A stretch of 64,000 nucleotides of DNA, from positions 1 through 64,000 of the IMG/VR virus record IMGVR_UViG_3300044535_001920. One strand, 5' to 3'. Positions 1-64,000 of this stretch are shown one piece after another. This DNA comes from a virus. Positions within the stretch are counted from its first letter, which is position 1. Each line of letters starts with the position of its first letter. The notes beneath the pieces are model-generated. The model searched no databases. It saw only the letters and a list, made by a program, of their open reading frames with translations, and was not told where the DNA came from. The position numbers were made by a program, and so were the translations under genes.

Positions 1-308
1 CCAATAATGGTATCTGGTAATTTTAGGAAATTAATTGATTCTTCCCAAGACACTGTAGAAATACCAACTGAAGAAGAAGCAGTAGTTATATCCTTCCCAG
101 ATCGTAATATATCCTTTTCTCCTGGTTGTAGTTGATGCTTTAAAAATACTCTTTCAATACCATCAAAATGCCTTTCGTGGAAATATTGAATAGCATCATC
201 CATCAGATTATCAATCTGATCATCATCTACATTGATTTCTAAAACTGGCTTTCCTAGTTGCTTGAGACAGTATTCTTTCAACTCTGCCCTAGAAGATGGT
301 TGTGCCAT
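1..308 (-). CDS. gp13: Neck protein gp13 (head completion), N-terminal part
   Basis: This is the start of a gene that runs off the left edge; about 102 residues are visible. The N-terminus (MAQPSSRAELKEYCLKQLG, then a D-rich stretch leading to AIQYFHERHFDG) is the conserved opening of the T4-like cyanophage neck protein gp13, which with gp14 closes the DNA-filled head and connects it to the tail. The start is the ATG at 308, with a TATAAATA late-promoter word about 27 bases upstream. Its place next to fibre and baseplate genes fits a T4-like virion module. Identification rests on remembered family sequence; the C-terminus is not visible. Confidence 0.8.
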   Translation of the reverse strand, partial: MAQPSSRAELKEYCLKQLGKPVLEINVDDDQIDNLMDDAIQYFHERHFDGIERVFLKHQLQPGEKDILRSGKDITTASSSVGISTVSWEESINFLKLPDTII

Positions 309-334
309 TTATAAAGACTACTACTATATAAAAA

Positions 335-342
335 TATTTATA
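335..342 (-). promoter_or_regulatory. T4-type late promoter word TATAAATA for gp13
   Basis: The minus strand reads TATAAATA, the T4 late promoter -10 element recognised by the gp55-type sigma factor, 27 bases before the gp13 start. No -35 is expected for this class. The region is AT-rich, so a chance match is possible, but the placement agrees with the other late sites in the window. Confidence 0.6.
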
Positions 343-344
343 AG

Positions 345-373
345 TATACTAAAAACCAAAAAAATGGTATAAT
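345..373 (+). promoter_or_regulatory. Possible sigma70-type promoter for the plus-strand epimerase gene
   Basis: A perfect TATAAT lies at 368-373, preceded by TGG (extended -10-like), 18 bases before the ATG at 392. The hexamer at -35 spacing (TATACT, 345-350) is poor. It would give the epimerase a host-type, probably early promoter, unlike the late sites of its neighbours. Confidence 0.5.
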
Positions 374-391
374 GCAAAATAAACTATTCTT

Positions 392-1189
392 ATGATAATA
401 TTAACAGGAAGTCGGGGATTTATTGGTAAAAATTTTCTAAAGAAAATAAATGGTCCAGTAATAGAAGTTGAAAAGGATGATGCCTATAGTTTCATTAGTA
501 ATTTTGATAAATGGAATAAAGTATCATTAATACTTCATCAAGGAGCAATCTCATCAACAACCGAAAAAAACATTCAAACTCTTCATCACAACAATGTTGC
601 CTTTACTTTATTTTTATTTGAAAAAGCAATTCAATATGGTATTCCAGTAAAATATGCCTCTTCGGCATCAGTGTATGGAAACCAAACAAAAGATTTAAAA
701 ATAATTAATCCATTAAATTATTATGCGATTACAAAATTGCAGATAGATTATTTTGTTCAAGATAATTTAGATAAATTTTCAAGTATTCAGGGATTTAGAT
801 ACTTTAATGTTTATGGAGAAGGAGAAGACCATAAAGGAGATCAAGCAAGTCCTGTTTCAAAATTTACAAAGCAAATTCGTGAGACTGGTAAATTAAAACT
901 CTTCAGGGGATCTGATAAGTTTCTAAGAGATTTTATTTTTGTCGATGATGTAGTAGATGTGGTATTGAATAATAATTCATCATCAGGAATTTATGATCTC
1001 GGAACAGGATCTCCAGTTTCATTTCAGGAAGTTGCAGAATTGGTGGTAGAAAAAGAAAAAGGGGAAATCGTATACATCGACTTCCCCGAACATCTTAAAG
1101 GTAAATATCAAGATTATACTTGCTCTGATATGAAATGGATTGGTGATTATAAATTTAAGACAATTAATCAATACTTAATGTCAAATTGA
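392..1189 (+). CDS. hldD: ADP-heptose 6-epimerase-like NAD(P)-dependent sugar epimerase
   Basis: Short-chain dehydrogenase/epimerase resembling HldD (RfaD), which converts ADP-D-glycero-D-manno-heptose to the L-glycero form. Seen: N-terminal Rossmann motif TGSRGFIG (G6, G9, G12), the Ser-rich segment YASSASVYG, catalytic YxxxK at Tyr111/Lys115, the stretch GFRYFNVYGEGEDHKGD holding a second lysine (Lys148) typical of HldD, then RDFIFVDDV and LGTG, and an HLKGKYQ segment near the C-terminus also found in HldD. At 265 residues it is shorter than bacterial HldD (about 310). It is the only convincing plus-strand gene in the window and its 3' end overlaps the convergent sulfotransferase by 22 bases. 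It could instead act on GDP-heptose or a related sugar; the HldD-like class is firm, the exact substrate is not. Confidence 0.88.
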   Translation: MIILTGSRGFIGKNFLKKINGPVIEVEKDDAYSFISNFDKWNKVSLILHQGAISSTTEKNIQTLHHNNVAFTLFLFEKAIQYGIPVKYASSASVYGNQTKDLKIINPLNYYAITKLQIDYFVQDNLDKFSSIQGFRYFNVYGEGEDHKGDQASPVSKFTKQIRETGKLKLFRGSDKFLRDFIFVDDVVDVVLNNNSSSGIYDLGTGSPVSFQEVAELVVEKEKGEIVYIDFPEHLKGKYQDYTCSDMKWIGDYKFKTINQYLMSN

Positions 1190-1950
1190 CGATAATATTC
1201 TGTCAATTCTTTACCAAGCACTTCTTCTGGTGGAGTGCTTGTTTTTTGTAACTTATTTCTAATTACGTGAAGATTTTCTATTCCCCAGGCAAGATCTTTT
1301 TCTTCTTTGCAAGTATTTTCTATATTATCAAAATTATGCTCAAAATATTCTATATCTAAAAATTTATATATTCTAGATATAGTTTCATTTGGATTATTTA
1401 CGAGGTCATTATATTCTACCATATGAATATAATCTCTATTTTTTTCTAATGCTGATAGTATTCCTTCTCTTGGATTATTTACAAAATTATAAAAAATATG
1501 TTCTGCTCTATTTGTTATACTTATTGGCAATCCCTTGTTTCTCAATGATTTATCTATAGAATTATTTAAAGAATTATTTTTTTCAATTAAGTTAATGAAA
1601 GATGCAATTACCTCTGGTACTGATCTATTTGTGCATATTATCTTTGGATTATGTATTTTTTTTACTAAATCTATTGATCCAATCCAACCACGATGCTTAT
1701 CTATTATGATAGGAAAATCTTCATTTGAATGAAAAGAATTTAATATACCTAAAGTAAGATTTTTGTTTTTTTCTTCATAATTAAATGTATATTGATTATA
1801 CACTTCTTTTAGTGTTTTTTCGCAAGAAGATAAAATATCTAATAAAGGGCTGGTTTTAGTAGCAAATATTTGAGGATTCTGATTTAGCAAACAAGTAAGA
1901 AGAGTTGAACCAGATCTTTGCATTCCACTTAAAAAATATAATTGTTTCAT
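1168..1950 (-). CDS. PAPS-dependent sulfotransferase-like protein
   Basis: A 260-residue protein with the sulfotransferase fold signature. The N-terminal P-loop-like 5'-phosphosulfate site reads SGMQRSGSTLLTCLLNQNP, close to residue 10. The 3'-phosphate region is IICTNRSVPEVIASF around residue 105. Such enzymes move sulfate from PAPS to a hydroxyl or amine of a sugar or protein. It is the last gene of the minus-strand glycan operon, 3 bases after the cupin gene, and its end overlaps the convergent epimerase. The acceptor cannot be told from sequence. Confidence 0.75.
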   Translation of the reverse strand: MKQLYFLSGMQRSGSTLLTCLLNQNPQIFATKTSPLLDILSSCEKTLKEVYNQYTFNYEEKNKNLTLGILNSFHSNEDFPIIIDKHRGWIGSIDLVKKIHNPKIICTNRSVPEVIASFINLIEKNNSLNNSIDKSLRNKGLPISITNRAEHIFYNFVNNPREGILSALEKNRDYIHMVEYNDLVNNPNETISRIYKFLDIEYFEHNFDNIENTCKEEKDLAWGIENLHVIRNKLQKTSTPPEEVLGKELTEYYRQFDIKY

Positions 1951-1953
1951 AAA

Positions 1954-2313
1954 TTAATCACCATTAATAACTCTAATACTATCTGAATCAAAATGCTGTG
2001 TAGAAAATTCAAATAATTCTGTATCTTCAAGTGCAATCATTTGATGACGAAGACCTCTATAGATGTGATATTTGTCTCCTTTCTCTAATATTATTTCTTT
2101 TGAAGATTCCATTTTGTCCGAATCGCTATACTTTAAGAGAATTTTTCCAGAGTGCAAATAAAATGTTTCATCTTTTAACTTGTGATAATGCCAGGAACAT
2201 TTTTTGCCTTTAGCAAAATAAAGAAGTTTTCCACAATACTCTTCATTATTTACAATCCATTTTTCAAATCCCCATCCTTTTGAAACAAATTTAATCTCCG
2301 AAGAATTCATCAT
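1954..2313 (-). CDS. Small cupin-domain protein
   Basis: A 119-residue single cupin. Motif 1 is HYHKLKDETFYLHSG with two histidines and the Glu expected for metal binding, followed by motif 2 around GDKYHIYRGLRHQMIAL. Proteins of this type sit in surface-sugar operons and resemble mannose-6-phosphate isomerase C-terminal or sugar isomerase/epimerase cupins. The start codon (two ATGs in a row, 2313 and 2310) overlaps the end of the HAD phosphatase gene by about 20 bases, implying translational coupling. One speculative role is the sugar isomerisation that is otherwise missing from the heptose route here. Confidence 0.7.
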   Translation of the reverse strand: MMNSSEIKFVSKGWGFEKWIVNNEEYCGKLLYFAKGKKCSWHYHKLKDETFYLHSGKILLKYSDSDKMESSKEIILEKGDKYHIYRGLRHQMIALEDTELFEFSTQHFDSDSIRVINGD

Positions 2314-2626
2314 CTTTTATTGCCTTGTCATCAATGTATATATCTGCAGAAGGTTTTCCCAAAATTAATTCATGGTATTTACAACCCCAAATATCTAACT
2401 GCATTTTTGTTAATGAATAAAATTTTTCTTTTGCTTTAACTGAATCATCTTTATATCTACCCATACCACGAGCAGTAAAATATTTAATTATATTTCCTTG
2501 ATCATATAATTCATTTATTTTTTTAATTCTATCTAATTTTGGAACACTTCCTTCGTATTTACAAGAAGTGCAATCTCCATTGGTACATATAGTACCATCA
2601 ATATCAATTACATAAATTTTTGACAT
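2291..2626 (-). CDS. HAD-family sugar phosphatase, short capsule/LPS type
   Basis: A 111-residue HAD hydrolase core. Motif I is DIDGTICT at residues 8-15 (nucleophile Asp8, acid Asp10), motif II is in YFTARG, and the acidic motif IV is IYIDDKA near residue 98. There is no cap domain. In the neighbourhood of a heptose kinase and a nucleotidyltransferase, the likely job is removal of a sugar phosphate, the step done by GmhB (heptose-1,7-bisphosphate 7-phosphatase). It is shorter than GmhB (about 190) and could serve another sugar phosphate. Its start overlaps the kinase gene by 23 bases. Confidence 0.7.
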   Translation of the reverse strand: MSKIYVIDIDGTICTNGDCTSCKYEGSVPKLDRIKKINELYDQGNIIKYFTARGMGRYKDDSVKAKEKFYSLTKMQLDIWGCKYHELILGKPSADIYIDDKAIKDDEFFGD

Positions 2627-3368
2627 CTTCTTCAGTTAAAACATAAGTTCCTGGGTGCTGCACTGCTATTGCCGATGCTTTGTTTGCTAGTAAAATTGCA
2701 TCTTCAATACTGTAATACCTTAGATAACCATATACAAGTGCTGAAAGAAAAGTATCTCCTGCACCAACTACATCATAAACATTTACCTTCTCTGCAGGAT
2801 ATAATTTATTTTTGTAAATACATCCTTGAGATCCTTTTGTTGCAATTAGATTTTTTAAATGAAATTTATTACTCAAATTATTATATTCAAAATCATTTAT
2901 TTTGATAAAACAATTTTTTTTGTCTGGTAGACAAGATTTTTTGCTATCAATGAATACGGGAATATCAGTGGACTCAACTATTTCAAATAGTTTATCTGCA
3001 GTTAAAAATCCTTTATTGTAATCAGATATCACAATCGCATCAAAATAATTAAAATCTATACATTCCGTTAGTGGTGAAATTTTATTTTCTTTATCAACTC
3101 TGAGTAGTTGTTGATTGGATTTTTCATCTATAAATCTTGTCTTTACTATTTTTTCTGAATTTGTTAAAAATTCAACAGTTAATCCAAATGATTTTAGATT
3201 ATAAAATACATTTTCTGCCATTCCTGCTCTTTTTTCTATTTTAGAAAAAATCATTACAGGAACAGGTGCTTCAGGACTAATCCTTTCACACCTGCCATAA
3301 ATGTATTCGTCTTCACAACTATCCCCTATCAATAATACTTTGAATGACTTTTGTTGAGGAGTATTCAT
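2604..3368 (-). CDS. PfkB-family heptose-7-phosphate kinase (HldE kinase half)
   Basis: A 254-residue ribokinase-fold protein matching the N-terminal half of HldE/RfaE. The signature RISPEAPVPV (residues 29-38) is characteristic of heptose kinases, followed by AGMAENV in the place of the usual glycine-rich substrate loop and the catalytic GAGDTF motif at 202-207 (Asp205). It would phosphorylate D-glycero-D-manno-heptose 7-phosphate at C1. Bacterial HldE kinase domains are longer (about 315), so this is a compact version. Its first 17 codons lie inside the end of the nucleotidyltransferase gene (50-base overlap); later starts would remove the first beta strand VLLIGD, so the long overlap is probably real. 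Confidence 0.82.
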   Translation of the reverse strand: MNTPQQKSFKVLLIGDSCEDEYIYGRCERISPEAPVPVMIFSKIEKRAGMAENVFYNLKSFGLTVEFLTNSEKIVKTRFIDEKSNQQLLRVDKENKISPLTECIDFNYFDAIVISDYNKGFLTADKLFEIVESTDIPVFIDSKKSCLPDKKNCFIKINDFEYNNLSNKFHLKNLIATKGSQGCIYKNKLYPAEKVNVYDVVGAGDTFLSALVYGYLRYYSIEDAILLANKASAIAVQHPGTYVLTEEDVKNLCN

Positions 3369-3729
3369 CTATCCTATCGAAAAACTTTAATTCTTTTGCA
3401 TACTGCGATCCTATAACTGGTTTATCTTTCCAATCAGATCCTACTACCATTATATCAGGTCTATAAAATTTGACAAGTTCTTCTAGATCTTCATCGGAAT
3501 CAAATGTCCTAACTTCATCAACGTGATATAAATTTGCTAACATAAATGCACGATCTCGGAGAGAGTTAATGGGTCTTATTGGACCTTTCTTTTCTTTAAC
3601 TCTCTCATCAGAATCAATTGCAACAATCAAATGATCCCCAAAAGACTTTGCATACTCAAATAATAAAAGATGCCCTGTATGCAGGACATCAAATGTCCCA
3701 TTAACAAATACTTTTTTCATTTGGTACAT
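3319..3729 (-). CDS. Sugar-phosphate nucleotidyltransferase (HldE C-terminal half)
   Basis: A 136-residue cytidylyltransferase-fold enzyme. It has the nucleotide-binding motif VNGTFDVLHTGH (His17 and His20 form HxGH), the conserved RPINSLRDRAFML segment, and YSSTKVI (123-129) in the place of the family's second ATP motif. It matches the C-terminal domain of HldE, which joins AMP to heptose 1-phosphate; glycerol-3-phosphate cytidylyltransferase is the alternative. It comes before the kinase gene in transcription order, the reverse of the domain order in fused HldE. Start: ATG at 3729, or the second ATG at 3720, which begins right at the conserved domain. Confidence 0.8.
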   Translation of the reverse strand: MYQMKKVFVNGTFDVLHTGHLLLFEYAKSFGDHLIVAIDSDERVKEKKGPIRPINSLRDRAFMLANLYHVDEVRTFDSDEDLEELVKFYRPDIMVVGSDWKDKPVIGSQYAKELKFFDRIDEYSSTKVIQSIIDRG

Positions 3730-5365
3730 AAATTAGTTTTTTTATTTCTGGAAGATACATATATTCAATTTCACTATTTCTTAGTGTGTTAAATGCATCA
3801 TCTAATGTTTCAACGATAGTATCTCCAGCAAGATTGAATGATGTATTGAATAAAATAGGAACACCAGTTAGCTTATGAAACTCTTCAACTAATGTATAAT
3901 AATTTGGATTTTGTTTTTTCTTTAATGTTTGAATTCTACAAGTTCCATCTACGTGAGTTATTGAAGGTATAAGTTTTCTTTTATTTTCCCATACATCAAC
4001 AGCATACATCATAAAAGGACTTTCCTCAAGTCTATCCATATCAAACCATTCAGTGCAATTTTCCCATAATACAGTTCCAGCAAATGGTCTCCACCATTCT
4101 CTTTGCTTAACTCTATTGACTATTTCTTTACCATTTTCCACTCTTGGATCAAAAAGTATAGATCTATTTCCTAATGCTCTTGGACCAGATTCTGACCTTC
4201 CTTGATAGATTGCAACTATATTTCCATTTGAAATTAATTCTGCAACCTCTTTTGGTTCAATAAATCTTTCGGATTCATTAGATTCCAATTCGTAATTATA
4301 CTGTATTGGCTGTCCTAGATATAAAGTTTCTAGATTTAATGATTTTGGTTCTATATTGTTTTTTATACACTGATTTATATAAGTATATTTTGAAGATCCT
4401 ACTGTAATTCCATCATCAGCACAAAGAGGATCAATGTAAATATTAATATTTTTTGGTAATTTTTTTAATAATTTATAATTTGCTACACAATTCAAAAAAC
4501 ATCCACCAGTTAAAACTACATTAGTTTTATTTGTTAATTCCACAGATTTTCTAACAAGATCTGTTATATAATTCTCATAATTTTGCTGTAATTTATAAGA
4601 AAGATTTGAAAGTTTTGAAAAATTTTCGTTAATATCTTTAAATGATGAAATGTAAGGATACTTCAAAAACATAGAACATACATCTTTAATATGATTAAAA
4701 TTTGATAATTTGAATAATGATTCATTTGCACCCTTATTTAAAATCATTGGTTTTATTTCATGATCAAATTTACCATATGAGGACATCCCCATTACCTTTC
4801 CCTCCCCATGTGGCCATCCCATAAAATATGCAATAGCAGAATATGCCATACCACAACCTATTCTTTTTTCTTTTTGTACATATTCTGGGGAATTTTCCGG
4901 AACTAACTCATTGTTGTAACCAACAACTGTTTTGTATATACAGTTAATATCAACTTTTGAATTGAAATCATATATACTTTCATTTTCTTTTCCATATAAC
5001 TTATCTGATCCTGCACTATCAACTACTAAACAAACTCCATCATCAAACCCAGAATTTAAAATGGAGCAGTATGCGTGTAAGTTGTGATGATACCGAGAAT
5101 GGTCTATCCATTCTTTTACTTTTACTTTATTTTTTTCTAGTATTTTTTTATATGGACCAAAATATAAATTATTATTATTTAAGTAACTATAAATGCAATA
5201 ATCTATTGAATTAGTATAATTTTTTATTAAATCAATTGAATAAGATAATTCGGTATCATGCTTTATATGAGTTAATCGTTCTTCTTTTAAATGAAGAACG
5301 ATTTCATTATCTTTCAATAAACAAATTGACGCATCATGCGTAATATTTAAACCTAAAATCCACAT
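3701..5365 (-). CDS. NodU/CmcH-family carbamoyltransferase, copy 2
   Basis: A 554-residue O-carbamoyltransferase, which moves a carbamoyl group from carbamoyl phosphate (through a carbamoyl-adenylate) to a sugar hydroxyl. Seen: an N-terminal Kae1-like domain beginning MWILGLNITHDAS, the metal-binding HxxxH at His93/His97, DSAGS, and the C-terminal YrdC-like signature GRSESGPRALGNRSILFDPR near residue 390, followed by RPFAG and PILFNTSFNLAGD. Full family length. It lies one base after a second carbamoyltransferase gene (5367-7058) but is visibly more AT-rich, so the two may have been acquired at different times. Confidence 0.9.
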   Translation of the reverse strand: MWILGLNITHDASICLLKDNEIVLHLKEERLTHIKHDTELSYSIDLIKNYTNSIDYCIYSYLNNNNLYFGPYKKILEKNKVKVKEWIDHSRYHHNLHAYCSILNSGFDDGVCLVVDSAGSDKLYGKENESIYDFNSKVDINCIYKTVVGYNNELVPENSPEYVQKEKRIGCGMAYSAIAYFMGWPHGEGKVMGMSSYGKFDHEIKPMILNKGANESLFKLSNFNHIKDVCSMFLKYPYISSFKDINENFSKLSNLSYKLQQNYENYITDLVRKSVELTNKTNVVLTGGCFLNCVANYKLLKKLPKNINIYIDPLCADDGITVGSSKYTYINQCIKNNIEPKSLNLETLYLGQPIQYNYELESNESERFIEPKEVAELISNGNIVAIYQGRSESGPRALGNRSILFDPRVENGKEIVNRVKQREWWRPFAGTVLWENCTEWFDMDRLEESPFMMYAVDVWENKRKLIPSITHVDGTCRIQTLKKKQNPNYYTLVEEFHKLTGVPILFNTSFNLAGDTIVETLDDAFNTLRNSEIEYMYLPEIKKLIYVPNEKSIC

Positions 5366-5366
5366 A

Positions 5367-7058
5367 TTAATTCGGAACTCTAACTATTTTTTGAATTTCG
5401 GGAAGATAGAGATATTCAATATCACTTCTTTGTAGTGTGTCAATTGCATCTACGATAGTTTCAACAAGAGGATCTCCACCCAAATTGAATGAAGTATTAA
5501 AAAGGATAGGAACTTCACTAATTTTTTCAAAGGCACTGATTAGATTATAATAGTGCTCGTTTTGTTCTTGAGTTACTGTTTGAATACGGCAGGTTCCATC
5601 AACATGAATGACTGAAGGAATTTTCTCTTCCACTCCAGGTAAACAATCAACAGCATACATCATATGTGGTGATTCCTCACGGCCAGCAAGATCAAACCAA
5701 TCATTGACGTTTTCTTTCAGAATTGAACAAGCAAAAGGACGGAAGAACTCACGACGTTTTACTTTGTTTACAATATCCTTACCATCCTTAATAGTTGGGT
5801 CAAATAGAATAGAACGATTGCCCAGTGCTCTAGGACCACCTTCGGAACGACCTTGAAAGATGGTTACAATAGTTCCTTCCCGAATCAGTTGTGCAACTTC
5901 ATCATAAGAAGTATCGGAAACTTCTAGACCTTCTAGATAATCTTCATAGGTTTCTGGATCATATTGAGGTCCATAATAAATTGAAGTCTGAGGACTCATA
6001 GGTGCCTCCAGGTCATTCATCTTAGCATAGATGTATTTTGCAGCACCAATTGATGTTCCACCATCATGGGAAATTGGTTCGCAGTAAATGTTAAGATCTG
6101 GGAAAGTCTTCAAATACTTATAGTTGGCAACACAGTTTAGTCCATATCCACCACAAACAACAATATTTGTTTCACCAGTTTCTTCGTGTGCTTTGCGAAT
6201 CAATTCAATCATACGATTTTCAGTATCTCTTTGAACCGCATATGCCATATCTTTTTGGATTTGAGTATATTCACCTTTCTTATGATTTTTGGAATCTTCA
6301 AATAAGACAGGGAATCTTTCATAGTTGATACGTGATCCATTGGGATAATTGGGCACAAAAACTTCACGGTTTGCCCATTTACCTCTAAACAACTCTGGAA
6401 GATCTAAGTTTTCCTTTCCATATGGAGAAAGGCCCATAGTTTTTCCAGCATCAATACAAGAAAAACCACAATATTCAGTAATTGCCTCGTATGTTTTGGT
6501 GAGACCTGGATATTCAGTCAAGAAGTACTTTTCATCACCACCCATATCAAGAATACCAACAGGTTCTTTTGTGCCAAGATGCTTATATACAGTATCGAAC
6601 TCTAAAGGATACTTTGCCTTAAATATAGTTTCAAACTCGTATGCAACACCCGGGAAAGCATCCCCCTGCAGAAAACTTCCAGCACCATCGGCAATTACAC
6701 AAGCAGCAGTCTCAAATCCCGAATTCAAAAATGCACAAGAAGCGTGCAATTCATGATGAATAGTATCAATAAAGTGAGTTTGATACTCAAACTTTTTGCG
6801 AGATATTTTTCTAATCCATCCTTGATATAAATCTTCACCAGTCCAATCCATTTCTGGACCATGACGATGGGTATGACAAACTACCAAATGATCAATGTGA
6901 TCAACATACTCAAATACTTTTAATAATCCAAGAAGAGGTGTTCCGTCATGCTTCCATCTAGAAAGTCTTTCCTCTTCAACATAAAAGATTACTTTGCCAT
7001 CAATAAGCAAAGTGGTGCTAGCATTGTGTCCACGAGCACAGGAAACAATAATACTCAT
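5367..7058 (-). CDS. NodU/CmcH-family carbamoyltransferase, copy 1
   Basis: A 563-residue paralogue of the next gene. The N-terminal domain starts MSIIVSCARGHNAST. The metal-binding HxxxH is His101/His105 (IHHELHASCAF), followed by ADGAGS, GGYGLNCVANY, and the signature GRSEGGPRALGNRSILFDP around residue 400, then RPFACS and PILFNTSFNLGGD. A strong Shine-Dalgarno (GGAGG) stands 7 bases before the ATG at 7058. Its codons carry more G/C than its neighbours, unlike copy 2. Role: O-carbamoylation of a sugar, probably on the same glycan that the heptose genes supply. Confidence 0.92.
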   Translation of the reverse strand: MSIIVSCARGHNASTTLLIDGKVIFYVEEERLSRWKHDGTPLLGLLKVFEYVDHIDHLVVCHTHRHGPEMDWTGEDLYQGWIRKISRKKFEYQTHFIDTIHHELHASCAFLNSGFETAACVIADGAGSFLQGDAFPGVAYEFETIFKAKYPLEFDTVYKHLGTKEPVGILDMGGDEKYFLTEYPGLTKTYEAITEYCGFSCIDAGKTMGLSPYGKENLDLPELFRGKWANREVFVPNYPNGSRINYERFPVLFEDSKNHKKGEYTQIQKDMAYAVQRDTENRMIELIRKAHEETGETNIVVCGGYGLNCVANYKYLKTFPDLNIYCEPISHDGGTSIGAAKYIYAKMNDLEAPMSPQTSIYYGPQYDPETYEDYLEGLEVSDTSYDEVAQLIREGTIVTIFQGRSEGGPRALGNRSILFDPTIKDGKDIVNKVKRREFFRPFACSILKENVNDWFDLAGREESPHMMYAVDCLPGVEEKIPSVIHVDGTCRIQTVTQEQNEHYYNLISAFEKISEVPILFNTSFNLGGDPLVETIVDAIDTLQRSDIEYLYLPEIQKIVRVPN

Positions 7059-7070
7059 AATTTTACCTCC

Positions 7071-8165
7071 TCAAGATTTAATGTCGTTTATTTCTAAGAT
7101 TTGTTCTATTGGTTTCTTTTTATTTGATAATTTTGGTTTTTGAAACCCATTAAAATTTGTTATTGGTAAATTTGATATGGGATTTGATTTCGCAACGTCA
7201 AAATTACCAGATAAACCATTCAATTTTAATGATTCGTTAGTAACTTTACTTATTCCTATTTTATCTCTAATTGATTTTAATATTTCTTTAATTTTATCAT
7301 CGGATAAAACCATGAGATCTTCATTATTTCTATCTCTACACTCATCAAAAGTCATTCTAATTGGACTATATTTTCTTTTGTTCTTTCCATTATCAATGAC
7401 ATAAAAATTTTTTTCATTTGGGTAAGAAATATTCTCTGGGTATGTTGACCCAACTACAATTGTTGACGGTTTATTTAGTGCGTAAGAAATATGTTGACCT
7501 ACACTATCACACCCCAGAAAATAATCGGCAGCATTTATAATTCCTGCCCATTGAGGTAAGCTAACATTTTGGGGCATTGCTATTCCGAGTTCTTGCCAAT
7601 TTGGTATTTCTATCTGGGACATCAATATTACACCATAATTTTTTTTCAACTCTTCAATTATTTTAATAACATTGGCAACTTCAAAACTTCTTCCACTTGC
7701 ATCAAATATAAAATTTCTTTCTGCTTGAACACTACTTCCGAATGGTTGAAAAATAACAATCTTATCTTTTTTTGTTACTTCTCTAACTTCGTTAACGATA
7801 TTATGTCCTGTAATTTGTTCAGATTTATTTAATTCTAAATTTATTTTTTTATTTTTTGGTACATCTGTTAACTCATTAATAATAATATCAAATGCTTGGA
7901 TTAAATTGCATTTTTGATTAAAGTATGCATTTAATCTATATGGTTCTGGAGATATAATTTCTTTATCTTTTAAATGCTTTTCAAAAAGATCTTTATGATT
8001 TACTGGATAAACTTTATCTCGTAAAATTTTACTACAAGAATACAGTTCATGCCATCCCTCAGAAACAATTACAAAATCTTCGTTTTTTTCTGCGTATGAT
8101 TCTAATGCTGGCATAGAACAAAGAACTCTCCCTGCACCACCATTAATAAAAAATGCCTTATTCAT
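7071..8165 (-). CDS. Glycosyltransferase family 9-like (heptosyltransferase type)
   Basis: A 364-residue protein with a GT-B architecture resembling heptosyltransferases. The N-terminus MNKAFFINGGAGRVLCSMPAL carries the Gly-rich loop and a following PAL, as in GT9. The C-terminal half has VILMSQ, the segment AADYFLGCDSVGQHISYAL matching the GT9 xDSGxxH nucleotide-sugar motif, and STIVVGSTYP. It would transfer a heptose-like sugar from its nucleotide donor. It is the first gene of the unit that holds the heptose-synthesis genes, so donor supply and transfer are co-transcribed. The C-terminal about 60 residues are outside the family core. Confidence 0.75.
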   Translation of the reverse strand: MNKAFFINGGAGRVLCSMPALESYAEKNEDFVIVSEGWHELYSCSKILRDKVYPVNHKDLFEKHLKDKEIISPEPYRLNAYFNQKCNLIQAFDIIINELTDVPKNKKINLELNKSEQITGHNIVNEVREVTKKDKIVIFQPFGSSVQAERNFIFDASGRSFEVANVIKIIEELKKNYGVILMSQIEIPNWQELGIAMPQNVSLPQWAGIINAADYFLGCDSVGQHISYALNKPSTIVVGSTYPENISYPNEKNFYVIDNGKNKRKYSPIRMTFDECRDRNNEDLMVLSDDKIKEILKSIRDKIGISKVTNESLKLNGLSGNFDVAKSNPISNLPITNFNGFQKPKLSNKKKPIEQILEINDIKS

Positions 8166-8207
8166 TCAAGATAAATCCTCAATGGTTTATTATATCAATG
8201 TCAAAAT

Positions 8208-8215
8208 TATTTATT
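8208..8215 (-). promoter_or_regulatory. Late promoter word AATAAATA before the glycan operon
   Basis: On the minus strand AATAAATA stands about 43 bases upstream of the GT9 gene start, in the 55-base gap after the 2-oxoglutarate oxygenase gene. It departs from T4 TATAAATA only at the first base. If used, it would express the glycan operon late, together with virion genes. Confidence 0.5.
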
Positions 8216-8220
8216 AGTGT

Positions 8221-8784
8221 TTAATTCATCCAATATTCTGGATATTCTTTTATATTTTTATCAAAAATATCCATAATTAAATGAATTCTATTTTCTGTAC
8301 TATGATTTTCCACACTGTGAGAATTTAAATTATTAATTTCATAAATTTTTCCAACTTTCATATTTTCTCTCATATTACCAACAGTAAAAAATACATCTTG
8401 ATTTGTCTTAATTGGAATATGCAATCTATGACCTAACTCAAAGTATCTACTTCCACCATCAGTATGAGCATCAATCATACCCTTTGGTTTAAGGTTAACA
8501 ATTAACGCAGTATAATCTTTTATTTCATAAAAATTTGAAAGAACTTTTAAATATTGATCAATAAAAGGTTTATAAAAGTCAAACATTTCATAATTTACAA
8601 ATTTAAAGTTATTAAAATCCAAATTTTTTACGTGTCTCAAACGGATTGTTTCAGTAAATCTATGAACCTCATATACTTTCTGTCTAGTGGTATCAATCTT
8701 CCAATGACCTTTATCTATGGAATCTAGCAATAAATTGGATAACTCTGAATCAATATCACATAGTTCCTTAATCTCAAATGTCAT
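8221..8784 (-). CDS. Fe(II)/2-oxoglutarate oxygenase, aspartyl/asparaginyl beta-hydroxylase-like
   Basis: A 187-residue cupin-fold dioxygenase. The iron triad is visible as HxD at His107/Asp109 (MIDAHTDGG) and His156 (NSHSVEN); Arg167 (RIHLIMD) sits where 2-oxoglutarate is held. HRLHIPI between them is typical of the aspartyl/asparaginyl hydroxylase family. It would hydroxylate a protein residue or a small molecule or sugar. Its start overlaps the end of the upstream sulfotransferase gene (ATGA). Neighbouring fibre and glycan genes suggest the substrate is a virion protein or its glycan, which is inference. Confidence 0.78.
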   Translation of the reverse strand: MTFEIKELCDIDSELSNLLLDSIDKGHWKIDTTRQKVYEVHRFTETIRLRHVKNLDFNNFKFVNYEMFDFYKPFIDQYLKVLSNFYEIKDYTALIVNLKPKGMIDAHTDGGSRYFELGHRLHIPIKTNQDVFFTVGNMRENMKVGKIYEINNLNSHSVENHSTENRIHLIMDIFDKNIKEYPEYWMN

Positions 8785-9476
8785 AATTCATATCCAAAAA
8801 AATTAATTTCAGTTTTAACTGCTTGAAATATTTCTTTTCCTATTTTAAACACATTATCTGGAATTTTTTTATCAAAGTTTGTAATTTTATTTTCTTTGTA
8901 TTGTTTTACTGGACTACTTTCTAAATCTAGATCAAAATCCTTTATTTCTAAATCTTTAAAAATTATATTAATTTTATCTTTATCGTAAATCATATCTTCA
9001 TATTTTATTACTTTATCAGTATATGAAAAATAATTTTTATACTGTTCAAAAAAACAAGATGCAACGTGCCCACACGCACGATCTATAGAAATATCTGGTC
9101 TTAATTTTAAAATAGAAGTAACAATTTGGTATGGATTTCTTACTTGAATAATAAACTTTGAATTTTCAAAATGCTTTTTGAGCATATGTGCTCTTATAAC
9201 ATTTGGGGGGGATTTCTCAACTTTAATTAAATCTTTATCCCAGTATAAATTCCAAAGATTTTTAATGGAATCCCAATCGTAATTTTTTTCTAAAGCAAAA
9301 TCATGATATCGTTCAGTAAACATGTAAGGACAGTTTAATGCAAATGGATTTGGACCAGCAAATCCTTGTATAAATTGACCCTCATCAGGCAAAGTTGTTG
9401 TGTATTTTGATTGCCTTATTTTCTCGTAAAGGATACTAGACCCAGAATTATTAACTGATAATAAAAATAAATGCAT
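8781..9476 (-). CDS. Second sulfotransferase-like protein
   Basis: A 231-residue protein with sulfotransferase features: an N-terminal P-loop variant SVNNSGSSILYEKI at residues 7-20, and the 3'-phosphate site FIIQVRNPYQIVTSIL near residue 115, a form typical of sulfotransferases. A KYEDMIYD segment follows, as in the family. It is clearly divergent from the sulfotransferase at 1168-1950. It follows the cysteine-rich gene by 18 bases, with a weak TATAAATG late-like word at 9496-9503, and is coupled to the oxygenase gene. Substrate unknown. Confidence 0.68.
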   Translation of the reverse strand: MHLFLLSVNNSGSSILYEKIRQSKYTTTLPDEGQFIQGFAGPNPFALNCPYMFTERYHDFALEKNYDWDSIKNLWNLYWDKDLIKVEKSPPNVIRAHMLKKHFENSKFIIQVRNPYQIVTSILKLRPDISIDRACGHVASCFFEQYKNYFSYTDKVIKYEDMIYDKDKINIIFKDLEIKDFDLDLESSPVKQYKENKITNFDKKIPDNVFKIGKEIFQAVKTEINFFGYEL

Positions 9477-9494
9477 AATATAAAATAGTATAAA

Positions 9495-10577
9495 TCATTT
9501 ATAACAAATGCAAACCATTCCTGCTCTTCCCATATCTCCACAACCTCCATAGTTATTGCTCTTGGATATATTTGGTGCTCCACCTGCTCCGGGAATTTGA
9601 AGGTATCCACAACAAGCACTAAAACAAACTCCACGGCACTGCCCACTGTAAGAAAAACAACATTGGGATGTTGATTCAAAACCATAAATTGGTGGATGTA
9701 TAAAATATCCGTTTGCAGCAGTATCCCAACATGCTCTATTCCATATCCCCCTAATTCCATAAACTAATGCATTAGATGTAGTTGCACCAAAATAACTTGC
9801 TCCTGGAACATAAGGTATCTCACCGCAACTAGCACAAGATCCTACAGAACAAAAATGACTTCCACCATTACACATAGTCCAACCAGCATAATTTGAAGCA
9901 ACTTGTGCCATTCTTCTTGGGTTTCTTCTTCCGTAAGATATTGACCAAATTCCCATTCTTCCTTGCCCACCATTAGCACAGAAATTTATTAATCCAGTTC
10001 CTTGTACGTATGAAGGGCATCCTGGAAATCTATTAGCAGCAAATCTACAAGGGTAACAAGCAAGAGCACATCCAGAACAAATTGTATAAGTTTGTCCTGC
10101 AGTAACTGGAATAATTACTGACGCATATGCTCCTGTTGAACCAAATGGATTAGAAGAGCAACAAGCACCACCACTGCCCCCACCACCAGCACCCCAAAGT
10201 TGGAATCTGGCACAAGTTACACCAGCAGGAACTGTCCAAGAACAAGATCTACCATAATTAAATTGTGCGTTTCCTGCACATCTACAAACTTTAAAACCAG
10301 CAGTCCATCCAGAACCAGTAGGAATGCAAGCCCAAAGAGCAGTTTGTGCAGGGTTTCTAAGTAACGATGGTTCTATTGTAGAAGTCCAGCAAGATGCTTC
10401 TGGACCTATTGCAGCAGCAGTTGATTGTAATGCTGATACTTGTGAGCACAATGTACTCAAGCAAGTATTGCTATTGGATAAGCAAGTTGATCTAATTGGC
10501 ACACAAGCAGTTTTTTCTATGCATTGTGTTATTAAATATGCTTCTGCATTTGTTGCACTATATCTTAATACATCCAT
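9495..10577 (-). CDS. Cysteine- and glycine-rich adhesin-like protein, copy 2
   Basis: A 360-residue protein with 33 cysteines (about 9%). Residues 1-75 are helical-looking with few glycines. From about residue 100 a glycine-rich beta domain begins with SWTVPAGVTCARFQLWGAG, a form common in phage and bacterial glycine-rich surface domains (WxVPxGVTxxxxxLWGAGGGGG). CC and CxxC pairs recur (ACC, SGCALACYPC, SQCC, SACCGY). The C-terminus GGCGDMGRAGMVCICYK matches that of the paralogue at 11274-12332. No signal peptide is seen. I take it for a tail-fibre tip or adhesin; the function is not established. Cysteines in an intracellularly assembled virion protein are unusual. Confidence 0.7.
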   Translation of the reverse strand: MDVLRYSATNAEAYLITQCIEKTACVPIRSTCLSNSNTCLSTLCSQVSALQSTAAAIGPEASCWTSTIEPSLLRNPAQTALWACIPTGSGWTAGFKVCRCAGNAQFNYGRSCSWTVPAGVTCARFQLWGAGGGGSGGACCSSNPFGSTGAYASVIIPVTAGQTYTICSGCALACYPCRFAANRFPGCPSYVQGTGLINFCANGGQGRMGIWSISYGRRNPRRMAQVASNYAGWTMCNGGSHFCSVGSCASCGEIPYVPGASYFGATTSNALVYGIRGIWNRACWDTAANGYFIHPPIYGFESTSQCCFSYSGQCRGVCFSACCGYLQIPGAGGAPNISKSNNYGGCGDMGRAGMVCICYK

Positions 10578-10582
10578 TTTAA

Positions 10583-11224
10583 TTAACCCTCATGTCCCGG
10601 AATTTTTGAAAATTCTACAGCAATATCTAAAGGTATTTTTGGAACATCTCTTGAAGGTATATTTAAATACTTCCAGGGCATTACTAGTTGAGGATTATCA
10701 ATAATATTGTCTAATTTTGAAAGATATTCATTTATTTTTAAATCAATATCATTACCGAAATCATATTGATTATAGTATTTTAAAATATATTCCTTTCTCT
10801 CTTTTGCAATGGGTACTGCTGGATCAAATAATTCTCTAAGTATCTGTTTTAATTCCCACTCGCCTGTATCAAAATTATAAAATAGTTCATATATATCAGT
10901 TAAATCCGGATTTAATGGATTTTTATAGATATCACCATTTTCCATCTCAATATCTTCAAATTCATATTCAATAGTAGGATTATCTAAAAAATAATGATTT
11001 AACAAATATGCAGCAGCAGGATCTTTTTCTGGATCAATTCGTTTTATTAAATTTGGATCCATATCATCAGTGATCCTTGGTTCAATATAACGAATTGCAC
11101 CAGAATGCTCTAGGAATACCGTTATTAATTCTGGACCATCATATTTAAAAGTTCCTTGTATTTTTCCGGAAACTCCCTCCACATACAATTCATCTGGTAT
11201 GGGATAGGTAAACTCCTTTATCAT
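10583..11224 (-). CDS. Possible tail-fibre assembly chaperone
   Basis: A 213-residue acidic protein I cannot place with certainty. The N-terminal 70 residues look beta-rich; the C-terminal part (EYILKYYNQYDFG, then MPWKYLNIPSRD) has the layout of phage tail-fibre assembly chaperones of the Caudo_TAP type, where a W/P-rich tail follows a helix. It lies between the two cysteine-rich paralogues, where a dedicated folding helper would be sensible. Start: ATG 11224, with a TATAAATA late site upstream. The chaperone reading is inference from weak similarity and position. Confidence 0.45.
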   Translation of the reverse strand: MIKEFTYPIPDELYVEGVSGKIQGTFKYDGPELITVFLEHSGAIRYIEPRITDDMDPNLIKRIDPEKDPAAAYLLNHYFLDNPTIEYEFEDIEMENGDIYKNPLNPDLTDIYELFYNFDTGEWELKQILRELFDPAVPIAKERKEYILKYYNQYDFGNDIDLKINEYLSKLDNIIDNPQLVMPWKYLNIPSRDVPKIPLDIAVEFSKIPGHEG

Positions 11225-11245
11225 TTTTTTCTGTCTATTTTTGAT

Positions 11246-11253
11246 TATTTATA
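11246..11253 (-). promoter_or_regulatory. Late promoter word TATAAATA
   Basis: An exact T4 late -10 word on the minus strand, 22 bases before the gene starting at 11224, in the 49-base gap after the first cysteine-rich gene. Confidence 0.6.
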
Positions 11254-11273
11254 AAATTTATTGAGTATTTTGA

Positions 11274-12332
11274 TTATTTGTATGAAACACAAACCATTCC
11301 CATTCTTCCTGCATCTCCAGCACAGTTTAATGCACCACCGCACTTAAATCCTGCCCAACCACCTGCACCTGGTATCTGCATAAATCCATTTACAGCAGCT
11401 CTTGAACAACCTTGAATGTCATTGGTGGCCAAACAACAGGTGCAGCAAGAATTTGATGGGAAACCATAAATTGGAGGATGTCCTACGCAAATACCACCAC
11501 TACTATTTACACCCATCAATCCAAATGAACCTCTTATTCCATATACTGTTCCTCCTGTCGCAGTTCCAAAAAATGTTTTACATGAAGAAATCATTGGCAT
11601 TATATTATCACCGCAGGAATTAACTAAAGCATTATAGTTCCAACAAAAATCTGATCCAGCATTACACAAACATCCAAACATTACGCAGTAACCACAAGTT
11701 GCACCAATTATACCTCTAGTAATTGCTTCACAGAACATACTACCTTCACCACCTTCTGCACAGAAATTATTTAAATTGCATCCGGTTGCACAAGATGGAC
11801 ATCCATCAGCATCATTTTGTGCTCTACAAGCATAACAACAGTTGGCACATCCAGCACAAAGGTTGTACGTCCATCCTGCAGATACTGGTATTATAACTGA
11901 TGCATATGCACCTGTTCCTCCAATAGATGATCCACCACAGCAGCAACCAGAACCTGTCCCAGCACCTGCACCCCAAAGTTGGAATCTGGCACAAGTTACA
12001 CCAGGAGGAACTATCCATGTGCAGGAGGAACCGCATCTAAAGTTTCCAGAAGTGTCGCACACTTTAAAACCAGCAGTCCATCCAGTTCCTTCTGGTATTA
12101 AACACCATACATGTGCTTGATTTGGTCCCGCATTTGCGACTAAACCTACAGCATTTGCTGCAATTTGTGATTCCGCACAAGAACAGCAAGCAAGTTGTGT
12201 AGTAATAGAACCTTGAACAGCAGTTATAGATGAATTAAGATTATTAATACAAGTTTCTAATCCAGCAACTGCAGTTCTTGTTGGCTTAATATTTGCATTT
12301 AATGCATTATATGCTAAAACATCTATTGTCAT
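11274..12332 (-). CDS. Cysteine- and glycine-rich adhesin-like protein, copy 1
   Basis: A 352-residue paralogue of the protein at 9495-10577, with 38 cysteines (about 11%), including CC, CCC and TCCTCC-like clusters. It shares the central motif TWIVPPGVTCARFQLWGAG, GGTGAYASVIIPVSAG, HPPIYGF, FMQIPGAGG and the end GDAGRMGMVCVSYK; the N-terminal 90 residues differ more. No transmembrane segment or signal peptide is visible. It starts 3 bases after the preceding 90-residue gene ends, so the two are co-transcribed. The role is probably a fibre tip or surface adhesin. Disulfide bonding or metal binding by the many cysteines is possible but not shown. Confidence 0.7.
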   Translation of the reverse strand: MTIDVLAYNALNANIKPTRTAVAGLETCINNLNSSITAVQGSITTQLACCSCAESQIAANAVGLVANAGPNQAHVWCLIPEGTGWTAGFKVCDTSGNFRCGSSCTWIVPPGVTCARFQLWGAGAGTGSGCCCGGSSIGGTGAYASVIIPVSAGWTYNLCAGCANCCYACRAQNDADGCPSCATGCNLNNFCAEGGEGSMFCEAITRGIIGATCGYCVMFGCLCNAGSDFCWNYNALVNSCGDNIMPMISSCKTFFGTATGGTVYGIRGSFGLMGVNSSGGICVGHPPIYGFPSNSCCTCCLATNDIQGCSRAAVNGFMQIPGAGGWAGFKCGGALNCAGDAGRMGMVCVSYK

Positions 12333-12334
12333 TT

Positions 12335-12607
12335 TTATGCCCTCGTGACTGAAGTTACATCACCGGCAGCATCGTAGGTGATTGTTATTGTGTAAGAAGA
12401 AGATCCTATAGTTTCAACATAACCAGTAATTTTATTTTCAACATCATATGTAATACTTGACAATCTCTTATCCCCATAAGTAACAGAAGTTACTCTCCCA
12501 TTACCATCTAATGTCATATCAGTAGAACGAGTGTATGGTCTTGTTCTAAAATTATATGCTTCTTCGTCGGGATTTCTATATGGAATATTTCCAATATATC
12601 TTGCCAT
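12335..12607 (-). CDS. Small YD-repeat-like virion accessory protein
   Basis: A 90-residue protein. The C-terminal half (GNGRVTSVTYGDKRLSSITY, then DVENKITG and ITYDAAGDVTSVTRA) looks like two or three YD/RHS-type beta-strand repeats, short units normally found in very large toxins and adhesins. The N-terminal MARYIGNIPYRNPDEEAYNF is polar. A good Shine-Dalgarno (AAGGAGG) precedes the ATG at 12607. It sits between fibre genes and is likely a minor virion or fibre-associated protein. No enzyme motif is present. Confidence 0.6.
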   Translation of the reverse strand: MARYIGNIPYRNPDEEAYNFRTRPYTRSTDMTLDGNGRVTSVTYGDKRLSSITYDVENKITGYVETIGSSSYTITITYDAAGDVTSVTRA

Positions 12608-12620
12608 TTAAGTTTCCTCC

Positions 12621-12941
12621 TTACACGGTGGATTGCTCAATTCCATATAACGAAACTGAAGTATTGGCATTACTTGCAAATACTACAACTAATTTACCAG
12701 CCTGAAGTGAAAGACCTGTTCTTTCTAAAACACCAAGTGGTGGTATAGTAGTATCAAATTCAATATATTCACTATTTTGTGGGGTTGCTGCTGCTGCTAA
12801 GGCAATACGAACCGTAACAGCAGTAGCACCCCTATTAACCATACTGATATTTGCTACAGTATGTGTATTTGCAGGTACAGTGTAAATAGTTGTGTTAGTT
12901 GATGACAATGGGGCAAATTGTCCTAAAATTCCAGAAGGCAT
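12621..12941 (-). CDS. Small conserved virion protein (beta-sandwich)
   Basis: A 106-residue Thr/Val/Ala-rich protein starting MPSGILGQFAP and ending SVSLYGIEQSTV. This small protein recurs beside tail-fibre genes in cyanomyoviruses and looks like a single beta-sandwich (IYTVPANTHTVANISMVNRG, VRIALAAAATP, GVLERTGLSLQAG). It is probably a decoration or fibre-connecting subunit. Late promoter TATAAATA lies about 33 bases upstream. Confidence 0.65.
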   Translation of the reverse strand: MPSGILGQFAPLSSTNTTIYTVPANTHTVANISMVNRGATAVTVRIALAAAATPQNSEYIEFDTTIPPLGVLERTGLSLQAGKLVVVFASNANTSVSLYGIEQSTV

Positions 12942-12973
12942 ATTTATTCATCAATTAAAGTTTTCCTTATTTT

Positions 12974-12981
12974 TATTTATA
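12974..12981 (-). promoter_or_regulatory. Late promoter word TATAAATA
   Basis: Exact T4 late -10 word on the minus strand in the 44-base gap before the gene starting at 12941. It would drive the small virion proteins and the cysteine-rich gene. Confidence 0.6.
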
Positions 12982-12985
12982 ACAA

Positions 12986-15900
12986 TTACGAAATACCCAT
13001 AAAGTATGAGAATGTCCTTGTTCTATCAATACTATCAGTAAGTTGTTTAGATGTAATTCCATCAAGAAAATCAGCATTCAAGTTTGTAACAACAGTAGAA
13101 GAACCAACTGAAATTGGAGCAGTTCCTTGAGCAACGTTAGATACAAATCTAGTTGCAGTGACAACACCACTAACTGGAATACCATTATTGAAGGTAACAT
13201 TACCAGTAAAAATTGGATTAGTAGTTTGATTAAATGCACTTCCATTACCAATAAGAATTGCACCTATTGAAGGAAGACCCGTTAATCCAGTTCCACCCTT
13301 AGTGATTGGAACGGCAGCAGATAAGTTAGAAGGATCAATATAATATGCTGGGGTTTGTCCACCAAGGGTTGCTGCATCAACATCACCTGTGGTTGAATTC
13401 TTTATGCTTACTGCACCATCAGCACCAATTGAGAATGTTGACGATTTAAATTTAGCAATTCCGAGAGTTGAGAATAAATCAACGGAAGATGCAACACGAT
13501 TCAGTTGAATATTAATATTTCCATAATATGTGGTAACACCAACTCCTCCTGGTGGAGAATCAAAGGATGTTGCGGTTACTGTCATTGGTTGTGTTGTTCC
13601 AATACCAACACTCTTAACAACTTTTAGATATGCAGAGTTTCCTGCCAAGAAAGTATCTTGTGATGCAGATCCAGAACCTAATCTAGTTGGAGAAATTGTT
13701 CCGGAAATAATATTTGCAGCATCAATATCAGATTTAGCAAGCAAGGACCAATTTTCTTCCAATGCAGATGAAGTATTAACTGTTTCAGAATATCTTACAT
13801 TTTGCTTTGTAAGTGTAAGTGTTGTTCCAACTCCTTCGGAAGTAATTCCTACGGGATTTAGAGTAATTCCATTTGCCGATTGTGTCGCATCAGATTGTGT
13901 TGTGTGGAATGTAAATGAATTTGTAGTTGCTGAACCAACATAGTAGAAATTGTTAGTTGTTATTCCTGTTGGTGTTGATCCAGATACTCTAACAACATCT
14001 CCTGTAAGGAGTCCGTGATTTACAAATATTAAAGTATCTTTACTTTCATTGATTGGGAATCTATCAAATCTGTGAGTTCCACTTCCACTTGATGTCAATG
14101 AAATTGGAGATGATACAGCATAAGTATTATGAAACTCAACAGAACTCAGTCCAACTCTCTTAATATAGTAAGTGTTTCCATCTATTAGTCCACCAATTGT
14201 ATTCCCACCATTACTATTATAAATAACTGGATCTCCATTCGAGAATCCTGTTTGACTTACGACAATTCTATTATTGAAGAAGTCAACACTACCACCAGTA
14301 TTAATATCTGTTGGATCAAATGTTCTTCCAATTCCAACTGTTATATTTGTAGAGATTCCAACTGCATCCCTATCTTGAATATAATCGGGAAGTATAGTGG
14401 TTCCTGGGAACTTTTGGTTATTTGTAAGTTTTAAATAAAGACGAGTTTCTACATCAGAAACAGTAATAGAGAAGTTTGCACCACCAGACCTTCCACCAAT
14501 AGAAGAAGGATTTGCAGTCAATAAGTTTCCAACGGCATAATATCTACCACCAGTGTTGATAGCAACATTAGAAACTGTACCAGCAGCACTAACTGTAATT
14601 GTTGCAGTTGCACTAGTTCCAATTCCAGTAGTTGAAGTGAGTGTAACTCCAGTATAAATTCCAGCTGCCAAATAACCAGAACCACCAGTTAAAGTACTGA
14701 ACTGGGTAAGAACACCTTTAACTAAACCAGTAGTTCCATATGCAACAGAAGTTGGAGCAGTAACAATACCAATAGAAGATGCCTGGGATAATGAACTATT
14801 TACAATATCGCCGTTCAGGAAATTATAATTTCTTGTATCACTATCAAGAATCAAATATTCTTGAACAGTATCTTGAACAAGTACATATGAATTTTCTGGT
14901 TCTGCAACAGTATCACCTTGTCTAATATTTCTTGCTGGAATAAAATTAACTAAGGATGTTTTTCCTCCTATTGTAGTTACCGTAATAAAGTTTACAACTT
15001 TTGGTGGAATTAGATCAGCATTAATTTGACCAGATGAATTCAGTTTAACAATAGCATTTGGAATTGCGCTTGTACTTACATTTTGGTCAATAAAATCACC
15101 AAGTCTGTTATTTAAAAATGTTCTAACTGCAAGCTGTGTAGAAACCCTTCTATTTTGTGGTCCCCCAATCTCTGTCTCGCCTAAATTAGTGTCTATTGAG
15201 AATTCTTCGATGGCAATACCACCAGAAAGACTCAATCTCAATGAATCTAATTGTCCAATAGTTACCTTATTGTTAAAGATAATATTACCAGTTCTGTTAT
15301 ATGCTACAATAAAATTACCAATCTTAAAGTCACCTAATTCATTAGTTCCAGAACTATAAACTCTTCCACCTTGCTCAAATACTTGCTCAGTTTCTGGCCT
15401 TGTTTTTCCTCCATTTTGAGGCAAAGCATTATAATCGGTTCCAGAACCAGAATATTCCCAAGTATGTGATGAAGAGTTAATAATTGATGGTCTATGGAAA
15501 TGTAATTTATATGTTTCGGGCAAATCTCCAATATTTGGGATAACATTTCCTGGAATTGTTGAGTCTACTTTTGTTGTAACTGTATAATAAGTTGTAATCC
15601 CAGAAACAGAAGTAACCGCAATAGAAACAGGAGAAGCATTATGGTCTTGAATTGCACTTCCAGATGCAGAGAATAAATTTCTTACCCCTGATACTTCTTC
15701 ATTGGAAACAATTAGTGTTCTTGTTTGTGGTATGTAAGTTAGTGCAATACCAACTGCTTGTCCACCAGTAATAGATTGTGTGACCTGTCTTCCGGAAACA
15801 AATTTTAATGATGCAGTAGTTGAACCAAGTCCAACTGCTTGATATGAGTTATGAGCACCAATGATTTCAAAGGCAAAGAAATCTTGATTGTTTTTGGTGA

Positions 15901-18844
15901 ATGTATTAATTCCAACAAAAGTTGATCCAAGAGAAACCAATCTTGTTAAACTATCATCTTCATATAACTTAAACTCACTGCTATCAATATATAAAACATA
16001 ATATTGGTTTCCACTTACTAGTCCATCTATTACTTGTTTTGGACTTGCATCTTCATTTCCAACATATACAATACTTTCTCCATTTATGAATGGATGACCA
16101 GGAATATTAAATGTAGATGTTGCAGTGTTTACTGATTCCGAAACATTAAATTCTTCAGTTGTTACAAGTGGTTTGAAATTTAATGTTACGTCATTATTAT
16201 TATTATCAAAAAATCTTAAAACATAAAGATCTTGATCTGATCTTCCAAGTCCAACTGTTTTGAGTGTTTGAAGTCCTCCAGAAATTCCAGTTTCTGCAAT
16301 TCTTCCTCTATCAAATGCAAATGAATTTGGACTAAATCCAGTGGATCTGAGAGCATATAATCCAAAGTTAGTTGCCGAGTTCGTAATTGACAAATAACCA
16401 CCAGATTGGGTTAATGAACCATAACGACAGAAGATTTGGAAACAAGAAACTACCTGTGCATATCCATCATTGATAGTTCTCCAACCAATTCCCCCGAAGG
16501 AAACCATTGTAAATGCATTAGCAACCATTGATTTACCAAATGTTGGCACATCCCCTTCTGGTGGCTTTTCTGCTTCTTCAGGAATTGCTGGAATATTATT
16601 ATCCTGAATCTTAGAACCATCAACTAAAATACCATTTCCTCCCAAGAAAGAAAGAATAGAGCAATTTTGGATGTATGGTGATTGTGTAACTTTTGCCTTT
16701 CCTAATCTGGCAGTTCCACCACCATCATAGAAATGCTGAACCGTTGTAATTCCTGCTTTAATTGTGAACTCAACTGGAGATCTGACAGAAATAACATCAA
16801 AATCAACTTGTCCACTTGCATTTGCTTCAGGGTAGAAGAAAGTTGTTATTCCAGAATCATAGGAACAAGTAAATCCAAGTCCAGATAGTCTTACAACTTG
16901 TCCTTTAATTAATTGATGTTCCCCGTCTACAGTAATTGTAGTAATACCTGTCGTATTATTATAAAATGCAGAAACTACATTTAAGACACTTCCTGCATAA
17001 CCAACTCTTGGAGTTAATGTATCAAATGGATCATCAAATGCAACAGCATAATTAAATGTATGTTGAGGAATTCCATCAACAACATAATCTTTCATTGCTA
17101 TATTTGCAATATAGCAGCCATTTCTTACACGGAATAAGTCCTCTCCTGCATTTAATGGCCTTATAACAGTATTTCTTAAAGAATCACCGACAACAGAAAT
17201 TCCATCAGCAACAATTATCGGATTGTCCTCTATATAATCTCCACCTTCTACAAAAACTGTAACTGCATCTAATGTTTGTGGATCTGGATATGTTTTTGAT
17301 GGGGCAAATCCAACACCACCAGAAATAACAGTTGTTACAATACCAACATAAGAACCAATTGCTGACCAAACATTAGCACACGAGAATAAATCATAATCTT
17401 CTCTGTTTATAGAAGAATCGTATGCTAGATTTAGGTCATATTGTTGAGAAACTACACCCTGGTATGTTGTTGGAACAGCAATGTTGTTTATAATATATCT
17501 TGAAACTGTTATAATATATTGGAATGCATTTACTGTTTCAGTAACTTCTCCGGCAACGGCATTTACTGCACCATTCCAATATGAAAGTGCAGCATCTACA
17601 GTTTTTGAGTTTCCTCCATATTTAAGATCGTGGACTATTGCATCAACAATATATCCAACATCTCTTGCACAAGTTGTTGAATCATAGTCTGGGTTGGATT
17701 CTATGTTGGTAGTTGCTTCAATATATGCAACAACCTCTGCCTTAATAAAATCTTTATTTAATTTTAATAAATTTGCACCATCAATAAATCTTCCTGCAGT
17801 ATTATTTCTTAATCTTTGTGATGCAAGTTGAAGACCTTTTTTAATGGTTTTTACTGGAAGTATTCTTCCATCATTTGCATCATCACCATCTATATCAGAT
17901 ACTCTGATTCTAGATTGAGCTCCTCCTCCTCCTCCTGCTCCAAAGGTAAGATTCCCTGCCCCATCCGTTGTAATTACCTGTCCCTTTTGTCCATCAGTAA
18001 TTGGATAATTCAATCCACTGATGATTGCTGACTCTAATGTAGAAATTCCAGCAACATTAAGGGCACTTAAAATTCCTGTTTTTCCTTCAATTCCTTTACT
18101 TACAAATAAATCAGAACTAAATCCAACAAACCCATCAACACCTAAACTTTGACCAATACTAACACTTCTTACAACATTTAGTCCATCATTTAATTGTGCA
18201 AATTGTTCTACATCAAGAGTCCCTCCGATTTCTGTATTTGATGCAACACTGAGAGTGTAACCAATTGCAACAGAACCACCAATTGTTGTATCTGAACCAA
18301 TTCCTGTAGTTGATGCTATGGAAACCGAACCACCAATTTCTGTAGTCCCACCAATACTAACATTTTCACCAATATCAGCATTTCCACCAATATCTACATT
18401 ATATCCTACTGTTAAATCATAACCAATTGTTGTTCCCCCACCTACAGTTAAATCTGAGCCAATTCCTACAGTATTAGAAACAGTAAGATCTGAAGATAAT
18501 CCAACAAATCCAGTAACAGTTAGATCTTCCCCTATTCCTAAATTTTTTCCAATAGTGACATTGGAAGATAAACCAACAGTACTAGAAACTGATAATGTAT
18601 TTTCAAGTTGAACAAAACCTGAAACTAATAATTGTTGATTAATTAGAACAGATCCGTTTATTGTCCCCCCAATGGAATTTGAAAAATCTCTTTTTAATAA
18701 TTCAGCACCACGAGGAGTAAATCCATCATGGACATGAACTGAGTTATTTGTAGTATTTACTGTAAGTTCTCCAGAGGCTCCAGTAAAGGTTGAGTGCTCT
18801 GCATCTGTTCCTCTTCTGAACTGTACTCTTTTAGTATTTGCCAT
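12986..18844 (-). CDS. Giant tail fibre/adhesin with Mtd_N-like N-terminus and beta-helix repeats
   Basis: A 1952-residue fibre. Residues 1-50 (VQFRRGTDAEHSTFTGASGE, then LTVNTTNNSVHVHDG) match the N-terminal attachment fold of phage major-tropism-determinant and fibre proteins. Residues about 75-245 hold IG/VGG repeats with a roughly six-residue rhythm (IGYDLTVGYNVDIGGNADIG), suggesting a left-handed beta-helix. A GGGGG linker near residue 303 precedes SDIDGDDANDGR, which opens a pectate-lyase-like region with DYIEDNPIIVADGISVVGDS. The C-terminus has LNADFLDG, a motif common in cyanophage fibres. Likely a receptor-binding fibre. Many beta domains remain unassigned. Confidence 0.8.
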   Translation of the reverse strand: MANTKRVQFRRGTDAEHSTFTGASGELTVNTTNNSVHVHDGFTPRGAELLKRDFSNSIGGTINGSVLINQQLLVSGFVQLENTLSVSSTVGLSSNVTIGKNLGIGEDLTVTGFVGLSSDLTVSNTVGIGSDLTVGGGTTIGYDLTVGYNVDIGGNADIGENVSIGGTTEIGGSVSIASTTGIGSDTTIGGSVAIGYTLSVASNTEIGGTLDVEQFAQLNDGLNVVRSVSIGQSLGVDGFVGFSSDLFVSKGIEGKTGILSALNVAGISTLESAIISGLNYPITDGQKGQVITTDGAGNLTFGAGGGGGAQSRIRVSDIDGDDANDGRILPVKTIKKGLQLASQRLRNNTAGRFIDGANLLKLNKDFIKAEVVAYIEATTNIESNPDYDSTTCARDVGYIVDAIVHDLKYGGNSKTVDAALSYWNGAVNAVAGEVTETVNAFQYIITVSRYIINNIAVPTTYQGVVSQQYDLNLAYDSSINREDYDLFSCANVWSAIGSYVGIVTTVISGGVGFAPSKTYPDPQTLDAVTVFVEGGDYIEDNPIIVADGISVVGDSLRNTVIRPLNAGEDLFRVRNGCYIANIAMKDYVVDGIPQHTFNYAVAFDDPFDTLTPRVGYAGSVLNVVSAFYNNTTGITTITVDGEHQLIKGQVVRLSGLGFTCSYDSGITTFFYPEANASGQVDFDVISVRSPVEFTIKAGITTVQHFYDGGGTARLGKAKVTQSPYIQNCSILSFLGGNGILVDGSKIQDNNIPAIPEEAEKPPEGDVPTFGKSMVANAFTMVSFGGIGWRTINDGYAQVVSCFQIFCRYGSLTQSGGYLSITNSATNFGLYALRSTGFSPNSFAFDRGRIAETGISGGLQTLKTVGLGRSDQDLYVLRFFDNNNNDVTLNFKPLVTTEEFNVSESVNTATSTFNIPGHPFINGESIVYVGNEDASPKQVIDGLVSGNQYYVLYIDSSEFKLYEDDSLTRLVSLGSTFVGINTFTKNNQDFFAFEIIGAHNSYQAVGLGSTTASLKFVSGRQVTQSITGGQAVGIALTYIPQTRTLIVSNEEVSGVRNLFSASGSAIQDHNASPVSIAVTSVSGITTYYTVTTKVDSTIPGNVIPNIGDLPETYKLHFHRPSIINSSSHTWEYSGSGTDYNALPQNGGKTRPETEQVFEQGGRVYSSGTNELGDFKIGNFIVAYNRTGNIIFNNKVTIGQLDSLRLSLSGGIAIEEFSIDTNLGETEIGGPQNRRVSTQLAVRTFLNNRLGDFIDQNVSTSAIPNAIVKLNSSGQINADLIPPKVVNFITVTTIGGKTSLVNFIPARNIRQGDTVAEPENSYVLVQDTVQEYLILDSDTRNYNFLNGDIVNSSLSQASSIGIVTAPTSVAYGTTGLVKGVLTQFSTLTGGSGYLAAGIYTGVTLTSTTGIGTSATATITVSAAGTVSNVAINTGGRYYAVGNLLTANPSSIGGRSGGANFSITVSDVETRLYLKLTNNQKFPGTTILPDYIQDRDAVGISTNITVGIGRTFDPTDINTGGSVDFFNNRIVVSQTGFSNGDPVIYNSNGGNTIGGLIDGNTYYIKRVGLSSVEFHNTYAVSSPISLTSSGSGTHRFDRFPINESKDTLIFVNHGLLTGDVVRVSGSTPTGITTNNFYYVGSATTNSFTFHTTQSDATQSANGITLNPVGITSEGVGTTLTLTKQNVRYSETVNTSSALEENWSLLAKSDIDAANIISGTISPTRLGSGSASQDTFLAGNSAYLKVVKSVGIGTTQPMTVTATSFDSPPGGVGVTTYYGNINIQLNRVASSVDLFSTLGIAKFKSSTFSIGADGAVSIKNSTTGDVDAATLGGQTPAYYIDPSNLSAAVPITKGGTGLTGLPSIGAILIGNGSAFNQTTNPIFTGNVTFNNGIPVSGVVTATRFVSNVAQGTAPISVGSSTVVTNLNADFLDGITSKQLTDSIDRTRTFSYFMGIS

Positions 18845-18876
18845 TTATCAGCAGACATGGTATTTTTCTATATTTT

Positions 18877-18884
18877 TATTTATC
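18877..18884 (-). promoter_or_regulatory. Late promoter word GATAAATA
   Basis: GATAAATA on the minus strand, about 33 bases before the giant fibre gene that starts at 18844, in the 64-base gap after the repeat protein. Confidence 0.5.
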
Positions 18885-18908
18885 ATTTATTTTAAATGCG
18901 ATTTTTAA

Positions 18909-21900
18909 TTAAATTATGAATATTCTAGTTTTCTTAGGTTGAACATAATTTTTCTTTCTATCTTGTGATTCACCAGCAAGTAATACGTTGATTTTGCCGT
19001 TATAATTAGATCTCGCAAAAGATTCGAAGGTATTTCCAAAAATTCTAAGTGCTCTTTGGGATACTTTATAATCATAAAATACAGATTTTCCTGTACTAAT
19101 GAATAATCCAATTGTTCCAGAACCACGGAATGCTTCGGTATTTCTTTCTTGTGCATTTCCAGTAAATTCAAATATTGTTGTTACTAATTTTGGTTTGAAT
19201 GCAACAATAGACTTAGATTGTACTGCAGTAATAAGTTGTCCAAAACCAGTATAGTTACCCTCACCGAAGGATTCTGATGCAGATCCAGTAACTTTAAATA
19301 GATTTGTTTGTCCTTTAACAACAGCAGTCTCTGAATATGAAGATCCAATAATAGAGAATATAGTGCCGGAACCTCTATATGCTTCTGTATTTTTCTCAGT
19401 TGCAGTTCCAGATACTTTAAATAAACCTTTTGTATCATCTGGACTGAATGAAGCAGATTCTGATATTCCACCAAATCCAAATAATTTTCCTTTTCCTTTA
19501 TAAACTGTTGGTTTAGATGTTTCCGCAGAACCAAGTGTTTTAATGAGTACTGTCTTCTCAATAGTTCTAATTGAAGAAGACTCATCGGAAGAAATAATAA
19601 ATGTTTTATTATTTTTATCTGGACGCCCAGAACCTTCAGATATTTTAGTTTTTCCTTGACCAACATATACTGGTTGAGTTCTTCCAGTTCCAGAACCAGT
19701 AAACTTAAATAGAATAGTATTTTCTGGTGGATTTGACCCTTTGGATTCTGTTGCTCCTTGGAATGTAAATACAGAACCAGTTCCAACATAGGATTCGGAA
19801 TTTCTCTCCTTAGCAGAACCTCGTATGTGAATTACTAAATTCTCAAGTTTATACGCACTTGTTAGATATTCGGAAGCACTTCCAAATCCAAATAGATCTC
19901 CAGATCCAATGAATGTATAATTTCTACTATCAGTAGATACAGAAGTAACAGAAATTGACCCAGAACCTGGATATCTTGGTCTGATTAAGACTAGAGATTC
20001 AACATTGATTCTCTCAATTCCAACACCAACATAAGATTCGGTATTTCTTTGTACCGCAGATCCTCTAAACTTAAATAGAGCAGTGTTCTCTGGTGGATTT
20101 GTACCAGCAGATTCGGAGGAACTTACAAATGTAAATAGTGAACCAGATCCAATCTCAGTAGTTGGTGTGATTGATTCAGCACCAGAACCATTGATATAGA
20201 AGAATCCTTCACCAATATGAATCGGTTTGAGTCTAATTATTGCTTTGCCATTTACTCTCAGTAAACCAGATCCAGTTTCACGGAACTGGAAGTAAATACC
20301 AACCCTACCACTAATATTGATAGATCTTGGTATTCCTACTTCCTCAAATCTTACTCTTTCATACGCAGATACGAGTCTTCCCTTATCGTCTGCATCAAGT
20401 ATTTGTACCTTTTGATAAACAAAAGCAGAACCAGATCCAATCTCAGTAGTTGGTGTATAAGATTCGGCAGCAGAACCACTGACCCTAAAGAGACCGGATA
20501 CAGGAAGTTTTGTGCTGAATGATTCAGTTGTACTAGAGAACGTAAAGAGAGATCCAGTTCCAAAGTAAGATTCTGTATTTCTTTCAACAAGATGACCAGA
20601 GAATCTGAATAATTCAGTTCCAACTTCAGAATTTGTTTCGGATTCTGTTGAACTTATGAATGTAAATAATGAACCAGATCCAATTTCTGTAGTTGGTGTA
20701 ATGGACTGAGTAGCAGCACCACTGACTCTAAAGAGTCCAGATACTAGTGGTTTTGGACTGAATGCTTCTGTTGTACTGGAGAAGGTGAATAGAGATCCAG
20801 TTCCTGCATAGGATTCTGTATTTCTTTCAACAAGATGACCAGAGAATCTAGTTAGTCCATAAGGTCTTAATCCACGACCAGAAAGTAATCCATAATTGTC
20901 ACGTTCTAAAGTTAGATTTGGAATATCGAGAATTGAACCATAATCTTCACTAGAAGATTCCAGTTCATTTACAGATCCATAATCAATACCTAACAATTCA
21001 ATTACAGATGTTTCATTATATGAAACAACAGTACTTTCTACCTTGCTTCCAAATCCAAATACTTTACCTGTTCCAACATAAGACTCAGTATTATTCTCAG
21101 AGCTAGTTCCACTAAATTTGAATAGTCCAGTAGAAACTTGGGTATTTGTAAATACTTCAGATTTGCTTACAAATACAAATAGTGATCCAGAACCAACATA
21201 AGACTCTGTATTCTTTTCAACAAGATGTCCGGAGAATCTGGTTAATCCATAAGGTCTTAGTCCACGACTAGTAATTAATCCATAATCATCACGTTCAGAA
21301 GGTAGATTTGCAACATCAAGAATTGAACCATAATCTTCACTAGAAGATTCCAGTTCATTTACAGATCCATAATCAATGGATTCAAAATCAACTGTAGATG
21401 ATTCATTATAGGAAACAACAGTACTTTCTGCCTTGCTTCCGAATCCAAATGCTCTACCTGTTCCTACATATGATTCTGTATTCTTAAGGTTACTGTAACT
21501 GCCAAGAACATTGATAGATCCAGAACCAATATAAGGTTCTTCTGTAATACTTTCTAATCCATTAATAATTCCAAATACTATACCTGCTCCAACATAATTT
21601 TCTGTATTCTTCTCAACAAGATGACCGGAGAACTTAAAGAGACCAGAAGAAGGTGGTTTTGGACTAAATGCTTCTGTGGTGCTGGAGAAAGTAAAGAGTG
21701 ATCCAGTTCCAACATAAGATTCAGTATTCTTGAGATTGCTATATTCTCCACGAATCCTAAGAAAACCACGACCTATATGAATTGGTAACACAAATACTTT
21801 TGCATTATCAAATGCAAAGAGTGATCCTGTTCCTACATAATCTTCGGTATTTTTTTCAGTTGTTGTGCTGATTAATTTTGTTAATCCATAAGGTCTTAAT

Positions 21901-22613
21901 CCACGACCTACTACGAATCCATAATCATCACGTTCTGAAGTTAGATTTGGAACATCAAGAATTGAACCATAATCTTCAAAAGAATCTTCTGGTAATGTAA
22001 TTAAATTATAATCAATTGATTCAAAAGAAACGACAGAGGAGTTGTTATATGAAGAAACAACTCTCTCTGCCTTACTACCGAATCCAAATGCTCTACCTGT
22101 TCCTACATAGGATTCTGTATTCTTTTCTATTAGACTTCCGTTAATATCGGATACAATACCATATCCAATATGTGATTTATTAATATAAACGTCAGATTTT
22201 CCTTGAAACAGGAATGTAACTCCCTGGATCTCGGATGCCCTAGTAATTGAATATATTGCGGAAGATATGATCTTCCCTATAGTTCCATTTGCAGAGGTAC
22301 TTGTTTGGGTGATAAACCCATATGTTTCGAATTCCATAGCAGTAGATGCTATAGATCCATAATCATCATCTTCTACGGGTTCATCCTGTAAGTTACCAAA
22401 ATCAAAAACCTCCAGATAAGTATCTGAAAATTCATTATATCCATAGGAAAATCTTTCAAATAACTGTTCCGAAGATGATGAAATTCTAAACAAATTTTTA
22501 TTTCTCAATCCAAAAACAGATACAACCTCATCAGAATATTGGCTGATTTGTTGGTCAGCATATTCTAATATTTTTGGTAAAGTTGAACCCGATGAATATG
22601 AGAAAATTGCCAT
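18909..22613 (-). CDS. Repeat-built virion fibre protein
   Basis: A 1234-residue protein made almost wholly of repeats of about 30-40 residues with the pattern NTESYVGTGSLFTF, then a Ser-rich bridge and LFKFSGHLVEK or similar. A second module (DYGSILDVPNL, SERDDYGxxxGRGLRPYGLT) recurs at least three times. Composition is Ser/Gly/Thr/Phe-rich, with no cysteine clusters and no enzyme motif. The N-terminal 60 residues are unique. It starts inside the ATGA overlap with the upstream C1q-like gene. Likely a long fibrous tail appendage. The near-identical DNA repeats make copy-number change likely. Confidence 0.7.
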   Translation of the reverse strand: MAIFSYSSGSTLPKILEYADQQISQYSDEVVSVFGLRNKNLFRISSSSEQLFERFSYGYNEFSDTYLEVFDFGNLQDEPVEDDDYGSIASTAMEFETYGFITQTSTSANGTIGKIISSAIYSITRASEIQGVTFLFQGKSDVYINKSHIGYGIVSDINGSLIEKNTESYVGTGRAFGFGSKAERVVSSYNNSSVVSFESIDYNLITLPEDSFEDYGSILDVPNLTSERDDYGFVVGRGLRPYGLTKLISTTTEKNTEDYVGTGSLFAFDNAKVFVLPIHIGRGFLRIRGEYSNLKNTESYVGTGSLFTFSSTTEAFSPKPPSSGLFKFSGHLVEKNTENYVGAGIVFGIINGLESITEEPYIGSGSINVLGSYSNLKNTESYVGTGRAFGFGSKAESTVVSYNESSTVDFESIDYGSVNELESSSEDYGSILDVANLPSERDDYGLITSRGLRPYGLTRFSGHLVEKNTESYVGSGSLFVFVSKSEVFTNTQVSTGLFKFSGTSSENNTESYVGTGKVFGFGSKVESTVVSYNETSVIELLGIDYGSVNELESSSEDYGSILDIPNLTLERDNYGLLSGRGLRPYGLTRFSGHLVERNTESYAGTGSLFTFSSTTEAFSPKPLVSGLFRVSGAATQSITPTTEIGSGSLFTFISSTESETNSEVGTELFRFSGHLVERNTESYFGTGSLFTFSSTTESFSTKLPVSGLFRVSGSAAESYTPTTEIGSGSAFVYQKVQILDADDKGRLVSAYERVRFEEVGIPRSINISGRVGIYFQFRETGSGLLRVNGKAIIRLKPIHIGEGFFYINGSGAESITPTTEIGSGSLFTFVSSSESAGTNPPENTALFKFRGSAVQRNTESYVGVGIERINVESLVLIRPRYPGSGSISVTSVSTDSRNYTFIGSGDLFGFGSASEYLTSAYKLENLVIHIRGSAKERNSESYVGTGSVFTFQGATESKGSNPPENTILFKFTGSGTGRTQPVYVGQGKTKISEGSGRPDKNNKTFIISSDESSSIRTIEKTVLIKTLGSAETSKPTVYKGKGKLFGFGGISESASFSPDDTKGLFKVSGTATEKNTEAYRGSGTIFSIIGSSYSETAVVKGQTNLFKVTGSASESFGEGNYTGFGQLITAVQSKSIVAFKPKLVTTIFEFTGNAQERNTEAFRGSGTIGLFISTGKSVFYDYKVSQRALRIFGNTFESFARSNYNGKINVLLAGESQDRKKNYVQPKKTRIFII
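20866..21990 (-). repeat. Three near-identical modules of about 130 bp inside the fibre gene
   Basis: Copies near 20866-20995, 21248-21378 and 21890-21985 share long identical stretches (for example around CCATAAGGTCTTA and TTGAACCATAATCTTC on the plus strand). They encode the DYG...GRGLRPYGLT module. The high DNA identity, not only protein similarity, points to recent duplication or gene conversion. Confidence 0.75.
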
Positions 22614-23122
22614 CAGTTTATTTTATATACCTCCATTTTCGTCCAAGCCCCGTCAGCAGTTCCTCTAATATTTTGACTGGTTGGGTTTGATGTATAAACA
22701 GTAGCATCAATATAATCTGTTGTTCCGTTCATTGTAACAATACCACAAGCATTCATAGTATAAGCAAAGGTATGTATTCCAACCTGACTTAATGCAAATG
22801 TATTTCCATTTTTTCTGATTTGAATATTTGTTTGATTATTTGTAATTGTTCCCTCAAACCAGTTCACCATTAAATCAACATGATAAGTTCCTGCAACGGT
22901 TGGTGTAGTGCGAGTTGTAATTCCACTGTACCAATTATTTGGATCACTAACTACAGAAAATCCAATTAAAGTATCAGAACCGTTAAGAGCAGTTTGATCT
23001 GTTGTTCTTGCAAGTTTTACATAATTTGGAGATTGAAAAGAAAATACATCTCCAGCAAGTTCATTTATAACTTGACGTTGCTCTTCAAAAGTAGAATTTA
23101 TACCGACGTTAAGTGCTGGCAT
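22613..23122 (-). CDS. C1q/TNF-like trimeric head protein
   Basis: A 169-residue protein. The C-terminal about 125 residues have the beta-jelly-roll layout of C1q/TNF-like phage fibre heads (FSVVSDPNNWYSGI, AGTYHVDLMVNW, IQIRKNGN, GIVTMNGTTDYIDATVYT, then WTKMEVYKIN). The N-terminus PALNVGINSTFEEQRQVINE looks helical and could trimerise. Such proteins often form fibre or head-tail decoration trimers. Start: ATG 23122 with a weak AGAGG upstream, just after a terminator. It overlaps the repeat fibre gene by ATGA. Confidence 0.6.
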   Translation of the reverse strand: MPALNVGINSTFEEQRQVINELAGDVFSFQSPNYVKLARTTDQTALNGSDTLIGFSVVSDPNNWYSGITTRTTPTVAGTYHVDLMVNWFEGTITNNQTNIQIRKNGNTFALSQVGIHTFAYTMNACGIVTMNGTTDYIDATVYTSNPTSQNIRGTADGAWTKMEVYKIN

Positions 23123-23140
23123 ATTGACCTCTTATAAACG

Positions 23141-23175
23141 ATAAAAATAGGAGGGACCGCTCTCGCAACCCCTCC
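23141..23175 (-). terminator. Rho-independent terminator after the 460-residue virion gene
   Basis: On the minus strand a GC-rich stem GGAGGG/CCCTCC with a 14-base loop region is followed at once by TATTTTTAT. It lies 26 bases after the gene ending at 23201 and separates it from the C1q-like gene. Confidence 0.75.
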
Positions 23176-23200
23176 ATAATAAAGATATCGTATTCAATAA

Positions 23201-24583
23201 TCAGTCGAGGCTGATGTTCAGAGTGACCTTAATTTGGTCACCATTGTTTTGAATGTTGTAAGGACCATTTGTGAATCTTTCTGCGAAGAAGATGCTGCTG
23301 TAAAGAGTCGATGCACCAGTACCGTTTAGTGCTGGAGTAGTTATAAATGTTGTTGAATCAGGAGTTTCAAAAACTGCGTATGTGGATGAAGTTGTTGTAG
23401 TATTTCCTGTTCCTGCGGCAATGTAAATAACATCACCAGGAACTAGTCCATGACCAGTTGATCCAGTGCTCACAATACTTGAGGAGAATGTAACTGTATC
23501 ACCAGTCGCAGACTGAATGTTATTTACTAGAGCATTGTTTAGATAAACAATTCTGCTCTTTTCATCAATACCAATTACTTTAGTATCTGCTGGAATTGCG
23601 TTAATTTCCCCAATTAGATTGGAGTGAGTGATTCCCATTCCGATTGTCACATCTTCTGCGACATTCTTGAAGAAGGTTGCTACACCAGTTACCGAATCAA
23701 TATTTGCCTTATTGACATATACAGTGTCAGTAGTAAAACCAACTACTCTTGCTTCTGGTGCAATTCCACTTCCAATTACTCTTTGGTTGGTTGTAATACC
23801 AGAAATGTTATCAACAGTAAATGCATAGTCACCAGAAGTTCCTGTTGCTAGTGGTTCATACTTTGTCTCAAACAAAGTGATATATGATTGTGCAATAACA
23901 CCAATAGTCTGAGATTTTGCAACACCAGCATTTACGGAAATTGTTGCAGCATTAGCAACACCGTGAATTTGAACTGGCATATTATTTGCTCTTACCAAAT
24001 AGTAACCATATTGCTGGTTACCTGCATCGGTGAAAGTAAATGTTTGCTCCGGATAAGAAGCAGTTGTTGTACCCACACCAAATTCTAGTGCTTGTCCAGA
24101 GAAGTTTCCTGTGTTTGGTACTGAGAGAACCAGGGTATTTCCATCAATTGCACATACGGTAGCATTTGAACCAACGTTTCCACCAGAAACATAATGTCCA
24201 ACTGCGATATTTAAAGTACTAGAAACAGTAATTGTATATTCACCAGTAGTTCCACTTCCTGTTGTGGATGCAATTGGGCTTAAGATTGTTCTAACGTTCC
24301 AAAGACTTCCATTTAATAGAATTCCATACTGATCAGTATAGTCTTGATCCCATCTATTATTGATGCAGAGAGGATATCCATTATTAGGTGCTGTACCATA
24401 ACCGACTAGACCAGAAGCATCATATGGTTCATAGTATGCTGATTGAGTTGGAACATCTCCTTCTGCTGGAGTTGTGTTGCTTGAAAACAGCTTCAGAATT
24501 AAATTTCTAGGAATCTGATGATTGCTATTTACAAGATATCTTAAAGTTTGAAGCTCTCCACTATCTGGTACTAAAAGTGCCAT
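23201..24583 (-). CDS. Virion structural protein, beta-rich
   Basis: A 460-residue protein beginning MALLVPDSGELQTLRYLVNS, a form I associate with cyanomyovirus structural proteins. After residue 105 it is a series of Thr/Gly/Val-rich beta domains (GEYTITVSSTLNIAVGHYVSG, DGNTLVLSVPNTGNF). The last 40 residues include FFAERFTNGPYNIQ. There are no enzyme motifs. A good Shine-Dalgarno (CAGGAG) precedes the ATG and a TATAAATA late word stands about 44 bases upstream; a hairpin terminator follows. It is probably a monocistronic, well-expressed tail or baseplate protein. Confidence 0.65.
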   Translation of the reverse strand: MALLVPDSGELQTLRYLVNSNHQIPRNLILKLFSSNTTPAEGDVPTQSAYYEPYDASGLVGYGTAPNNGYPLCINNRWDQDYTDQYGILLNGSLWNVRTILSPIASTTGSGTTGEYTITVSSTLNIAVGHYVSGGNVGSNATVCAIDGNTLVLSVPNTGNFSGQALEFGVGTTTASYPEQTFTFTDAGNQQYGYYLVRANNMPVQIHGVANAATISVNAGVAKSQTIGVIAQSYITLFETKYEPLATGTSGDYAFTVDNISGITTNQRVIGSGIAPEARVVGFTTDTVYVNKANIDSVTGVATFFKNVAEDVTIGMGITHSNLIGEINAIPADTKVIGIDEKSRIVYLNNALVNNIQSATGDTVTFSSSIVSTGSTGHGLVPGDVIYIAAGTGNTTTTSSTYAVFETPDSTTFITTPALNGTGASTLYSSIFFAERFTNGPYNIQNNGDQIKVTLNISLD

Positions 24584-24626
24584 CTATTGATCTCCTGGAA
24601 TATACAATTAAAATGTTTTATATCTT

Positions 24627-24634
24627 TATTTATA
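24627..24634 (-). promoter_or_regulatory. Late promoter word TATAAATA
   Basis: Exact late -10 word on the minus strand in the 62-base gap before the gene starting at 24583. Confidence 0.6.
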
Positions 24635-24645
24635 ATCTAAACTTC

Positions 24646-25326
24646 TCACACTTTTAATTTCAATGTTAGGGTGCATTTAGAAATCCCAGAACAACTTAAT
24701 ACTTCAAAATCAAGAATGTCGCCAGTATTTATAGATGCATTCCAGGTAGTTAAAATATCATCTTTATTTTTGTCTTGATTGATTAAAACGGGAATTTCTC
24801 CACCAGTTATTGAAGTAAAATTATTTGGAAAATCTGTATATGAGGTCTTCTTTATATCTATTGCAATTGAACCTGTATCTTCCGATAAAATTGTCCAAGA
24901 TTCAATTTTTCCACTAACATCTAAAGAAATATATCCTTTACTACCTGGACTTATATCTATTGACCCGTTATCAATCAAAAATACTATAGTTCTTGTTAAG
25001 TCTGCAGTGGTTACTAATGCAACCCCAGAAAAATTATTTCCACTAGATGGTGGAATTGTAAAAATAATAGTACTTCCAGAAATTTGATAATCTACTACTG
25101 GCTCTAATAAAATATCACCTACAGAAATTAGAAGTTGTTGCTCATTAATTGGAAAATATTCTTCTCCGTTCACATAAAGAGTGAAATTTGTATCAGATCC
25201 ATTAAATTGACTCGAAATGTCATCAATGATGAGATTATTATATTGTACCTGCTTTAGAGGTATTTCATAGTTTACATCAACTGTAAATCTATCTTGAGAA
25301 GTTAATCTTACGTCATAATTTGTCAT
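24646..25326 (-). CDS. Virion-associated beta-sandwich protein
   Basis: A 226-residue protein of unknown specific role. The first 110 residues include QFNGSDTNFTLYVNGEEY and LLEPVVDYQISGSTIIFTIP, a pattern (NGVxLxPxxDYxxSGxxIxF) repeated in several giant virion proteins here and typical of a phage beta-sandwich. The second half is an Ig-like beta domain ending CTLTLKLKV. It is coupled by ATGA overlap to the 111-residue gene, so the two are made together. Confidence 0.55.
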   Translation of the reverse strand: MTNYDVRLTSQDRFTVDVNYEIPLKQVQYNNLIIDDISSQFNGSDTNFTLYVNGEEYFPINEQQLLISVGDILLEPVVDYQISGSTIIFTIPPSSGNNFSGVALVTTADLTRTIVFLIDNGSIDISPGSKGYISLDVSGKIESWTILSEDTGSIAIDIKKTSYTDFPNNFTSITGGEIPVLINQDKNKDDILTTWNASINTGDILDFEVLSCSGISKCTLTLKLKV

Positions 25327-25658
25327 AGACTAACTCCTGGTGTTACTAAAACACTTCCTTGAACTACTCTTCTGGTATAATTGTTTGGTGATGTAATAAC
25401 AACATCATAAACGTATCTTCCACCTTCAATTAGAGAAGTATCACTCCTTCCCATAGAAACACTTATTTGACCACCTAATCTATTTGGGAACGACACTGTA
25501 AACGGATATGATGTAGATGAATATGTACTTTTTTTAATCAAACTCATACCGGTAAAACCGGACAAATTTAATTTTGTTCCATTCTCATTATAAATTGTAA
25601 AAGTACTTTCAAAATCCGTCCCTTGCTCTATTACCAGATTTATTTGCTTCGCAGACAT
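25323..25658 (-). CDS. Small Ig-like virion protein
   Basis: A 111-residue protein: NLVIEQGTDFESTFTIYNEN, then LSGFTGMSLIKKS, GGQISVSMGRSDTSLIEGGR and YVYDVVI, RRVVQGSVLVTPGVSL. This layout (an inserted ribose-like or Ig fold with ExGxYxYDV) is that of small phage baseplate-associated proteins of the BppU N-terminal type. It is found with the DUF4815 protein and is probably a minor tail protein. Confidence 0.55.
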   Translation of the reverse strand: MSAKQINLVIEQGTDFESTFTIYNENGTKLNLSGFTGMSLIKKSTYSSTSYPFTVSFPNRLGGQISVSMGRSDTSLIEGGRYVYDVVITSPNNYTRRVVQGSVLVTPGVSL

Positions 25659-25679
25659 TGGATAATTGAAAGTGGGATT

Positions 25680-25883
25680 TTAGTTATTTATCTTTTCTAA
25701 AAGAATTTTCAGAACAGACTTTATTTCATTTATATCAGACTTTAGTTCTTCTAATTCAGTTTTTTCTTTTGTCTTAAGTGCTTTCATCTTCATATATTGT
25801 TCATATTGTAGGTCATCGCAGTTTATAATTGAGTTGGTCTTCTCATCTCTGAAAAGACCTTTATTTTCTTTTACGGGTATCAT
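25680..25883 (-). CDS. Small coiled-coil protein
   Basis: A 67-residue protein with a charged N-terminus (MIPVKENKGLFRDEKTNS) and a C-terminal coiled coil (YEQYMKMKALKTKEKTELEE, then LKSDINEIKSVLKILLEKIN). The start overlaps the stop of the giant upstream gene (ATGA). A late-like GATAAATA lies inside its 3' end at 25685-25692. Probably a minor virion or assembly protein; function unknown. Confidence 0.6.
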   Translation of the reverse strand: MIPVKENKGLFRDEKTNSIINCDDLQYEQYMKMKALKTKEKTELEELKSDINEIKSVLKILLEKINN

Positions 25884-28800
25884 ATTGTCGCCACAACTCT
25901 TAGGTCTCTAAGCAATGGCGTCACTGCTTGATTTGTTCCCGTCATTATAATTTTAATTTGGTAACCATTAAACAATGGAAGATTTTTTGCTGTATATTCA
26001 TAAGATCTAAAATCATCCAATGCTAATGATTCGGAAACAAATTTATCTGGCAATCCATTATGTTCTTTTGGATCAATAGTATTTCCAAAATCGTCAATAT
26101 TATTATATCCGGGGAATAACTCATAAAGTTGTTGATCATCTGGAGTGTCTGGTCTTAATATTCTATAAAGTACAATAATTTCATTGGAAGAATCTCTGAA
26201 CGCATCAAAATAAACTTTTAAACTATCAGCATTTTTTTCCAATCTAATTACTTTAGAAATATAAATTGCAGCATTTGGGTCATCAAAAAGACTATTTACT
26301 CTAGAATCTGTTGTGTAATTTGTTATTGGGGAATTAATTCTATTCATAGAAGTAATAATATTAATTCTATCTAAATCAATTATTGGAGAAACTTTGCTAT
26401 CAGTTGTAGAAAGTTTCAATTCCATAGTAAATGAAGTATTTCCTTGATTATTTGATAAATTCTTTTCGGAGTTGACTTTTGATGCAATTAATCTAGGTGT
26501 TGGTAGGAAATTATTAGAATTTAATGATACGGGGATATATGACTGTTCAACAAATGAACTTTCATTACCATTAATACTTGAACCAGAAACAGTTCTTATT
26601 TGTGCATCAATAGATGTTGTTTCTGGAGTCATGAATTGAATATTAGGTCTAATAATACTATATGGGATATTTTGAGATGCTTTTGGTCCTGATAATGTAT
26701 TAGATCCAGTTGAACCTAAGTTTGATTGGTAGGTTCCTCCTGTTTTTGTCTGATTGAAGTATAGTCTAGGTGTTCCAAATTTTCTATCCTTTCCGGATTT
26801 TGTCATATCAAGTTTTACATGATAACTATCAAGTTCAATTGGATACTTATTTAAATCTACCTCTCCAAAATAGTGAGTTTTGTTGATTCTTCTAAGTGAT
26901 ACTCCATTAAATTCATACTTAAATACTTGAGATCCAACTGGATGTGAATTTATAGAAAGAGTTGTTCTTGTATTTGGACTTACTGAATCAATAATATCAA
27001 TACCTCTAGTTATTCCACTCAATGAATTTGTAGAAGTATTAATACCAGTATATCTAATTATTTCATTATTTACTTTAATATATCCTGGATTGTCCGAAGA
27101 AATACCAATATTTTCAAAATAAGTAAATATACCAACATTTGCTAATTGTATATCTGAGGTAGAACTTTGATTGTATTCTGCAGTTAAAGTTGATGGAGGA
27201 ATATCAGATTCAATATCAAATAAAGTTACATAATTTAAGTCCGAATACATTCCATGGTTATTATGATTTACTTTTAGATGCAATCCATCATCAATAGTTT
27301 CACTATAGACAACAAATCCATTTGTTACTGTAGTTATAGTATTTCCAATGCCAGTATATTGAATTTGATTTAAAACACCAGAAGTATTAATATTATCTTG
27401 AACATTTTCAATAATCATAGAATTGAAAGAACTCAGAATTCCAACATTATTTGGAATAGACAATATTAGATTCTTTCCAAATCCACCAGTATACTCGTTT
27501 TGTACTGTCATTGTATCACCAACAGCATATCCAGTTCCACCAATAGAAACTGTAGCAGCAACAGCAACGTTATTCTGGATGGTTAAATTAACTCTTGCAC
27601 CAAATCCTCTTCCAGATAAAGTTGTTACTGGAACACTACTATAAGTCTTATTTGCAGTATAAGCAGAACCAACATTAGTTATTGCCAATGTTGATCCAAT
27701 ACCAACTGAACCAACTATACTTACTAAATTGCCCGAGAAATCAGGATAGTTACTTTGATACAATTTAACACCAGGGGTTAAATTATTAATATCAAATTGA
27801 CTCATACTTTGTGCTAACCCAACAAGAATTTTTTGTGAATAAGCAACTACTGGATTAGTTCTAAGTGAAACGATTTGTCTATTTCCAATTCCTAGGGGTG
27901 GATTGTAGAATCTAACTATAGCATCATTTGTTGTAAAGTTTGCTCTATAAAGTGTAAACTTTAGATCCTCTAATTGTGATGCATCCCAAGTAGATGCATT
28001 TTGTGATTTAAATAGTGATCCAAGTGTTGGTTGTCTAGAAACAATAATTCTTTCTGATTCTGGTCTATTCTGAGAAGTTACATCAACTTCAGTCATTCTA
28101 GAAATCCATACATTGTATGAATCTGAGTTTGACAACAATACAATTGCATATTCACCACCACCCTCTAGATAAACTGGTGCTTGGAATGTAAATGTTGTTG
28201 GAACAGTAGCATCATCAGATACAGAAATTTGATCTGGTTCTAGTGATACTTCAGAGAAAGGTAAAATTTCTTGAGTTGGAGTTCCTAGTTGAACTGTTCT
28301 GATCTGCATTGTGACAGGAACCTCAGTAGGATCCTTAGTCTTAAAGTAAATCTCACATTTTGTTAAAAATACACCATTAACATCAGTAACCTCAAATGAT
28401 TGTGCTAATGGATCATAGTAGGTTCTGGTTGTTCTACTTGATCTATTTTGTGCAACTAGTCTATCTTCAGTCTCTGATAGTGTTCTTGCCTCAGAAACAG
28501 TCAATCTTTCAATTTCTGCATTTCTAATCCTTAGAGTAACATTCTCTACGTTATCAATAGTTCCACTAGCAGTAAAGTTTGCTTCTCCAATGCTATCTGA
28601 TGGTGCAGATGTTCTGGAATTAGTTGGACTTGTTGTTAATGTAAGAGTTTTTGTTCCTGTTTGGAAAGATGGGTTTGAACGAATAGTTGGGTCTGGAATA
28701 AACAATGAACCAATAAAAGTTCCAGATTGGTCAGTAATTAATCTTATATCATTAACAACTGCTATTGCATTGCTTGTTTGACCAACAAGTTGCATTTGTG

Positions 28801-31800
28801 GTGCAATACAACCAAAGAAATCTGATTGGGATTGTAATTCTAAACTTGCTGTGTCAACATTTAATATTGTAGAAGTTGATGAATATTCACTTCCAATAGA
28901 ATTTGTTGGATTATATGGATTTGTCTTATAAATATCAAAAACTTGTGGGTCTACTGTCACTCCATTGTATGGACCATATTTGTGATCTGGTCTTGCTAGT
29001 CTAAAACGTATTGTTCTATTTGCTCCACCTGAAGGCATAGTTCCAGTTACAACTTCCCCTTTCTGGAAAGTTCCACTAAGCATTCTAATTTCAATTAGTT
29101 TGGGAACAATAAAATTAGTGACATCAATGTTATCAAAGAAAGCATACAACCTAGTAGAAGGCTTCATTCTTCTTGCAACAACTTCAATGTTTCTTGACCT
29201 CATCAAAGTCACAATTGCTCTAGAAACAACTCTATCACCAAGAGATGTTGAATCAAATCTTTCCGAAACTCCAAATTGAATTCCTTGTCTGCTTTGATTT
29301 GTTGTTGTTGTTATAGTGTCATTTCTAAGTTCAGTCCATTCGGACTCTGTGGTTACTGTTACCCATCTATTTTGAACAGTAGAGGAAGTTCTAGACCTTT
29401 CATTTAATCGTGCGATTACTGGTCCTTCAACAACAGAAGTTCCTGTCCAATTTGTTTCCCAAGCATTCCAATTTACTGGAGATAATCCAGTATTTGTATC
29501 AACACCTAACTGCTGTATGGAAGAAGAATAACTTCCTTCAATGTCATCGACTCTTTCTGTTCTTCTAGTTTCAATCCAAGTATCTGTGGATGGATTTAAT
29601 TCTATAGATCCAATCCAAGTTGGAGTATTGAATGGGTTAACATTTTCTGTTCTTGTTGCAAATTTATTTTCGGTAAATACAACATCAGAATAGTCTAAAC
29701 ATATTACATCTCCAACTCTCTTTGCATTTGGATTTCCTAGATCGGTTACATATCTTAAATCTGTGGTTGGGTCGGAAATAGTTCCAATACCAAGTATAAC
29801 ACTTGATCCCAAAAGTAAATCCACCGAAGTTGTATAGTGCATTGGCCTCAATTGACCAAATGAAGTATCTACACTTGCTCTATATAATCTATTTGAAATT
29901 TCACCACCTAGATATGATTTAAAATTATCAACAAAAAATCCACACTTAAATCTATCTAATCCTGTTTGTGCATCTCTTATAGAAAGATTTTTAGTATCAG
30001 TTTCCAACAAAGAAAGTGAAGTATAATATTCAACATTAGATAATCTATCTTCCAATCTAGAAATATCTTTCATTCGATATCTCTTATGACTTACTAATGA
30101 TATTTGAGCTTGTCTAATATCATAAAGATATGCAGGATAATATATTGTGCATATCTCTAAAGCAGAATCTACATTGTTTGGTGCTTTTGGTGTCAAAGAT
30201 GGAATTCCAGTGCTAACAATAAATGACCCATCTTTAGTTAAAAATACTTTATCTATCCTTGGTAGATAATAAGAATATGAAAGGTTTAATGTTTTATCCT
30301 TAGCAAAAATATTTGTTGCAGAATTAGAATAAGGACTGAAAACTCTCGCACTATATTCAAATGGAGAATATAGTGCATTTATTGGAGAAAAATCATCTAC
30401 TCTTGGTCTTAAATCAATAATATCGGTAGTTCTAATTCCATTGATAGTTGCTATTTCTTTTGAATATCTATCTGCATCATAAGAATCCACAGATACAAAA
30501 TCACCTTCATCATTTGGATCAATTACATAACTATTATAAATTACTCTAATTTTTTTGGTTGGGGCAGATACTTCCTTCTTTCTTATTAATCTAGAATAAT
30601 CATAATATTCAAGTCTTTGTCCATTATCTAAAATGAAATTATCCTTAATGTCTTTATCTCCTGCACCTAACGAACCAACAGTTCCAGTTATATTTGTTTC
30701 TCTAGATGTTATTGTTTCACCAATAGAAAATTTATTCTCATTTAAATATACAATTTCAACTTGATTAATTCCAGAAGTAGAAACAAATTGAGCGACAGCA
30801 CCACTAGTTTTTCCTATAAATTGCTCACCTGAAATAAAATTATCTGTAGTTGAATTAAGAGAACTAAAAGTGATAGTTGGTAAACTAGGATCATCTGTAG
30901 ATGATGATTCATATATACCCAATATTGAAACAACATCAGGAACATTAAGTGATACTACTTTATCCTGTACCCTTAAACCATAAGCTGGTCTATAAACTAA
31001 TCCATCGTTTAATGTTGTATTTCCAATGCCAGATGCAGATGAATTGGAACCACTAATTACCAAACTAGATGATCTATTGTATATTTTTTTCTTTACTTTT
31101 GTATTAACCTTCTTATATGTAACTGTCAGAATTGCATTACCGTTTGAAGATAAGTTTGTTAAAGATACTGTTCTTCCTGAAACATTTAATTTTTGACTAC
31201 TAAGGGGTTCAACTATTCCATTGGAGATATACGTTAGTGTGTAATCCTCTTCATCAAAAGGTTCTAGTGTTAAACTTATATCAGTTTCTAATGTAGATGC
31301 ATATGAATTTGCAGATACTACAATGTTATATGATTTTCTTATTATTATATTAGAATTAGATAAATCTAATGTTGCAATATTTTTATGATATAGTCTAGAA
31401 TAAAGATAAGAATTATTTGTGTTTAAAACTTCTAATGTTAACTTTCTTAAATCATTTACGGTTACAGTAGATGCTGGAAGTGCCCCGGTGCAAACTCCAG
31501 ACACAGAGGATACTGAAGAGACGATTATTTTATTATTAGGGGCATCTATTTCAGTTACTTTATTGTAAACAGGAACAGAAAGTCCTTCTCTAGAATACGA
31601 AAGTATGTCACCAGTTTGTATTCCAACATAAAAAGATGGATCTGATGATGTAATTTCTCCAGAAGAAGTAATAGTGTATTGTGTTGAAGGATCTGATAAA
31701 AATAGTTTAGTATTTAGTACGGTATCTGAAGTAAATGTAGAAATTCCAGAACTATTTTTTACTTGATGAACATCAGATAAATTATAATCTCTAATTTCTT

Positions 31801-33397
31801 TTATAATTCTTCCGTTATCTATTCCATTTATTGATATTCTTTCATTAATGTTAAATGACCCAGATACTTGATATAATAAAAGTGTTTCTGAATCATTTAC
31901 ACTGTTTACTAAATATCCAGAAGCTGAGCTATTTTTCCCCTCTATAAATGCTGGTGCATCTATATCAATACCAGTATTTAAAATAATTTTTGTATAGGTT
32001 TGAATATCATAGAGAGAGCATTCAAATTGAGTTGCTGCATTTTGATATTCTGCATTCCTTAATTTGAAATCATATATTCTAGCAACCCCTATTTTTTCTC
32101 CAGATGCAGAACCAGGAGTAGAAGTTCTGCCAGAATATAAATCTACTTTTGCTTCAGATCCAAAACCAATAATTCCAGATCCATAAACATTATTAAGTAA
32201 AATCTGTCTTCCTACATTAAATGGAATAGATTGATTTTCTTGTTTTTCTGTATCTCTTGGTTTATTAAAATCTACTACAAGGTTATCAATAGTTTCTATA
32301 TCATAACCTCTTACATATGCTTTTCCTGGTCCAACTACAATGCTACCAAGATTTTCTGATGGGACATTACCTTGTCTAGTTTTATCTGTTTCATAAAACA
32401 TTCCATCATTACCAATTCTATCATTAAGAGACTCTTTCAATACTATATTGAATGGTCTAATATAATAATCCCCAGATTCATCATAAGTTCTTCTTGCTAA
32501 TTCATCTCTGATTAAATCATAATTTGAGGTACTTACAAACTTTTGAAGCACCCCATTATTTAATCTAATTAATTCAATAAAATTCTCATCATTAAAATTA
32601 TCAATTTCTTTTTTTATCAGAGTAACTTCAAATTTAAGTCTATCTGCTCCAGGAGCAGCATAGTTGGAAAATCCTTGTGCATTATCATATAAATCTTGAT
32701 ATTGATTTGATGCTACTGCTAACTCCTCATCAATTAATAAACCAACTCTATAAGATGGTGAATTTGAATATTGATCTAAAATTATTGATTGTTCTGAAAC
32801 ATTTACAAAAAATCCTCTGATGAAATAAACACCAGAAGCAATCTTTGCTGCTGATCCAACCGCAGTTGAATTTGATATAATTGTAGTTGCAAAAGTTGTT
32901 CCTGCTCTTATAGCAGATATCCCATAAGAGACATCATCAACTGATATTAAATTTTCACCATCTACAAATGTGCTACTAGTAAAATTAACATCACTAGAAC
33001 TTTGATATTTTACATATATTGTGTAGTTATTTCTTTCAGATTCTACACTAGATATAATATTTTCTACTTTTGCAGTTACACCACTCAGATCACCTTTAAT
33101 TAATTTTCCTTTGAAATTTTCAAGATATAGTGATACTGGAATTCCTAGATGAGTTTCATCAATTTGAACACAAAAATAGTTTGAATCATATGAAATTTGA
33201 CCGGGAATTACTACTGAGCCTTCTTTAAAAAAGTGCTTTCCGAATTTTTCAATTTGATTCTGAAGAATTGACTGTAAAGTAGTTAATTCTCTAGCTTGAA
33301 TTGGAGTTCCTGGTTTAAATAATACTCTTTTATAATTATTTGCTTCGTCAAAGTCATCAAAATATGGAGAAATGTTTAGATTAGTATTCTGAGGCAT
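25880..33397 (-). CDS. Giant baseplate/tail protein with DUF4815 N-terminus
   Basis: A 2505-residue virion protein. The N-terminal region (NLNISPYFDDFDEANNYKRV, LFKPGTPIQARELTTLQS, then FGKHFFKEGSVVIPGQISYD) matches the DUF4815 family of T4-like marine phages. The middle (SRLEDRLSNVEYYTSLSLLE and nearby) is helical, and later parts are beta-rich with SGSASGEK, YVGPLAQSFEV-like and YNPPLGIGNR segments. The last 170 residues include RINIITSMNRINSP and LRVVATI. Fourteen or so beta domains are likely. Its size and place beside gp8 suggest a baseplate-peripheral or short-tail-fibre role; a precise T4 equivalent is not clear. Confidence 0.75.
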   Translation of the reverse strand: MPQNTNLNISPYFDDFDEANNYKRVLFKPGTPIQARELTTLQSILQNQIEKFGKHFFKEGSVVIPGQISYDSNYFCVQIDETHLGIPVSLYLENFKGKLIKGDLSGVTAKVENIISSVESERNNYTIYVKYQSSSDVNFTSSTFVDGENLISVDDVSYGISAIRAGTTFATTIISNSTAVGSAAKIASGVYFIRGFFVNVSEQSIILDQYSNSPSYRVGLLIDEELAVASNQYQDLYDNAQGFSNYAAPGADRLKFEVTLIKKEIDNFNDENFIELIRLNNGVLQKFVSTSNYDLIRDELARRTYDESGDYYIRPFNIVLKESLNDRIGNDGMFYETDKTRQGNVPSENLGSIVVGPGKAYVRGYDIETIDNLVVDFNKPRDTEKQENQSIPFNVGRQILLNNVYGSGIIGFGSEAKVDLYSGRTSTPGSASGEKIGVARIYDFKLRNAEYQNAATQFECSLYDIQTYTKIILNTGIDIDAPAFIEGKNSSASGYLVNSVNDSETLLLYQVSGSFNINERISINGIDNGRIIKEIRDYNLSDVHQVKNSSGISTFTSDTVLNTKLFLSDPSTQYTITSSGEITSSDPSFYVGIQTGDILSYSREGLSVPVYNKVTEIDAPNNKIIVSSVSSVSGVCTGALPASTVTVNDLRKLTLEVLNTNNSYLYSRLYHKNIATLDLSNSNIIIRKSYNIVVSANSYASTLETDISLTLEPFDEEDYTLTYISNGIVEPLSSQKLNVSGRTVSLTNLSSNGNAILTVTYKKVNTKVKKKIYNRSSSLVISGSNSSASGIGNTTLNDGLVYRPAYGLRVQDKVVSLNVPDVVSILGIYESSSTDDPSLPTITFSSLNSTTDNFISGEQFIGKTSGAVAQFVSTSGINQVEIVYLNENKFSIGETITSRETNITGTVGSLGAGDKDIKDNFILDNGQRLEYYDYSRLIRKKEVSAPTKKIRVIYNSYVIDPNDEGDFVSVDSYDADRYSKEIATINGIRTTDIIDLRPRVDDFSPINALYSPFEYSARVFSPYSNSATNIFAKDKTLNLSYSYYLPRIDKVFLTKDGSFIVSTGIPSLTPKAPNNVDSALEICTIYYPAYLYDIRQAQISLVSHKRYRMKDISRLEDRLSNVEYYTSLSLLETDTKNLSIRDAQTGLDRFKCGFFVDNFKSYLGGEISNRLYRASVDTSFGQLRPMHYTTSVDLLLGSSVILGIGTISDPTTDLRYVTDLGNPNAKRVGDVICLDYSDVVFTENKFATRTENVNPFNTPTWIGSIELNPSTDTWIETRRTERVDDIEGSYSSSIQQLGVDTNTGLSPVNWNAWETNWTGTSVVEGPVIARLNERSRTSSTVQNRWVTVTTESEWTELRNDTITTTTNQSRQGIQFGVSERFDSTSLGDRVVSRAIVTLMRSRNIEVVARRMKPSTRLYAFFDNIDVTNFIVPKLIEIRMLSGTFQKGEVVTGTMPSGGANRTIRFRLARPDHKYGPYNGVTVDPQVFDIYKTNPYNPTNSIGSEYSSTSTILNVDTASLELQSQSDFFGCIAPQMQLVGQTSNAIAVVNDIRLITDQSGTFIGSLFIPDPTIRSNPSFQTGTKTLTLTTSPTNSRTSAPSDSIGEANFTASGTIDNVENVTLRIRNAEIERLTVSEARTLSETEDRLVAQNRSSRTTRTYYDPLAQSFEVTDVNGVFLTKCEIYFKTKDPTEVPVTMQIRTVQLGTPTQEILPFSEVSLEPDQISVSDDATVPTTFTFQAPVYLEGGGEYAIVLLSNSDSYNVWISRMTEVDVTSQNRPESERIIVSRQPTLGSLFKSQNASTWDASQLEDLKFTLYRANFTTNDAIVRFYNPPLGIGNRQIVSLRTNPVVAYSQKILVGLAQSMSQFDINNLTPGVKLYQSNYPDFSGNLVSIVGSVGIGSTLAITNVGSAYTANKTYSSVPVTTLSGRGFGARVNLTIQNNVAVAATVSIGGTGYAVGDTMTVQNEYTGGFGKNLILSIPNNVGILSSFNSMIIENVQDNINTSGVLNQIQYTGIGNTITTVTNGFVVYSETIDDGLHLKVNHNNHGMYSDLNYVTLFDIESDIPPSTLTAEYNQSSTSDIQLANVGIFTYFENIGISSDNPGYIKVNNEIIRYTGINTSTNSLSGITRGIDIIDSVSPNTRTTLSINSHPVGSQVFKYEFNGVSLRRINKTHYFGEVDLNKYPIELDSYHVKLDMTKSGKDRKFGTPRLYFNQTKTGGTYQSNLGSTGSNTLSGPKASQNIPYSIIRPNIQFMTPETTSIDAQIRTVSGSSINGNESSFVEQSYIPVSLNSNNFLPTPRLIASKVNSEKNLSNNQGNTSFTMELKLSTTDSKVSPIIDLDRINIITSMNRINSPITNYTTDSRVNSLFDDPNAAIYISKVIRLEKNADSLKVYFDAFRDSSNEIIVLYRILRPDTPDDQQLYELFPGYNNIDDFGNTIDPKEHNGLPDKFVSESLALDDFRSYEYTAKNLPLFNGYQIKIIMTGTNQAVTPLLRDLRVVATI

Positions 33398-33403
33398 TTT
33401 ACT

Positions 33404-34969
33404 TTAAAACTCCAAAATAATTTTTATGTCTTCTTTTTGACTAGATGATCTAGGAATTGCCTTTCTATTATCAATATAAATTATTTCACCCGATTTTTTA
33501 TTATATTCGGAAGATGAAATTCCAGAGACAAAATTACTTCCCAATTGGTATGTCCTATTATTTATTACAGTGCTTATGCCATTAAATCCAGTATCAATAC
33601 TTAAAACTGGACCAACTATATTTTCACAGTCAATTGACAATGAACCACCCTGACCAGGAAATGAGGTGAATTTATTTATTTTATAACCAACTGCTTGTGT
33701 TGCTAGTCCAACTGGCTGATAATATTTTAAAACACCACTAATGTTATCCCAGGAAGCAACAAAACCTACTGCAGTTACACCTGTTCCAATAGTTTGCTTA
33801 ATTACAGAATCAACTGGATATGTCGTCTGTGTACTTAATCCAGTTAATTTTAATGAATCTAAAGCACTTACTTCCCCCAAAGTCAATAGTTCTGTAGCAC
33901 TACCAGGAATAGTTGGATTTTTTATAATTCCAATTCTTGAAAAATCATTTCCTAAAATAATGTCTGGGTTTGATGGGTCAGTGATGTATCTAGAATATAT
34001 TAAAACTCTATTTGCTCCAAGTTCTTTATAAACATCATAACCATGACCACCTTTTGGTGGAATTATAACATCAAATTCTGCTATTTCCGATCCATTGGAT
34101 AATTCTGATGGAATACCAGGAGCACCTGGATCAAATTTTATAGTTCCTTTTGTATACCCAGATCCACCATCAGTTACAAAAACTTCAGAAACTTTTCCGA
34201 ATGAGTCAACAGTTATTGTTACTTTTCCTCCATCACCATCCCCTAAAATTGGAATATTTGTAAATGATTTAGAAATTGGTTGATATCCAGTTCCCCTATT
34301 CTTGATAGTAACTACTTCAATTTTTCCATCTATTGCATTATTTTTTGTAGAGATTGTTTCACCAGTTAATCCCCAATTTTCTGGAACAGGAATAAATTCG
34401 ATAGAATCAAATTTTACAACTTCTGATGGTTTAATTGTATACATATATTTCCAAATATATCCATCACCACTTGTTCCTGCTGGTCTTGGCTCTAAATCAA
34501 TAAATTGTGGTTGATCAAATGATGGTCTTCCATTTGGATTTTCTGGATCAGATCCATTTTGTAAACAAAGATATACTCTAAAGTCCTCATTTATAACATA
34601 ATAATTTGCATTATATAAACTAGATTGTTTAGTTACTGGAGTCTTATTATAAATTGTGTAGTCATGACGATACATTTCATATGTTGTTCCAGAGGTCCAT
34701 TGGACCTTTCTAATCATTCTTCTAATATCATCACCTGTTACTTTTTTTAATGCTATAATTGTTTCTTTTATTCTATTCTCCTCTTCAAATCCATCCAATG
34801 GTGGAAGTCCATCCCCCCAAATAGAAGATCCATTTGCTTGTGGATTTAAACTATTTGGTTGCCCAATAAAAGTGTAGTAATTATTTGCAGTATTACCAAC
34901 AGACACTAGACTTTTAATAAAAGTCTCAGCATTCATTACCCTAAATTGGTCAGTTATAATAGCAGGCAT
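33404..34969 (-). CDS. gp8: Baseplate wedge protein gp8
   Basis: A 521-residue protein whose first about 190 residues match T4 gp8, a dimeric wedge component linking gp7 and gp10. Seen: FRVMNAETFIKSLVSVGNTA at the N-terminus, NANYYVINEDFRVYLCLQNG, and GTSGDGYIWKYMYTIKPSEV, the last aligning with the GDGYVWEYLYEIPP of T4 gp8. T4 gp8 has 334 residues; the extra about 190 C-terminal residues are beta domains with GTGYQP and GGSGYTKG motifs shared with the neighbouring 1614-residue protein. A CTAAATA late word lies 22-28 bases upstream. Firm as gp8-like. Confidence 0.82.
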   Translation of the reverse strand: MPAIITDQFRVMNAETFIKSLVSVGNTANNYYTFIGQPNSLNPQANGSSIWGDGLPPLDGFEEENRIKETIIALKKVTGDDIRRMIRKVQWTSGTTYEMYRHDYTIYNKTPVTKQSSLYNANYYVINEDFRVYLCLQNGSDPENPNGRPSFDQPQFIDLEPRPAGTSGDGYIWKYMYTIKPSEVVKFDSIEFIPVPENWGLTGETISTKNNAIDGKIEVVTIKNRGTGYQPISKSFTNIPILGDGDGGKVTITVDSFGKVSEVFVTDGGSGYTKGTIKFDPGAPGIPSELSNGSEIAEFDVIIPPKGGHGYDVYKELGANRVLIYSRYITDPSNPDIILGNDFSRIGIIKNPTIPGSATELLTLGEVSALDSLKLTGLSTQTTYPVDSVIKQTIGTGVTAVGFVASWDNISGVLKYYQPVGLATQAVGYKINKFTSFPGQGGSLSIDCENIVGPVLSIDTGFNGISTVINNRTYQLGSNFVSGISSSEYNKKSGEIIYIDNRKAIPRSSSQKEDIKIILEF

Positions 34970-34990
34970 TTTAAATAAACGTTTTTTCTT

Positions 34991-34997
34991 TATTTAG
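34991..34997 (-). promoter_or_regulatory. Late promoter word CTAAATA before gp8
   Basis: CTAAATA on the minus strand, the form of late promoter proposed for T4-like cyanophages, in the 28-base gap upstream of gp8. Confidence 0.55.
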
Positions 34998-37900
34998 TTA
35001 GAAAAGACCACGAGTTCTTACTACGTCTGGAGCAGTAGATAAACCAACCAATCCAGTATTTGTTTGTACATAGAAATCTCTCGGATTTAATCTAGTTCTA
35101 TTCTGATAATCATAGATTTTACCCCAGGTATATTTTCCATATATTCCATTTACATTTGTATTTGTGTTTACTTGTATTGGAATATTGTTTGGACCATAAG
35201 TAAAATTACATCTAACTGTAACAATTCCTGCTACAGGAGAAGAAACTTTTTCTACTCTATAAACTCCATCCAAATAAGATGTTGCTGTGCCGACTCTTGA
35301 CGCTGGATAATTTGAAAGTCCACCAAGACTTGTTGTTATTCCAGTTAAAGCATGACCAATAGTAGAATTGCTTTCAAAAATTACAAAATAATCACCTACT
35401 TCCAGTTGACTATAATTAACACCATAAGAGTTCAATGAAGAATAACCGATACCTAAAGAACTATTGTTATATGTTTCTGAATGTAGTTCAAAATCAATAG
35501 TAGTTGCTCCAACACCAACATATTTAATTGTTCCAAAATCACCAACTGCTTTAATTGAAAGAATCTTTTCTGTTTCTGCACCAGCACTTTCAATAATTAC
35601 TGGTGGTGGAGTAGATTGATCATATCCAAATCCTGGTTCAACTACAGTAATTGAACTAACGGACCCAGATGAAGCAGAAGAAATTGCAACTGCTCTATTG
35701 TAAATTGGTTCTGCATATAAAGTAGTTCCTCCAGATCCAACTACAATACTTCTTCCCTCATCTATTTCTTGAGAAGGTGGTAAGAAAATAAAGTCATTAA
35801 TTGGATTTTGTTGATTTGTTGATCTCTTAACCCAATGAGACAGATTGTACGAGAATAGCAATTCTCCTGCACTGTTCAATGCAATATAAATTCCATATTC
35901 ATATTTTATATTAACTAAATCATTTGTAGTATTAGTATTAACTTTTTCCCATCCGGTTATTCCATTTACTGATGTTAATACTGTTCCATTATTTCCAACA
36001 ACAACAAATCTAAATGAATCCCAAATTATTTTATTTAAATTTCTTGTTGTCGGAATAGACAATGCTCTTGCCCAAATTTCTGCATCAGAAGAATATATGA
36101 TATTCCCATTATTGCCAACTGCAACAAATAAAAGACCACTAATAAATGAAGTTGTCCTATCATTGATTGCAATACTATTCAAATCAACGAATACTGGAGG
36201 GGATTTTTCAAATAATGTTGACGTTCCTATTCCAACTCCAGAGAATAATCCTCTATTAGTTCCAACACAAACTATAATATTTTTATTTGGTGAATATAAT
36301 ATCTGATTAAAATTACCAGAATATGCACTAAAACTAATTATTGGTTCTGGAGAACCTAAAATTGCCTCTTCTTTGAATAATTTAATTGATTGCCAAGATG
36401 AAGTTGAGAATCCAGAAGAAGAATCCAAATAAACAACTTTTGCGTTGTCACCAGCGGCATAATATTTTTTATCATAACCAGAAATAGAATTAAATGTAGT
36501 TGATTGTGCTATACCAATTGATGAAGTAATCCAACTTAATCCATCACTAGAAATACCAATTATTCCACTAGATCCAACAGAAACAATACTATCCAAATAA
36601 ACTAATGAATTTAGAGAATACTCAGATGATATTCCAGTTAAAACTGATTTCCAATTATATATTGGATCTTTTTTCTTAATTAATGATGAAGATATTGCAA
36701 CAAAAGGTGTACTTAAATTCTCATATCCAATACCTGAATTTTGTATAGAAATTGATGTTATGGTAGAACCAGAAGAAACAATTGCAGTAGCAATAGCTGC
36801 AGATACGTTATTGTTGTTTATTATTTGAATGTCTTTAAGTTCTTCAGTAATGTTGTCAACACTTACAAATAGTGGGAATGCATTATTTACATATATTTCT
36901 CTATCATCTTTTGCTACATTCTTAATTAATTTGGTGTATGGAATAATTCTTGATTTTAAATCTGGTCTGGATTTTGAATAAAGTACACCATTAATAATTA
37001 AGTCTGATGTTTGCTTTGTCCAAACCAATGGTCTTTCCTTTGTTTGATCTGTACTTATTCCAATACTATCATAGGTAAATGTATCTAATGATTCTGATGA
37101 AACTATTCTTTTAACAATACGATCAAATTGGGATCTATCAAAAGGATCTAAAATATTTTCAATAATTTGAATAGTATCTCCTGATTTAATTGTTTGTGGT
37201 GGATCTATCTGTTCTACATCTAAATCTGATCCTCTATAGAATAATATCGCACACTTGGAATTTGGTTTTGGTGCCTCTTTGAAAATTAATCTGGATCCAT
37301 TAAATGTATATGATTCTACTGGTTCTTGCAAAACATCATTTAAGTATATAAACAAATTATTCTCTAAAGATAAGTCAGTGCTTGGATCTACCTTCAGACT
37401 TAAAACCTCTGTTATTGCACCTTGAGTTATAGTTAATGTGAATTTTTTCTTTATGCCATTAAAAAATTGTGAAATATCGTCAAATTGTATAAACTGACCA
37501 GGATAAAAACCACTAAATTTGTCACTAAGGGTTTCTTCTACAGTGACTTCAAATTCAGTAAATCCTGCGCCTACAAGTGGATTTGTAGTTACTCCAGCAA
37601 CTTTTAATACATCACCAACTTTGTAGAATTGTCCAATATCATCCAATTTGAATTGAATCACATCGGATTGATTACCAATTATTACAGATGCTCTAGCACC
37701 ATATCCATTTCCACTAGATCCAGAAACATATTCTAATGGCAAATTGCTGTATCCTGTTGGTACTCCAACTATAACATTTGGAATTGGATTTGAGGTATAT
37801 CCACTTCCTGCATTAACTATTGAAATTCCAGTAATAGTTCCTCCTACACCAATCGTTGCAGAGAATGATGCTCCAGAACCTACTGTAGATTGTAATTTAA

Positions 37901-39842
37901 TTTCTGGTGGGGTTCTATATCCACTTCCTGAACCTAGTAAAATTATACTAGAAATTGTTCCAGCAACAGAAACTGTAACAGAAGCACCAGCTCCTATTAA
38001 TGGTTGATAACCATATCCGCTGTTTATTCCTACTCTGGATATTCTTCCAGAAAGTGGGAAACCAGAAAGAAACTTCAACCTATTGTTTCCTGGTGTATCA
38101 ATAGTAAAGTCTGTTTCTGAAATTTGAGGAATTCCATTAATTAAAATTATTGGATTGTTATTAATATCAATATTCCCAACAATAATAGAATTGGTATCTG
38201 TATAAATTCCAACTACTTGCTGACCTTCTGACTTTAAGAAAAACTCAGTAGAAGAAGTACTTACAAAATTATTTGAAATATCATCAAAAATTATATTTTT
38301 ATCATTTTCCAAGTCTGGATCAAATTGCCTTGAAAATGCTCTACCATTAAAAGTTGAATTTACCTCTAATCCATCTGGACCAACTGGACCGTATGGAGGA
38401 TTAACAAAATGTATTAGATCTTTTACTATATTGAAATTTCCCCTTAAAACATTTATTGCAGAATTATTGAAATGTGCATCTACTTTTGTTCCTAAAACAC
38501 CCCTATTTACTTGTATAGCATTTGTATAACCAAATCCTATATTTTTAACAGTCATTAATTCATTATTAATTCTCAGAATATCATAACTAGTAATTGATGA
38601 TAATCCAGAAGAAACAAATATTATATCAGTTGAAACCCCAATTGAAGATAAAAGATTAAGTGATAAATCAGTTCTATATACTGGACTTTGTATAATATTG
38701 TCTATTGAAATTATTGAACTTGCATTTGGATTATCAAAGGTAAATGAATGTGTTCCAATTCCATATGATATTAAATTTAATTCATTTGATGTAGATAAAC
38801 CAGATACCTTAAATGAATTATCATTTGTTTTTATTACATATAGATTAGTTGGTAATTTATTTGTTCCTAAAACTGCTGGTGAAATTAATAAATTATCCTG
38901 AGGTGTTGCTCCACCAATATAGGTTCCTGCCACACTAATTTTATCTGTTAGTGCATATCCAGCACCACCATTGACAACATCTATTGTAGATATATCACCA
39001 AATGAATCTCTAGATACATTAAACGTTGCACCAGAACCAAATCCAATTAAAGTTTCTGAAGGCAAATTCAAGAATGTGCTATTTGCTGCCGAGACTATTC
39101 TTGTATTTGCTACAGAAGAAACTGTGAATGATAGATCATTTGCTGGTGAAGTTCCATTCATAAATGTTCCAGAGATAGAGACTGTATCTCCAATAGAGTA
39201 ACCAATTCCACCAGTTCTTAATATTACTGATGTTGATATTGGAACTCCTGTTCCGGAGTCATATACGATAAAAACATTAAATTTAGCATCAGTTCCAATT
39301 CCACTAGTATAATATGCAGGAAATGGTTCTGTAAATCCATAAAATCTGTTTTGATTCAATGAGAAATCAGGAGTTATAGAAGCAGAAGTTCCTACAACTG
39401 ACGTAGAAATTGCAATATTATACCCATCTTCATATAATGATGATCCTTCCCCTCCAATAACTCCCATTATAATATTAGATTCTGTTGATGCAACAGAAAT
39501 ATACGGAGTTGGTGTATCAAGTCCTTTTTGTATGATAAGAGAACTTTCTACAAAAGCAGTTGTTTCTATTCCTATTCTTTGTCCTGATCCAACTTCTACA
39601 GGAGTATACCCACTTCCTGGTTCAATTACTACTATTCTTGAAATTTCACCACTTGAATTTATGACAGGATAAAATACTCCCTCAACAATTGGTGTATTAG
39701 TCCCTTGTATAGTTATTTTTGGTGGATCTGTGGAAGCATACCCAGAACCACCATTAATAACATTTATTGAAACTACACCATAGTTTTCATCAAAAGTTGG
39801 TTGTAGAATTGCACCAGAACCAGGAACTACTCTTGTGGGCAT
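34998..39842 (-). CDS. Giant structural protein with GSGY repeats and an embedded beta-propeller-like region
   Basis: A 1614-residue virion protein. It carries many GGSGYxxxxPPxxxI units (NGGSGYASTDPP, PGSGYTPVEVG, LGSGSGYRTPPEIKL), each probably a small beta unit. Around residues 1060-1380 there is a different stretch with repeated SVGSSGIIGISSDGLSW, AAGDNAKVVYLDSSS, VAVGNNGNIIYSSDAEIWAR and VVVGNNGTVLTSVNG, resembling the blades of a BNR/Ycf48-like beta-propeller. The end (YDYQNRTRLNPRDFYVQTNT) reads like an attachment tail. A late-type AATAAATA (39902-39909) precedes it. Virion role likely; no T4 counterpart is assigned. Confidence 0.7.
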   Translation of the reverse strand: MPTRVVPGSGAILQPTFDENYGVVSINVINGGSGYASTDPPKITIQGTNTPIVEGVFYPVINSSGEISRIVVIEPGSGYTPVEVGSGQRIGIETTAFVESSLIIQKGLDTPTPYISVASTESNIIMGVIGGEGSSLYEDGYNIAISTSVVGTSASITPDFSLNQNRFYGFTEPFPAYYTSGIGTDAKFNVFIVYDSGTGVPISTSVILRTGGIGYSIGDTVSISGTFMNGTSPANDLSFTVSSVANTRIVSAANSTFLNLPSETLIGFGSGATFNVSRDSFGDISTIDVVNGGAGYALTDKISVAGTYIGGATPQDNLLISPAVLGTNKLPTNLYVIKTNDNSFKVSGLSTSNELNLISYGIGTHSFTFDNPNASSIISIDNIIQSPVYRTDLSLNLLSSIGVSTDIIFVSSGLSSITSYDILRINNELMTVKNIGFGYTNAIQVNRGVLGTKVDAHFNNSAINVLRGNFNIVKDLIHFVNPPYGPVGPDGLEVNSTFNGRAFSRQFDPDLENDKNIIFDDISNNFVSTSSTEFFLKSEGQQVVGIYTDTNSIIVGNIDINNNPIILINGIPQISETDFTIDTPGNNRLKFLSGFPLSGRISRVGINSGYGYQPLIGAGASVTVSVAGTISSIILLGSGSGYRTPPEIKLQSTVGSGASFSATIGVGGTITGISIVNAGSGYTSNPIPNVIVGVPTGYSNLPLEYVSGSSGNGYGARASVIIGNQSDVIQFKLDDIGQFYKVGDVLKVAGVTTNPLVGAGFTEFEVTVEETLSDKFSGFYPGQFIQFDDISQFFNGIKKKFTLTITQGAITEVLSLKVDPSTDLSLENNLFIYLNDVLQEPVESYTFNGSRLIFKEAPKPNSKCAILFYRGSDLDVEQIDPPQTIKSGDTIQIIENILDPFDRSQFDRIVKRIVSSESLDTFTYDSIGISTDQTKERPLVWTKQTSDLIINGVLYSKSRPDLKSRIIPYTKLIKNVAKDDREIYVNNAFPLFVSVDNITEELKDIQIINNNNVSAAIATAIVSSGSTITSISIQNSGIGYENLSTPFVAISSSLIKKKDPIYNWKSVLTGISSEYSLNSLVYLDSIVSVGSSGIIGISSDGLSWITSSIGIAQSTTFNSISGYDKKYYAAGDNAKVVYLDSSSGFSTSSWQSIKLFKEEAILGSPEPIISFSAYSGNFNQILYSPNKNIIVCVGTNRGLFSGVGIGTSTLFEKSPPVFVDLNSIAINDRTTSFISGLLFVAVGNNGNIIYSSDAEIWARALSIPTTRNLNKIIWDSFRFVVVGNNGTVLTSVNGITGWEKVNTNTTNDLVNIKYEYGIYIALNSAGELLFSYNLSHWVKRSTNQQNPINDFIFLPPSQEIDEGRSIVVGSGGTTLYAEPIYNRAVAISSASSGSVSSITVVEPGFGYDQSTPPPVIIESAGAETEKILSIKAVGDFGTIKYVGVGATTIDFELHSETYNNSSLGIGYSSLNSYGVNYSQLEVGDYFVIFESNSTIGHALTGITTSLGGLSNYPASRVGTATSYLDGVYRVEKVSSPVAGIVTVRCNFTYGPNNIPIQVNTNTNVNGIYGKYTWGKIYDYQNRTRLNPRDFYVQTNTGLVGLSTAPDVVRTRGLF

Positions 39843-39900
39843 ATATTTTCTTTTAATTTTTTATTAAAACCACTCAAAATAAAATAATTATAACTTTTGA

Positions 39901-40128
39901 TTATTTATTATAAACACCACGAGGGAATACTTGACCTTGTGTTGGTCTTCTTCCAGTCAACCATCCAGGTATTGTATCAGTTATAGAAGAACCTAAATCA
40001 ATGTTACCAACACCTATGGTTCCATTAGAAGGTTCAATTGTATATGGATCTGTAGATTGTGGTTGAAATGCAGTGGTTGAAAACCCAGAAACTGCAGTTG
40101 TTAGAGATGGAAAAGTGAAATCTGCCAT
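39901..40128 (-). CDS. Small structural protein
   Basis: A 75-residue Thr/Ser/Gly-rich protein (MADFTFPSLTTAVSGFSTTA, ending WLTGRRPTQGQVFPRGVYNK) with no recognised domain. It starts in the stop codon of the upstream 488-residue gene, so translation is coupled, and the C-terminal GRRPTQGQVFPRG gives a basic end. Probably a minor virion or connector peptide. Confidence 0.55.
   Translation of the reverse strand: MADFTFPSLTTAVSGFSTTAFQPQSTDPYTIEPSNGTIGVGNIDLGSSITDTIPGWLTGRRPTQGQVFPRGVYNK
39902..39909 (-). promoter_or_regulatory. Late-type word AATAAATA before the 1614-residue gene
   Basis: AATAAATA on the minus strand, about 60 bases before the ATG at 39842, overlapping the stop of the 75-residue gene. 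Confidence 0.35.
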
Positions 40129-41594
40129 TAGACTGTCCTCGCACAGAAGAGAATACCACGAGTTCTTGTAGTTTGATTATAAGAACCAGTAATTACTGTA
40201 TAAACTTCGGATCCACTAATGGTAATTGTGTCACCCTGTTGAATATTTGCAGAAGGTGTTGCGTAATCAAAATCAATTAACACAAAATCATCTGGAATAT
40301 AATATGGACAAGGAACCATCGTAGAATTTAATGGAATACCTTTAATGACTGCGTTAAAATCTGAGTTTGTTCCAACGGGAGTTCCATCAAGAGTATTATT
40401 TCTTCTATAAATTCTTGAGTTATATTGATTTTTATTTTGAGGATATGCATTACTTTCATAATAAGATTCCACATATACAATACCATCAACACTCCTTCCA
40501 GAGGTGCTGTCACTTTGAATATAACCAAATTCTCCAGATCTTACAGAAGCATAATAATTACCACCAGTATAAACCACATTTCCACCAATCCAAGATCTAA
40601 ATGAAATAGTTGGACTACTTGTATTACCAGTAACTGGAATTATATGTGTAAGACCACCTAAAAATAATTCATCCAAATTCCAAATATTTGTTGTAAAATT
40701 ATGAAAGAAAAATGTTGAGAATGTATTATCCGATAAAACTGTAGAAGATAAAGTGGGTTGTCTATATGAAAATACTGCAAAATTTGGATCAATTGATGAT
40801 CTAAAAATTGTTAGATCTAAATTATAACTATTTCCATTTACACTCGTTAATGTAAAGTCTGCAACTGAAGCAGGAGGTGAACTAGAATTAGTATAGTAAT
40901 AATTGTTGGAACTAGGTAAAGAGTATAAAGGAACATCTAAAGCTGATTTACCAGTAAATCTATTGCTATAATAATTTCCTCTGTTTGATGTATTTGTAAC
41001 ATCCCAAGGATGGAAACCATTTCCAGAAGCTACAGATAAATTATATGCAGCACTTGCACTACCAGAGGTTATCTGAAATCCTCTGTAAGTATCTCCATAT
41101 TTTTTGTTTTGTTGTATAGTATGTCTTACAACACCCCAAGGTTGGGTTCCAGATTTATCAAAATCATAAAAGGAAGTTGTGCTACCATAACCTGTTGGAG
41201 TTTGATTTCCAGCAACTTTGACTGTAATTCCAATAGCAACTGCTCCATTGGCAGAACCACCAATATCAGCAGCAGATAAGGTTACATATTCACCATCAGT
41301 GTAACCATATCCAGGACGATTGACTCTAATACCATTTACAACACCAGAACTTCTTGTAACATAGAAACTTGCTCCAGTTCCTATTCCAGTAGTTGTAACT
41401 GGGAAAACATCTTCATAAGCATCACCAACAGCACCAACGGTTCCACCACCACTATAAGAATCAATAAAAGTTACAATTCCAGTTCTAGTATCTCCATGCC
41501 AACCTAACCAAGTAAATGCCTCTTCAACTTGAGTGATAAGATCACTTCTGGCAAATCCAGCAGATCTTGATATTGTGGTTGTTGTAATTGCCAT
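40128..41594 (-). CDS. Virion structural protein, tandem paralogue B
   Basis: A 488-residue protein paralogous to the 512-residue one just upstream. Both start MAITTTTI, continue with an AFTWLGxHG helix, share GTGASFxVxRSxGxVNxIxVNRPG and YGYTDGEYVTLSAADIGGSA, and end GDTITISGSEVYTVITGSYN...GILFCARTV. The middle 200 residues (SIDPNFAVFSYRQP, TFFFHNFTTNIWNLDELFLGG) are also shared. No known domain name applies. It is likely a baseplate or fibre subunit that arose by tandem gene duplication. A late-type AATAAATA lies upstream at 41609-41616. Confidence 0.7.
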   Translation of the reverse strand: MAITTTTISRSAGFARSDLITQVEEAFTWLGWHGDTRTGIVTFIDSYSGGGTVGAVGDAYEDVFPVTTTGIGTGASFYVTRSSGVVNGIRVNRPGYGYTDGEYVTLSAADIGGSANGAVAIGITVKVAGNQTPTGYGSTTSFYDFDKSGTQPWGVVRHTIQQNKKYGDTYRGFQITSGSASAAYNLSVASGNGFHPWDVTNTSNRGNYYSNRFTGKSALDVPLYSLPSSNNYYYTNSSSPPASVADFTLTSVNGNSYNLDLTIFRSSIDPNFAVFSYRQPTLSSTVLSDNTFSTFFFHNFTTNIWNLDELFLGGLTHIIPVTGNTSSPTISFRSWIGGNVVYTGGNYYASVRSGEFGYIQSDSTSGRSVDGIVYVESYYESNAYPQNKNQYNSRIYRRNNTLDGTPVGTNSDFNAVIKGIPLNSTMVPCPYYIPDDFVLIDFDYATPSANIQQGDTITISGSEVYTVITGSYNQTTRTRGILFCARTV

Positions 41595-41608
41595 CTTACT
41601 TTTCTAAG

Positions 41609-41616
41609 TATTTATT
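41609..41616 (-). promoter_or_regulatory. Late-type word AATAAATA
   Basis: AATAAATA on the minus strand, 15 bases before the gene starting at 41594, overlapping the stop of the upstream paralogue. The distance to the start is short for a promoter, so transcription would begin very near the Shine-Dalgarno region. Confidence 0.35.
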
Positions 41617-43153
41617 AAACGGTTCTAGCACAGAAGAGAATACCAGCAGTTTCTCCAAACTTATTATAAGATCCAGTAATAACTGTATAAACTTCACTAC
41701 CACTGATAGTAATCGTATCACCTTGCTTAAGATCTTGTCCTGATGCAGTGAGTTTAAAGTCAATCAGAACAAAATCATCAGGCATATAATAAGGACAAGG
41801 AATTAGATTTCCATTGATGGGAATACCTTTGATTACAGAGTTATAAGATGTGATTGGATATCTGTTTCCATATGTTGTGTGGGTATCTAACATCCCATTA
41901 TCTTTAAATCCACCTGTTCTTGAATAGATGGTTGCTTCATTGTTTAATGGACTGTTGAAACCATCCATACCAGTATCAGTTGATGCAGTATAGTTTGTTA
42001 GAGATGATGCTATATTATAATTTTGTGCCGCAAGTCCATAATGGTTATCTAGAAAAATTTGAGACCATCCTGCTTCTGCTGTTCTCGTAGATTGACTATA
42101 TTCTCCAAGAGTAACTTTATTCCCAGTTAAAATAGTTCTAAATCCAAGGTATGCAGTATTTCCTTGGTTTTGATTAAGTGAAGGATCGGGAACAACAAAT
42201 GTTACTCCTGCAGAAAATACTTCATCAAGATTCCATAGATTTGAATTGAAATTATGAATAATAAAAGTAGAGAAAGTATTTTCATTCAATGTTCCAGAAA
42301 CCGATGGTTGAGTATATGAAAGAACTGCAAAACTTGGATCAATACCAGAACGATATACATTTAATTTTAAATCGTGAGTCTTTGGTGAATTTGATGTTGC
42401 ATATCTAAACAAATCATCATATGCTGCACCAACTTGTGCGCTATTATCATTTTCATAATCTAATGAATTACCTGTGCTATCTGGACTATCAGTAATATCT
42501 AAGTATTGCATTCCTCTAAAACTATCCCTATATCTTGCACCTCTATCATTTGTATTATCTGAATTGAATGGAAAAAATGATGATCCAGCATATAATGATA
42601 GTCTATAATCATCATATACCTTAAATCCTCTATAAGTAACACCAAATCTCTTATTTGTATTAAAGTCTTGCTTTAATACTCCCCAAGGACGGGTGCTATC
42701 ATTAGTTGGGTTTAAATTCTTATCAAAGAAAGCATTAGTTGTTCCATAACCAACTGGAGATGCACCTCCATCTACATTTACAGTAATTCCAATTGAAACT
42801 GCACCATTTGCTGAACCACCAATATCAGCAGCAGATAAAGTTACATATTCACCTTGAGTATATCCAACTCCAGGACGATTGACATAAATTGCATTTACTG
42901 AACCACCAGACCTATAAACATTAAAACTTGCTCCAGTTCCTATACCAGTTGTAGTTGCAACAGGAATATCAAAATAATCTGTTTGTGCAGATCCAACAGT
43001 TCCACCACCATTATAAGAACTGATACTTGTTACAAGTCCTGATATTTGGGTTCCGTGCAAACCTAACCAAGTGAATGCTTCTTCAAGTTGTAAGACAACA
43101 TCAGTTCTTGCCCAACCTGCTAATTTAGTAATTGTAGTCGTAGTAATTGCCAT
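41615..43153 (-). CDS. Virion structural protein, tandem paralogue A
   Basis: A 512-residue protein, the upstream member of the pair. N-terminal MAITTTTITKLAGWARTDVV and LQLEEAFTWLGLHG, then VNAIYVNRPGVGYTQGEYVT, a central region with SFAVLSYTQPSVSG and FIIHNFNSNLWNLDEVF, and the shared end DTITISGSEVYTVITGSYN. It is 24 residues longer than paralogue B, chiefly by insertions in the centre. It lies 5 bases after the gp10-like gene. Structural role inferred from context. Confidence 0.7.
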   Translation of the reverse strand: MAITTTTITKLAGWARTDVVLQLEEAFTWLGLHGTQISGLVTSISSYNGGGTVGSAQTDYFDIPVATTTGIGTGASFNVYRSGGSVNAIYVNRPGVGYTQGEYVTLSAADIGGSANGAVSIGITVNVDGGASPVGYGTTNAFFDKNLNPTNDSTRPWGVLKQDFNTNKRFGVTYRGFKVYDDYRLSLYAGSSFFPFNSDNTNDRGARYRDSFRGMQYLDITDSPDSTGNSLDYENDNSAQVGAAYDDLFRYATSNSPKTHDLKLNVYRSGIDPSFAVLSYTQPSVSGTLNENTFSTFIIHNFNSNLWNLDEVFSAGVTFVVPDPSLNQNQGNTAYLGFRTILTGNKVTLGEYSQSTRTAEAGWSQIFLDNHYGLAAQNYNIASSLTNYTASTDTGMDGFNSPLNNEATIYSRTGGFKDNGMLDTHTTYGNRYPITSYNSVIKGIPINGNLIPCPYYMPDDFVLIDFKLTASGQDLKQGDTITISGSEVYTVITGSYNKFGETAGILFCARTV

Positions 43154-43158
43154 TTATC

Positions 43159-45909
43159 TTATGCCTCCAGTTGAAGAATGGTTAGGTTTGCGGTGATTGC
43201 TTGAGTAGAACCTGAAAGGTTTGTGATTGCTGCGTAGATTGTAGTGTCAGCAGGATTATCTAAATTACCACCCATTACAAAAGGAGAAATAATCTGAGTT
43301 GTTGAAATGCCAGTAGTAACAACTTCTGCAATTACTCCACTTCCAGGTGCTGGATCAACTCCAACACTTCTGGATGCATCATTTGCTCTTGATGTACTAT
43401 CAGTATATAGTCTTAACCATCCTGCAGTGGATAGTCCAACCTTCATCAGTGCATAAGACTTGAATCCAGTGATGTTGGTGTTACCAATTCCATTATTTGC
43501 GATTGAAGTGGTTACTCCAGTTACGATAGTTCTTGATTGTAATGAACCACCAGATGCTGTGATTGTTGCGATACCTGCACTGAATGTAACATCAAGTCCA
43601 GTTCCAAAATCAATTGTTGTTGCAGAACCAACATTGACTTGATCATCTTCAACTACAACACCAGTACCTGCTGCAGTAACATTCAATAGTGCAGAACCAT
43701 CAATTGCTGGTAGTGCTCCCGTTAGTTGTCCTGATGGAATATTTGTGAGACCTGATGCAGAACCAGAGAATGATGATGCTGTAATAATACCAGTTGGTAC
43801 ATATACATCACCATAAACAGAAACTCCAGCACCAGTTGTTTCAAATTTCTTAGAGTTATCATAATAAAGACTTACAGAACCATTTGGAGTAAATATCCCC
43901 ATAGGTTCTCCACCAGAACTGTGTCTTATTTCAATAGCACTTCCAGTAGGAGTATCGATAATGAATGATCCAGAAGCATTTTTATTTCTAATTAGTGAAT
44001 TGTTTGTGGATGATACATGAGTGATCTGTAGATCATCACTAGCACCTACATTTATTATTTTATCGTCTCCAAGATCTAAGTTAGATTGTAAAATAACATT
44101 TCCTTGGAAATTAGCAGTAGAATTTGCGTCAATTGCACCACTAAAAGTAGAAACACCAGAAACACTTAATTGATTAAATGTAGAAGTTCCTGATGTGTTG
44201 ATTCCAGCAATAGAAGAAGAAACAGTAGCAATACCAGAAGAGAAAGAAACACTAAGGTTAGAACCAAAGTTAATTGTTCCTGCAGTTCCTACTGGAGTTG
44301 CATCATCTTGAATAATAACTCCACTACCACTTCCAACAACATTAAGTAGTGCGGAACCATCAATCGCAGGTAATGTTCCTGTTAGTTGTCCAGCATTTAG
44401 AGTTCCATAGAAACTGGTTGCAGATACAACACCAGCAACGGTGAGTGCTTCAGTAACTACAGTTGTCTTGATACCTACATTACCACTGGAGTTAATATAC
44501 TGACGAATATTTCCTTGACCATCAGCAATAACTACATTATTTGACAAAGTGCGAATGTCTAGATTGCCAGAGTTTCCATCATAAGCACCTAGAATTACAT
44601 TATATGCACCTGTAGTAACCTTCTGTCCTGCTCTTTCACCAATACCAATGTTGTATTGTCCAGTGGTTGTATCATAGTATGAAAGTTCTCCAATACCAAT
44701 GTTTCTACCTGATCCACCACTTAGAGATGCAAGAACCTGATCACCGATTGCAATGTTTCTACCACTTCCAGAACCTGCAGGTAGATTACCAAGTCTTATG
44801 TTTGAACTTGCATCTACTTGAATTCTTCCTGCAGAAATTGTGGCAATGCCTGATACATTTAGTGAAGATGCATTTGCAGTTCCACCAGTGAGATTTGTTG
44901 CATCAGTAATAGAACCCGAGAAGTTACCAACAAAAGTTGTTGCAGTTATAATACCAGTAGAGTAAATGTTTCCTGTAGTAACAACTCCTAATGTAGAAAC
45001 ACCAGAAACACTTAATTGATTCGTAAATGTAGTTCCAGTGACTGTTACACCAACACCAAGAGTTTCTAATTTTTTATCTCCATTATAATAAAGAGAAACG
45101 GATCCTAGGGAAACACATCTAATATAATTTGTTCCATCAACAGCATCAATTTCTAGTAGATTTGATTGAACTGTTAACGAATTTCCAGTTGCAGAGATAA
45201 ATGAATTATTAAATCCACCTAAAGTTGAATGCCAAATTTTTAAATCTCCATCAGTTCCTATATTTAAATCAATACCATCATTTACCGTAATATCTTGAGA
45301 AAAAATAGATGTATTATAAAAATTAGAAACACCAGAAACATTCAGAGTTTCAAGAGAAGTATTTCCTTTTACTGTAAGAGCACTTGTTGGATTTGTAGTT
45401 CCTATTCCAACATTAGAAAGTGTATGAATCCCGGATGCTGTTGATACCCACTGAGAAGATGTTCCACCAATATTTCCTGACCCTATTCCTAATATTGCGT
45501 TATCAACATATCCTTCAGTTGCATAACCACTTAGAGAACCCGAAGTTATAAACCCAACTACAGCATTATCAACATATCCTTCAGTTGCATAACCAACTAC
45601 AGCATTATCAACATATCCTTCAGTTGCATAACCACTTAGAGCACCAGAAGTAATAAATCCTACTACAGAAGAATCTACATAACCTTCGGTTGCATAACCA
45701 ATTAGAGCACCAGAAGTAATAAATCCTACTACAGCATTATCTACATATCCTTCAGTTGCATAACCAACAATACCAGATAAACTAAAACCATCACCAAAAG
45801 TGGTATATATCTCATCAAAATTTTGATTTATCTTTAACGCAGCTGCTAAAAGTGTATCTCCTGTACCATCATTTGGTGTAGAACCGGTATTTATTCCTAG
45901 TTTTGCCAT
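43159..45909 (-). CDS. Tail fibre/baseplate protein with gp10-like N-terminus
   Basis: A 916-residue fibre protein. Residues 1-40 (LGINTGSTPNDGTGDTLLAA, then ALKINQNFDEIYTTFGDG) match the N-terminal domain of T4 gp10, the wedge protein to which gp11 and gp12 attach; this motif also opens many cyanophage fibres. Residues about 47-155 are tandem GYATEGYVD units. After that come long fibre domains with repeated SVSLYYDNSKKFETTGAGV, QLTGALPAIDGSALLNV and GIATIS motifs. The C-terminal about 130 residues (WLRLYTDSTSRANDASR, ending LTILQLEA) form a distinct beta head. The gp10-like assignment applies to the N-terminus only. Confidence 0.75.
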   Translation of the reverse strand: MAKLGINTGSTPNDGTGDTLLAAALKINQNFDEIYTTFGDGFSLSGIVGYATEGYVDNAVVGFITSGALIGYATEGYVDSSVVGFITSGALSGYATEGYVDNAVVGYATEGYVDNAVVGFITSGSLSGYATEGYVDNAILGIGSGNIGGTSSQWVSTASGIHTLSNVGIGTTNPTSALTVKGNTSLETLNVSGVSNFYNTSIFSQDITVNDGIDLNIGTDGDLKIWHSTLGGFNNSFISATGNSLTVQSNLLEIDAVDGTNYIRCVSLGSVSLYYNGDKKLETLGVGVTVTGTTFTNQLSVSGVSTLGVVTTGNIYSTGIITATTFVGNFSGSITDATNLTGGTANASSLNVSGIATISAGRIQVDASSNIRLGNLPAGSGSGRNIAIGDQVLASLSGGSGRNIGIGELSYYDTTTGQYNIGIGERAGQKVTTGAYNVILGAYDGNSGNLDIRTLSNNVVIADGQGNIRQYINSSGNVGIKTTVVTEALTVAGVVSATSFYGTLNAGQLTGTLPAIDGSALLNVVGSGSGVIIQDDATPVGTAGTINFGSNLSVSFSSGIATVSSSIAGINTSGTSTFNQLSVSGVSTFSGAIDANSTANFQGNVILQSNLDLGDDKIINVGASDDLQITHVSSTNNSLIRNKNASGSFIIDTPTGSAIEIRHSSGGEPMGIFTPNGSVSLYYDNSKKFETTGAGVSVYGDVYVPTGIITASSFSGSASGLTNIPSGQLTGALPAIDGSALLNVTAAGTGVVVEDDQVNVGSATTIDFGTGLDVTFSAGIATITASGGSLQSRTIVTGVTTSIANNGIGNTNITGFKSYALMKVGLSTAGWLRLYTDSTSRANDASRSVGVDPAPGSGVIAEVVTTGISTTQIISPFVMGGNLDNPADTTIYAAITNLSGSTQAITANLTILQLEA
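45490..45780 (-). repeat. Tandem 60-66 bp repeats coding GYATEGYVD units
   Basis: Five copies of GYATEGYVD(N/S)xVVG, three to four of them spaced by FITSGALxG. The DNA copies are close to identical (plus-strand words such as ATATCCTTCAGTTGCATAACC occur repeatedly), with one copy lacking the FITSG spacer. Confidence 0.85.
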
Positions 45910-45934
45910 TATACAATAGAAACTTCTTTATTTT

Positions 45935-45942
45935 TATTTATG
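45935..45942 (-). promoter_or_regulatory. Late promoter word CATAAATA
   Basis: CATAAATA on the minus strand, about 26 bases before the ATG at 45909, in the 35-base gap after the gp7-like gene. Confidence 0.55.
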
Positions 45943-45944
45943 TT

Positions 45945-48900
45945 TTAGTTTTGATCCATAGTGGAATCTAAACTATCAAATGTAAATACTTGACTATCAA
46001 AAGTTTCAGTTAAATTATAACTAAATGCAGAGTCAACAGTATTTTCTACTAAACAAATTGGATCTATAGATGTAGAACCTATTCCATAGTATACTTTTTG
46101 TCCAGATTGGAAATTATGATTTCTAATGTTAAATGCATCTACATTTAAATTTATTGTAGAAGTACTAATCCCAGAAAATTCGTGGTAAAATAATGGAGTT
46201 CCTTTATTTTTTAGTTTAAAAGTAGTTAATCCAACTATTTTTCCACCTGTAGTAGTCGTAAAACCAGTAAATTGATCACTTATATCATCAATTTTTAGAA
46301 CTTTATTTGTCCTACTTAAAATATATGATTTTAAACTAACTCCCTCTGGGAAAAGTACCCTCTCAATAGAACCATCTTCAAATTGGTCATCTTCAAAAAC
46401 CATTGAAAAATTAGATCTAGAATACATTGACCCATATCCATCAATATTAGCTAAAATAGTTAGAGAAGAATCCCCCACCCCAACACTCATTGTATTTGAT
46501 GCTTTCTGTACTATATCTAAATCAGAAAATTCTTTAAATCCTGCAGGGTGTACCAAGGATCTTACCGATTCTTTCCAATCTTCATAATTTACATCAGATT
46601 TTATTGAGTAAGAAAACTTTTGATAGTAACTATTGTCAGATATTCTCTGTTGATAATCATTTAAAAATCCAACTCTATCTCCAAAATCATTTACTTTTTC
46701 TCTAGATACTTCCAGATTTGAATTTAATGTAAATGTATTAACTGATTCAATAGTTCCAGTTAAACCAGATCTAGTTCCATAAAGCTTATATCCAACTTCA
46801 AGATCTCCAGAAGAATCAATCATTCTCAATTGATTAATATTATTATCCCATCCATTCTCCATCACCTTTGCGGTGAATACTGCAGAATCAGTTGAATCAT
46901 AACCTATTATAGTTTCATTAGAAAAATAGGATAGATCATCTTCCAATTCCATTTCAAATGATGCCATATTTTTTTTGTTAACCACATATCCATATCCAAA
47001 ATCTGAATTATATTCCCCAAGATTATCGGGAATAGAAGAGGCATCATATGTAACTGTATAGTTATTTGGATTAACATCAGTTACAGTGAAGAATTTATAT
47101 CCATAATTTGATGAATTATAATTAGATTTTGTTTGATCGGATATTCTACAATTTTCAACAAATATTTGATCACCAACACTAAATGGGAAATCAATAATAT
47201 TTGATCCATATGAATTTGATATCAATGGAAACTGCTGATTGTCTGAATTTACTAATTCTAATGTAACTTTCTTTGTTATATTATTATAAGTAATATCATC
47301 AATATCATATCCATTAGAATTTCTTGTTGGTATTATTGTTAATGGTTGAGTTAAATCTTTTGTGTTTCTAATTATCTTAACATCAACAACAGAATTTCCT
47401 TGAATAATAGCTTCTAATTCTATATTATTGTTTCCTAATACTTTCAATTTTGGTGGAGTGATATAATTGGATCCACCAGATATTATATCAATTAATTTAA
47501 CTCTAGAAATTCCTCTAATTTGACATACAGTTGGAACACTTAAAATTGGTTTAAGTGTTGGATCTGTTGGATAATCAAATCCATCTTTTACCCTTTCAAT
47601 ATTGTTTATTTTTCCAATATTTTTTGAAATACACTTAAGAGTAGCATTTCTGCCATTTTCAGATTCAACACCAACAATTTTTGGAAGTTTTTTGTATTTT
47701 TTACCGCCAAAATTTAATCTTATTTTAGATATTGGACCACTTGCAGTTTTGGAATCAGTCTCATAGAAAATAGAAGAAATACCAGAAGATGTAGTATATG
47801 AAAAACTTTCTGGTTTTTCATATAAATTAAATTTAAAACTTGAATTTGATGTTACTACTATTTGATATAAATCACTGAATGTACTATCTTCTATTGATAT
47901 TTTATTATTTCCAATTACATCGGCATCAATAGATATCTGATATTTTTCTACAACTGATGGTGAAAGGGGTATTAATGTGTAAAAAAGTGTATTTGAGACT
48001 GAACTACTATTTGTATCTATTCTTAGTTCTGCTCCAGGAGAACCTGCATCAATTCCATTTCTTTTATAATTGTATGATTCAACTTGAATTGATAAATTGC
48101 TATCTCTATAAAGTTTTAAATCCATTCCACTCAATGATGTATCTGATAAATCAAATACTATTATATTTCCCTTAGTTGTTTTTAATAGGGGATTTATTAA
48201 AGATATTGAATTAAATGAGGAACCTTGACTAGTAAAAGTAATTCCTATTCCCGATATAGCATCAGATCTATATAATGCTAATTTTATATAATCTGGATCT
48301 TGTTTTATTACATAATAGGTTTCATTATTAGTTAATCCACCTATAGAAGAGTTTCCAATATTATAGTAAACAATTTTATCACCAGTAGAAAAATCATTAT
48401 TTGGAATATAGATTGTGGAATCTGCAACATCAACAGAAACTGAAGTATCAAAAGTTATGGGAACTGTTGTTAATTTTCTCAATATAGAATCATAACTTAT
48501 TGAAAATACATTAGTTAATCTTGGGTTTATACTAAAGTTTACAGAATCAAGATTAGTTAATTCATGATTTTCTTCAGTATCTACAATTAAAGAATAATTT
48601 TCAACTGTACCTAAAACTTGATTATAAACCGTTGTAAATGAATGAGCAGCACCAACAGTAGAGTTATTTTCATAAATGTATAAACTATTATTATTTGTTC
48701 CTATACCTGAAGAAGTTGTAAACCCTAAAGTGGAAATTCCAATAAAATCTTTTCCTTTATTTACAACATAAAGTACGGTATTATCTGGTAATGGGAAGGA
48801 AGCAGCAGAATCTGGGATATTGGAAACATATAAACTACTTCCAGCAAAACCAACATTATATACAATCTGCTGTCCTGTATAAAGATTGTGATTGGGAACA

Positions 48901-51900
48901 TATATTGCTCTTGCTGGTACAGATATATTAGATTGATCAGGTAAAGTGTAATTGTTTATCTGAGTTCCAAATCCTATTAATGTTTCTGGATTAAAATAAA
49001 TTGGTGCATTTTCCCTCAAATATGTTGGCAAGGATAACTCAGAAAAATAGAATTTTTTAGGTAATAGTCTAACACTGTCAATTCCTACTGTATGGAAACC
49101 AACATTTTCAATTCTGTTTACAATAAATGATGAATCTGTCTCATCAATTTTTATAATTTGTAACTTTTCGGACCCTATTCCAACAAAATCATTTACTTCA
49201 AAATCGGAATAATCATTAACATAAATTTTAGTGGATGAACCTGTTATTTGTATGATATCAATATCACTTGTCAAACCAACTACTTTAGATTTAACTAATA
49301 TCTTTCTTGATCCTTCTAAAAATGAATATGCTGGATCAGATACTGCAGATATTACTACTTGATCTCCACTTACTAAATTATGTGGTTCATTTACTAATCC
49401 AACTACAAGATTTTTCTCTGTAAAAAATCTTGTGCCATTAAAAGTTGAAATACCAACTTCAATTCTAGAAAGATCCTTTCCTCTTAATCTTGATACTTCG
49501 GCACTTATACCAGTACCACCAGTATCACTATTATCAAATATAACATTATCACCAATTTTATAATTTTCCCCAGGACTATAAACTAAAATCTGATCAACAG
49601 ATGATGATAAAGTTTCCGATACCATAAACTCTTGTTTATGCTTATCTTCATTGCTTTGTATTAAACTATAACTGGATTTATTTGAATTGATGTAATAAGG
49701 TCCAATATTCCTAATAATACCGGACTCAAACATATTCAAATCTTGATTAAAAGATGGAATAAAATTCTCTTTTATTGCATAATCTTTAAACTCTTTTCCT
49801 ACGATGTACGGATATTCTGGCTTTGATATGATTGCATTATCAATTGATGCAAAATAAGCATAAACTCCATTTGGAAATTCTGGAGTTATGCAAAATCTTC
49901 CATTATATTCGTCCAAATCACCAATTGCTTTATCAAAATAAAAATCCTGAGCAAAAAAACCATCTGGTAGATTTGGTCGTAAATTCAGATTATTTTCTAT
50001 TCTTTTAAAATAACTAGATCTTATCTTTCTAATTTCAGAACCAACTTGTCCATATGGTCCATATATTGGGTTTCCATCATATGCCCATCCAATAATTGGA
50101 GAATGAGTATTATCAATGACTTCCCTATTAGATAAATCTACGTGATCATTTAGTGTATACCTTAGTACTTTGGGAGCAAAGAAGTTTATATATTGCAATC
50201 CAAAATCTTTATTATTACTTGGTGCTATTATACCTTCATCTTGAGTAGATAATAATTCTTTATTCTTTTCTACTTGATTTATTTTCCATTCAAAAATATT
50301 TCCAAGGAACTTTGCATCTTTCCCTCTTCTTACTACTTTTAATATCGTATTACTTTGCAAGTAATTTACACCACCATTTGCAATATTGACACTGGTTATT
50401 CTTCCATTTTCGTCTACTATTGGTCTAATATCTGCAAATTTCCCATCACCAAAAACTTGAATATCTATTCCTTTATCATATCCAGAACCATAAGATAAAA
50501 ATTGAACATCAACTATTGAACCATTGACAACAATTGGTTTTAATAGAGATTCAGATGCTATTGGTTTTATTTTTATGTCTGGTCTTCTATGGAAATTTAT
50601 TATATCAGAAACACCATAACCAACACCATTTGTTTCTAAGAATACACTTTCAATCTCTCCTGTTATAATCGGTTCAAATTCAGGTTTAATAATTGTTGTT
50701 GCACCGACTCCAGAAAGAGATTCAACAACTAATCGTATTGGTGGATAATAAAAAGTATGATCACCATCACCTAAAGACGAAAATTTAATATATCTCTTAT
50801 TAATATAATCAAATTCATCTATTTTATCACCGTTTCCAACTGAAGATAAATAAAATTTATTTTTATCAATGACTGTTACGATATATTCTGATGTTGTAGA
50901 TAAACCACTAATTGCTGTTCCCGTAGTTGAGTATCTTACAATATCTTTATTTTTAAATCTGTGATCTGTTGCAAAAATGTAATTGTCAAAGGTGTTAACT
51001 CCATTTGTATTATTATCATAAGACAAAACAGAAGGAACTTTAATCAATCTATTAGAATACCCAGAACCTCCATCTTTCACATATACTTGGGTAATAGTAT
51101 TTTTTGATTTTGTAGTTTTTAAATAATGAAAACCTGAACTAATTCCAATAAAATTTATTTCATTAGTTCTTGAAAATGCATTAACTACATCTTCATATAA
51201 CTTTATTACTTTATCATTAATTACACCAACATAATAGATTGAACTATTTTTTAAAGGAACAATTTCTGAATTAAAGTTTGAATTATAAATTACTTCTTCA
51301 CCATCTTCAAAATTATGCTTTTCAAAAAATGTAATTGTGTTATCAGTTGGATTTAATCCAAATCCATCACCTTTAAAACCATTATTGATCTGTGATTTTA
51401 CGAAATTCGGTTCTAAAACTGCTCCCGATCCGTTTCCACCAAGAATAGTTATTTTTGGTTTAACTTGATAACCAATTCCTGGAGTTATAATTCTAACTCT
51501 TTCTAGTGATCCTGTAATATTTAAATATCCCTTTGCTCCAGATCCAGAAACATCTGAAATTTCCAATTCTGGTGGATTCATTACATCATATCCACTTCCA
51601 GAATTAGTTACTGAAACAGATTCTAATTTACCATAATAAATGTTTTCATCAAATAATGTAGGTGAAAAAATTTCTGACCCATTTACAAAAATTCCGACTT
51701 TTTTATTATTTGTTGATCTATCTCCAACTTCAGATAAAAGATTTTGTCCTTTTTTATAATTAAATTTCTTTATAATTTTTTGATTACTTACCGATTTATT
51801 TTCATAATCTAATTTAACAAAAGACCCTGATGTAGTTGATTTATTAAATGATATGTATTTTTTAGAATATAAATCACTTTTACTCAAAGAGAATTTTACT

Positions 51901-54014
51901 TTTTTGCTATCCTTTACACTACCGATAGTTGTTAAATGATATATGCCAGTAGAAATTCCAGATCCTGAAGATGGGGTAAAATAAATTTTTTCTCCCGTAT
52001 AAAATCTATGGAAATCTTGAGTGTTTAGAGTATCAGTTATACCAACTCCAGGTCCAGCATTACAACTAATAATTTGTGGAGTGGAATATAGTTTATAATT
52101 TGGTATTCCAGATGAAGTTACATAAAAATATTCATTATTTTCATCAATATATGTACTTTGAGCTCCAATTGGTATATTTGAGATATTGACTAGATTAGGA
52201 TTTTGACTTTCTCCAGTTTCAATTATTCTATTTAACTTATTTTTGGAGGAAATATTAAAAGAAGATTCTACTTCAATAGTATCTCCGGAAAAAACTGACA
52301 CTACCTTTGCAGTTGTAACAACATCATTTACATCTTCTGTGTTTTGTAATTCTACTTTTTCTCCAATATAAAACTTTATGTTATCAAATAACTTTATAGT
52401 CCAAATTGTTCCAGTAGAGTTTCCAGAAATATTGATAGTTTCAATATCGTGTGAAGTTGGTAAATTATAAATCCAACTATTAAATTCTGGTTTATCATTT
52501 AAATTTTTTCCAAATGAAGATAGTTTTATATTATCTCCTATTCTTAAATTTGAAGAAGATTCATAATTTATTTCACCAATAACATTAATTAATCTAAATT
52601 CTAGTTTAGACCCATCATCTTGAAAAACATAAACGAATCTTTCTTCATATATTTCATCACCAAAATTTAAATCAAATATAATACCAGAAACACCTAAAAA
52701 TTGGTTATTTGTTTTATCTTCATATGTAATTACTACAGGATCTGTAGCATTTTTTGTCTTTACTAATAGTTTTCCTGAAGATGGAAATCCTATGGTTGAA
52801 TCTACAAATATATTATTTGATCCAATTACAGCAGATTTTGATAAATTTGTCTTTTTAGTTGACTTAAAATTATTTACAAATGATGTACCATCCAAATAAA
52901 TTTCATATAAATCCTTATCATTAAATGGTCTATATTCTAATGAATAGATAGATGCACTTGCTTCCAATTCATCTATTTCTTGGAATATAGTTTTTCCCTT
53001 AACAGTTGATAAATCAAAATTATAATTTTTGATTGGCTCTACTAAAATATTTCTAGTTACAAAATAATTATTGTCAGATGGACGAAGAAGATATTCTTGT
53101 GGTTTAATTATAGATATATCCTTTCCAAATAACGCACTAAAAAGTAATCTGAATGAAGTATCAGTTCCTTTTGTAGTGTAAAAATCAATAGCTCTAGATA
53201 AGATATTTTGAATTTGTATTTGGGGAACAAAATTTCTATTCTCAAATCCAGGTAAAAATTGAGATTTAAATTTTTTAAAAAGTTCTTGATAGAAAACTAA
53301 ATTTAAATTTTGTACTACAACTGTTTTGACTACTTTAGATTTATCCGAAATATCACTTGCTGCTTCAACTATAATCTGTTGTTGGGAATTTACACTTACT
53401 ACTTTTGCAGGTACTCCTCTTGGAACCAACGGATTTGTTGATGCTGTAGATATCCCATCCTCAAAATAGACAGTTTCATTAACTGAAACGTCAATCGGAT
53501 CAATCAATGAAATAGTCCAAGACGAATCATTCTGAACTATTGATGATATCTCAAATGTTGAAATATGAGAAGAGGCAGAAGTCTTAGAAAAATTAATAGT
53601 TTCTGTTTTTAATGTTTGATTTATACTGTCTACTCCAGAAAAACCTCTAAAGCATCCAATAAAACTATTTTCTGTTTTTGAAGAATAAAATATTATTTCA
53701 TCATTAATCTTAAGTAATCCATACTTACTAGGAAATCCAATTGTATGAGTAACATTGATTACATCATCAAATGCTAGAACCTTTTGAGTTAAAACACTTG
53801 GGTAAACTGCAGAAAAGAAGGTCTCATTATCATATGAAGACAATGATTTAAGTGAATCTACATTAACACCTAAATCTACTATACCAGTTGGATGTTCTTG
53901 TGATATATAATATCTGTCTAAAAATTCTTTAAATAAAGGAGATTCCCCATTTAAAAATTCTGGAATCTGTGCTTCAATAATATTTTGGATTCTGACTCTC
54001 TTAATTTCTGACAT
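45945..54014 (-). CDS. Giant baseplate wedge protein, gp7-like, with a YHYH-type insertion
   Basis: A 2689-residue protein in the T4 position of gene 7 (directly after gp6). Two stretches recall T4 gp7: AIDFYTTKGTDTSFRLLFSA around residues 276-295 (T4 YDFYSTKGIEASYKFLFKV) and DWKESVRSLVHPAGFKEF near residue 2486 (T4 RWKSDVIRFVHPVGF). Around 1300-1405 lies a YHYH-family-like region: GWAYDGNPIYGPYG, then DEYNGRFCITPEFPNGVYAY. Other parts are GSGY beta repeats like those in the 1614-residue protein. T4 gp7 has 1032 residues, so most of this is extra. gp7 starts wedge assembly with gp53, gp8 and gp10. Confidence 0.72.
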   Translation of the reverse strand: MSEIKRVRIQNIIEAQIPEFLNGESPLFKEFLDRYYISQEHPTGIVDLGVNVDSLKSLSSYDNETFFSAVYPSVLTQKVLAFDDVINVTHTIGFPSKYGLLKINDEIIFYSSKTENSFIGCFRGFSGVDSINQTLKTETINFSKTSASSHISTFEISSIVQNDSSWTISLIDPIDVSVNETVYFEDGISTASTNPLVPRGVPAKVVSVNSQQQIIVEAASDISDKSKVVKTVVVQNLNLVFYQELFKKFKSQFLPGFENRNFVPQIQIQNILSRAIDFYTTKGTDTSFRLLFSALFGKDISIIKPQEYLLRPSDNNYFVTRNILVEPIKNYNFDLSTVKGKTIFQEIDELEASASIYSLEYRPFNDKDLYEIYLDGTSFVNNFKSTKKTNLSKSAVIGSNNIFVDSTIGFPSSGKLLVKTKNATDPVVITYEDKTNNQFLGVSGIIFDLNFGDEIYEERFVYVFQDDGSKLEFRLINVIGEINYESSSNLRIGDNIKLSSFGKNLNDKPEFNSWIYNLPTSHDIETINISGNSTGTIWTIKLFDNIKFYIGEKVELQNTEDVNDVVTTAKVVSVFSGDTIEVESSFNISSKNKLNRIIETGESQNPNLVNISNIPIGAQSTYIDENNEYFYVTSSGIPNYKLYSTPQIISCNAGPGVGITDTLNTQDFHRFYTGEKIYFTPSSGSGISTGIYHLTTIGSVKDSKKVKFSLSKSDLYSKKYISFNKSTTSGSFVKLDYENKSVSNQKIIKKFNYKKGQNLLSEVGDRSTNNKKVGIFVNGSEIFSPTLFDENIYYGKLESVSVTNSGSGYDVMNPPELEISDVSGSGAKGYLNITGSLERVRIITPGIGYQVKPKITILGGNGSGAVLEPNFVKSQINNGFKGDGFGLNPTDNTITFFEKHNFEDGEEVIYNSNFNSEIVPLKNSSIYYVGVINDKVIKLYEDVVNAFSRTNEINFIGISSGFHYLKTTKSKNTITQVYVKDGGSGYSNRLIKVPSVLSYDNNTNGVNTFDNYIFATDHRFKNKDIVRYSTTGTAISGLSTTSEYIVTVIDKNKFYLSSVGNGDKIDEFDYINKRYIKFSSLGDGDHTFYYPPIRLVVESLSGVGATTIIKPEFEPIITGEIESVFLETNGVGYGVSDIINFHRRPDIKIKPIASESLLKPIVVNGSIVDVQFLSYGSGYDKGIDIQVFGDGKFADIRPIVDENGRITSVNIANGGVNYLQSNTILKVVRRGKDAKFLGNIFEWKINQVEKNKELLSTQDEGIIAPSNNKDFGLQYINFFAPKVLRYTLNDHVDLSNREVIDNTHSPIIGWAYDGNPIYGPYGQVGSEIRKIRSSYFKRIENNLNLRPNLPDGFFAQDFYFDKAIGDLDEYNGRFCITPEFPNGVYAYFASIDNAIISKPEYPYIVGKEFKDYAIKENFIPSFNQDLNMFESGIIRNIGPYYINSNKSSYSLIQSNEDKHKQEFMVSETLSSSVDQILVYSPGENYKIGDNVIFDNSDTGGTGISAEVSRLRGKDLSRIEVGISTFNGTRFFTEKNLVVGLVNEPHNLVSGDQVVISAVSDPAYSFLEGSRKILVKSKVVGLTSDIDIIQITGSSTKIYVNDYSDFEVNDFVGIGSEKLQIIKIDETDSSFIVNRIENVGFHTVGIDSVRLLPKKFYFSELSLPTYLRENAPIYFNPETLIGFGTQINNYTLPDQSNISVPARAIYVPNHNLYTGQQIVYNVGFAGSSLYVSNIPDSAASFPLPDNTVLYVVNKGKDFIGISTLGFTTSSGIGTNNNSLYIYENNSTVGAAHSFTTVYNQVLGTVENYSLIVDTEENHELTNLDSVNFSINPRLTNVFSISYDSILRKLTTVPITFDTSVSVDVADSTIYIPNNDFSTGDKIVYYNIGNSSIGGLTNNETYYVIKQDPDYIKLALYRSDAISGIGITFTSQGSSFNSISLINPLLKTTKGNIIVFDLSDTSLSGMDLKLYRDSNLSIQVESYNYKRNGIDAGSPGAELRIDTNSSSVSNTLFYTLIPLSPSVVEKYQISIDADVIGNNKISIEDSTFSDLYQIVVTSNSSFKFNLYEKPESFSYTTSSGISSIFYETDSKTASGPISKIRLNFGGKKYKKLPKIVGVESENGRNATLKCISKNIGKINNIERVKDGFDYPTDPTLKPILSVPTVCQIRGISRVKLIDIISGGSNYITPPKLKVLGNNNIELEAIIQGNSVVDVKIIRNTKDLTQPLTIIPTRNSNGYDIDDITYNNITKKVTLELVNSDNQQFPLISNSYGSNIIDFPFSVGDQIFVENCRISDQTKSNYNSSNYGYKFFTVTDVNPNNYTVTYDASSIPDNLGEYNSDFGYGYVVNKKNMASFEMELEDDLSYFSNETIIGYDSTDSAVFTAKVMENGWDNNINQLRMIDSSGDLEVGYKLYGTRSGLTGTIESVNTFTLNSNLEVSREKVNDFGDRVGFLNDYQQRISDNSYYQKFSYSIKSDVNYEDWKESVRSLVHPAGFKEFSDLDIVQKASNTMSVGVGDSSLTILANIDGYGSMYSRSNFSMVFEDDQFEDGSIERVLFPEGVSLKSYILSRTNKVLKIDDISDQFTGFTTTTGGKIVGLTTFKLKNKGTPLFYHEFSGISTSTINLNVDAFNIRNHNFQSGQKVYYGIGSTSIDPICLVENTVDSAFSYNLTETFDSQVFTFDSLDSTMDQN

Positions 54015-54015
54015 T

Positions 54016-55902
54016 TTATCTAATATAATCTCCGTTTGAATAGCTTGATGTTACAATATATTCTGTTGCAGAAGTATTTTCACCTGAAGTAATCTTATCT
54101 TCAACCATATTTACAACTAAGTTGCTAATACTTAGATCTAAATATATATCCTTCAATGCAATGACATCATTTGACTCTGGAATTGCTTGTACTTCAATTC
54201 CATTTGTTGAAACTGTTGATGTAATGTTCACAACATCTAATAAAATTTCACCTTTATCATAATGAATCACACCTGCATTATTTTTGATGATAAATGGTAA
54301 ATTGTCTTTTAATACAAAAAAGAAAATTGTACCTTTTTTATCATCAATGGGGACATCACTCATATAAACAGTGCCATCAACGTTCAAAATATTAAATCCT
54401 GTAGATTTTATATTATAACCACGATTGTCTAGTAGATTATTTCTTTTTATATGAAATGCATTACCAAAACACAATTCATAAGTTGCAAATTTATTAAATT
54501 CTGGTTGAAGATCTCTTCTAATCTTTATTTTTGTAATATTGGAAGTAACTGATGTACTTACGTTATCAATTAATGATGTCAATTTACTATATTTAAATCT
54601 TCCTCCAAAATTATTTAATTCATATGAAGAACCATATTGTGTAATTGTATCAATAATCTTTTTCCTAACATTTTCAACCTCAGAAATTGCACTTCTATCA
54701 TAATAAGCACTAGTGTTTATTTCAACATAGAGATATTTGAGGTCAACAATTTCTGGTTTAATTCCTGCAATTGTATATTGTTTTAATTTATTTTTAATTT
54801 CTTCTTTAGTTATTTTTGAAATATATTTTCCATTTCTTGGTTTAATTGATATAAAAACTTTTCCATATTGTGGTGGATCCAATTCATCACCACCATAAGC
54901 AGTAACAGATTCAACATTGGGAAATATTGATGGAATTAATCCTTTATAGTCATTTGCAGTAACTGCCCTAAATTGTGATGAATATACTCTAGGTGCAATA
55001 TATTTAATGGAATCTATTTTTTCAATGTCATCTCCATTTTCTGATGGAATATTTGTTGTAATTAAAGAGATTCCATTGGTAATTTTATTACTGTTATTAT
55101 CAACTAAAATTCCACTAAAGGTAAAGTTCGCAGATCCATTTGCTTGTTTTCCATTTGTAGTAATATAACTTACATAAACAGAACTTCCAGAAATTGGTCT
55201 TCTTCCAAATATATTATCTCCGAATAAAATCTGATATTTCTCATCTTCTACTTCTTGAACTAAGAAAATTTTAGAATTTTTATTAACATTTAAGATATTA
55301 TCAAACTTTGTATATTCTTCATTAGTAATATCAGTAACAAAAACCCTTATTAACTCGGTATCAACGTCGGCATTTGGAATAATAAACTTTTGATTTGGTT
55401 GATTATTATCTACAATAAAACTTTTTGTTAAGAATCTTCCTTCGTAAATTGAAATATTATTGAATCTCGCAATTCCCTGATTATCTACAGGAACCGTAAT
55501 GTCTTCTGGAATGGAAAATACAAAATTTCCTGTTTCAAGATTTCCTAAACATACAACACCAGACCTTAATGTAACTGATTTTACATCTAAAAATCCTTCA
55601 GTATCTACTGTAAAACTAATTTGTGCTCTAGATGCTCTTTTTGATCTAGGAACATATCCAATATTTCTTGCAAGTGAAACTACATTTTCTCGTAAAGTTG
55701 CACTGTCCAAAAATGATTCATTCACTGCCATATTGGTGTTATAGGCAGTTATATAAGAGTTATAGGCAAGAATATCAATTAATACAGAAAAATTAGAACC
55801 TTCATAATCAAAGTCAGTAAATTCTGTATTGGTTCTTAGGTAATCTTTTATTTGAGATCTAATGTCCTCAAAATCTAGATTAGTGAATTGATTTATTGCC
55901 AT
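54016..55902 (-). CDS. gp6: Baseplate wedge protein gp6
   Basis: A 628-residue homologue of T4 gp6 (660 residues), whose dimers form the continuous ring of the baseplate inner iris. The N-terminus INQFTNLDFEDIRSQIKDYL and FSVLIDILAYNSYITAYNTN, AVNESFLDSATLRENVVSLA is the conserved baseplate J-like/gp6 opening. The mid part has VYSSQFRAVTANDYKGLIPS, FPNVESVTAYGGDELDPPQY and GKVFISIKP, the gp6/J signature. The gene overlaps gp25 by one base at its start, as in T4-like phages, which supports the assignment. Confidence 0.88.
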   Translation of the reverse strand: MAINQFTNLDFEDIRSQIKDYLRTNTEFTDFDYEGSNFSVLIDILAYNSYITAYNTNMAVNESFLDSATLRENVVSLARNIGYVPRSKRASRAQISFTVDTEGFLDVKSVTLRSGVVCLGNLETGNFVFSIPEDITVPVDNQGIARFNNISIYEGRFLTKSFIVDNNQPNQKFIIPNADVDTELIRVFVTDITNEEYTKFDNILNVNKNSKIFLVQEVEDEKYQILFGDNIFGRRPISGSSVYVSYITTNGKQANGSANFTFSGILVDNNSNKITNGISLITTNIPSENGDDIEKIDSIKYIAPRVYSSQFRAVTANDYKGLIPSIFPNVESVTAYGGDELDPPQYGKVFISIKPRNGKYISKITKEEIKNKLKQYTIAGIKPEIVDLKYLYVEINTSAYYDRSAISEVENVRKKIIDTITQYGSSYELNNFGGRFKYSKLTSLIDNVSTSVTSNITKIKIRRDLQPEFNKFATYELCFGNAFHIKRNNLLDNRGYNIKSTGFNILNVDGTVYMSDVPIDDKKGTIFFFVLKDNLPFIIKNNAGVIHYDKGEILLDVVNITSTVSTNGIEVQAIPESNDVIALKDIYLDLSISNLVVNMVEDKITSGENTSATEYIVTSSYSNGDYIR

Positions 55903-56303
55903 TATGCTCTAGTTGGTTGTAAGATAAACTCTATATTTTGTCTTGGGAATCCCTCACCAACAATATCATAGACAATGTTTATATTTAATTCATATAAATC
56001 AGGATCATCACTAATATTAATTTGTCTAACCTTTATTCTTGGTTCAAAATTATTAAGTAATGTTTTAATTTCATCTTCCAATACAATAGATATCCCAATT
56101 GTATTAAGTTCAAATAGTGAATCATTAATTGTTGAACCAATTAATGAATTAAAAAATCTCTCACCTACAACTGTTTTTACTAAATTAGTGACAGATTTTT
56201 TAATTGCATCTTCATTTTTAATTGGTAAAATATCATTTGTCACAGGATGCCTAGCAAAAGACAAACTAATGTCCTTAAATGCTCTTGAAATCCTTGCTGC
56301 CAT
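55902..56303 (-). CDS. gp25: Baseplate wedge protein gp25
   Basis: A 133-residue protein, the same size as T4 gp25 (132). It has the gp25/lysozyme-like fold signature: RISRAFKDISLSFARHPVTN at the N-terminus, AIKKSVTNLVKTVVGERFFN, then LLNNFEPRIKVRQINISDDP. gp25 binds gp6 and the sheath initiator and is conserved in contractile tails and type VI secretion (TssE), though the latter's EPR motif appears here as FEPRI. It begins the unit gp25-gp6-gp7-like. Confidence 0.9.
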   Translation of the reverse strand: MAARISRAFKDISLSFARHPVTNDILPIKNEDAIKKSVTNLVKTVVGERFFNSLIGSTINDSLFELNTIGISIVLEDEIKTLLNNFEPRIKVRQINISDDPDLYELNINIVYDIVGEGFPRQNIEFILQPTRA

Positions 56304-56340
56304 TAAAATAAAAAGGTATTTTATATATCTATAAGACTTT

Positions 56341-56544
56341 TTAGACTATTTTTCCGTAACTTGGTTCTGTTCCATATTCCCAATCATCATAATCTTCATC
56401 ATTTCTAATTTTTTCGTGCAATTCTGTTTGTCTTTTCAAATTATGCCTCGAAATATTTGGTTTTTCATAGTCGGTAACTAATTTCTTAGTTCCCCACATC
56501 TCATACATATAGTTCTGATCTCTATCAACGGGTAAATTGGACAT
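56341..56544 (-). CDS. Small charged conserved phage protein
   Basis: A 67-residue hydrophilic protein (SNLPVDRDQNYMYEMWGTKK, then TDYEKPNISRHNLKRQTELH and DEDYDDWEYGTEPSYGKIV), rich in Asp/Glu/Tyr with no domain I recognise. A clear Shine-Dalgarno AGGAG stands 6 bases before the ATG at 56544. It lies between speD and gp25 and is probably co-expressed with them. Confidence 0.6.
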   Translation of the reverse strand: MSNLPVDRDQNYMYEMWGTKKLVTDYEKPNISRHNLKRQTELHEKIRNDEDYDDWEYGTEPSYGKIV

Positions 56545-56552
56545 TTTAGCTC

Positions 56553-56607
56553 CTGTTTTTTGGTAAAAACAGAACTTTTTTTGGTAGGAGGTTGCTATCT
56601 CCCCTAC
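56553..56607 (-). other. Two consecutive hairpins between speD and the next gene
   Basis: Hairpin 1, 56584-56607: GTAGG/CCTAC stem with an inner AG/CT, 7 bases after the speD stop on the minus strand. Hairpin 2, 56553-56572: CTGTTTTT/AAAAACAG, 8 perfect pairs with a 4-base loop, ending next to the AGGAG of the following gene. Neither is followed by a U-run on the minus strand, so a stabilising or translational role is as likely as termination; on the plus strand hairpin 2 is followed by a T-rich run. Confidence 0.4.
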
Positions 56608-56613
56608 AAATAT

Positions 56614-56940
56614 TTAACGATGCAAATATCTGAGGTTATAATTATCTGAATTTAAATATTTCAACAATTCCAATGCTATTAATTTGGGATTTCCTGGTCC
56701 ACAAGTATAAACATCAATAGCAACACATCCATTTTCGGGCCAAGTATGGCACGATACATGACTCTCTGACAGTGCTATGACTATTGTGCAACCTTGTGGG
56801 TAGAAACAGTGCTGAAACGTGTTTAAAATGGTCATTCCTGCACGTTCAATGCCTTGTTTCATAACTCCTTCAAGAGTTACCGCATCATTGAGTAGAGAGT
56901 ATTCTACCCCGTATACCTCCAACAGGAGGTGATTCCCCAT
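56614..56940 (-). CDS. speD: S-adenosylmethionine decarboxylase proenzyme
   Basis: A 108-residue SpeD (bacterial class 1B), which makes decarboxylated AdoMet for spermidine synthesis. The self-cleavage/pyruvoyl site is SESHVSCHTWPEN: Glu59-Ser60 (Ser60 would become the pyruvoyl group), His65 in the processing position, and Cys80 in YTCGPGNP as the catalytic cysteine. Length is normal for the class. I chose the ATG at 56940 (Shine-Dalgarno GGAGAG, 6 bases); an in-frame TTG at 56955 has a stronger AGGAGGA upstream and would add five residues. speD is a known auxiliary gene in cyanophages. Late word AATAAATA upstream. Confidence 0.93.
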   Translation of the reverse strand: MGNHLLLEVYGVEYSLLNDAVTLEGVMKQGIERAGMTILNTFQHCFYPQGCTIVIALSESHVSCHTWPENGCVAIDVYTCGPGNPKLIALELLKYLNSDNYNLRYLHR

Positions 56941-56987
56941 TGAAAATCTCTCCAATTCACAAAATCCTCCTATTTTCTCCGAAAAAC

Positions 56988-56995
56988 TATTTATT
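56988..56995 (-). promoter_or_regulatory. Late-type word AATAAATA upstream of speD
   Basis: AATAAATA on the minus strand, about 48 bases before the ATG at 56940, at the very end of the preceding gene. Confidence 0.45.
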
Positions 56996-57590
56996 TTAGA
57001 TAAAATCCCTTTCTTAGATAACCAGAATCCTCTATATAACTTAATTTTGAGTCATTTTTTTGCCTATCATCTTCCCATACAGGAATTGCAACTGTATTTC
57101 CGTATCTAAAATTAGGATTTTGTCTTGTGTGAACCTCAATTAGGTTTCCATCAATAAATTCACAGTTAATCCAATCATAATTTCCCTTCAAATTTTCTAA
57201 AATTGAAGGGAATTCAATCGTCTTATCAATTTTTTCCCATTTTTGCCACTTATATAAGGGGTCATTCTCATCTTTAGTGCCTTTTACTACTAATTTTGGT
57301 TCTTGATGATAGTAATCAATACTCAAATGCTCTCCTTTGAACACTTCACACCAAAAATTAGAAGGATGAAAGTGCTCTGTGTCCTTTTCTATCCACACAA
57401 TTTCAGCAAACCGACCCATTCCAAGGAAATTTATCGCAGGTCTAACAATATAAAAGTCGGGTTTAGGAACTGTAGATCCAATTGGACCACATTTATATCC
57501 CAATACCCGACTTAATTGTAATTTATTGTATATCCACAAGTCGTCATAATGAATTGCATTCCATTCATCATCAACTTCTAGATGATACAT
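56991..57590 (-). CDS. ATP-grasp-like conserved phage protein
   Basis: A protein of 199 residues starting MYHLEVDDEWNAIHYDDLWI. The longer reading frame begins at a TTG 23 codons upstream inside the neighbour; I prefer the ATG at 57590, which lies just past the stop of the upstream 41-residue gene. Segments FAEIVWIEKDTEHFHPSNFW, YDWINCEFIDGNLIEVHTRQ, then NPNFRYGN recall the end of ATP-grasp folds (acidic metal ligands followed by ExhxRxNP). The assignment is weak; the protein could be a ligase-like enzyme acting on a small molecule or peptide. No signal peptide. Confidence 0.5.
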   Translation of the reverse strand: MYHLEVDDEWNAIHYDDLWIYNKLQLSRVLGYKCGPIGSTVPKPDFYIVRPAINFLGMGRFAEIVWIEKDTEHFHPSNFWCEVFKGEHLSIDYYHQEPKLVVKGTKDENDPLYKWQKWEKIDKTIEFPSILENLKGNYDWINCEFIDGNLIEVHTRQNPNFRYGNTVAIPVWEDDRQKNDSKLSYIEDSGYLRKGFYLK

Positions 57591-57591
57591 T

Positions 57592-57717
57592 TTACTTATT
57601 CTCTTTTTTATTATCTGGATGCTCTTGTAAATGTGCTGGTTTACCAGCAACCCAACCAAAAACTTTCGGTGCAGAAGTAGAAGTGGTTTCTTCTGAAGTT
57701 TTTTTAGTTCTTGCCAT
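57592..57717 (-). CDS. 41-residue small protein
   Basis: The sequence starts MARTKKTSEETTSTSAPKVF and continues GWVAGKPAHLQEHPDNKKEN, ending in Lys. It is polar and likely unstructured. Its ATG shares a base with the stop of the upstream 48-residue gene (TAATG) and its stop is directly followed by the next gene, so these small genes form a coupled set. Confidence 0.55.
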   Translation of the reverse strand: MARTKKTSEETTSTSAPKVFGWVAGKPAHLQEHPDNKKENK

Positions 57718-57863
57718 TACCCCTTTCCTTGCCCACGATACTTTTTACGTGCCTTATTACGACTCGTTGCACTGTATTTAGTATTCCGACCTGCACCTTG
57801 AAGAGTCAGCTTGGGTTTGGATTCAACTTTTGCTCCACCTTTTGCACTCTTTTTCACTGCCAT
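57717..57863 (-). CDS. 48-residue basic protein
   Basis: Sequence MAVKKSAKGGAKVESKPKLT, then LQGAGRNTKYSATSRNKARK and a KYRGQGKG end. It is very rich in Lys/Arg and could bind nucleic acid or serve as a virion-internal peptide. GGAG stands near the ATG (TAGGAGATTATTACAATG, 8-base spacing), and a terminator-like hairpin lies 62 bases upstream. I recall similar short basic proteins in cyanomyoviruses. Confidence 0.6.
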   Translation of the reverse strand: MAVKKSAKGGAKVESKPKLTLQGAGRNTKYSATSRNKARKKYRGQGKG

Positions 57864-57924
57864 TGTAATAATCTCCTAGTTGGTTTTTGTTTACGGTTTT
57901 TTTAAACGGTTTTTTCAGAAGGAC

Positions 57925-57966
57925 TTAAAATGCCCTCAGAAGACTTTGAAATCTCCATAAGGGCAT
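57925..57966 (-). terminator. Terminator-like hairpin after the glycosyltransferase gene
   Basis: On the minus strand ATGCCCT pairs with AGGGCAT (57930-57936 with 57960-57966), extended by partial pairing inside, and is followed by TTTTAAG. It lies about 50 bases past the stop at 58015. The U-run is short, so strength is uncertain. Confidence 0.55.
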
Positions 57967-58014
57967 CCTATCAAAAAGATCAGAGAACGTCAAGAAGACG
58001 GTTCTGAAAGGGAC

Positions 58015-58767
58015 TCAGATGATTCTAGTCTTCTCGTGTCCAACACGAATCTTAGGATCACACCAAATCTCATAACCTGCTTCTTTTGCATCAAGACAGA
58101 ATGAAACATCCTCTCCGCACATATCCTGAACTTCTCCTGAGTCAAATACCTGCATCTTGGGAGCAAACCAAGGATACTCCAAGTTCTCAAAGACTCCCTT
58201 CTTAATCAGAACCCAACCAAATCCAGTGTAATCCACAGTGAATGGTTTGCGACGGTTTTTCATCGTCTCTAGAGTTTCGTGATTCATCACTCCACCATTG
58301 TTCTTAAAGTCATCTTCTTCAAGCCAATGTGCAACGGATGTAGTCATTCCATCCTCAGTGCAATACCAACCAGCAGCAATATCCCGATCCATTGCTACAA
58401 GACGATAGAACTTCTCAGTATCAAAGACAATATCACTGTCAATCCAGAGTTGATAATCATAATTAAGTTTACCATCCCAAGGAATCTGCTTCGGACCTCT
58501 GAGAACATTTGCTCCAAGAACTTTGCATCGTGCAAAGTTTACCATTGAACTATAATCTTGTGAAATCTGAATACTCGCACCTGCTTGTACCAAATCAAAA
58601 CACAATTGAACAAAATTTTTCAAATATGTATATGATACTCCTCTTCCTGGAAGACAAAATACAATTGACTTCCCTCGAATCATTTCCCTTGCTGTTGCAA
58701 TATCAAACTCATCTGCACTCTTATTTACAATAGGTGCATTTGCTTTAACTGTAAATCCTTTTGCCAT
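58015..58767 (-). CDS. GT-A type glycosyltransferase-like protein
   Basis: A 250-residue protein conserved in T4-like cyanophages. After an N-terminal strand (IVFCLPGRGVSYTYLKNFVQ), it has NFARCKVLG, the DxD motif in YQLWIDSDIVFDTEKF (metal and nucleotide-sugar ligands), then AGWYCTEDG, and a C-terminal GEDVSFCLDAKEAGYEIW, CDPKIRVGHEKT, a pattern of small GT-A transferases. It probably adds a sugar to a phage or host target. A sigma70-type promoter lies 24-52 bases upstream of the ATG at 58767. Confidence 0.72.
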   Translation of the reverse strand: MAKGFTVKANAPIVNKSADEFDIATAREMIRGKSIVFCLPGRGVSYTYLKNFVQLCFDLVQAGASIQISQDYSSMVNFARCKVLGANVLRGPKQIPWDGKLNYDYQLWIDSDIVFDTEKFYRLVAMDRDIAAGWYCTEDGMTTSVAHWLEEDDFKNNGGVMNHETLETMKNRRKPFTVDYTGFGWVLIKKGVFENLEYPWFAPKMQVFDSGEVQDMCGEDVSFCLDAKEAGYEIWCDPKIRVGHEKTRII

Positions 58768-58790
58768 AAAAAATAAATTTCGACGTTAAC

Positions 58791-58819
58791 ATTATACCAC
58801 TACAAATCAATCATTGCAA
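58791..58819 (-). promoter_or_regulatory. Sigma70-type promoter, TTGCAA-17-TATAAT
   Basis: On the minus strand TTGCAA (58814-58819) and a perfect TATAAT (58791-58796) are 17 bases apart, in front of the glycosyltransferase gene and overlapping the end of the 55-residue gene. It suggests early, host-polymerase-driven expression. Confidence 0.72.
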
Positions 58820-58978
58820 TGGGTCTTCTTGATTATTTAGAACTATTTTGATATCCTCATTGTTTCCACCAGAAGTCCATACAAGACCCCTGACCTGATT
58901 CAACATCCCATCTAAATCTTCTGGATTTACTTTCTCAACGATTGTTATACCATTGACTTCTATGTTATACGTATTCAT
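58811..58978 (-). CDS. 55-residue hypothetical protein
   Basis: Sequence MNTYNIEVNGITIVEKVNPE, then DLDGMLNQVRGLVWTSGGNN and EDIKIVLNNQEDPLQ. A small alpha/beta protein without a known motif. It overlaps the upstream 50-residue gene by 14 bases, and the next gene's promoter lies over its stop. Support: uninterrupted reading, typical phage small-gene packing. Confidence 0.55.
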   Translation of the reverse strand: MNTYNIEVNGITIVEKVNPEDLDGMLNQVRGLVWTSGGNNEDIKIVLNNQEDPLQ

Positions 58979-59117
58979 CAGATTCTTCTACCTTGAAGAG
59001 CAACTCTTCCAGTTCCTCTCTTAGGGTTATATTTGAATTTACTGTCTTGTCCGTCTCTAGTCGATACTGAATGCACTCAATGAGCATCTCTTTCTCTTCC
59101 TCTGTAACTTCTAACAT
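58965..59117 (-). CDS. 50-residue acidic helical protein
   Basis: Sequence MLEVTEEEKEMLIECIQYRL, then ETDKTVNSNITLREELEELL and FKVEESDEYV. It is acidic and looks like a helical hairpin. An AAGGAG abuts the ATG at 59117 directly, closer than usual, so the true start could be the ATG ten codons later. Function unknown. Confidence 0.5.
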   Translation of the reverse strand: MLEVTEEEKEMLIECIQYRLETDKTVNSNITLREELEELLFKVEESDEYV

Positions 59118-59274
59118 CTCCTTTCAGTTTATTTCTTTTCCAATTATATATCAACCTTTGAGGATTTTTTTCCCCTCCGGAAAAATTTTTGTATTCCTTG
59201 TGCCCCAAATCTCATAAGTTCTACGAGTACAATTCCGAGGTATTCTAACTCTTCCTTATGGGTGGTTCTCGTAC

Positions 59275-59868
59275 TTATGCTTTTTTTATTTTTCCGCATG
59301 AACTTCCTTTCTTTATTGCACTATATAAACTTTTCGCAAAACTCTTTGGGTTTTTTGTTTTTGTTCTTTTTTGAATCCATTCCCAATTTACTGTTATCCA
59401 TTCAGTTAAATTTACACCACTATAAATTTTACCAGTCATCATATCTACAATTTTGAATTCTTTTGCTGTAATTCTAATCATATTCCCTTTTCTGGAAATC
59501 CATCTTAGATTCTCTGCATGATTATTCAATTTATTAGAGTCAATGTGATCGATTTCTGTAAGGTTCTCTGGGTTTTCTACAAAACACTCCGCAATTAATC
59601 TATGAGTATAATATTTGATTTGTTTTGTGGTTCTCCCCATCTCATCCTTCAGGGAAATATTCACAGACATATATCTGTCCTTTGGATTGCTCCCACCCCT
59701 CGGATTTTGATTTATTTCTCTCAGTTCCCCCCTCTCAGAGGAACATCCCTTTACTCCTTTGATGTATTTCTTATACCACTCAGTGAAAACTCTTCCATCC
59801 TCAGAGACATAATACCCATCGAACCTTGTGGGTAAAATTTTTTCTCGGAAAATTTTTTTATTTTTCAT
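59275..59868 (-). CDS. Free-standing HNH homing endonuclease (NUMOD4-HNH type)
   Basis: A 197-residue protein (ATG 59868; an in-frame TTG four codons earlier is possible). An N-terminal NUMOD4-like segment is visible (GYYVSEDGRVFTEWYKKYI), followed by an HNH_3-type core: YYTHRLIAECFVENPENLT, then EIDHIDSNKLNNHAENLRWI with the DH of the ββα-metal active site and an N in the third position. The C-terminus is a basic tail with NWEWIQKRTKT. Such enzymes cut DNA and spread by homing. The gene sits next to the origin-like region rather than inside a structural gene, and has no strong Shine-Dalgarno. Confidence 0.87.
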   Translation of the reverse strand: MKNKKIFREKILPTRFDGYYVSEDGRVFTEWYKKYIKGVKGCSSERGELREINQNPRGGSNPKDRYMSVNISLKDEMGRTTKQIKYYTHRLIAECFVENPENLTEIDHIDSNKLNNHAENLRWISRKGNMIRITAKEFKIVDMMTGKIYSGVNLTEWITVNWEWIQKRTKTKNPKSFAKSLYSAIKKGSSCGKIKKA

Positions 59869-60267
59869 TGAATAATTCAAGGTCTCTGGGTAAGGTTTAT
59901 AGATTAGGGTAGTAGGGCACTTTTACTTTTAGGGGGGGGGGCATCGGTTCTTTATAATAATACCCAACAATCGCAAATCACTGTCAATTAGAATTAAACA
60001 GCACTGTTTTATTCTTATAACGAACAATAACGAATAATAATATACTATACTGGGTATAAAGAATAAAAAACTATTACCAGGGTATTAGTGATAACGAAGG
60101 GGCACACATAACGAATTAAGTGTCACTGTGCGATTAGAATAGAAAACCCTACCCCAGGTATGACTATAGGACGAATCATCCGAGTTGTCAACACATAAGG
60201 ACGAAACATAAAGGACGAAACAGTACTGCTTGATTCTTATATAAAACTATACCTAGGGTATTATACC

Positions 60268-60330
60268 TGTGGAAAACTCTTATACTTTTTCCACAGCCCT
60301 GTGGAAAACTATTGTGGAAACTGTGGAAAA
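60268..60330. other. Cluster of DnaA-box-like sites (left group)
   Basis: TTTTCCACA or its complement TGTGGAAAA is found at 60268-60276, 60287-60295, 60300-60308 and 60322-60330, with a one-mismatch copy (TGTGGAAAC) at 60313-60321. The second and third form a head-to-head palindrome separated by 4 bases. TTTTCCACA is the form of the DnaA box reported for cyanobacteria. Confidence 0.7.
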
Positions 60331-60420
60331 CTTTATATCGACCCCTGTGCAATTCTTATAAGTCCTAGGTGTTTATAACGAATTCCCTCTCCTCCCGCCC
60401 TATAAATCTAGCACGAATGG

Positions 60421-60499
60421 CATAAGACTCATAAGACGAATAGACAGAGCACGAAGTGTCCTTGGACGAATGAAACTCACGAGTATTATGAGTCTTATG
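60421..60499. repeat. Perfect 14-bp inverted repeat
   Basis: CATAAGACTCATAA at 60421-60434 is the exact reverse complement of TTATGAGTCTTATG at 60486-60499, with 51 bases between the arms. It could form a cruciform or bind a dimeric protein. A further CTCATAAGAC follows near 60526. Confidence 0.75.
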
Positions 60500-60648
60500 G
60501 ACGAACAAATAAAAATCCTCCGAGTCTCATAAGACGTATGAGTTTCTTTGAGACCCATTGCTATAACTCATCATACACGAACTTGACATAAGAATCAAAA
60601 CGTGCTGGGGAGTTATAGTGTGCCAGTTTGGGAGGTGGAAAAATGCTC

Positions 60649-60677
60649 TTGACTTTTCTGGGGTTTTATGATACAAT
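60649..60677 (+). promoter_or_regulatory. Sigma70-type promoter TTGACT-17-TACAAT with no gene downstream
   Basis: TTGACT (60649-60654) and TACAAT (60672-60677) are 17 bases apart on the plus strand, opposite to all neighbouring genes. Transcripts would run into the DnaA-box palindrome at 60771-60792 and the AT-rich tract. Confidence 0.65.
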
Positions 60678-60770
60678 GCACGCTTAGACGGCAATAAAAT
60701 CACATAATAACAGGGTATAAGAGAAGGTTTTCCAGACGATTAGAAGAACTAAAAGAGGTATAACACATAG

Positions 60771-60792
60771 TTTTCCACAACCCTGTGGAAAA
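60771..60792. other. DnaA-box-like palindrome (right group)
   Basis: TTTTCCACA (60771-60779) and TGTGGAAAA (60784-60792) face each other over 4 bases, nearly identical in layout to the pair at 60287-60308. An AT-rich tract of about 80 bases begins directly after it. Confidence 0.7.
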
Positions 60793-60868
60793 AGAACAAA
60801 ACACACATATATGTTTTTTAATACATTTTTTTTAATTATCTTTTTTAACGATAATACATTAAAATAGA

Positions 60869-60991
60869 TTATTTTACCTTATTCATCTCTGTTTCTACTG
60901 TATAAAACATACCGATTACCATAAGAGATAAAGAAACTGATAAGGTAATAGAGTTGAATATACTAGGAAGAATCGGTATTGATTGCTTCAT
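60869..60991 (-). CDS. 40-residue single-membrane-span peptide
   Basis: MKQSIPILPSIFNSITLSVS, then LSLMVIGMFYTVETEMNKVK. Residues about 5-30 are strongly hydrophobic, with a polar C-terminal tail. No good Shine-Dalgarno is seen, but it starts 4 bases after the upstream 51-residue gene's stop. It may be a phage membrane peptide expressed early in infection. Confidence 0.5.
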   Translation of the reverse strand: MKQSIPILPSIFNSITLSVSLSLMVIGMFYTVETEMNKVK

Positions 60992-60995
60992 AGTA

Positions 60996-61151
60996 TTAGG
61001 TATTCAGTTCTACTTGAGCAGAGGTGAGAGAATCAATGATTTCTTCGCATAAGTCATACTCATCAGTATTGAAATCAGAAGTCATTTGCTCTAGACAATA
61101 AAGAAGCAATTCAATCTGATCTTCATTTAACCTAACAAATGTTTCTTTCAT
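60996..61151 (-). CDS. 51-residue acidic protein
   Basis: MKETFVRLNEDQIELLLYCL, then EQMTSDFNTDEYDLCEEIID, ending SLTSAQVELNT. It looks helical and acidic, similar in build to the 47-residue protein at 61888-62031 (both have a short strand, then a long EEL/EQ helix). Four bases separate it from the 99-residue gene. Confidence 0.6.
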   Translation of the reverse strand: MKETFVRLNEDQIELLLYCLEQMTSDFNTDEYDLCEEIIDSLTSAQVELNT

Positions 61152-61155
61152 TGTA

Positions 61156-61455
61156 TTAGTAAGATGCTGATTCAAGTGTAAGATTTTCTTTTCTTGAGAG
61201 TTGATCTACTTGATGAGACATTTCATCTCTTACACTCTTGTAAATTGTTTCATAAATTGAATCATAACAATCTAGATTGATAAGAACTTGTTCTGCTAGT
61301 TCATCAGTATAAGGATAAACAATTTCATTACGATTGTAATCATAATGTGCCAAATCTTCTTTTATGTTCTGTGTAGTATAAATGACTGAGAAGATTGTTT
61401 CATTTGGATCAAGTTTTTCAAGTTGATTGATAACGTCTTTGACTGTTTGTTTCAT
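61156..61455 (-). CDS. 99-residue hypothetical protein
   Basis: Begins MKQTVKDVINQLEKLDPNET, with a middle FSVIYTTQNIKEDLAHYDYN and a helical acidic remainder (DEMSHQVDQLSRKENL). The opening KDVINQLEKLDPNETI is a form seen in small phage and bacterial proteins of unknown role. The ATG overlaps the preceding gene's TGA. Confidence 0.65.
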   Translation of the reverse strand: MKQTVKDVINQLEKLDPNETIFSVIYTTQNIKEDLAHYDYNRNEIVYPYTDELAEQVLINLDCYDSIYETIYKSVRDEMSHQVDQLSRKENLTLESASY

Positions 61456-61646
61456 TTACTTAGATTGATGAGTTCTTTTTGAATGTTAAGGACTTCTTCT
61501 TTGTCCTCACAGTTGAATAGATCTACAGGAGCAAACTCAGAAATGTTGATGGAGTTATCACTGTAGATAGGAGCATAATACAACTCTTGAGAATCAGTGT
61601 CAAGAGTATAAATGCAGGAATGGTTTTCTTTTTGAAGAATAATCAT
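61452..61646 (-). CDS. 64-residue hypothetical protein
   Basis: MIILQKENHSCIYTLDTDSQ, then ELYYAPIYSDNSINISEFAP and VDLFNCEDKEEVLNIQKEL. Mixed beta/alpha; no recognised domain. Coupled to both neighbours by ATGA overlaps. Confidence 0.6.
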   Translation of the reverse strand: MIILQKENHSCIYTLDTDSQELYYAPIYSDNSINISEFAPVDLFNCEDKEEVLNIQKELINLSK

Positions 61647-61726
61647 TTGATGGAGTTCAGGATAATGAGAAGTTCTTTGCCGTTAGTTGCTTTAGATAGC
61701 AGTTGAAGTTTTTCTTTGTTCTTCAT
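61643..61726 (-). CDS. 27-residue peptide
   Basis: MKNKEKLQLLSKATNGKELL, ending IILNSIK. Its stop overlaps the next gene's ATG (ATGA), and its ATG comes one base after the stop of the 52-residue gene. The size is small and the support is packing only. Confidence 0.4.
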   Translation of the reverse strand: MKNKEKLQLLSKATNGKELLIILNSIK

Positions 61727-61727
61727 T

Positions 61728-61886
61728 TTAGAATTCATCAATGACTGAGTAGTTGTCAACATCAATCTCTTTCAAAAGAGTTGTGTATGCTTGAATAGAT
61801 GCTTCAGTGCAATTATGGTCTTTCAAGTCTTGAATATAATACTCAAGTGCCTCGATTAACATTTGAGTGCGATTTGGTTGTTTCAT
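61728..61886 (-). CDS. 52-residue hypothetical protein
   Basis: MKQPNRTQMLIEALEYYIQD, then LKDHNCTEASIQAYTTLLKE and IDVDNYSVIDEF. It is mostly helical. The start follows the upstream stop by one base (TAAAATG). Confidence 0.55.
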   Translation of the reverse strand: MKQPNRTQMLIEALEYYIQDLKDHNCTEASIQAYTTLLKEIDVDNYSVIDEF

Positions 61887-61887
61887 T

Positions 61888-62031
61888 TTAGTTGCTCATT
61901 ACTTTTTCAAAGAGTGAATCATATGATTCTTGGTCTACACCATCAGGAATACCAACATCATTAAAGAATCCAATCAGAGATTGCAATACTTCAAGTTCTT
62001 CAGGAGTGAATCGGAAAATCAATTCAGTCAT
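61888..62031 (-). CDS. 47-residue acidic protein
   Basis: MTELIFRFTPEELEVLQSLI, then GFFNDVGIPDGVDQESYDSL and FEKVMSN. It may be a short helical regulator. ATGA overlap with the upstream 64-residue gene. Confidence 0.55.
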   Translation of the reverse strand: MTELIFRFTPEELEVLQSLIGFFNDVGIPDGVDQESYDSLFEKVMSN

Positions 62032-62222
62032 TGATAAAAATTAGGCACCCAGAGAAGTTCTACTGATTCATGATGTTGTTGAAATACTTCTTGCCACTCC
62101 ATAAAAATAGCACTTGCATTTGTCTTATCTTTTTTCTTCTTGCTCTTTGTCAGTTTAATCATTCTCTTTTCCATCTGCAAAAGAGTCTTTTCTGCTTGAC
62201 GATTCAGTTTCTCTTTATTCAT
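62028..62222 (-). CDS. 64-residue basic helical protein
   Basis: MNKEKLNRQAEKTLLQMEKR, MIKLTKSKKKKDKTNASAIF, then MEWQEVFQQHHESVELLWVP. A Lys-rich N-terminal half suggests nucleic-acid or membrane-surface contact. Coupled by ATGA on both sides. Confidence 0.6.
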   Translation of the reverse strand: MNKEKLNRQAEKTLLQMEKRMIKLTKSKKKKDKTNASAIFMEWQEVFQQHHESVELLWVPNFYQ

Positions 62223-62374
62223 TTTGTTTTTACGATTTTAGCAGGTGAACCACAAGACCGATAAAAATCTACCATTCTCTGTGCTTCTTCAACATCAGGA
62301 AATGATTGAAACCTCCACTCACAATCGTTGTAAGGGACTTGATAAGTAATCTGGACTTGCTTTTGAATATACAT
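62219..62374 (-). CDS. 51-residue hypothetical protein
   Basis: MYIQKQVQITYQVPYNDCEW, then RFQSFPDVEEAQRMVDFYRS and CGSPAKIVKTK. The pattern of a strand, an acidic turn and an amphipathic helix (EEAQRMVDFYRSCG) is that of a tiny alpha/beta protein. ATGA overlap downstream. Confidence 0.55.
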   Translation of the reverse strand: MYIQKQVQITYQVPYNDCEWRFQSFPDVEEAQRMVDFYRSCGSPAKIVKTK

Positions 62375-62376
62375 GC

Positions 62377-62547
62377 TCACTTGCTCTGCGAAATCATAGT
62401 TTTAACTTCATCAAAAGACTTACATTGTCCTGCTTTAATAGCATTGAGCACATTGTAAGTCACAAAACCGCAACGTTCAGTGTGAGGGTCACAGATTGCA
62501 TAACCAGGTTGTTGAGTCTGAACGTCGAAAACAGTTTTAATCAGCAT
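62377..62547 (-). CDS. 56-residue hypothetical protein
   Basis: MLIKTVFDVQTQQPGYAICD, then PHTERCGFVTYNVLNAIKAG and QCKSFDEVKTMISQSK. Two short strands and two helices seem likely; three Cys without a pattern. It sits 2 bases before the start of the next gene. Confidence 0.55.
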   Translation of the reverse strand: MLIKTVFDVQTQQPGYAICDPHTERCGFVTYNVLNAIKAGQCKSFDEVKTMISQSK

Positions 62548-62587
62548 TGATGTTTTTTATGTGGGACAGATGGAAAGAAAGAAAGAA

Positions 62588-62827
62588 CTATTGATAGAAT
62601 CGGTTCTTAATTTCATCACACAAACTCTTGAGTTTGCGAACATCAGAAATATATGCTACATCAGGATGATAATGATCTTCAAAACTTGCATAACCAAGAA
62701 CATCAACAATGTCCTGAACAGTCAAATCACCGTGCTCTTGCAACTCACATTCATCAAACTGATTAAAGTATCGAGTCAGAAAGAACAGAGCATCAGAGTA
62801 GATAGTTTCAGTGAGAGTTTGAGTCAT
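62588..62827 (-). CDS. 79-residue hypothetical protein
   Basis: I prefer the ATG at 62827 (MTQTLTETIYSDALFFLTRY) to one at 62872, which would add a Phe/Pro/Ser-rich run from pyrimidine-rich DNA. The body is acidic (FDECELQEHGDLTVQDIVDV) with a HYHPDVAYISDV segment. No Shine-Dalgarno is clear at either start. Function unknown. Confidence 0.55.
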   Translation of the reverse strand: MTQTLTETIYSDALFFLTRYFNQFDECELQEHGDLTVQDIVDVLGYASFEDHYHPDVAYISDVRKLKSLCDEIKNRFYQ

Positions 62828-62864
62828 TGTTGGTAAGAAAGAAAAAGGAAGGAAAGAGAAAGAA

Positions 62865-63038
62865 CTACACAAGAGTCAGAGCATCTTTCTTCTGTTTGGG
62901 GTTTTGAACTTGCTTTACCCAAGCAGACTTGCGATAAGAACCAACTTGCGAAGGAAGTTTTTGCTTACCCTGAACCTCATTGATAAGAGAAATGAAATTG
63001 ATGAAGAATTGCTTTTCCATTCGTTGAGCAGCAGTCAT
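62865..63038 (-). CDS. 57-residue basic protein
   Basis: MTAAQRMEKQFFINFISLIN, then EVQGKQKLPSQVGSYRKSAW and VKQVQNPKQKKDALTLV. It is basic at the C-terminus and might bind nucleic acid. A 144-base gap (63039-63182) precedes it. Confidence 0.55.
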   Translation of the reverse strand: MTAAQRMEKQFFINFISLINEVQGKQKLPSQVGSYRKSAWVKQVQNPKQKKDALTLV

Positions 63039-63182
63039 CTTAATTCAAATAAACAATGGGTCTTGGGTGGGACAGGCACCCCTGCTCCCTCCACCCTCTT
63101 AATATAGCACCTTTTGAGCACCGTGCTCTTTTAGTGTGCCAGTGCTACAGGTGGCACATGGTATCAGAGACTCACCTTGAGA
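63039..63182. other. Intergenic segment with two stem-loops
   Basis: It holds AGCAC/GTGCT around 63117-63130 and GTGCCA/TGGCAC around 63136-63158. No coding frame of note. An AATATA near 63102 could be a minus-strand -10 (TATATT) but lacks a fitting -35. Confidence 0.35.
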
Positions 63183-63413
63183 CTATGATTCTTTATCCCA
63201 ATGATGCTTCCAATCATAATCCTCATAATATCCACTCTTTACAATATCATTATAAACAGTGGGAAGATTGTGAATCTTTGCTTTATCCCTATTTCGAAGT
63301 TCTACTTCATTATCGTGAATGAGAGTTTCAAGTTGCTTGATTTCATTAAATGTCTTTGGTCGTCGATATGGGTAATAATCAGAAGAATTACCGTTTCGTT
63401 GTGTTTTAGACAT
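63183..63413 (-). CDS. 76-residue hydrophilic protein
   Basis: MSKTQRNGNSSDYYPYRRPK, then TFNEIKQLETLIHDNEVELR and a Tyr/Asp/His-rich end (YYEDYDWKHHWDKES). A helix is likely in the centre. No recognised domain. Confidence 0.6.
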   Translation of the reverse strand: MSKTQRNGNSSDYYPYRRPKTFNEIKQLETLIHDNEVELRNRDKAKIHNLPTVYNDIVKSGYYEDYDWKHHWDKES

Positions 63414-63438
63414 TGGTTTTTCCTTTTGTTAATTTAGG

Positions 63439-63678
63439 TCAGAGTTGAGACAGCACCCACATCATTGCAGAAACTTCGTGTTTAGTATTCCATCCACTTA
63501 CATCCTCAGTCAGATTACCATTCGGTCGGAAGATACCAACTTCATAAGTTTCTTCATCAATTCTACCATACAATCCAGGACCAGCAACTACACTAATCTC
63601 CCAATCATTCTCAAACTTATGCCTTGCAGCAATCGCATTCGGAATGTTGTGCGGTTCAAACTTCAGAAGATCAAACAT
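63439..63678 (-). CDS. 79-residue hypothetical protein
   Basis: MFDLLKFEPHNIPNAIAARH, then KFENDWEISVVAGPGLYGRI and ETYEVGIFRPNGNLTEDVSG. It looks like a beta-meander with a C-terminal helix (EVSAMMWVLSQL). Similar short proteins of unknown role occur in cyanophage early regions, by recollection. Confidence 0.6.
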   Translation of the reverse strand: MFDLLKFEPHNIPNAIAARHKFENDWEISVVAGPGLYGRIDEETYEVGIFRPNGNLTEDVSGWNTKHEVSAMMWVLSQL

Positions 63679-63699
63679 CGGAAAAAAAAGATAAAGAAC

Positions 63700-64000
63700 T
63701 CAACCGAACAGTTTAGCACAAACAGGACCAATTCCCATCTGTACAGAGAGAGGGTCATTCAGAGTGCGACCACAAATAGAGCAAGAACCAGATTCGTGCC
63801 CATAAATCTTTGCGAGTTGCAGAAGATTATCATTGGCATCCTCCAGCAGATTCTTTACATCCTCACTGACATTACCTTTCAACTCACCATTTTGAGTAAT
63901 CTTACCAACGTATTGGTTGTTTTCAAACAAGTAAACACAACCGATATTTGCACCCTTATTCACAGTGGAGAGAGTAATACCAGGCAGTCGGACTTGAAAC
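63700..64000 (-). CDS. DUF6011-like zinc-ribbon protein, C-terminal part
   Basis: The frame is open up to the right edge, so the gene begins outside; the GTG at 63963 is probably not its start. About 99 residues are visible. The C-terminal CSICGRTLNDPLSVQMGIGP and VCAKLFG is the DUF6011 pattern: CxxCGRxLxDPxSxxxGxGPxC, likely one metal site. Phages often attach this domain to helicase-like or small DNA-binding proteins. The upstream domain is out of view. Confidence 0.75.
   Translation of the reverse strand, partial: FQVRLPGITLSTVNKGANIGCVYLFENNQYVGKITQNGELKGNVSEDVKNLLEDANDNLLQLAKIYGHESGSCSICGRTLNDPLSVQMGIGPVCAKLFG

Follow-up and report, generated by a model that had tools for sequence, protein, structure and literature searches.

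A cyanomyovirus-related heptose gene block with a cupin as the predicted replacement for GmhA

Gene content and setting of the block

The DNA analysed here (the window, 64,000 bases) comprises positions 1–64,000 of IMG/VR record IMGVR_UViG_3300044535_001920, a 64,602-base (64.6-kb) virus fragment related to the cyanomyoviruses P-SSM2, S-CAM1/3 and S-SSM7. An initial annotation, made from the sequence alone, had placed heptose-pathway, carbamoyltransferase, cupin and sulfotransferase genes in one operon-like block within a T4-like virion region. All of the ORFs named for this block are present and intact at their coordinates, with profile matches far above chance level; the matches to heptose-enzyme profiles all fall under the NCBI equivalog cut-offs, as the scores of diverged phage proteins often do. 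The virion setting is correct, since a fragment of the head-tail adaptor gp13 (3..308, minus strand; phrog_211, E 1e-13) lies to the left of the block, and tail-fibre-like proteins and baseplate wedge subunits are encoded to its right. The description as an operon holds in part: the genes for the nucleotidyltransferase, kinase, HAD protein and cupin all lie on the minus strand and overlap end to end by 23 to 50 bases, but that for HldD is plus-stranded and convergent with a sulfotransferase gene, and the heptose set is therefore not literally one operon.

The HldD-type ADP-glyceromanno-heptose 6-epimerase (265 aa; 392..1189, plus strand) matches TIGR02197 heptose_epim (E 9.4e-64) and HldD of PDB entry 1eq2 (E 1.9e-46). 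Its residues S116, Y140, K144 and K178 (Ser116, Tyr140, Lys144 and Lys178 in E. coli) are invariant in 8/8 phages; Tyr140 and Lys178 are the catalytic pair of the enzyme. A PfkB kinase of the HldE domain I type (254 aa; 2604..3368, minus strand; TIGR02198 rfaE_dom_I, E 3e-45), the predicted heptose-7-phosphate kinase, is about 60 residues shorter than domain I of E. coli HldE and retains the catalytic residues, the Asp of the GAGD motif (Asp264) being invariant. The nucleotidyltransferase is of the HldE domain II type (136 aa; 3319..3729, minus strand; TIGR02199 rfaE_dom_II, E 2.5e-32), scores 112 bits against TIGR02199 versus 63 bits for glycerol-3-phosphate cytidylyltransferase, and has an invariant HxGH motif. 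Between the kinase and cupin genes is that for a small HAD phosphatase (111 aa; 2291..2626, minus strand), in which the DxD motif and a late Asp-Lys are invariant. This protein is of the EcbF/BcbF capsule-phosphatase type (E 6e-9) and not GmhB, its family profile matches a capsule biosynthesis protein (PDB 9iqw, E 1e-17), and we propose it as the heptose-1,7-bisphosphate 7-phosphatase. The cupin itself (PF07883) is a single-domain protein of 119 aa encoded at 1954..2313 on the minus strand.

At the far end of the block is a gene for a GT9-fold glycosyltransferase (364 aa; 7071..8165, minus strand), a probable heptosyltransferase whose identity is weak by sequence (PF01075, E 0.001, under the Pfam cut-off) and clear by structure. 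A profile search of PDB sequences with this protein gave no match, and its neighbours came from structure comparison alone: the AlphaFold (AF2) model, whose pLDDT is at or above about 90 for most of residues 1–310, has a GT-B fold, and its best Foldseek neighbours are WaaC, a Veillonella GT9 protein, WaaF and the protein heptosyltransferase TibC. Where a D[S/T]GxxH-like donor motif is expected, the sequence reads DSxGQH and is invariant in 33 sequences. Taken together, profiles, catalytic residues and structure prediction support the assignment of HldD, the HldE-type kinase and nucleotidyltransferase, and the heptosyltransferase fold of the GT9 protein, so that the identities first proposed for these proteins were upheld when profile and structure searches were run.

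The remaining genes of the block and its right flank are all on the minus strand. They specify two carbamoyltransferases of the NodU/CmcH type (554 aa; 3701..5365; PF16861 Carbam_trans_C, E 3.5e-60, and 563 aa; 5367..7058; PF16861, E 4e-59) and three proteins with predicted accessory roles, namely a sulfotransferase (260 aa; 1168..1950; PF13469 Sulfotransfer_3, E 5e-17) that may modify a sugar or protein, an Asp/Asn beta-hydroxylase-like protein (187 aa; 8221..8784; PF05118, E 2e-13) and a second sulfotransferase-like protein (231 aa; 8781..9476; PF13469, E 1e-5, just below the cut-off).

Related phage gene sets and the absence of GmhA

The gene cluster itself is already known from cyanophages. 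LPS-gene clusters in cyanomyoviruses had been mentioned in the initial annotation, and the same set is indeed found in P-SSM2 and its relatives, where it corresponds to T4-GC 302-308 (P-SSM2, S-SM2, S-SSM7, S-CAM1/3, P-TIM68, S-T4 and Sf-FS3). Among cultured phages, it lies near tail-fibre genes in P-SSM2, S-CAM1, S-CAM3, S-SSM7 and Sf-FS3, and within glycosyltransferase clusters in S-SM2, P-TIM68, S-T4 and Sf-CH8; in S-T4 and Sf-CH8, no HldD of this family is nearby. P-SSM2 and S-CAM1/3 share the gene order seen here, with HldD on the opposite strand and tail-fibre genes alongside. The present phage differs from the T4-GC 302-308 set in having two carbamoyltransferases and a sulfotransferase in the block, and its DNA is about 75% identical to the known cyanomyovirus sets, in short pieces only.

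Sullivan et al. (2010) included T4-GC 304, 305, 307 and 308 in a list of seven LPS genes that co-occur, without deciding whether they are functional (PMC3037559), and a 2020 announcement described a cyanophage with a heptose kinase, a 'phosphoheptose isomerase' and HldD (PMC7378029). In the annotated cyanophage records that we examined, the label 'phosphoheptose isomerase' is attached to the small HAD protein (T4-GC 306), and cysteine dioxygenase is the usual label of the cupin (T4-GC 307). Both public labels are probably wrong. The HAD DxD motif and the likeness to EcbF/BcbF phosphatases speak against the former, and in place of the latter, a GenBank and PHROG label, the Pfam, PDB profile and Foldseek results favour sugar isomerases and oxalate-type cupins.

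GmhA had been named as the one missing step of the pathway, and no SIS-type GmhA (PF13580) was found elsewhere in the 64.6-kb record, in nine complete cultured cyanophages, or in 14 further viral records of up to 327 kb, searches in which the positive controls matched. The absence therefore extends to complete relatives, and across the 23 whole phage or viral records and 160 viral loci the count of GmhA is zero. The loci were gathered in two sets of 80, both of which include close relatives. Those collected with the kinase as bait carry the nucleotidyltransferase in 76 cases, the cupin in 74, the HAD protein in 55, HldD in 54, the GT9 protein in 39 and GmhA in none, counts that are biased by the bait; in the six that lack a cupin, the contig stops no more than about 2.4 kb downstream of the kinase. 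Loci collected with the cupin provide an independent check. In the 57 that exceed 14 kb, the kinase and nucleotidyltransferase are each found 54 times, the HAD protein 53 times and HldD 12 times, and GmhA is absent from all 80. Cupin, kinase, HAD protein and nucleotidyltransferase thus form the conserved viral core, with HldD optional and less constant than the cupin, and this core would therefore supply one gene for each step from sedoheptulose 7-phosphate to ADP-D-glycero-D-manno-heptose.

The cupin, kinase, nucleotidyltransferase and HldD, but not the EcbF/BcbF-type HAD protein, recur in a second and more distant group of viral loci; in three of these (L100, L102 and L104), a GmhB-like HAD protein is present instead, and the cupin and nucleotidyltransferase are a single fused protein. 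One phage-like locus (L019) is a counter-example, carrying both the cupin and a GmhA-like SIS protein. Neither cupin nor GmhA is present within the stretches covered of L202-L204, three distant phage records that encode HldE-like kinases, and these are uninformative as a reciprocal case.

The cupin and its relatives

The AF2 model of the cupin has a pLDDT of 96. Among PDB structures, Foldseek gives the top six positions to D-lyxose isomerases, some of them in complex with fructose or mannose; KdgF, CapF and oxalate decarboxylase come close behind, folds like that of D-lyxose isomerase being common to many cupins. At the sequence level, profiles indicate D-lyxose and mannose-6-phosphate isomerases along with other cupins (Lyx_isomer matches in 37/76 members, MannoseP_isomer in 24/76), and there are weak WbuC matches. 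The metal ligands in the window protein follow the pattern HxH...E...H (H42, H44, E49 and H90); in an alignment that includes some QxH relatives, H44, E49 and H90 are invariant and H42 nearly so. D-lyxose isomerase and the cupin-type mannose-6-phosphate isomerases thus have the closest predicted fold and the same metal-site pattern, whereas the phage cupin belongs to a separate clade, is linked to a heptose kinase, and has sedoheptulose 7-phosphate as its predicted substrate.

Heptose-linked cupins have the motif HxH(x4)E and a later His, while their unlinked relatives have QxH. Across the loci covered, a kinase lies within 4 kb of 104/110 HxH cupins compared with 1/41 of the QxH relatives, a tabulation that includes the kinase-bait loci and of which the cupin-bait sets are the unbiased part. 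HxH cupins lacking a nearby kinase occur at L014-L016, L020 and L133. In a tree built from 124 columns, for which we rely on the main split alone, the heptose-linked HxH cupins are set apart by a branch supported at 100/99.

When bacterial genomes were scanned with the cupin, two Patescibacteria emerged that encode it as the C-terminal part of a fusion with an HldE-type kinase. These fusions adjoin homologues of GmhB, HldC, HldD and heptosyltransferases, and neither genome has a PF13580 match anywhere. In a set of 380 Patescibacteria genomes, 16 carry an HldE-type kinase scoring at least 200 bits, and six of these have the cupin, either fused to the kinase (five genomes) or adjacent to it (G021). 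Fusion has occurred in both domain orders, kinase-cupin in G001 and G229, and cupin-kinase in G177, G199 and G312. The other ten carry an SIS GmhA, which is adjacent to the kinase in eight, fused in G135 and located elsewhere in G121. Cupin and GmhA were never found together at the locus (0/16; Fisher p=1.2e-4, with genomes treated as independent), and the cupin occupies the slot upstream of the kinase where GmhA sits in other genomes. PF13580 gave no match genome-wide in G001, G002, G021 and G229; G312 has a distant SIS protein elsewhere in its genome, and the matches in G177 and G199 are weak and lie in frames of about 600 aa that look like GlmS.

A predicted ADP-heptose pathway

Linkage to the kinase, fusions, replacement of GmhA in its slot, the absence of GmhA from the phages, the predicted fold and the HxH metal site argue that the cupin replaces GmhA and that the pathway is complete. 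The cupin had been suggested speculatively as a stand-in for GmhA, and the two kinds of fusion (to the kinase and to the nucleotidyltransferase), the slot replacement and the modelled, isomerase-like fold now speak strongly for that suggestion. We are quite confident that the block gives the phage a complete ADP-heptose pathway of its own, with a predicted cupin isomerase in place of GmhA, and from the computed features, including gene identities and catalytic residues, we infer each catalytic step and the acceptor as follows. The cupin would isomerise sedoheptulose 7-phosphate, an intermediate of the host Calvin cycle and pentose phosphate pathway on which the phage would draw, to D-glycero-D-manno-heptose 7-phosphate, taking over from the unrelated SIS-fold GmhA. 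The HldE-type kinase would then phosphorylate C1, the small HAD protein remove the C7 phosphate, and the HldE-type nucleotidyltransferase form ADP-D-glycero-D-manno-heptose, which HldD would epimerise at C6 to the L-glycero-D-manno form. Finally, the GT9 protein would transfer the heptose to an acceptor, and the NodU-like carbamoyltransferases and the sulfotransferases may modify the sugar or acceptor. The first reaction has the same C1/C2 stereochemistry as the conversion of fructose 6-phosphate to mannose 6-phosphate, which is catalysed by cupin-type isomerases. Compared with the canonical pathway (GmhA, HldE, GmhB, HldD), the kinase, nucleotidyltransferase and epimerase are homologous and the GT9 protein has a heptosyltransferase fold, but HldE is split into two genes, a small EcbF/BcbF-type HAD protein takes the place of GmhB, and the cupin that of GmhA.

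ADP-heptose might instead be made with host GmhA performing the first step, and the cupin serving as an accessory epimerase or as a domain for regulation or binding. It is common for phages to rely on the host for some steps, and WbuC- or RmlC-type cupins, to which the weak WbuC matches would correspond, are common in sugar clusters. We consider this unlikely, given a cupin more constant than HldD, fused to the kinase or nucleotidyltransferase, and holding the position of GmhA in bacteria whose locus has none, four genomes being free of PF13580 throughout. Furthermore, a review describes cyanobacterial LPS as lacking heptose (PMC4390846), and a host GmhA is less to be expected on that account.

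It appears distinctly improbable that the product is some other activated sugar, a reading in which a hexose or another heptose would be the substrate of the kinase, nucleotidyltransferase and epimerase, and the cupin would be an isomerase of the mannose-6-phosphate type. The HldD-specific Lys178 (HKG motif) is invariant, as is the kinase GAGD, and the GT9 model has heptosyltransferases or GT9 members as its best structural neighbours (WaaC, WaaF and TibC among them), features that are consistent with the ADP-heptose reading of the initial annotation. The relatives of the cupin do include mannose-6-phosphate isomerase domains and the nucleotidyltransferase also resembles glycerol-3-phosphate cytidylyltransferase, but the rfaE models score above the alternatives, and the CPR loci with the same cupin have true homologues of GmhB, HldC, HldD and heptosyltransferase. 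Decaying cargo or headful filler without function, an idea raised in 2010 about the LPS genes of cyanophages (PMC3037559), would accord with the patchy distribution of the genes; with intact, overlapping ORFs, invariant catalytic residues, and a set retained repeatedly by diverse phages in two genomic settings, we find it very hard to credit.

Returning to the cupin as the isomerase of step one, it appears likely that it represents an undescribed class of metal-dependent sedoheptulose-7-phosphate isomerase that has no relationship to GmhA, is found widely in phages and is joined to the kinase in Patescibacteria; in phages whose hosts reportedly lack heptose, it would complete the synthesis of ADP-heptose. 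As far as we have seen, the cupin in place of GmhA is new: a literature search drawn largely from outside subscription journals found no paper linking a cupin with sedoheptulose-7-phosphate isomerase. The long-noted and unexplained cyanophage 'LPS gene' set would then become a pathway of five defined steps that includes a new, testable class of enzyme, and phages and Patescibacteria would share an alternative to GmhA, not homologous to it, for the first committed step of ADP-heptose synthesis.

The pathway predicts that virions, or hosts whose LPS reportedly lacks heptose, are modified with heptose. Virion glycosylation and a change of the host surface are both possible, because the block lies in the tail-fibre region and the GT9 protein resembles both TibC and WaaC. 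A protein acceptor is possible because TibC, of the TibC/AAH protein O-heptosyltransferases, is among the top structural families for the GT9 model; the identity to TibC is only about 11%, and WaaC is a slightly better match. In Pseudomonas, the carbamoyltransferase WapO has a putative 7-O-carbamoyl-heptose function in a heptose-containing LPS core (PMC8005017). Its likeness to the phage carbamoyltransferases is one of described function, and by analogy this precedent suggests a carbamoyl-heptose in the present phage.

Public annotations of the phosphatase and cupin

In P-SSM2 (L001:15728-16409) and its equivalents, the small HAD phosphatase is annotated as a phosphoheptose isomerase and the cupin as a cysteine dioxygenase. 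These labels, which have spread via PHROGs and RefSeq, are probably wrong.

Gene content of heptose loci in Patescibacteria and phages

GmhA and the heptose-7-phosphate kinase form a single, fused protein in one Patescibacteria genome (G135, L168:880-2493), an arrangement that parallels the cupin fusions. Another member of this group (G142) carries an orphan HxH cupin (L285:9415-9804) that is flanked by housekeeping genes, and a kinase was not found within about 7-9 kb of it. On a phage-like contig binned with Acidimicrobiaceae (L019:8777-12343), the genes for cupin, kinase and nucleotidyltransferase are adjoined by one for a GmhA-like SIS protein, one for a HAD-nucleotidyltransferase fusion and one for an epimerase, and this is perhaps one phage with two heptose routes. 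Many phages with the cupin, kinase, HAD and nucleotidyltransferase core (cupin-bait loci L205-L284) have no HldD nearby, and their product may for this reason be ADP-D-glycero-D-manno-heptose.

Genes accompanying the heptose clusters

The tail-fibre region of the window encodes two Cys- and Gly-rich proteins of similar appearance (360 aa, 9495-10577; 352 aa, 11274-12332), possible adhesins or glycan acceptors. Genes resembling Asp/Asn or prolyl hydroxylases repeatedly adjoin heptose genes (window 8221-8784; S-SSM7, L003; Sf-FS3, L005), which is compatible with protein hydroxylation followed by glycosylation. In the S-SM2 cluster (L004:7978-15978), genes for a transketolase-like protein, an alcohol dehydrogenase and a class II aldolase are present as well and may represent another unusual sugar route.
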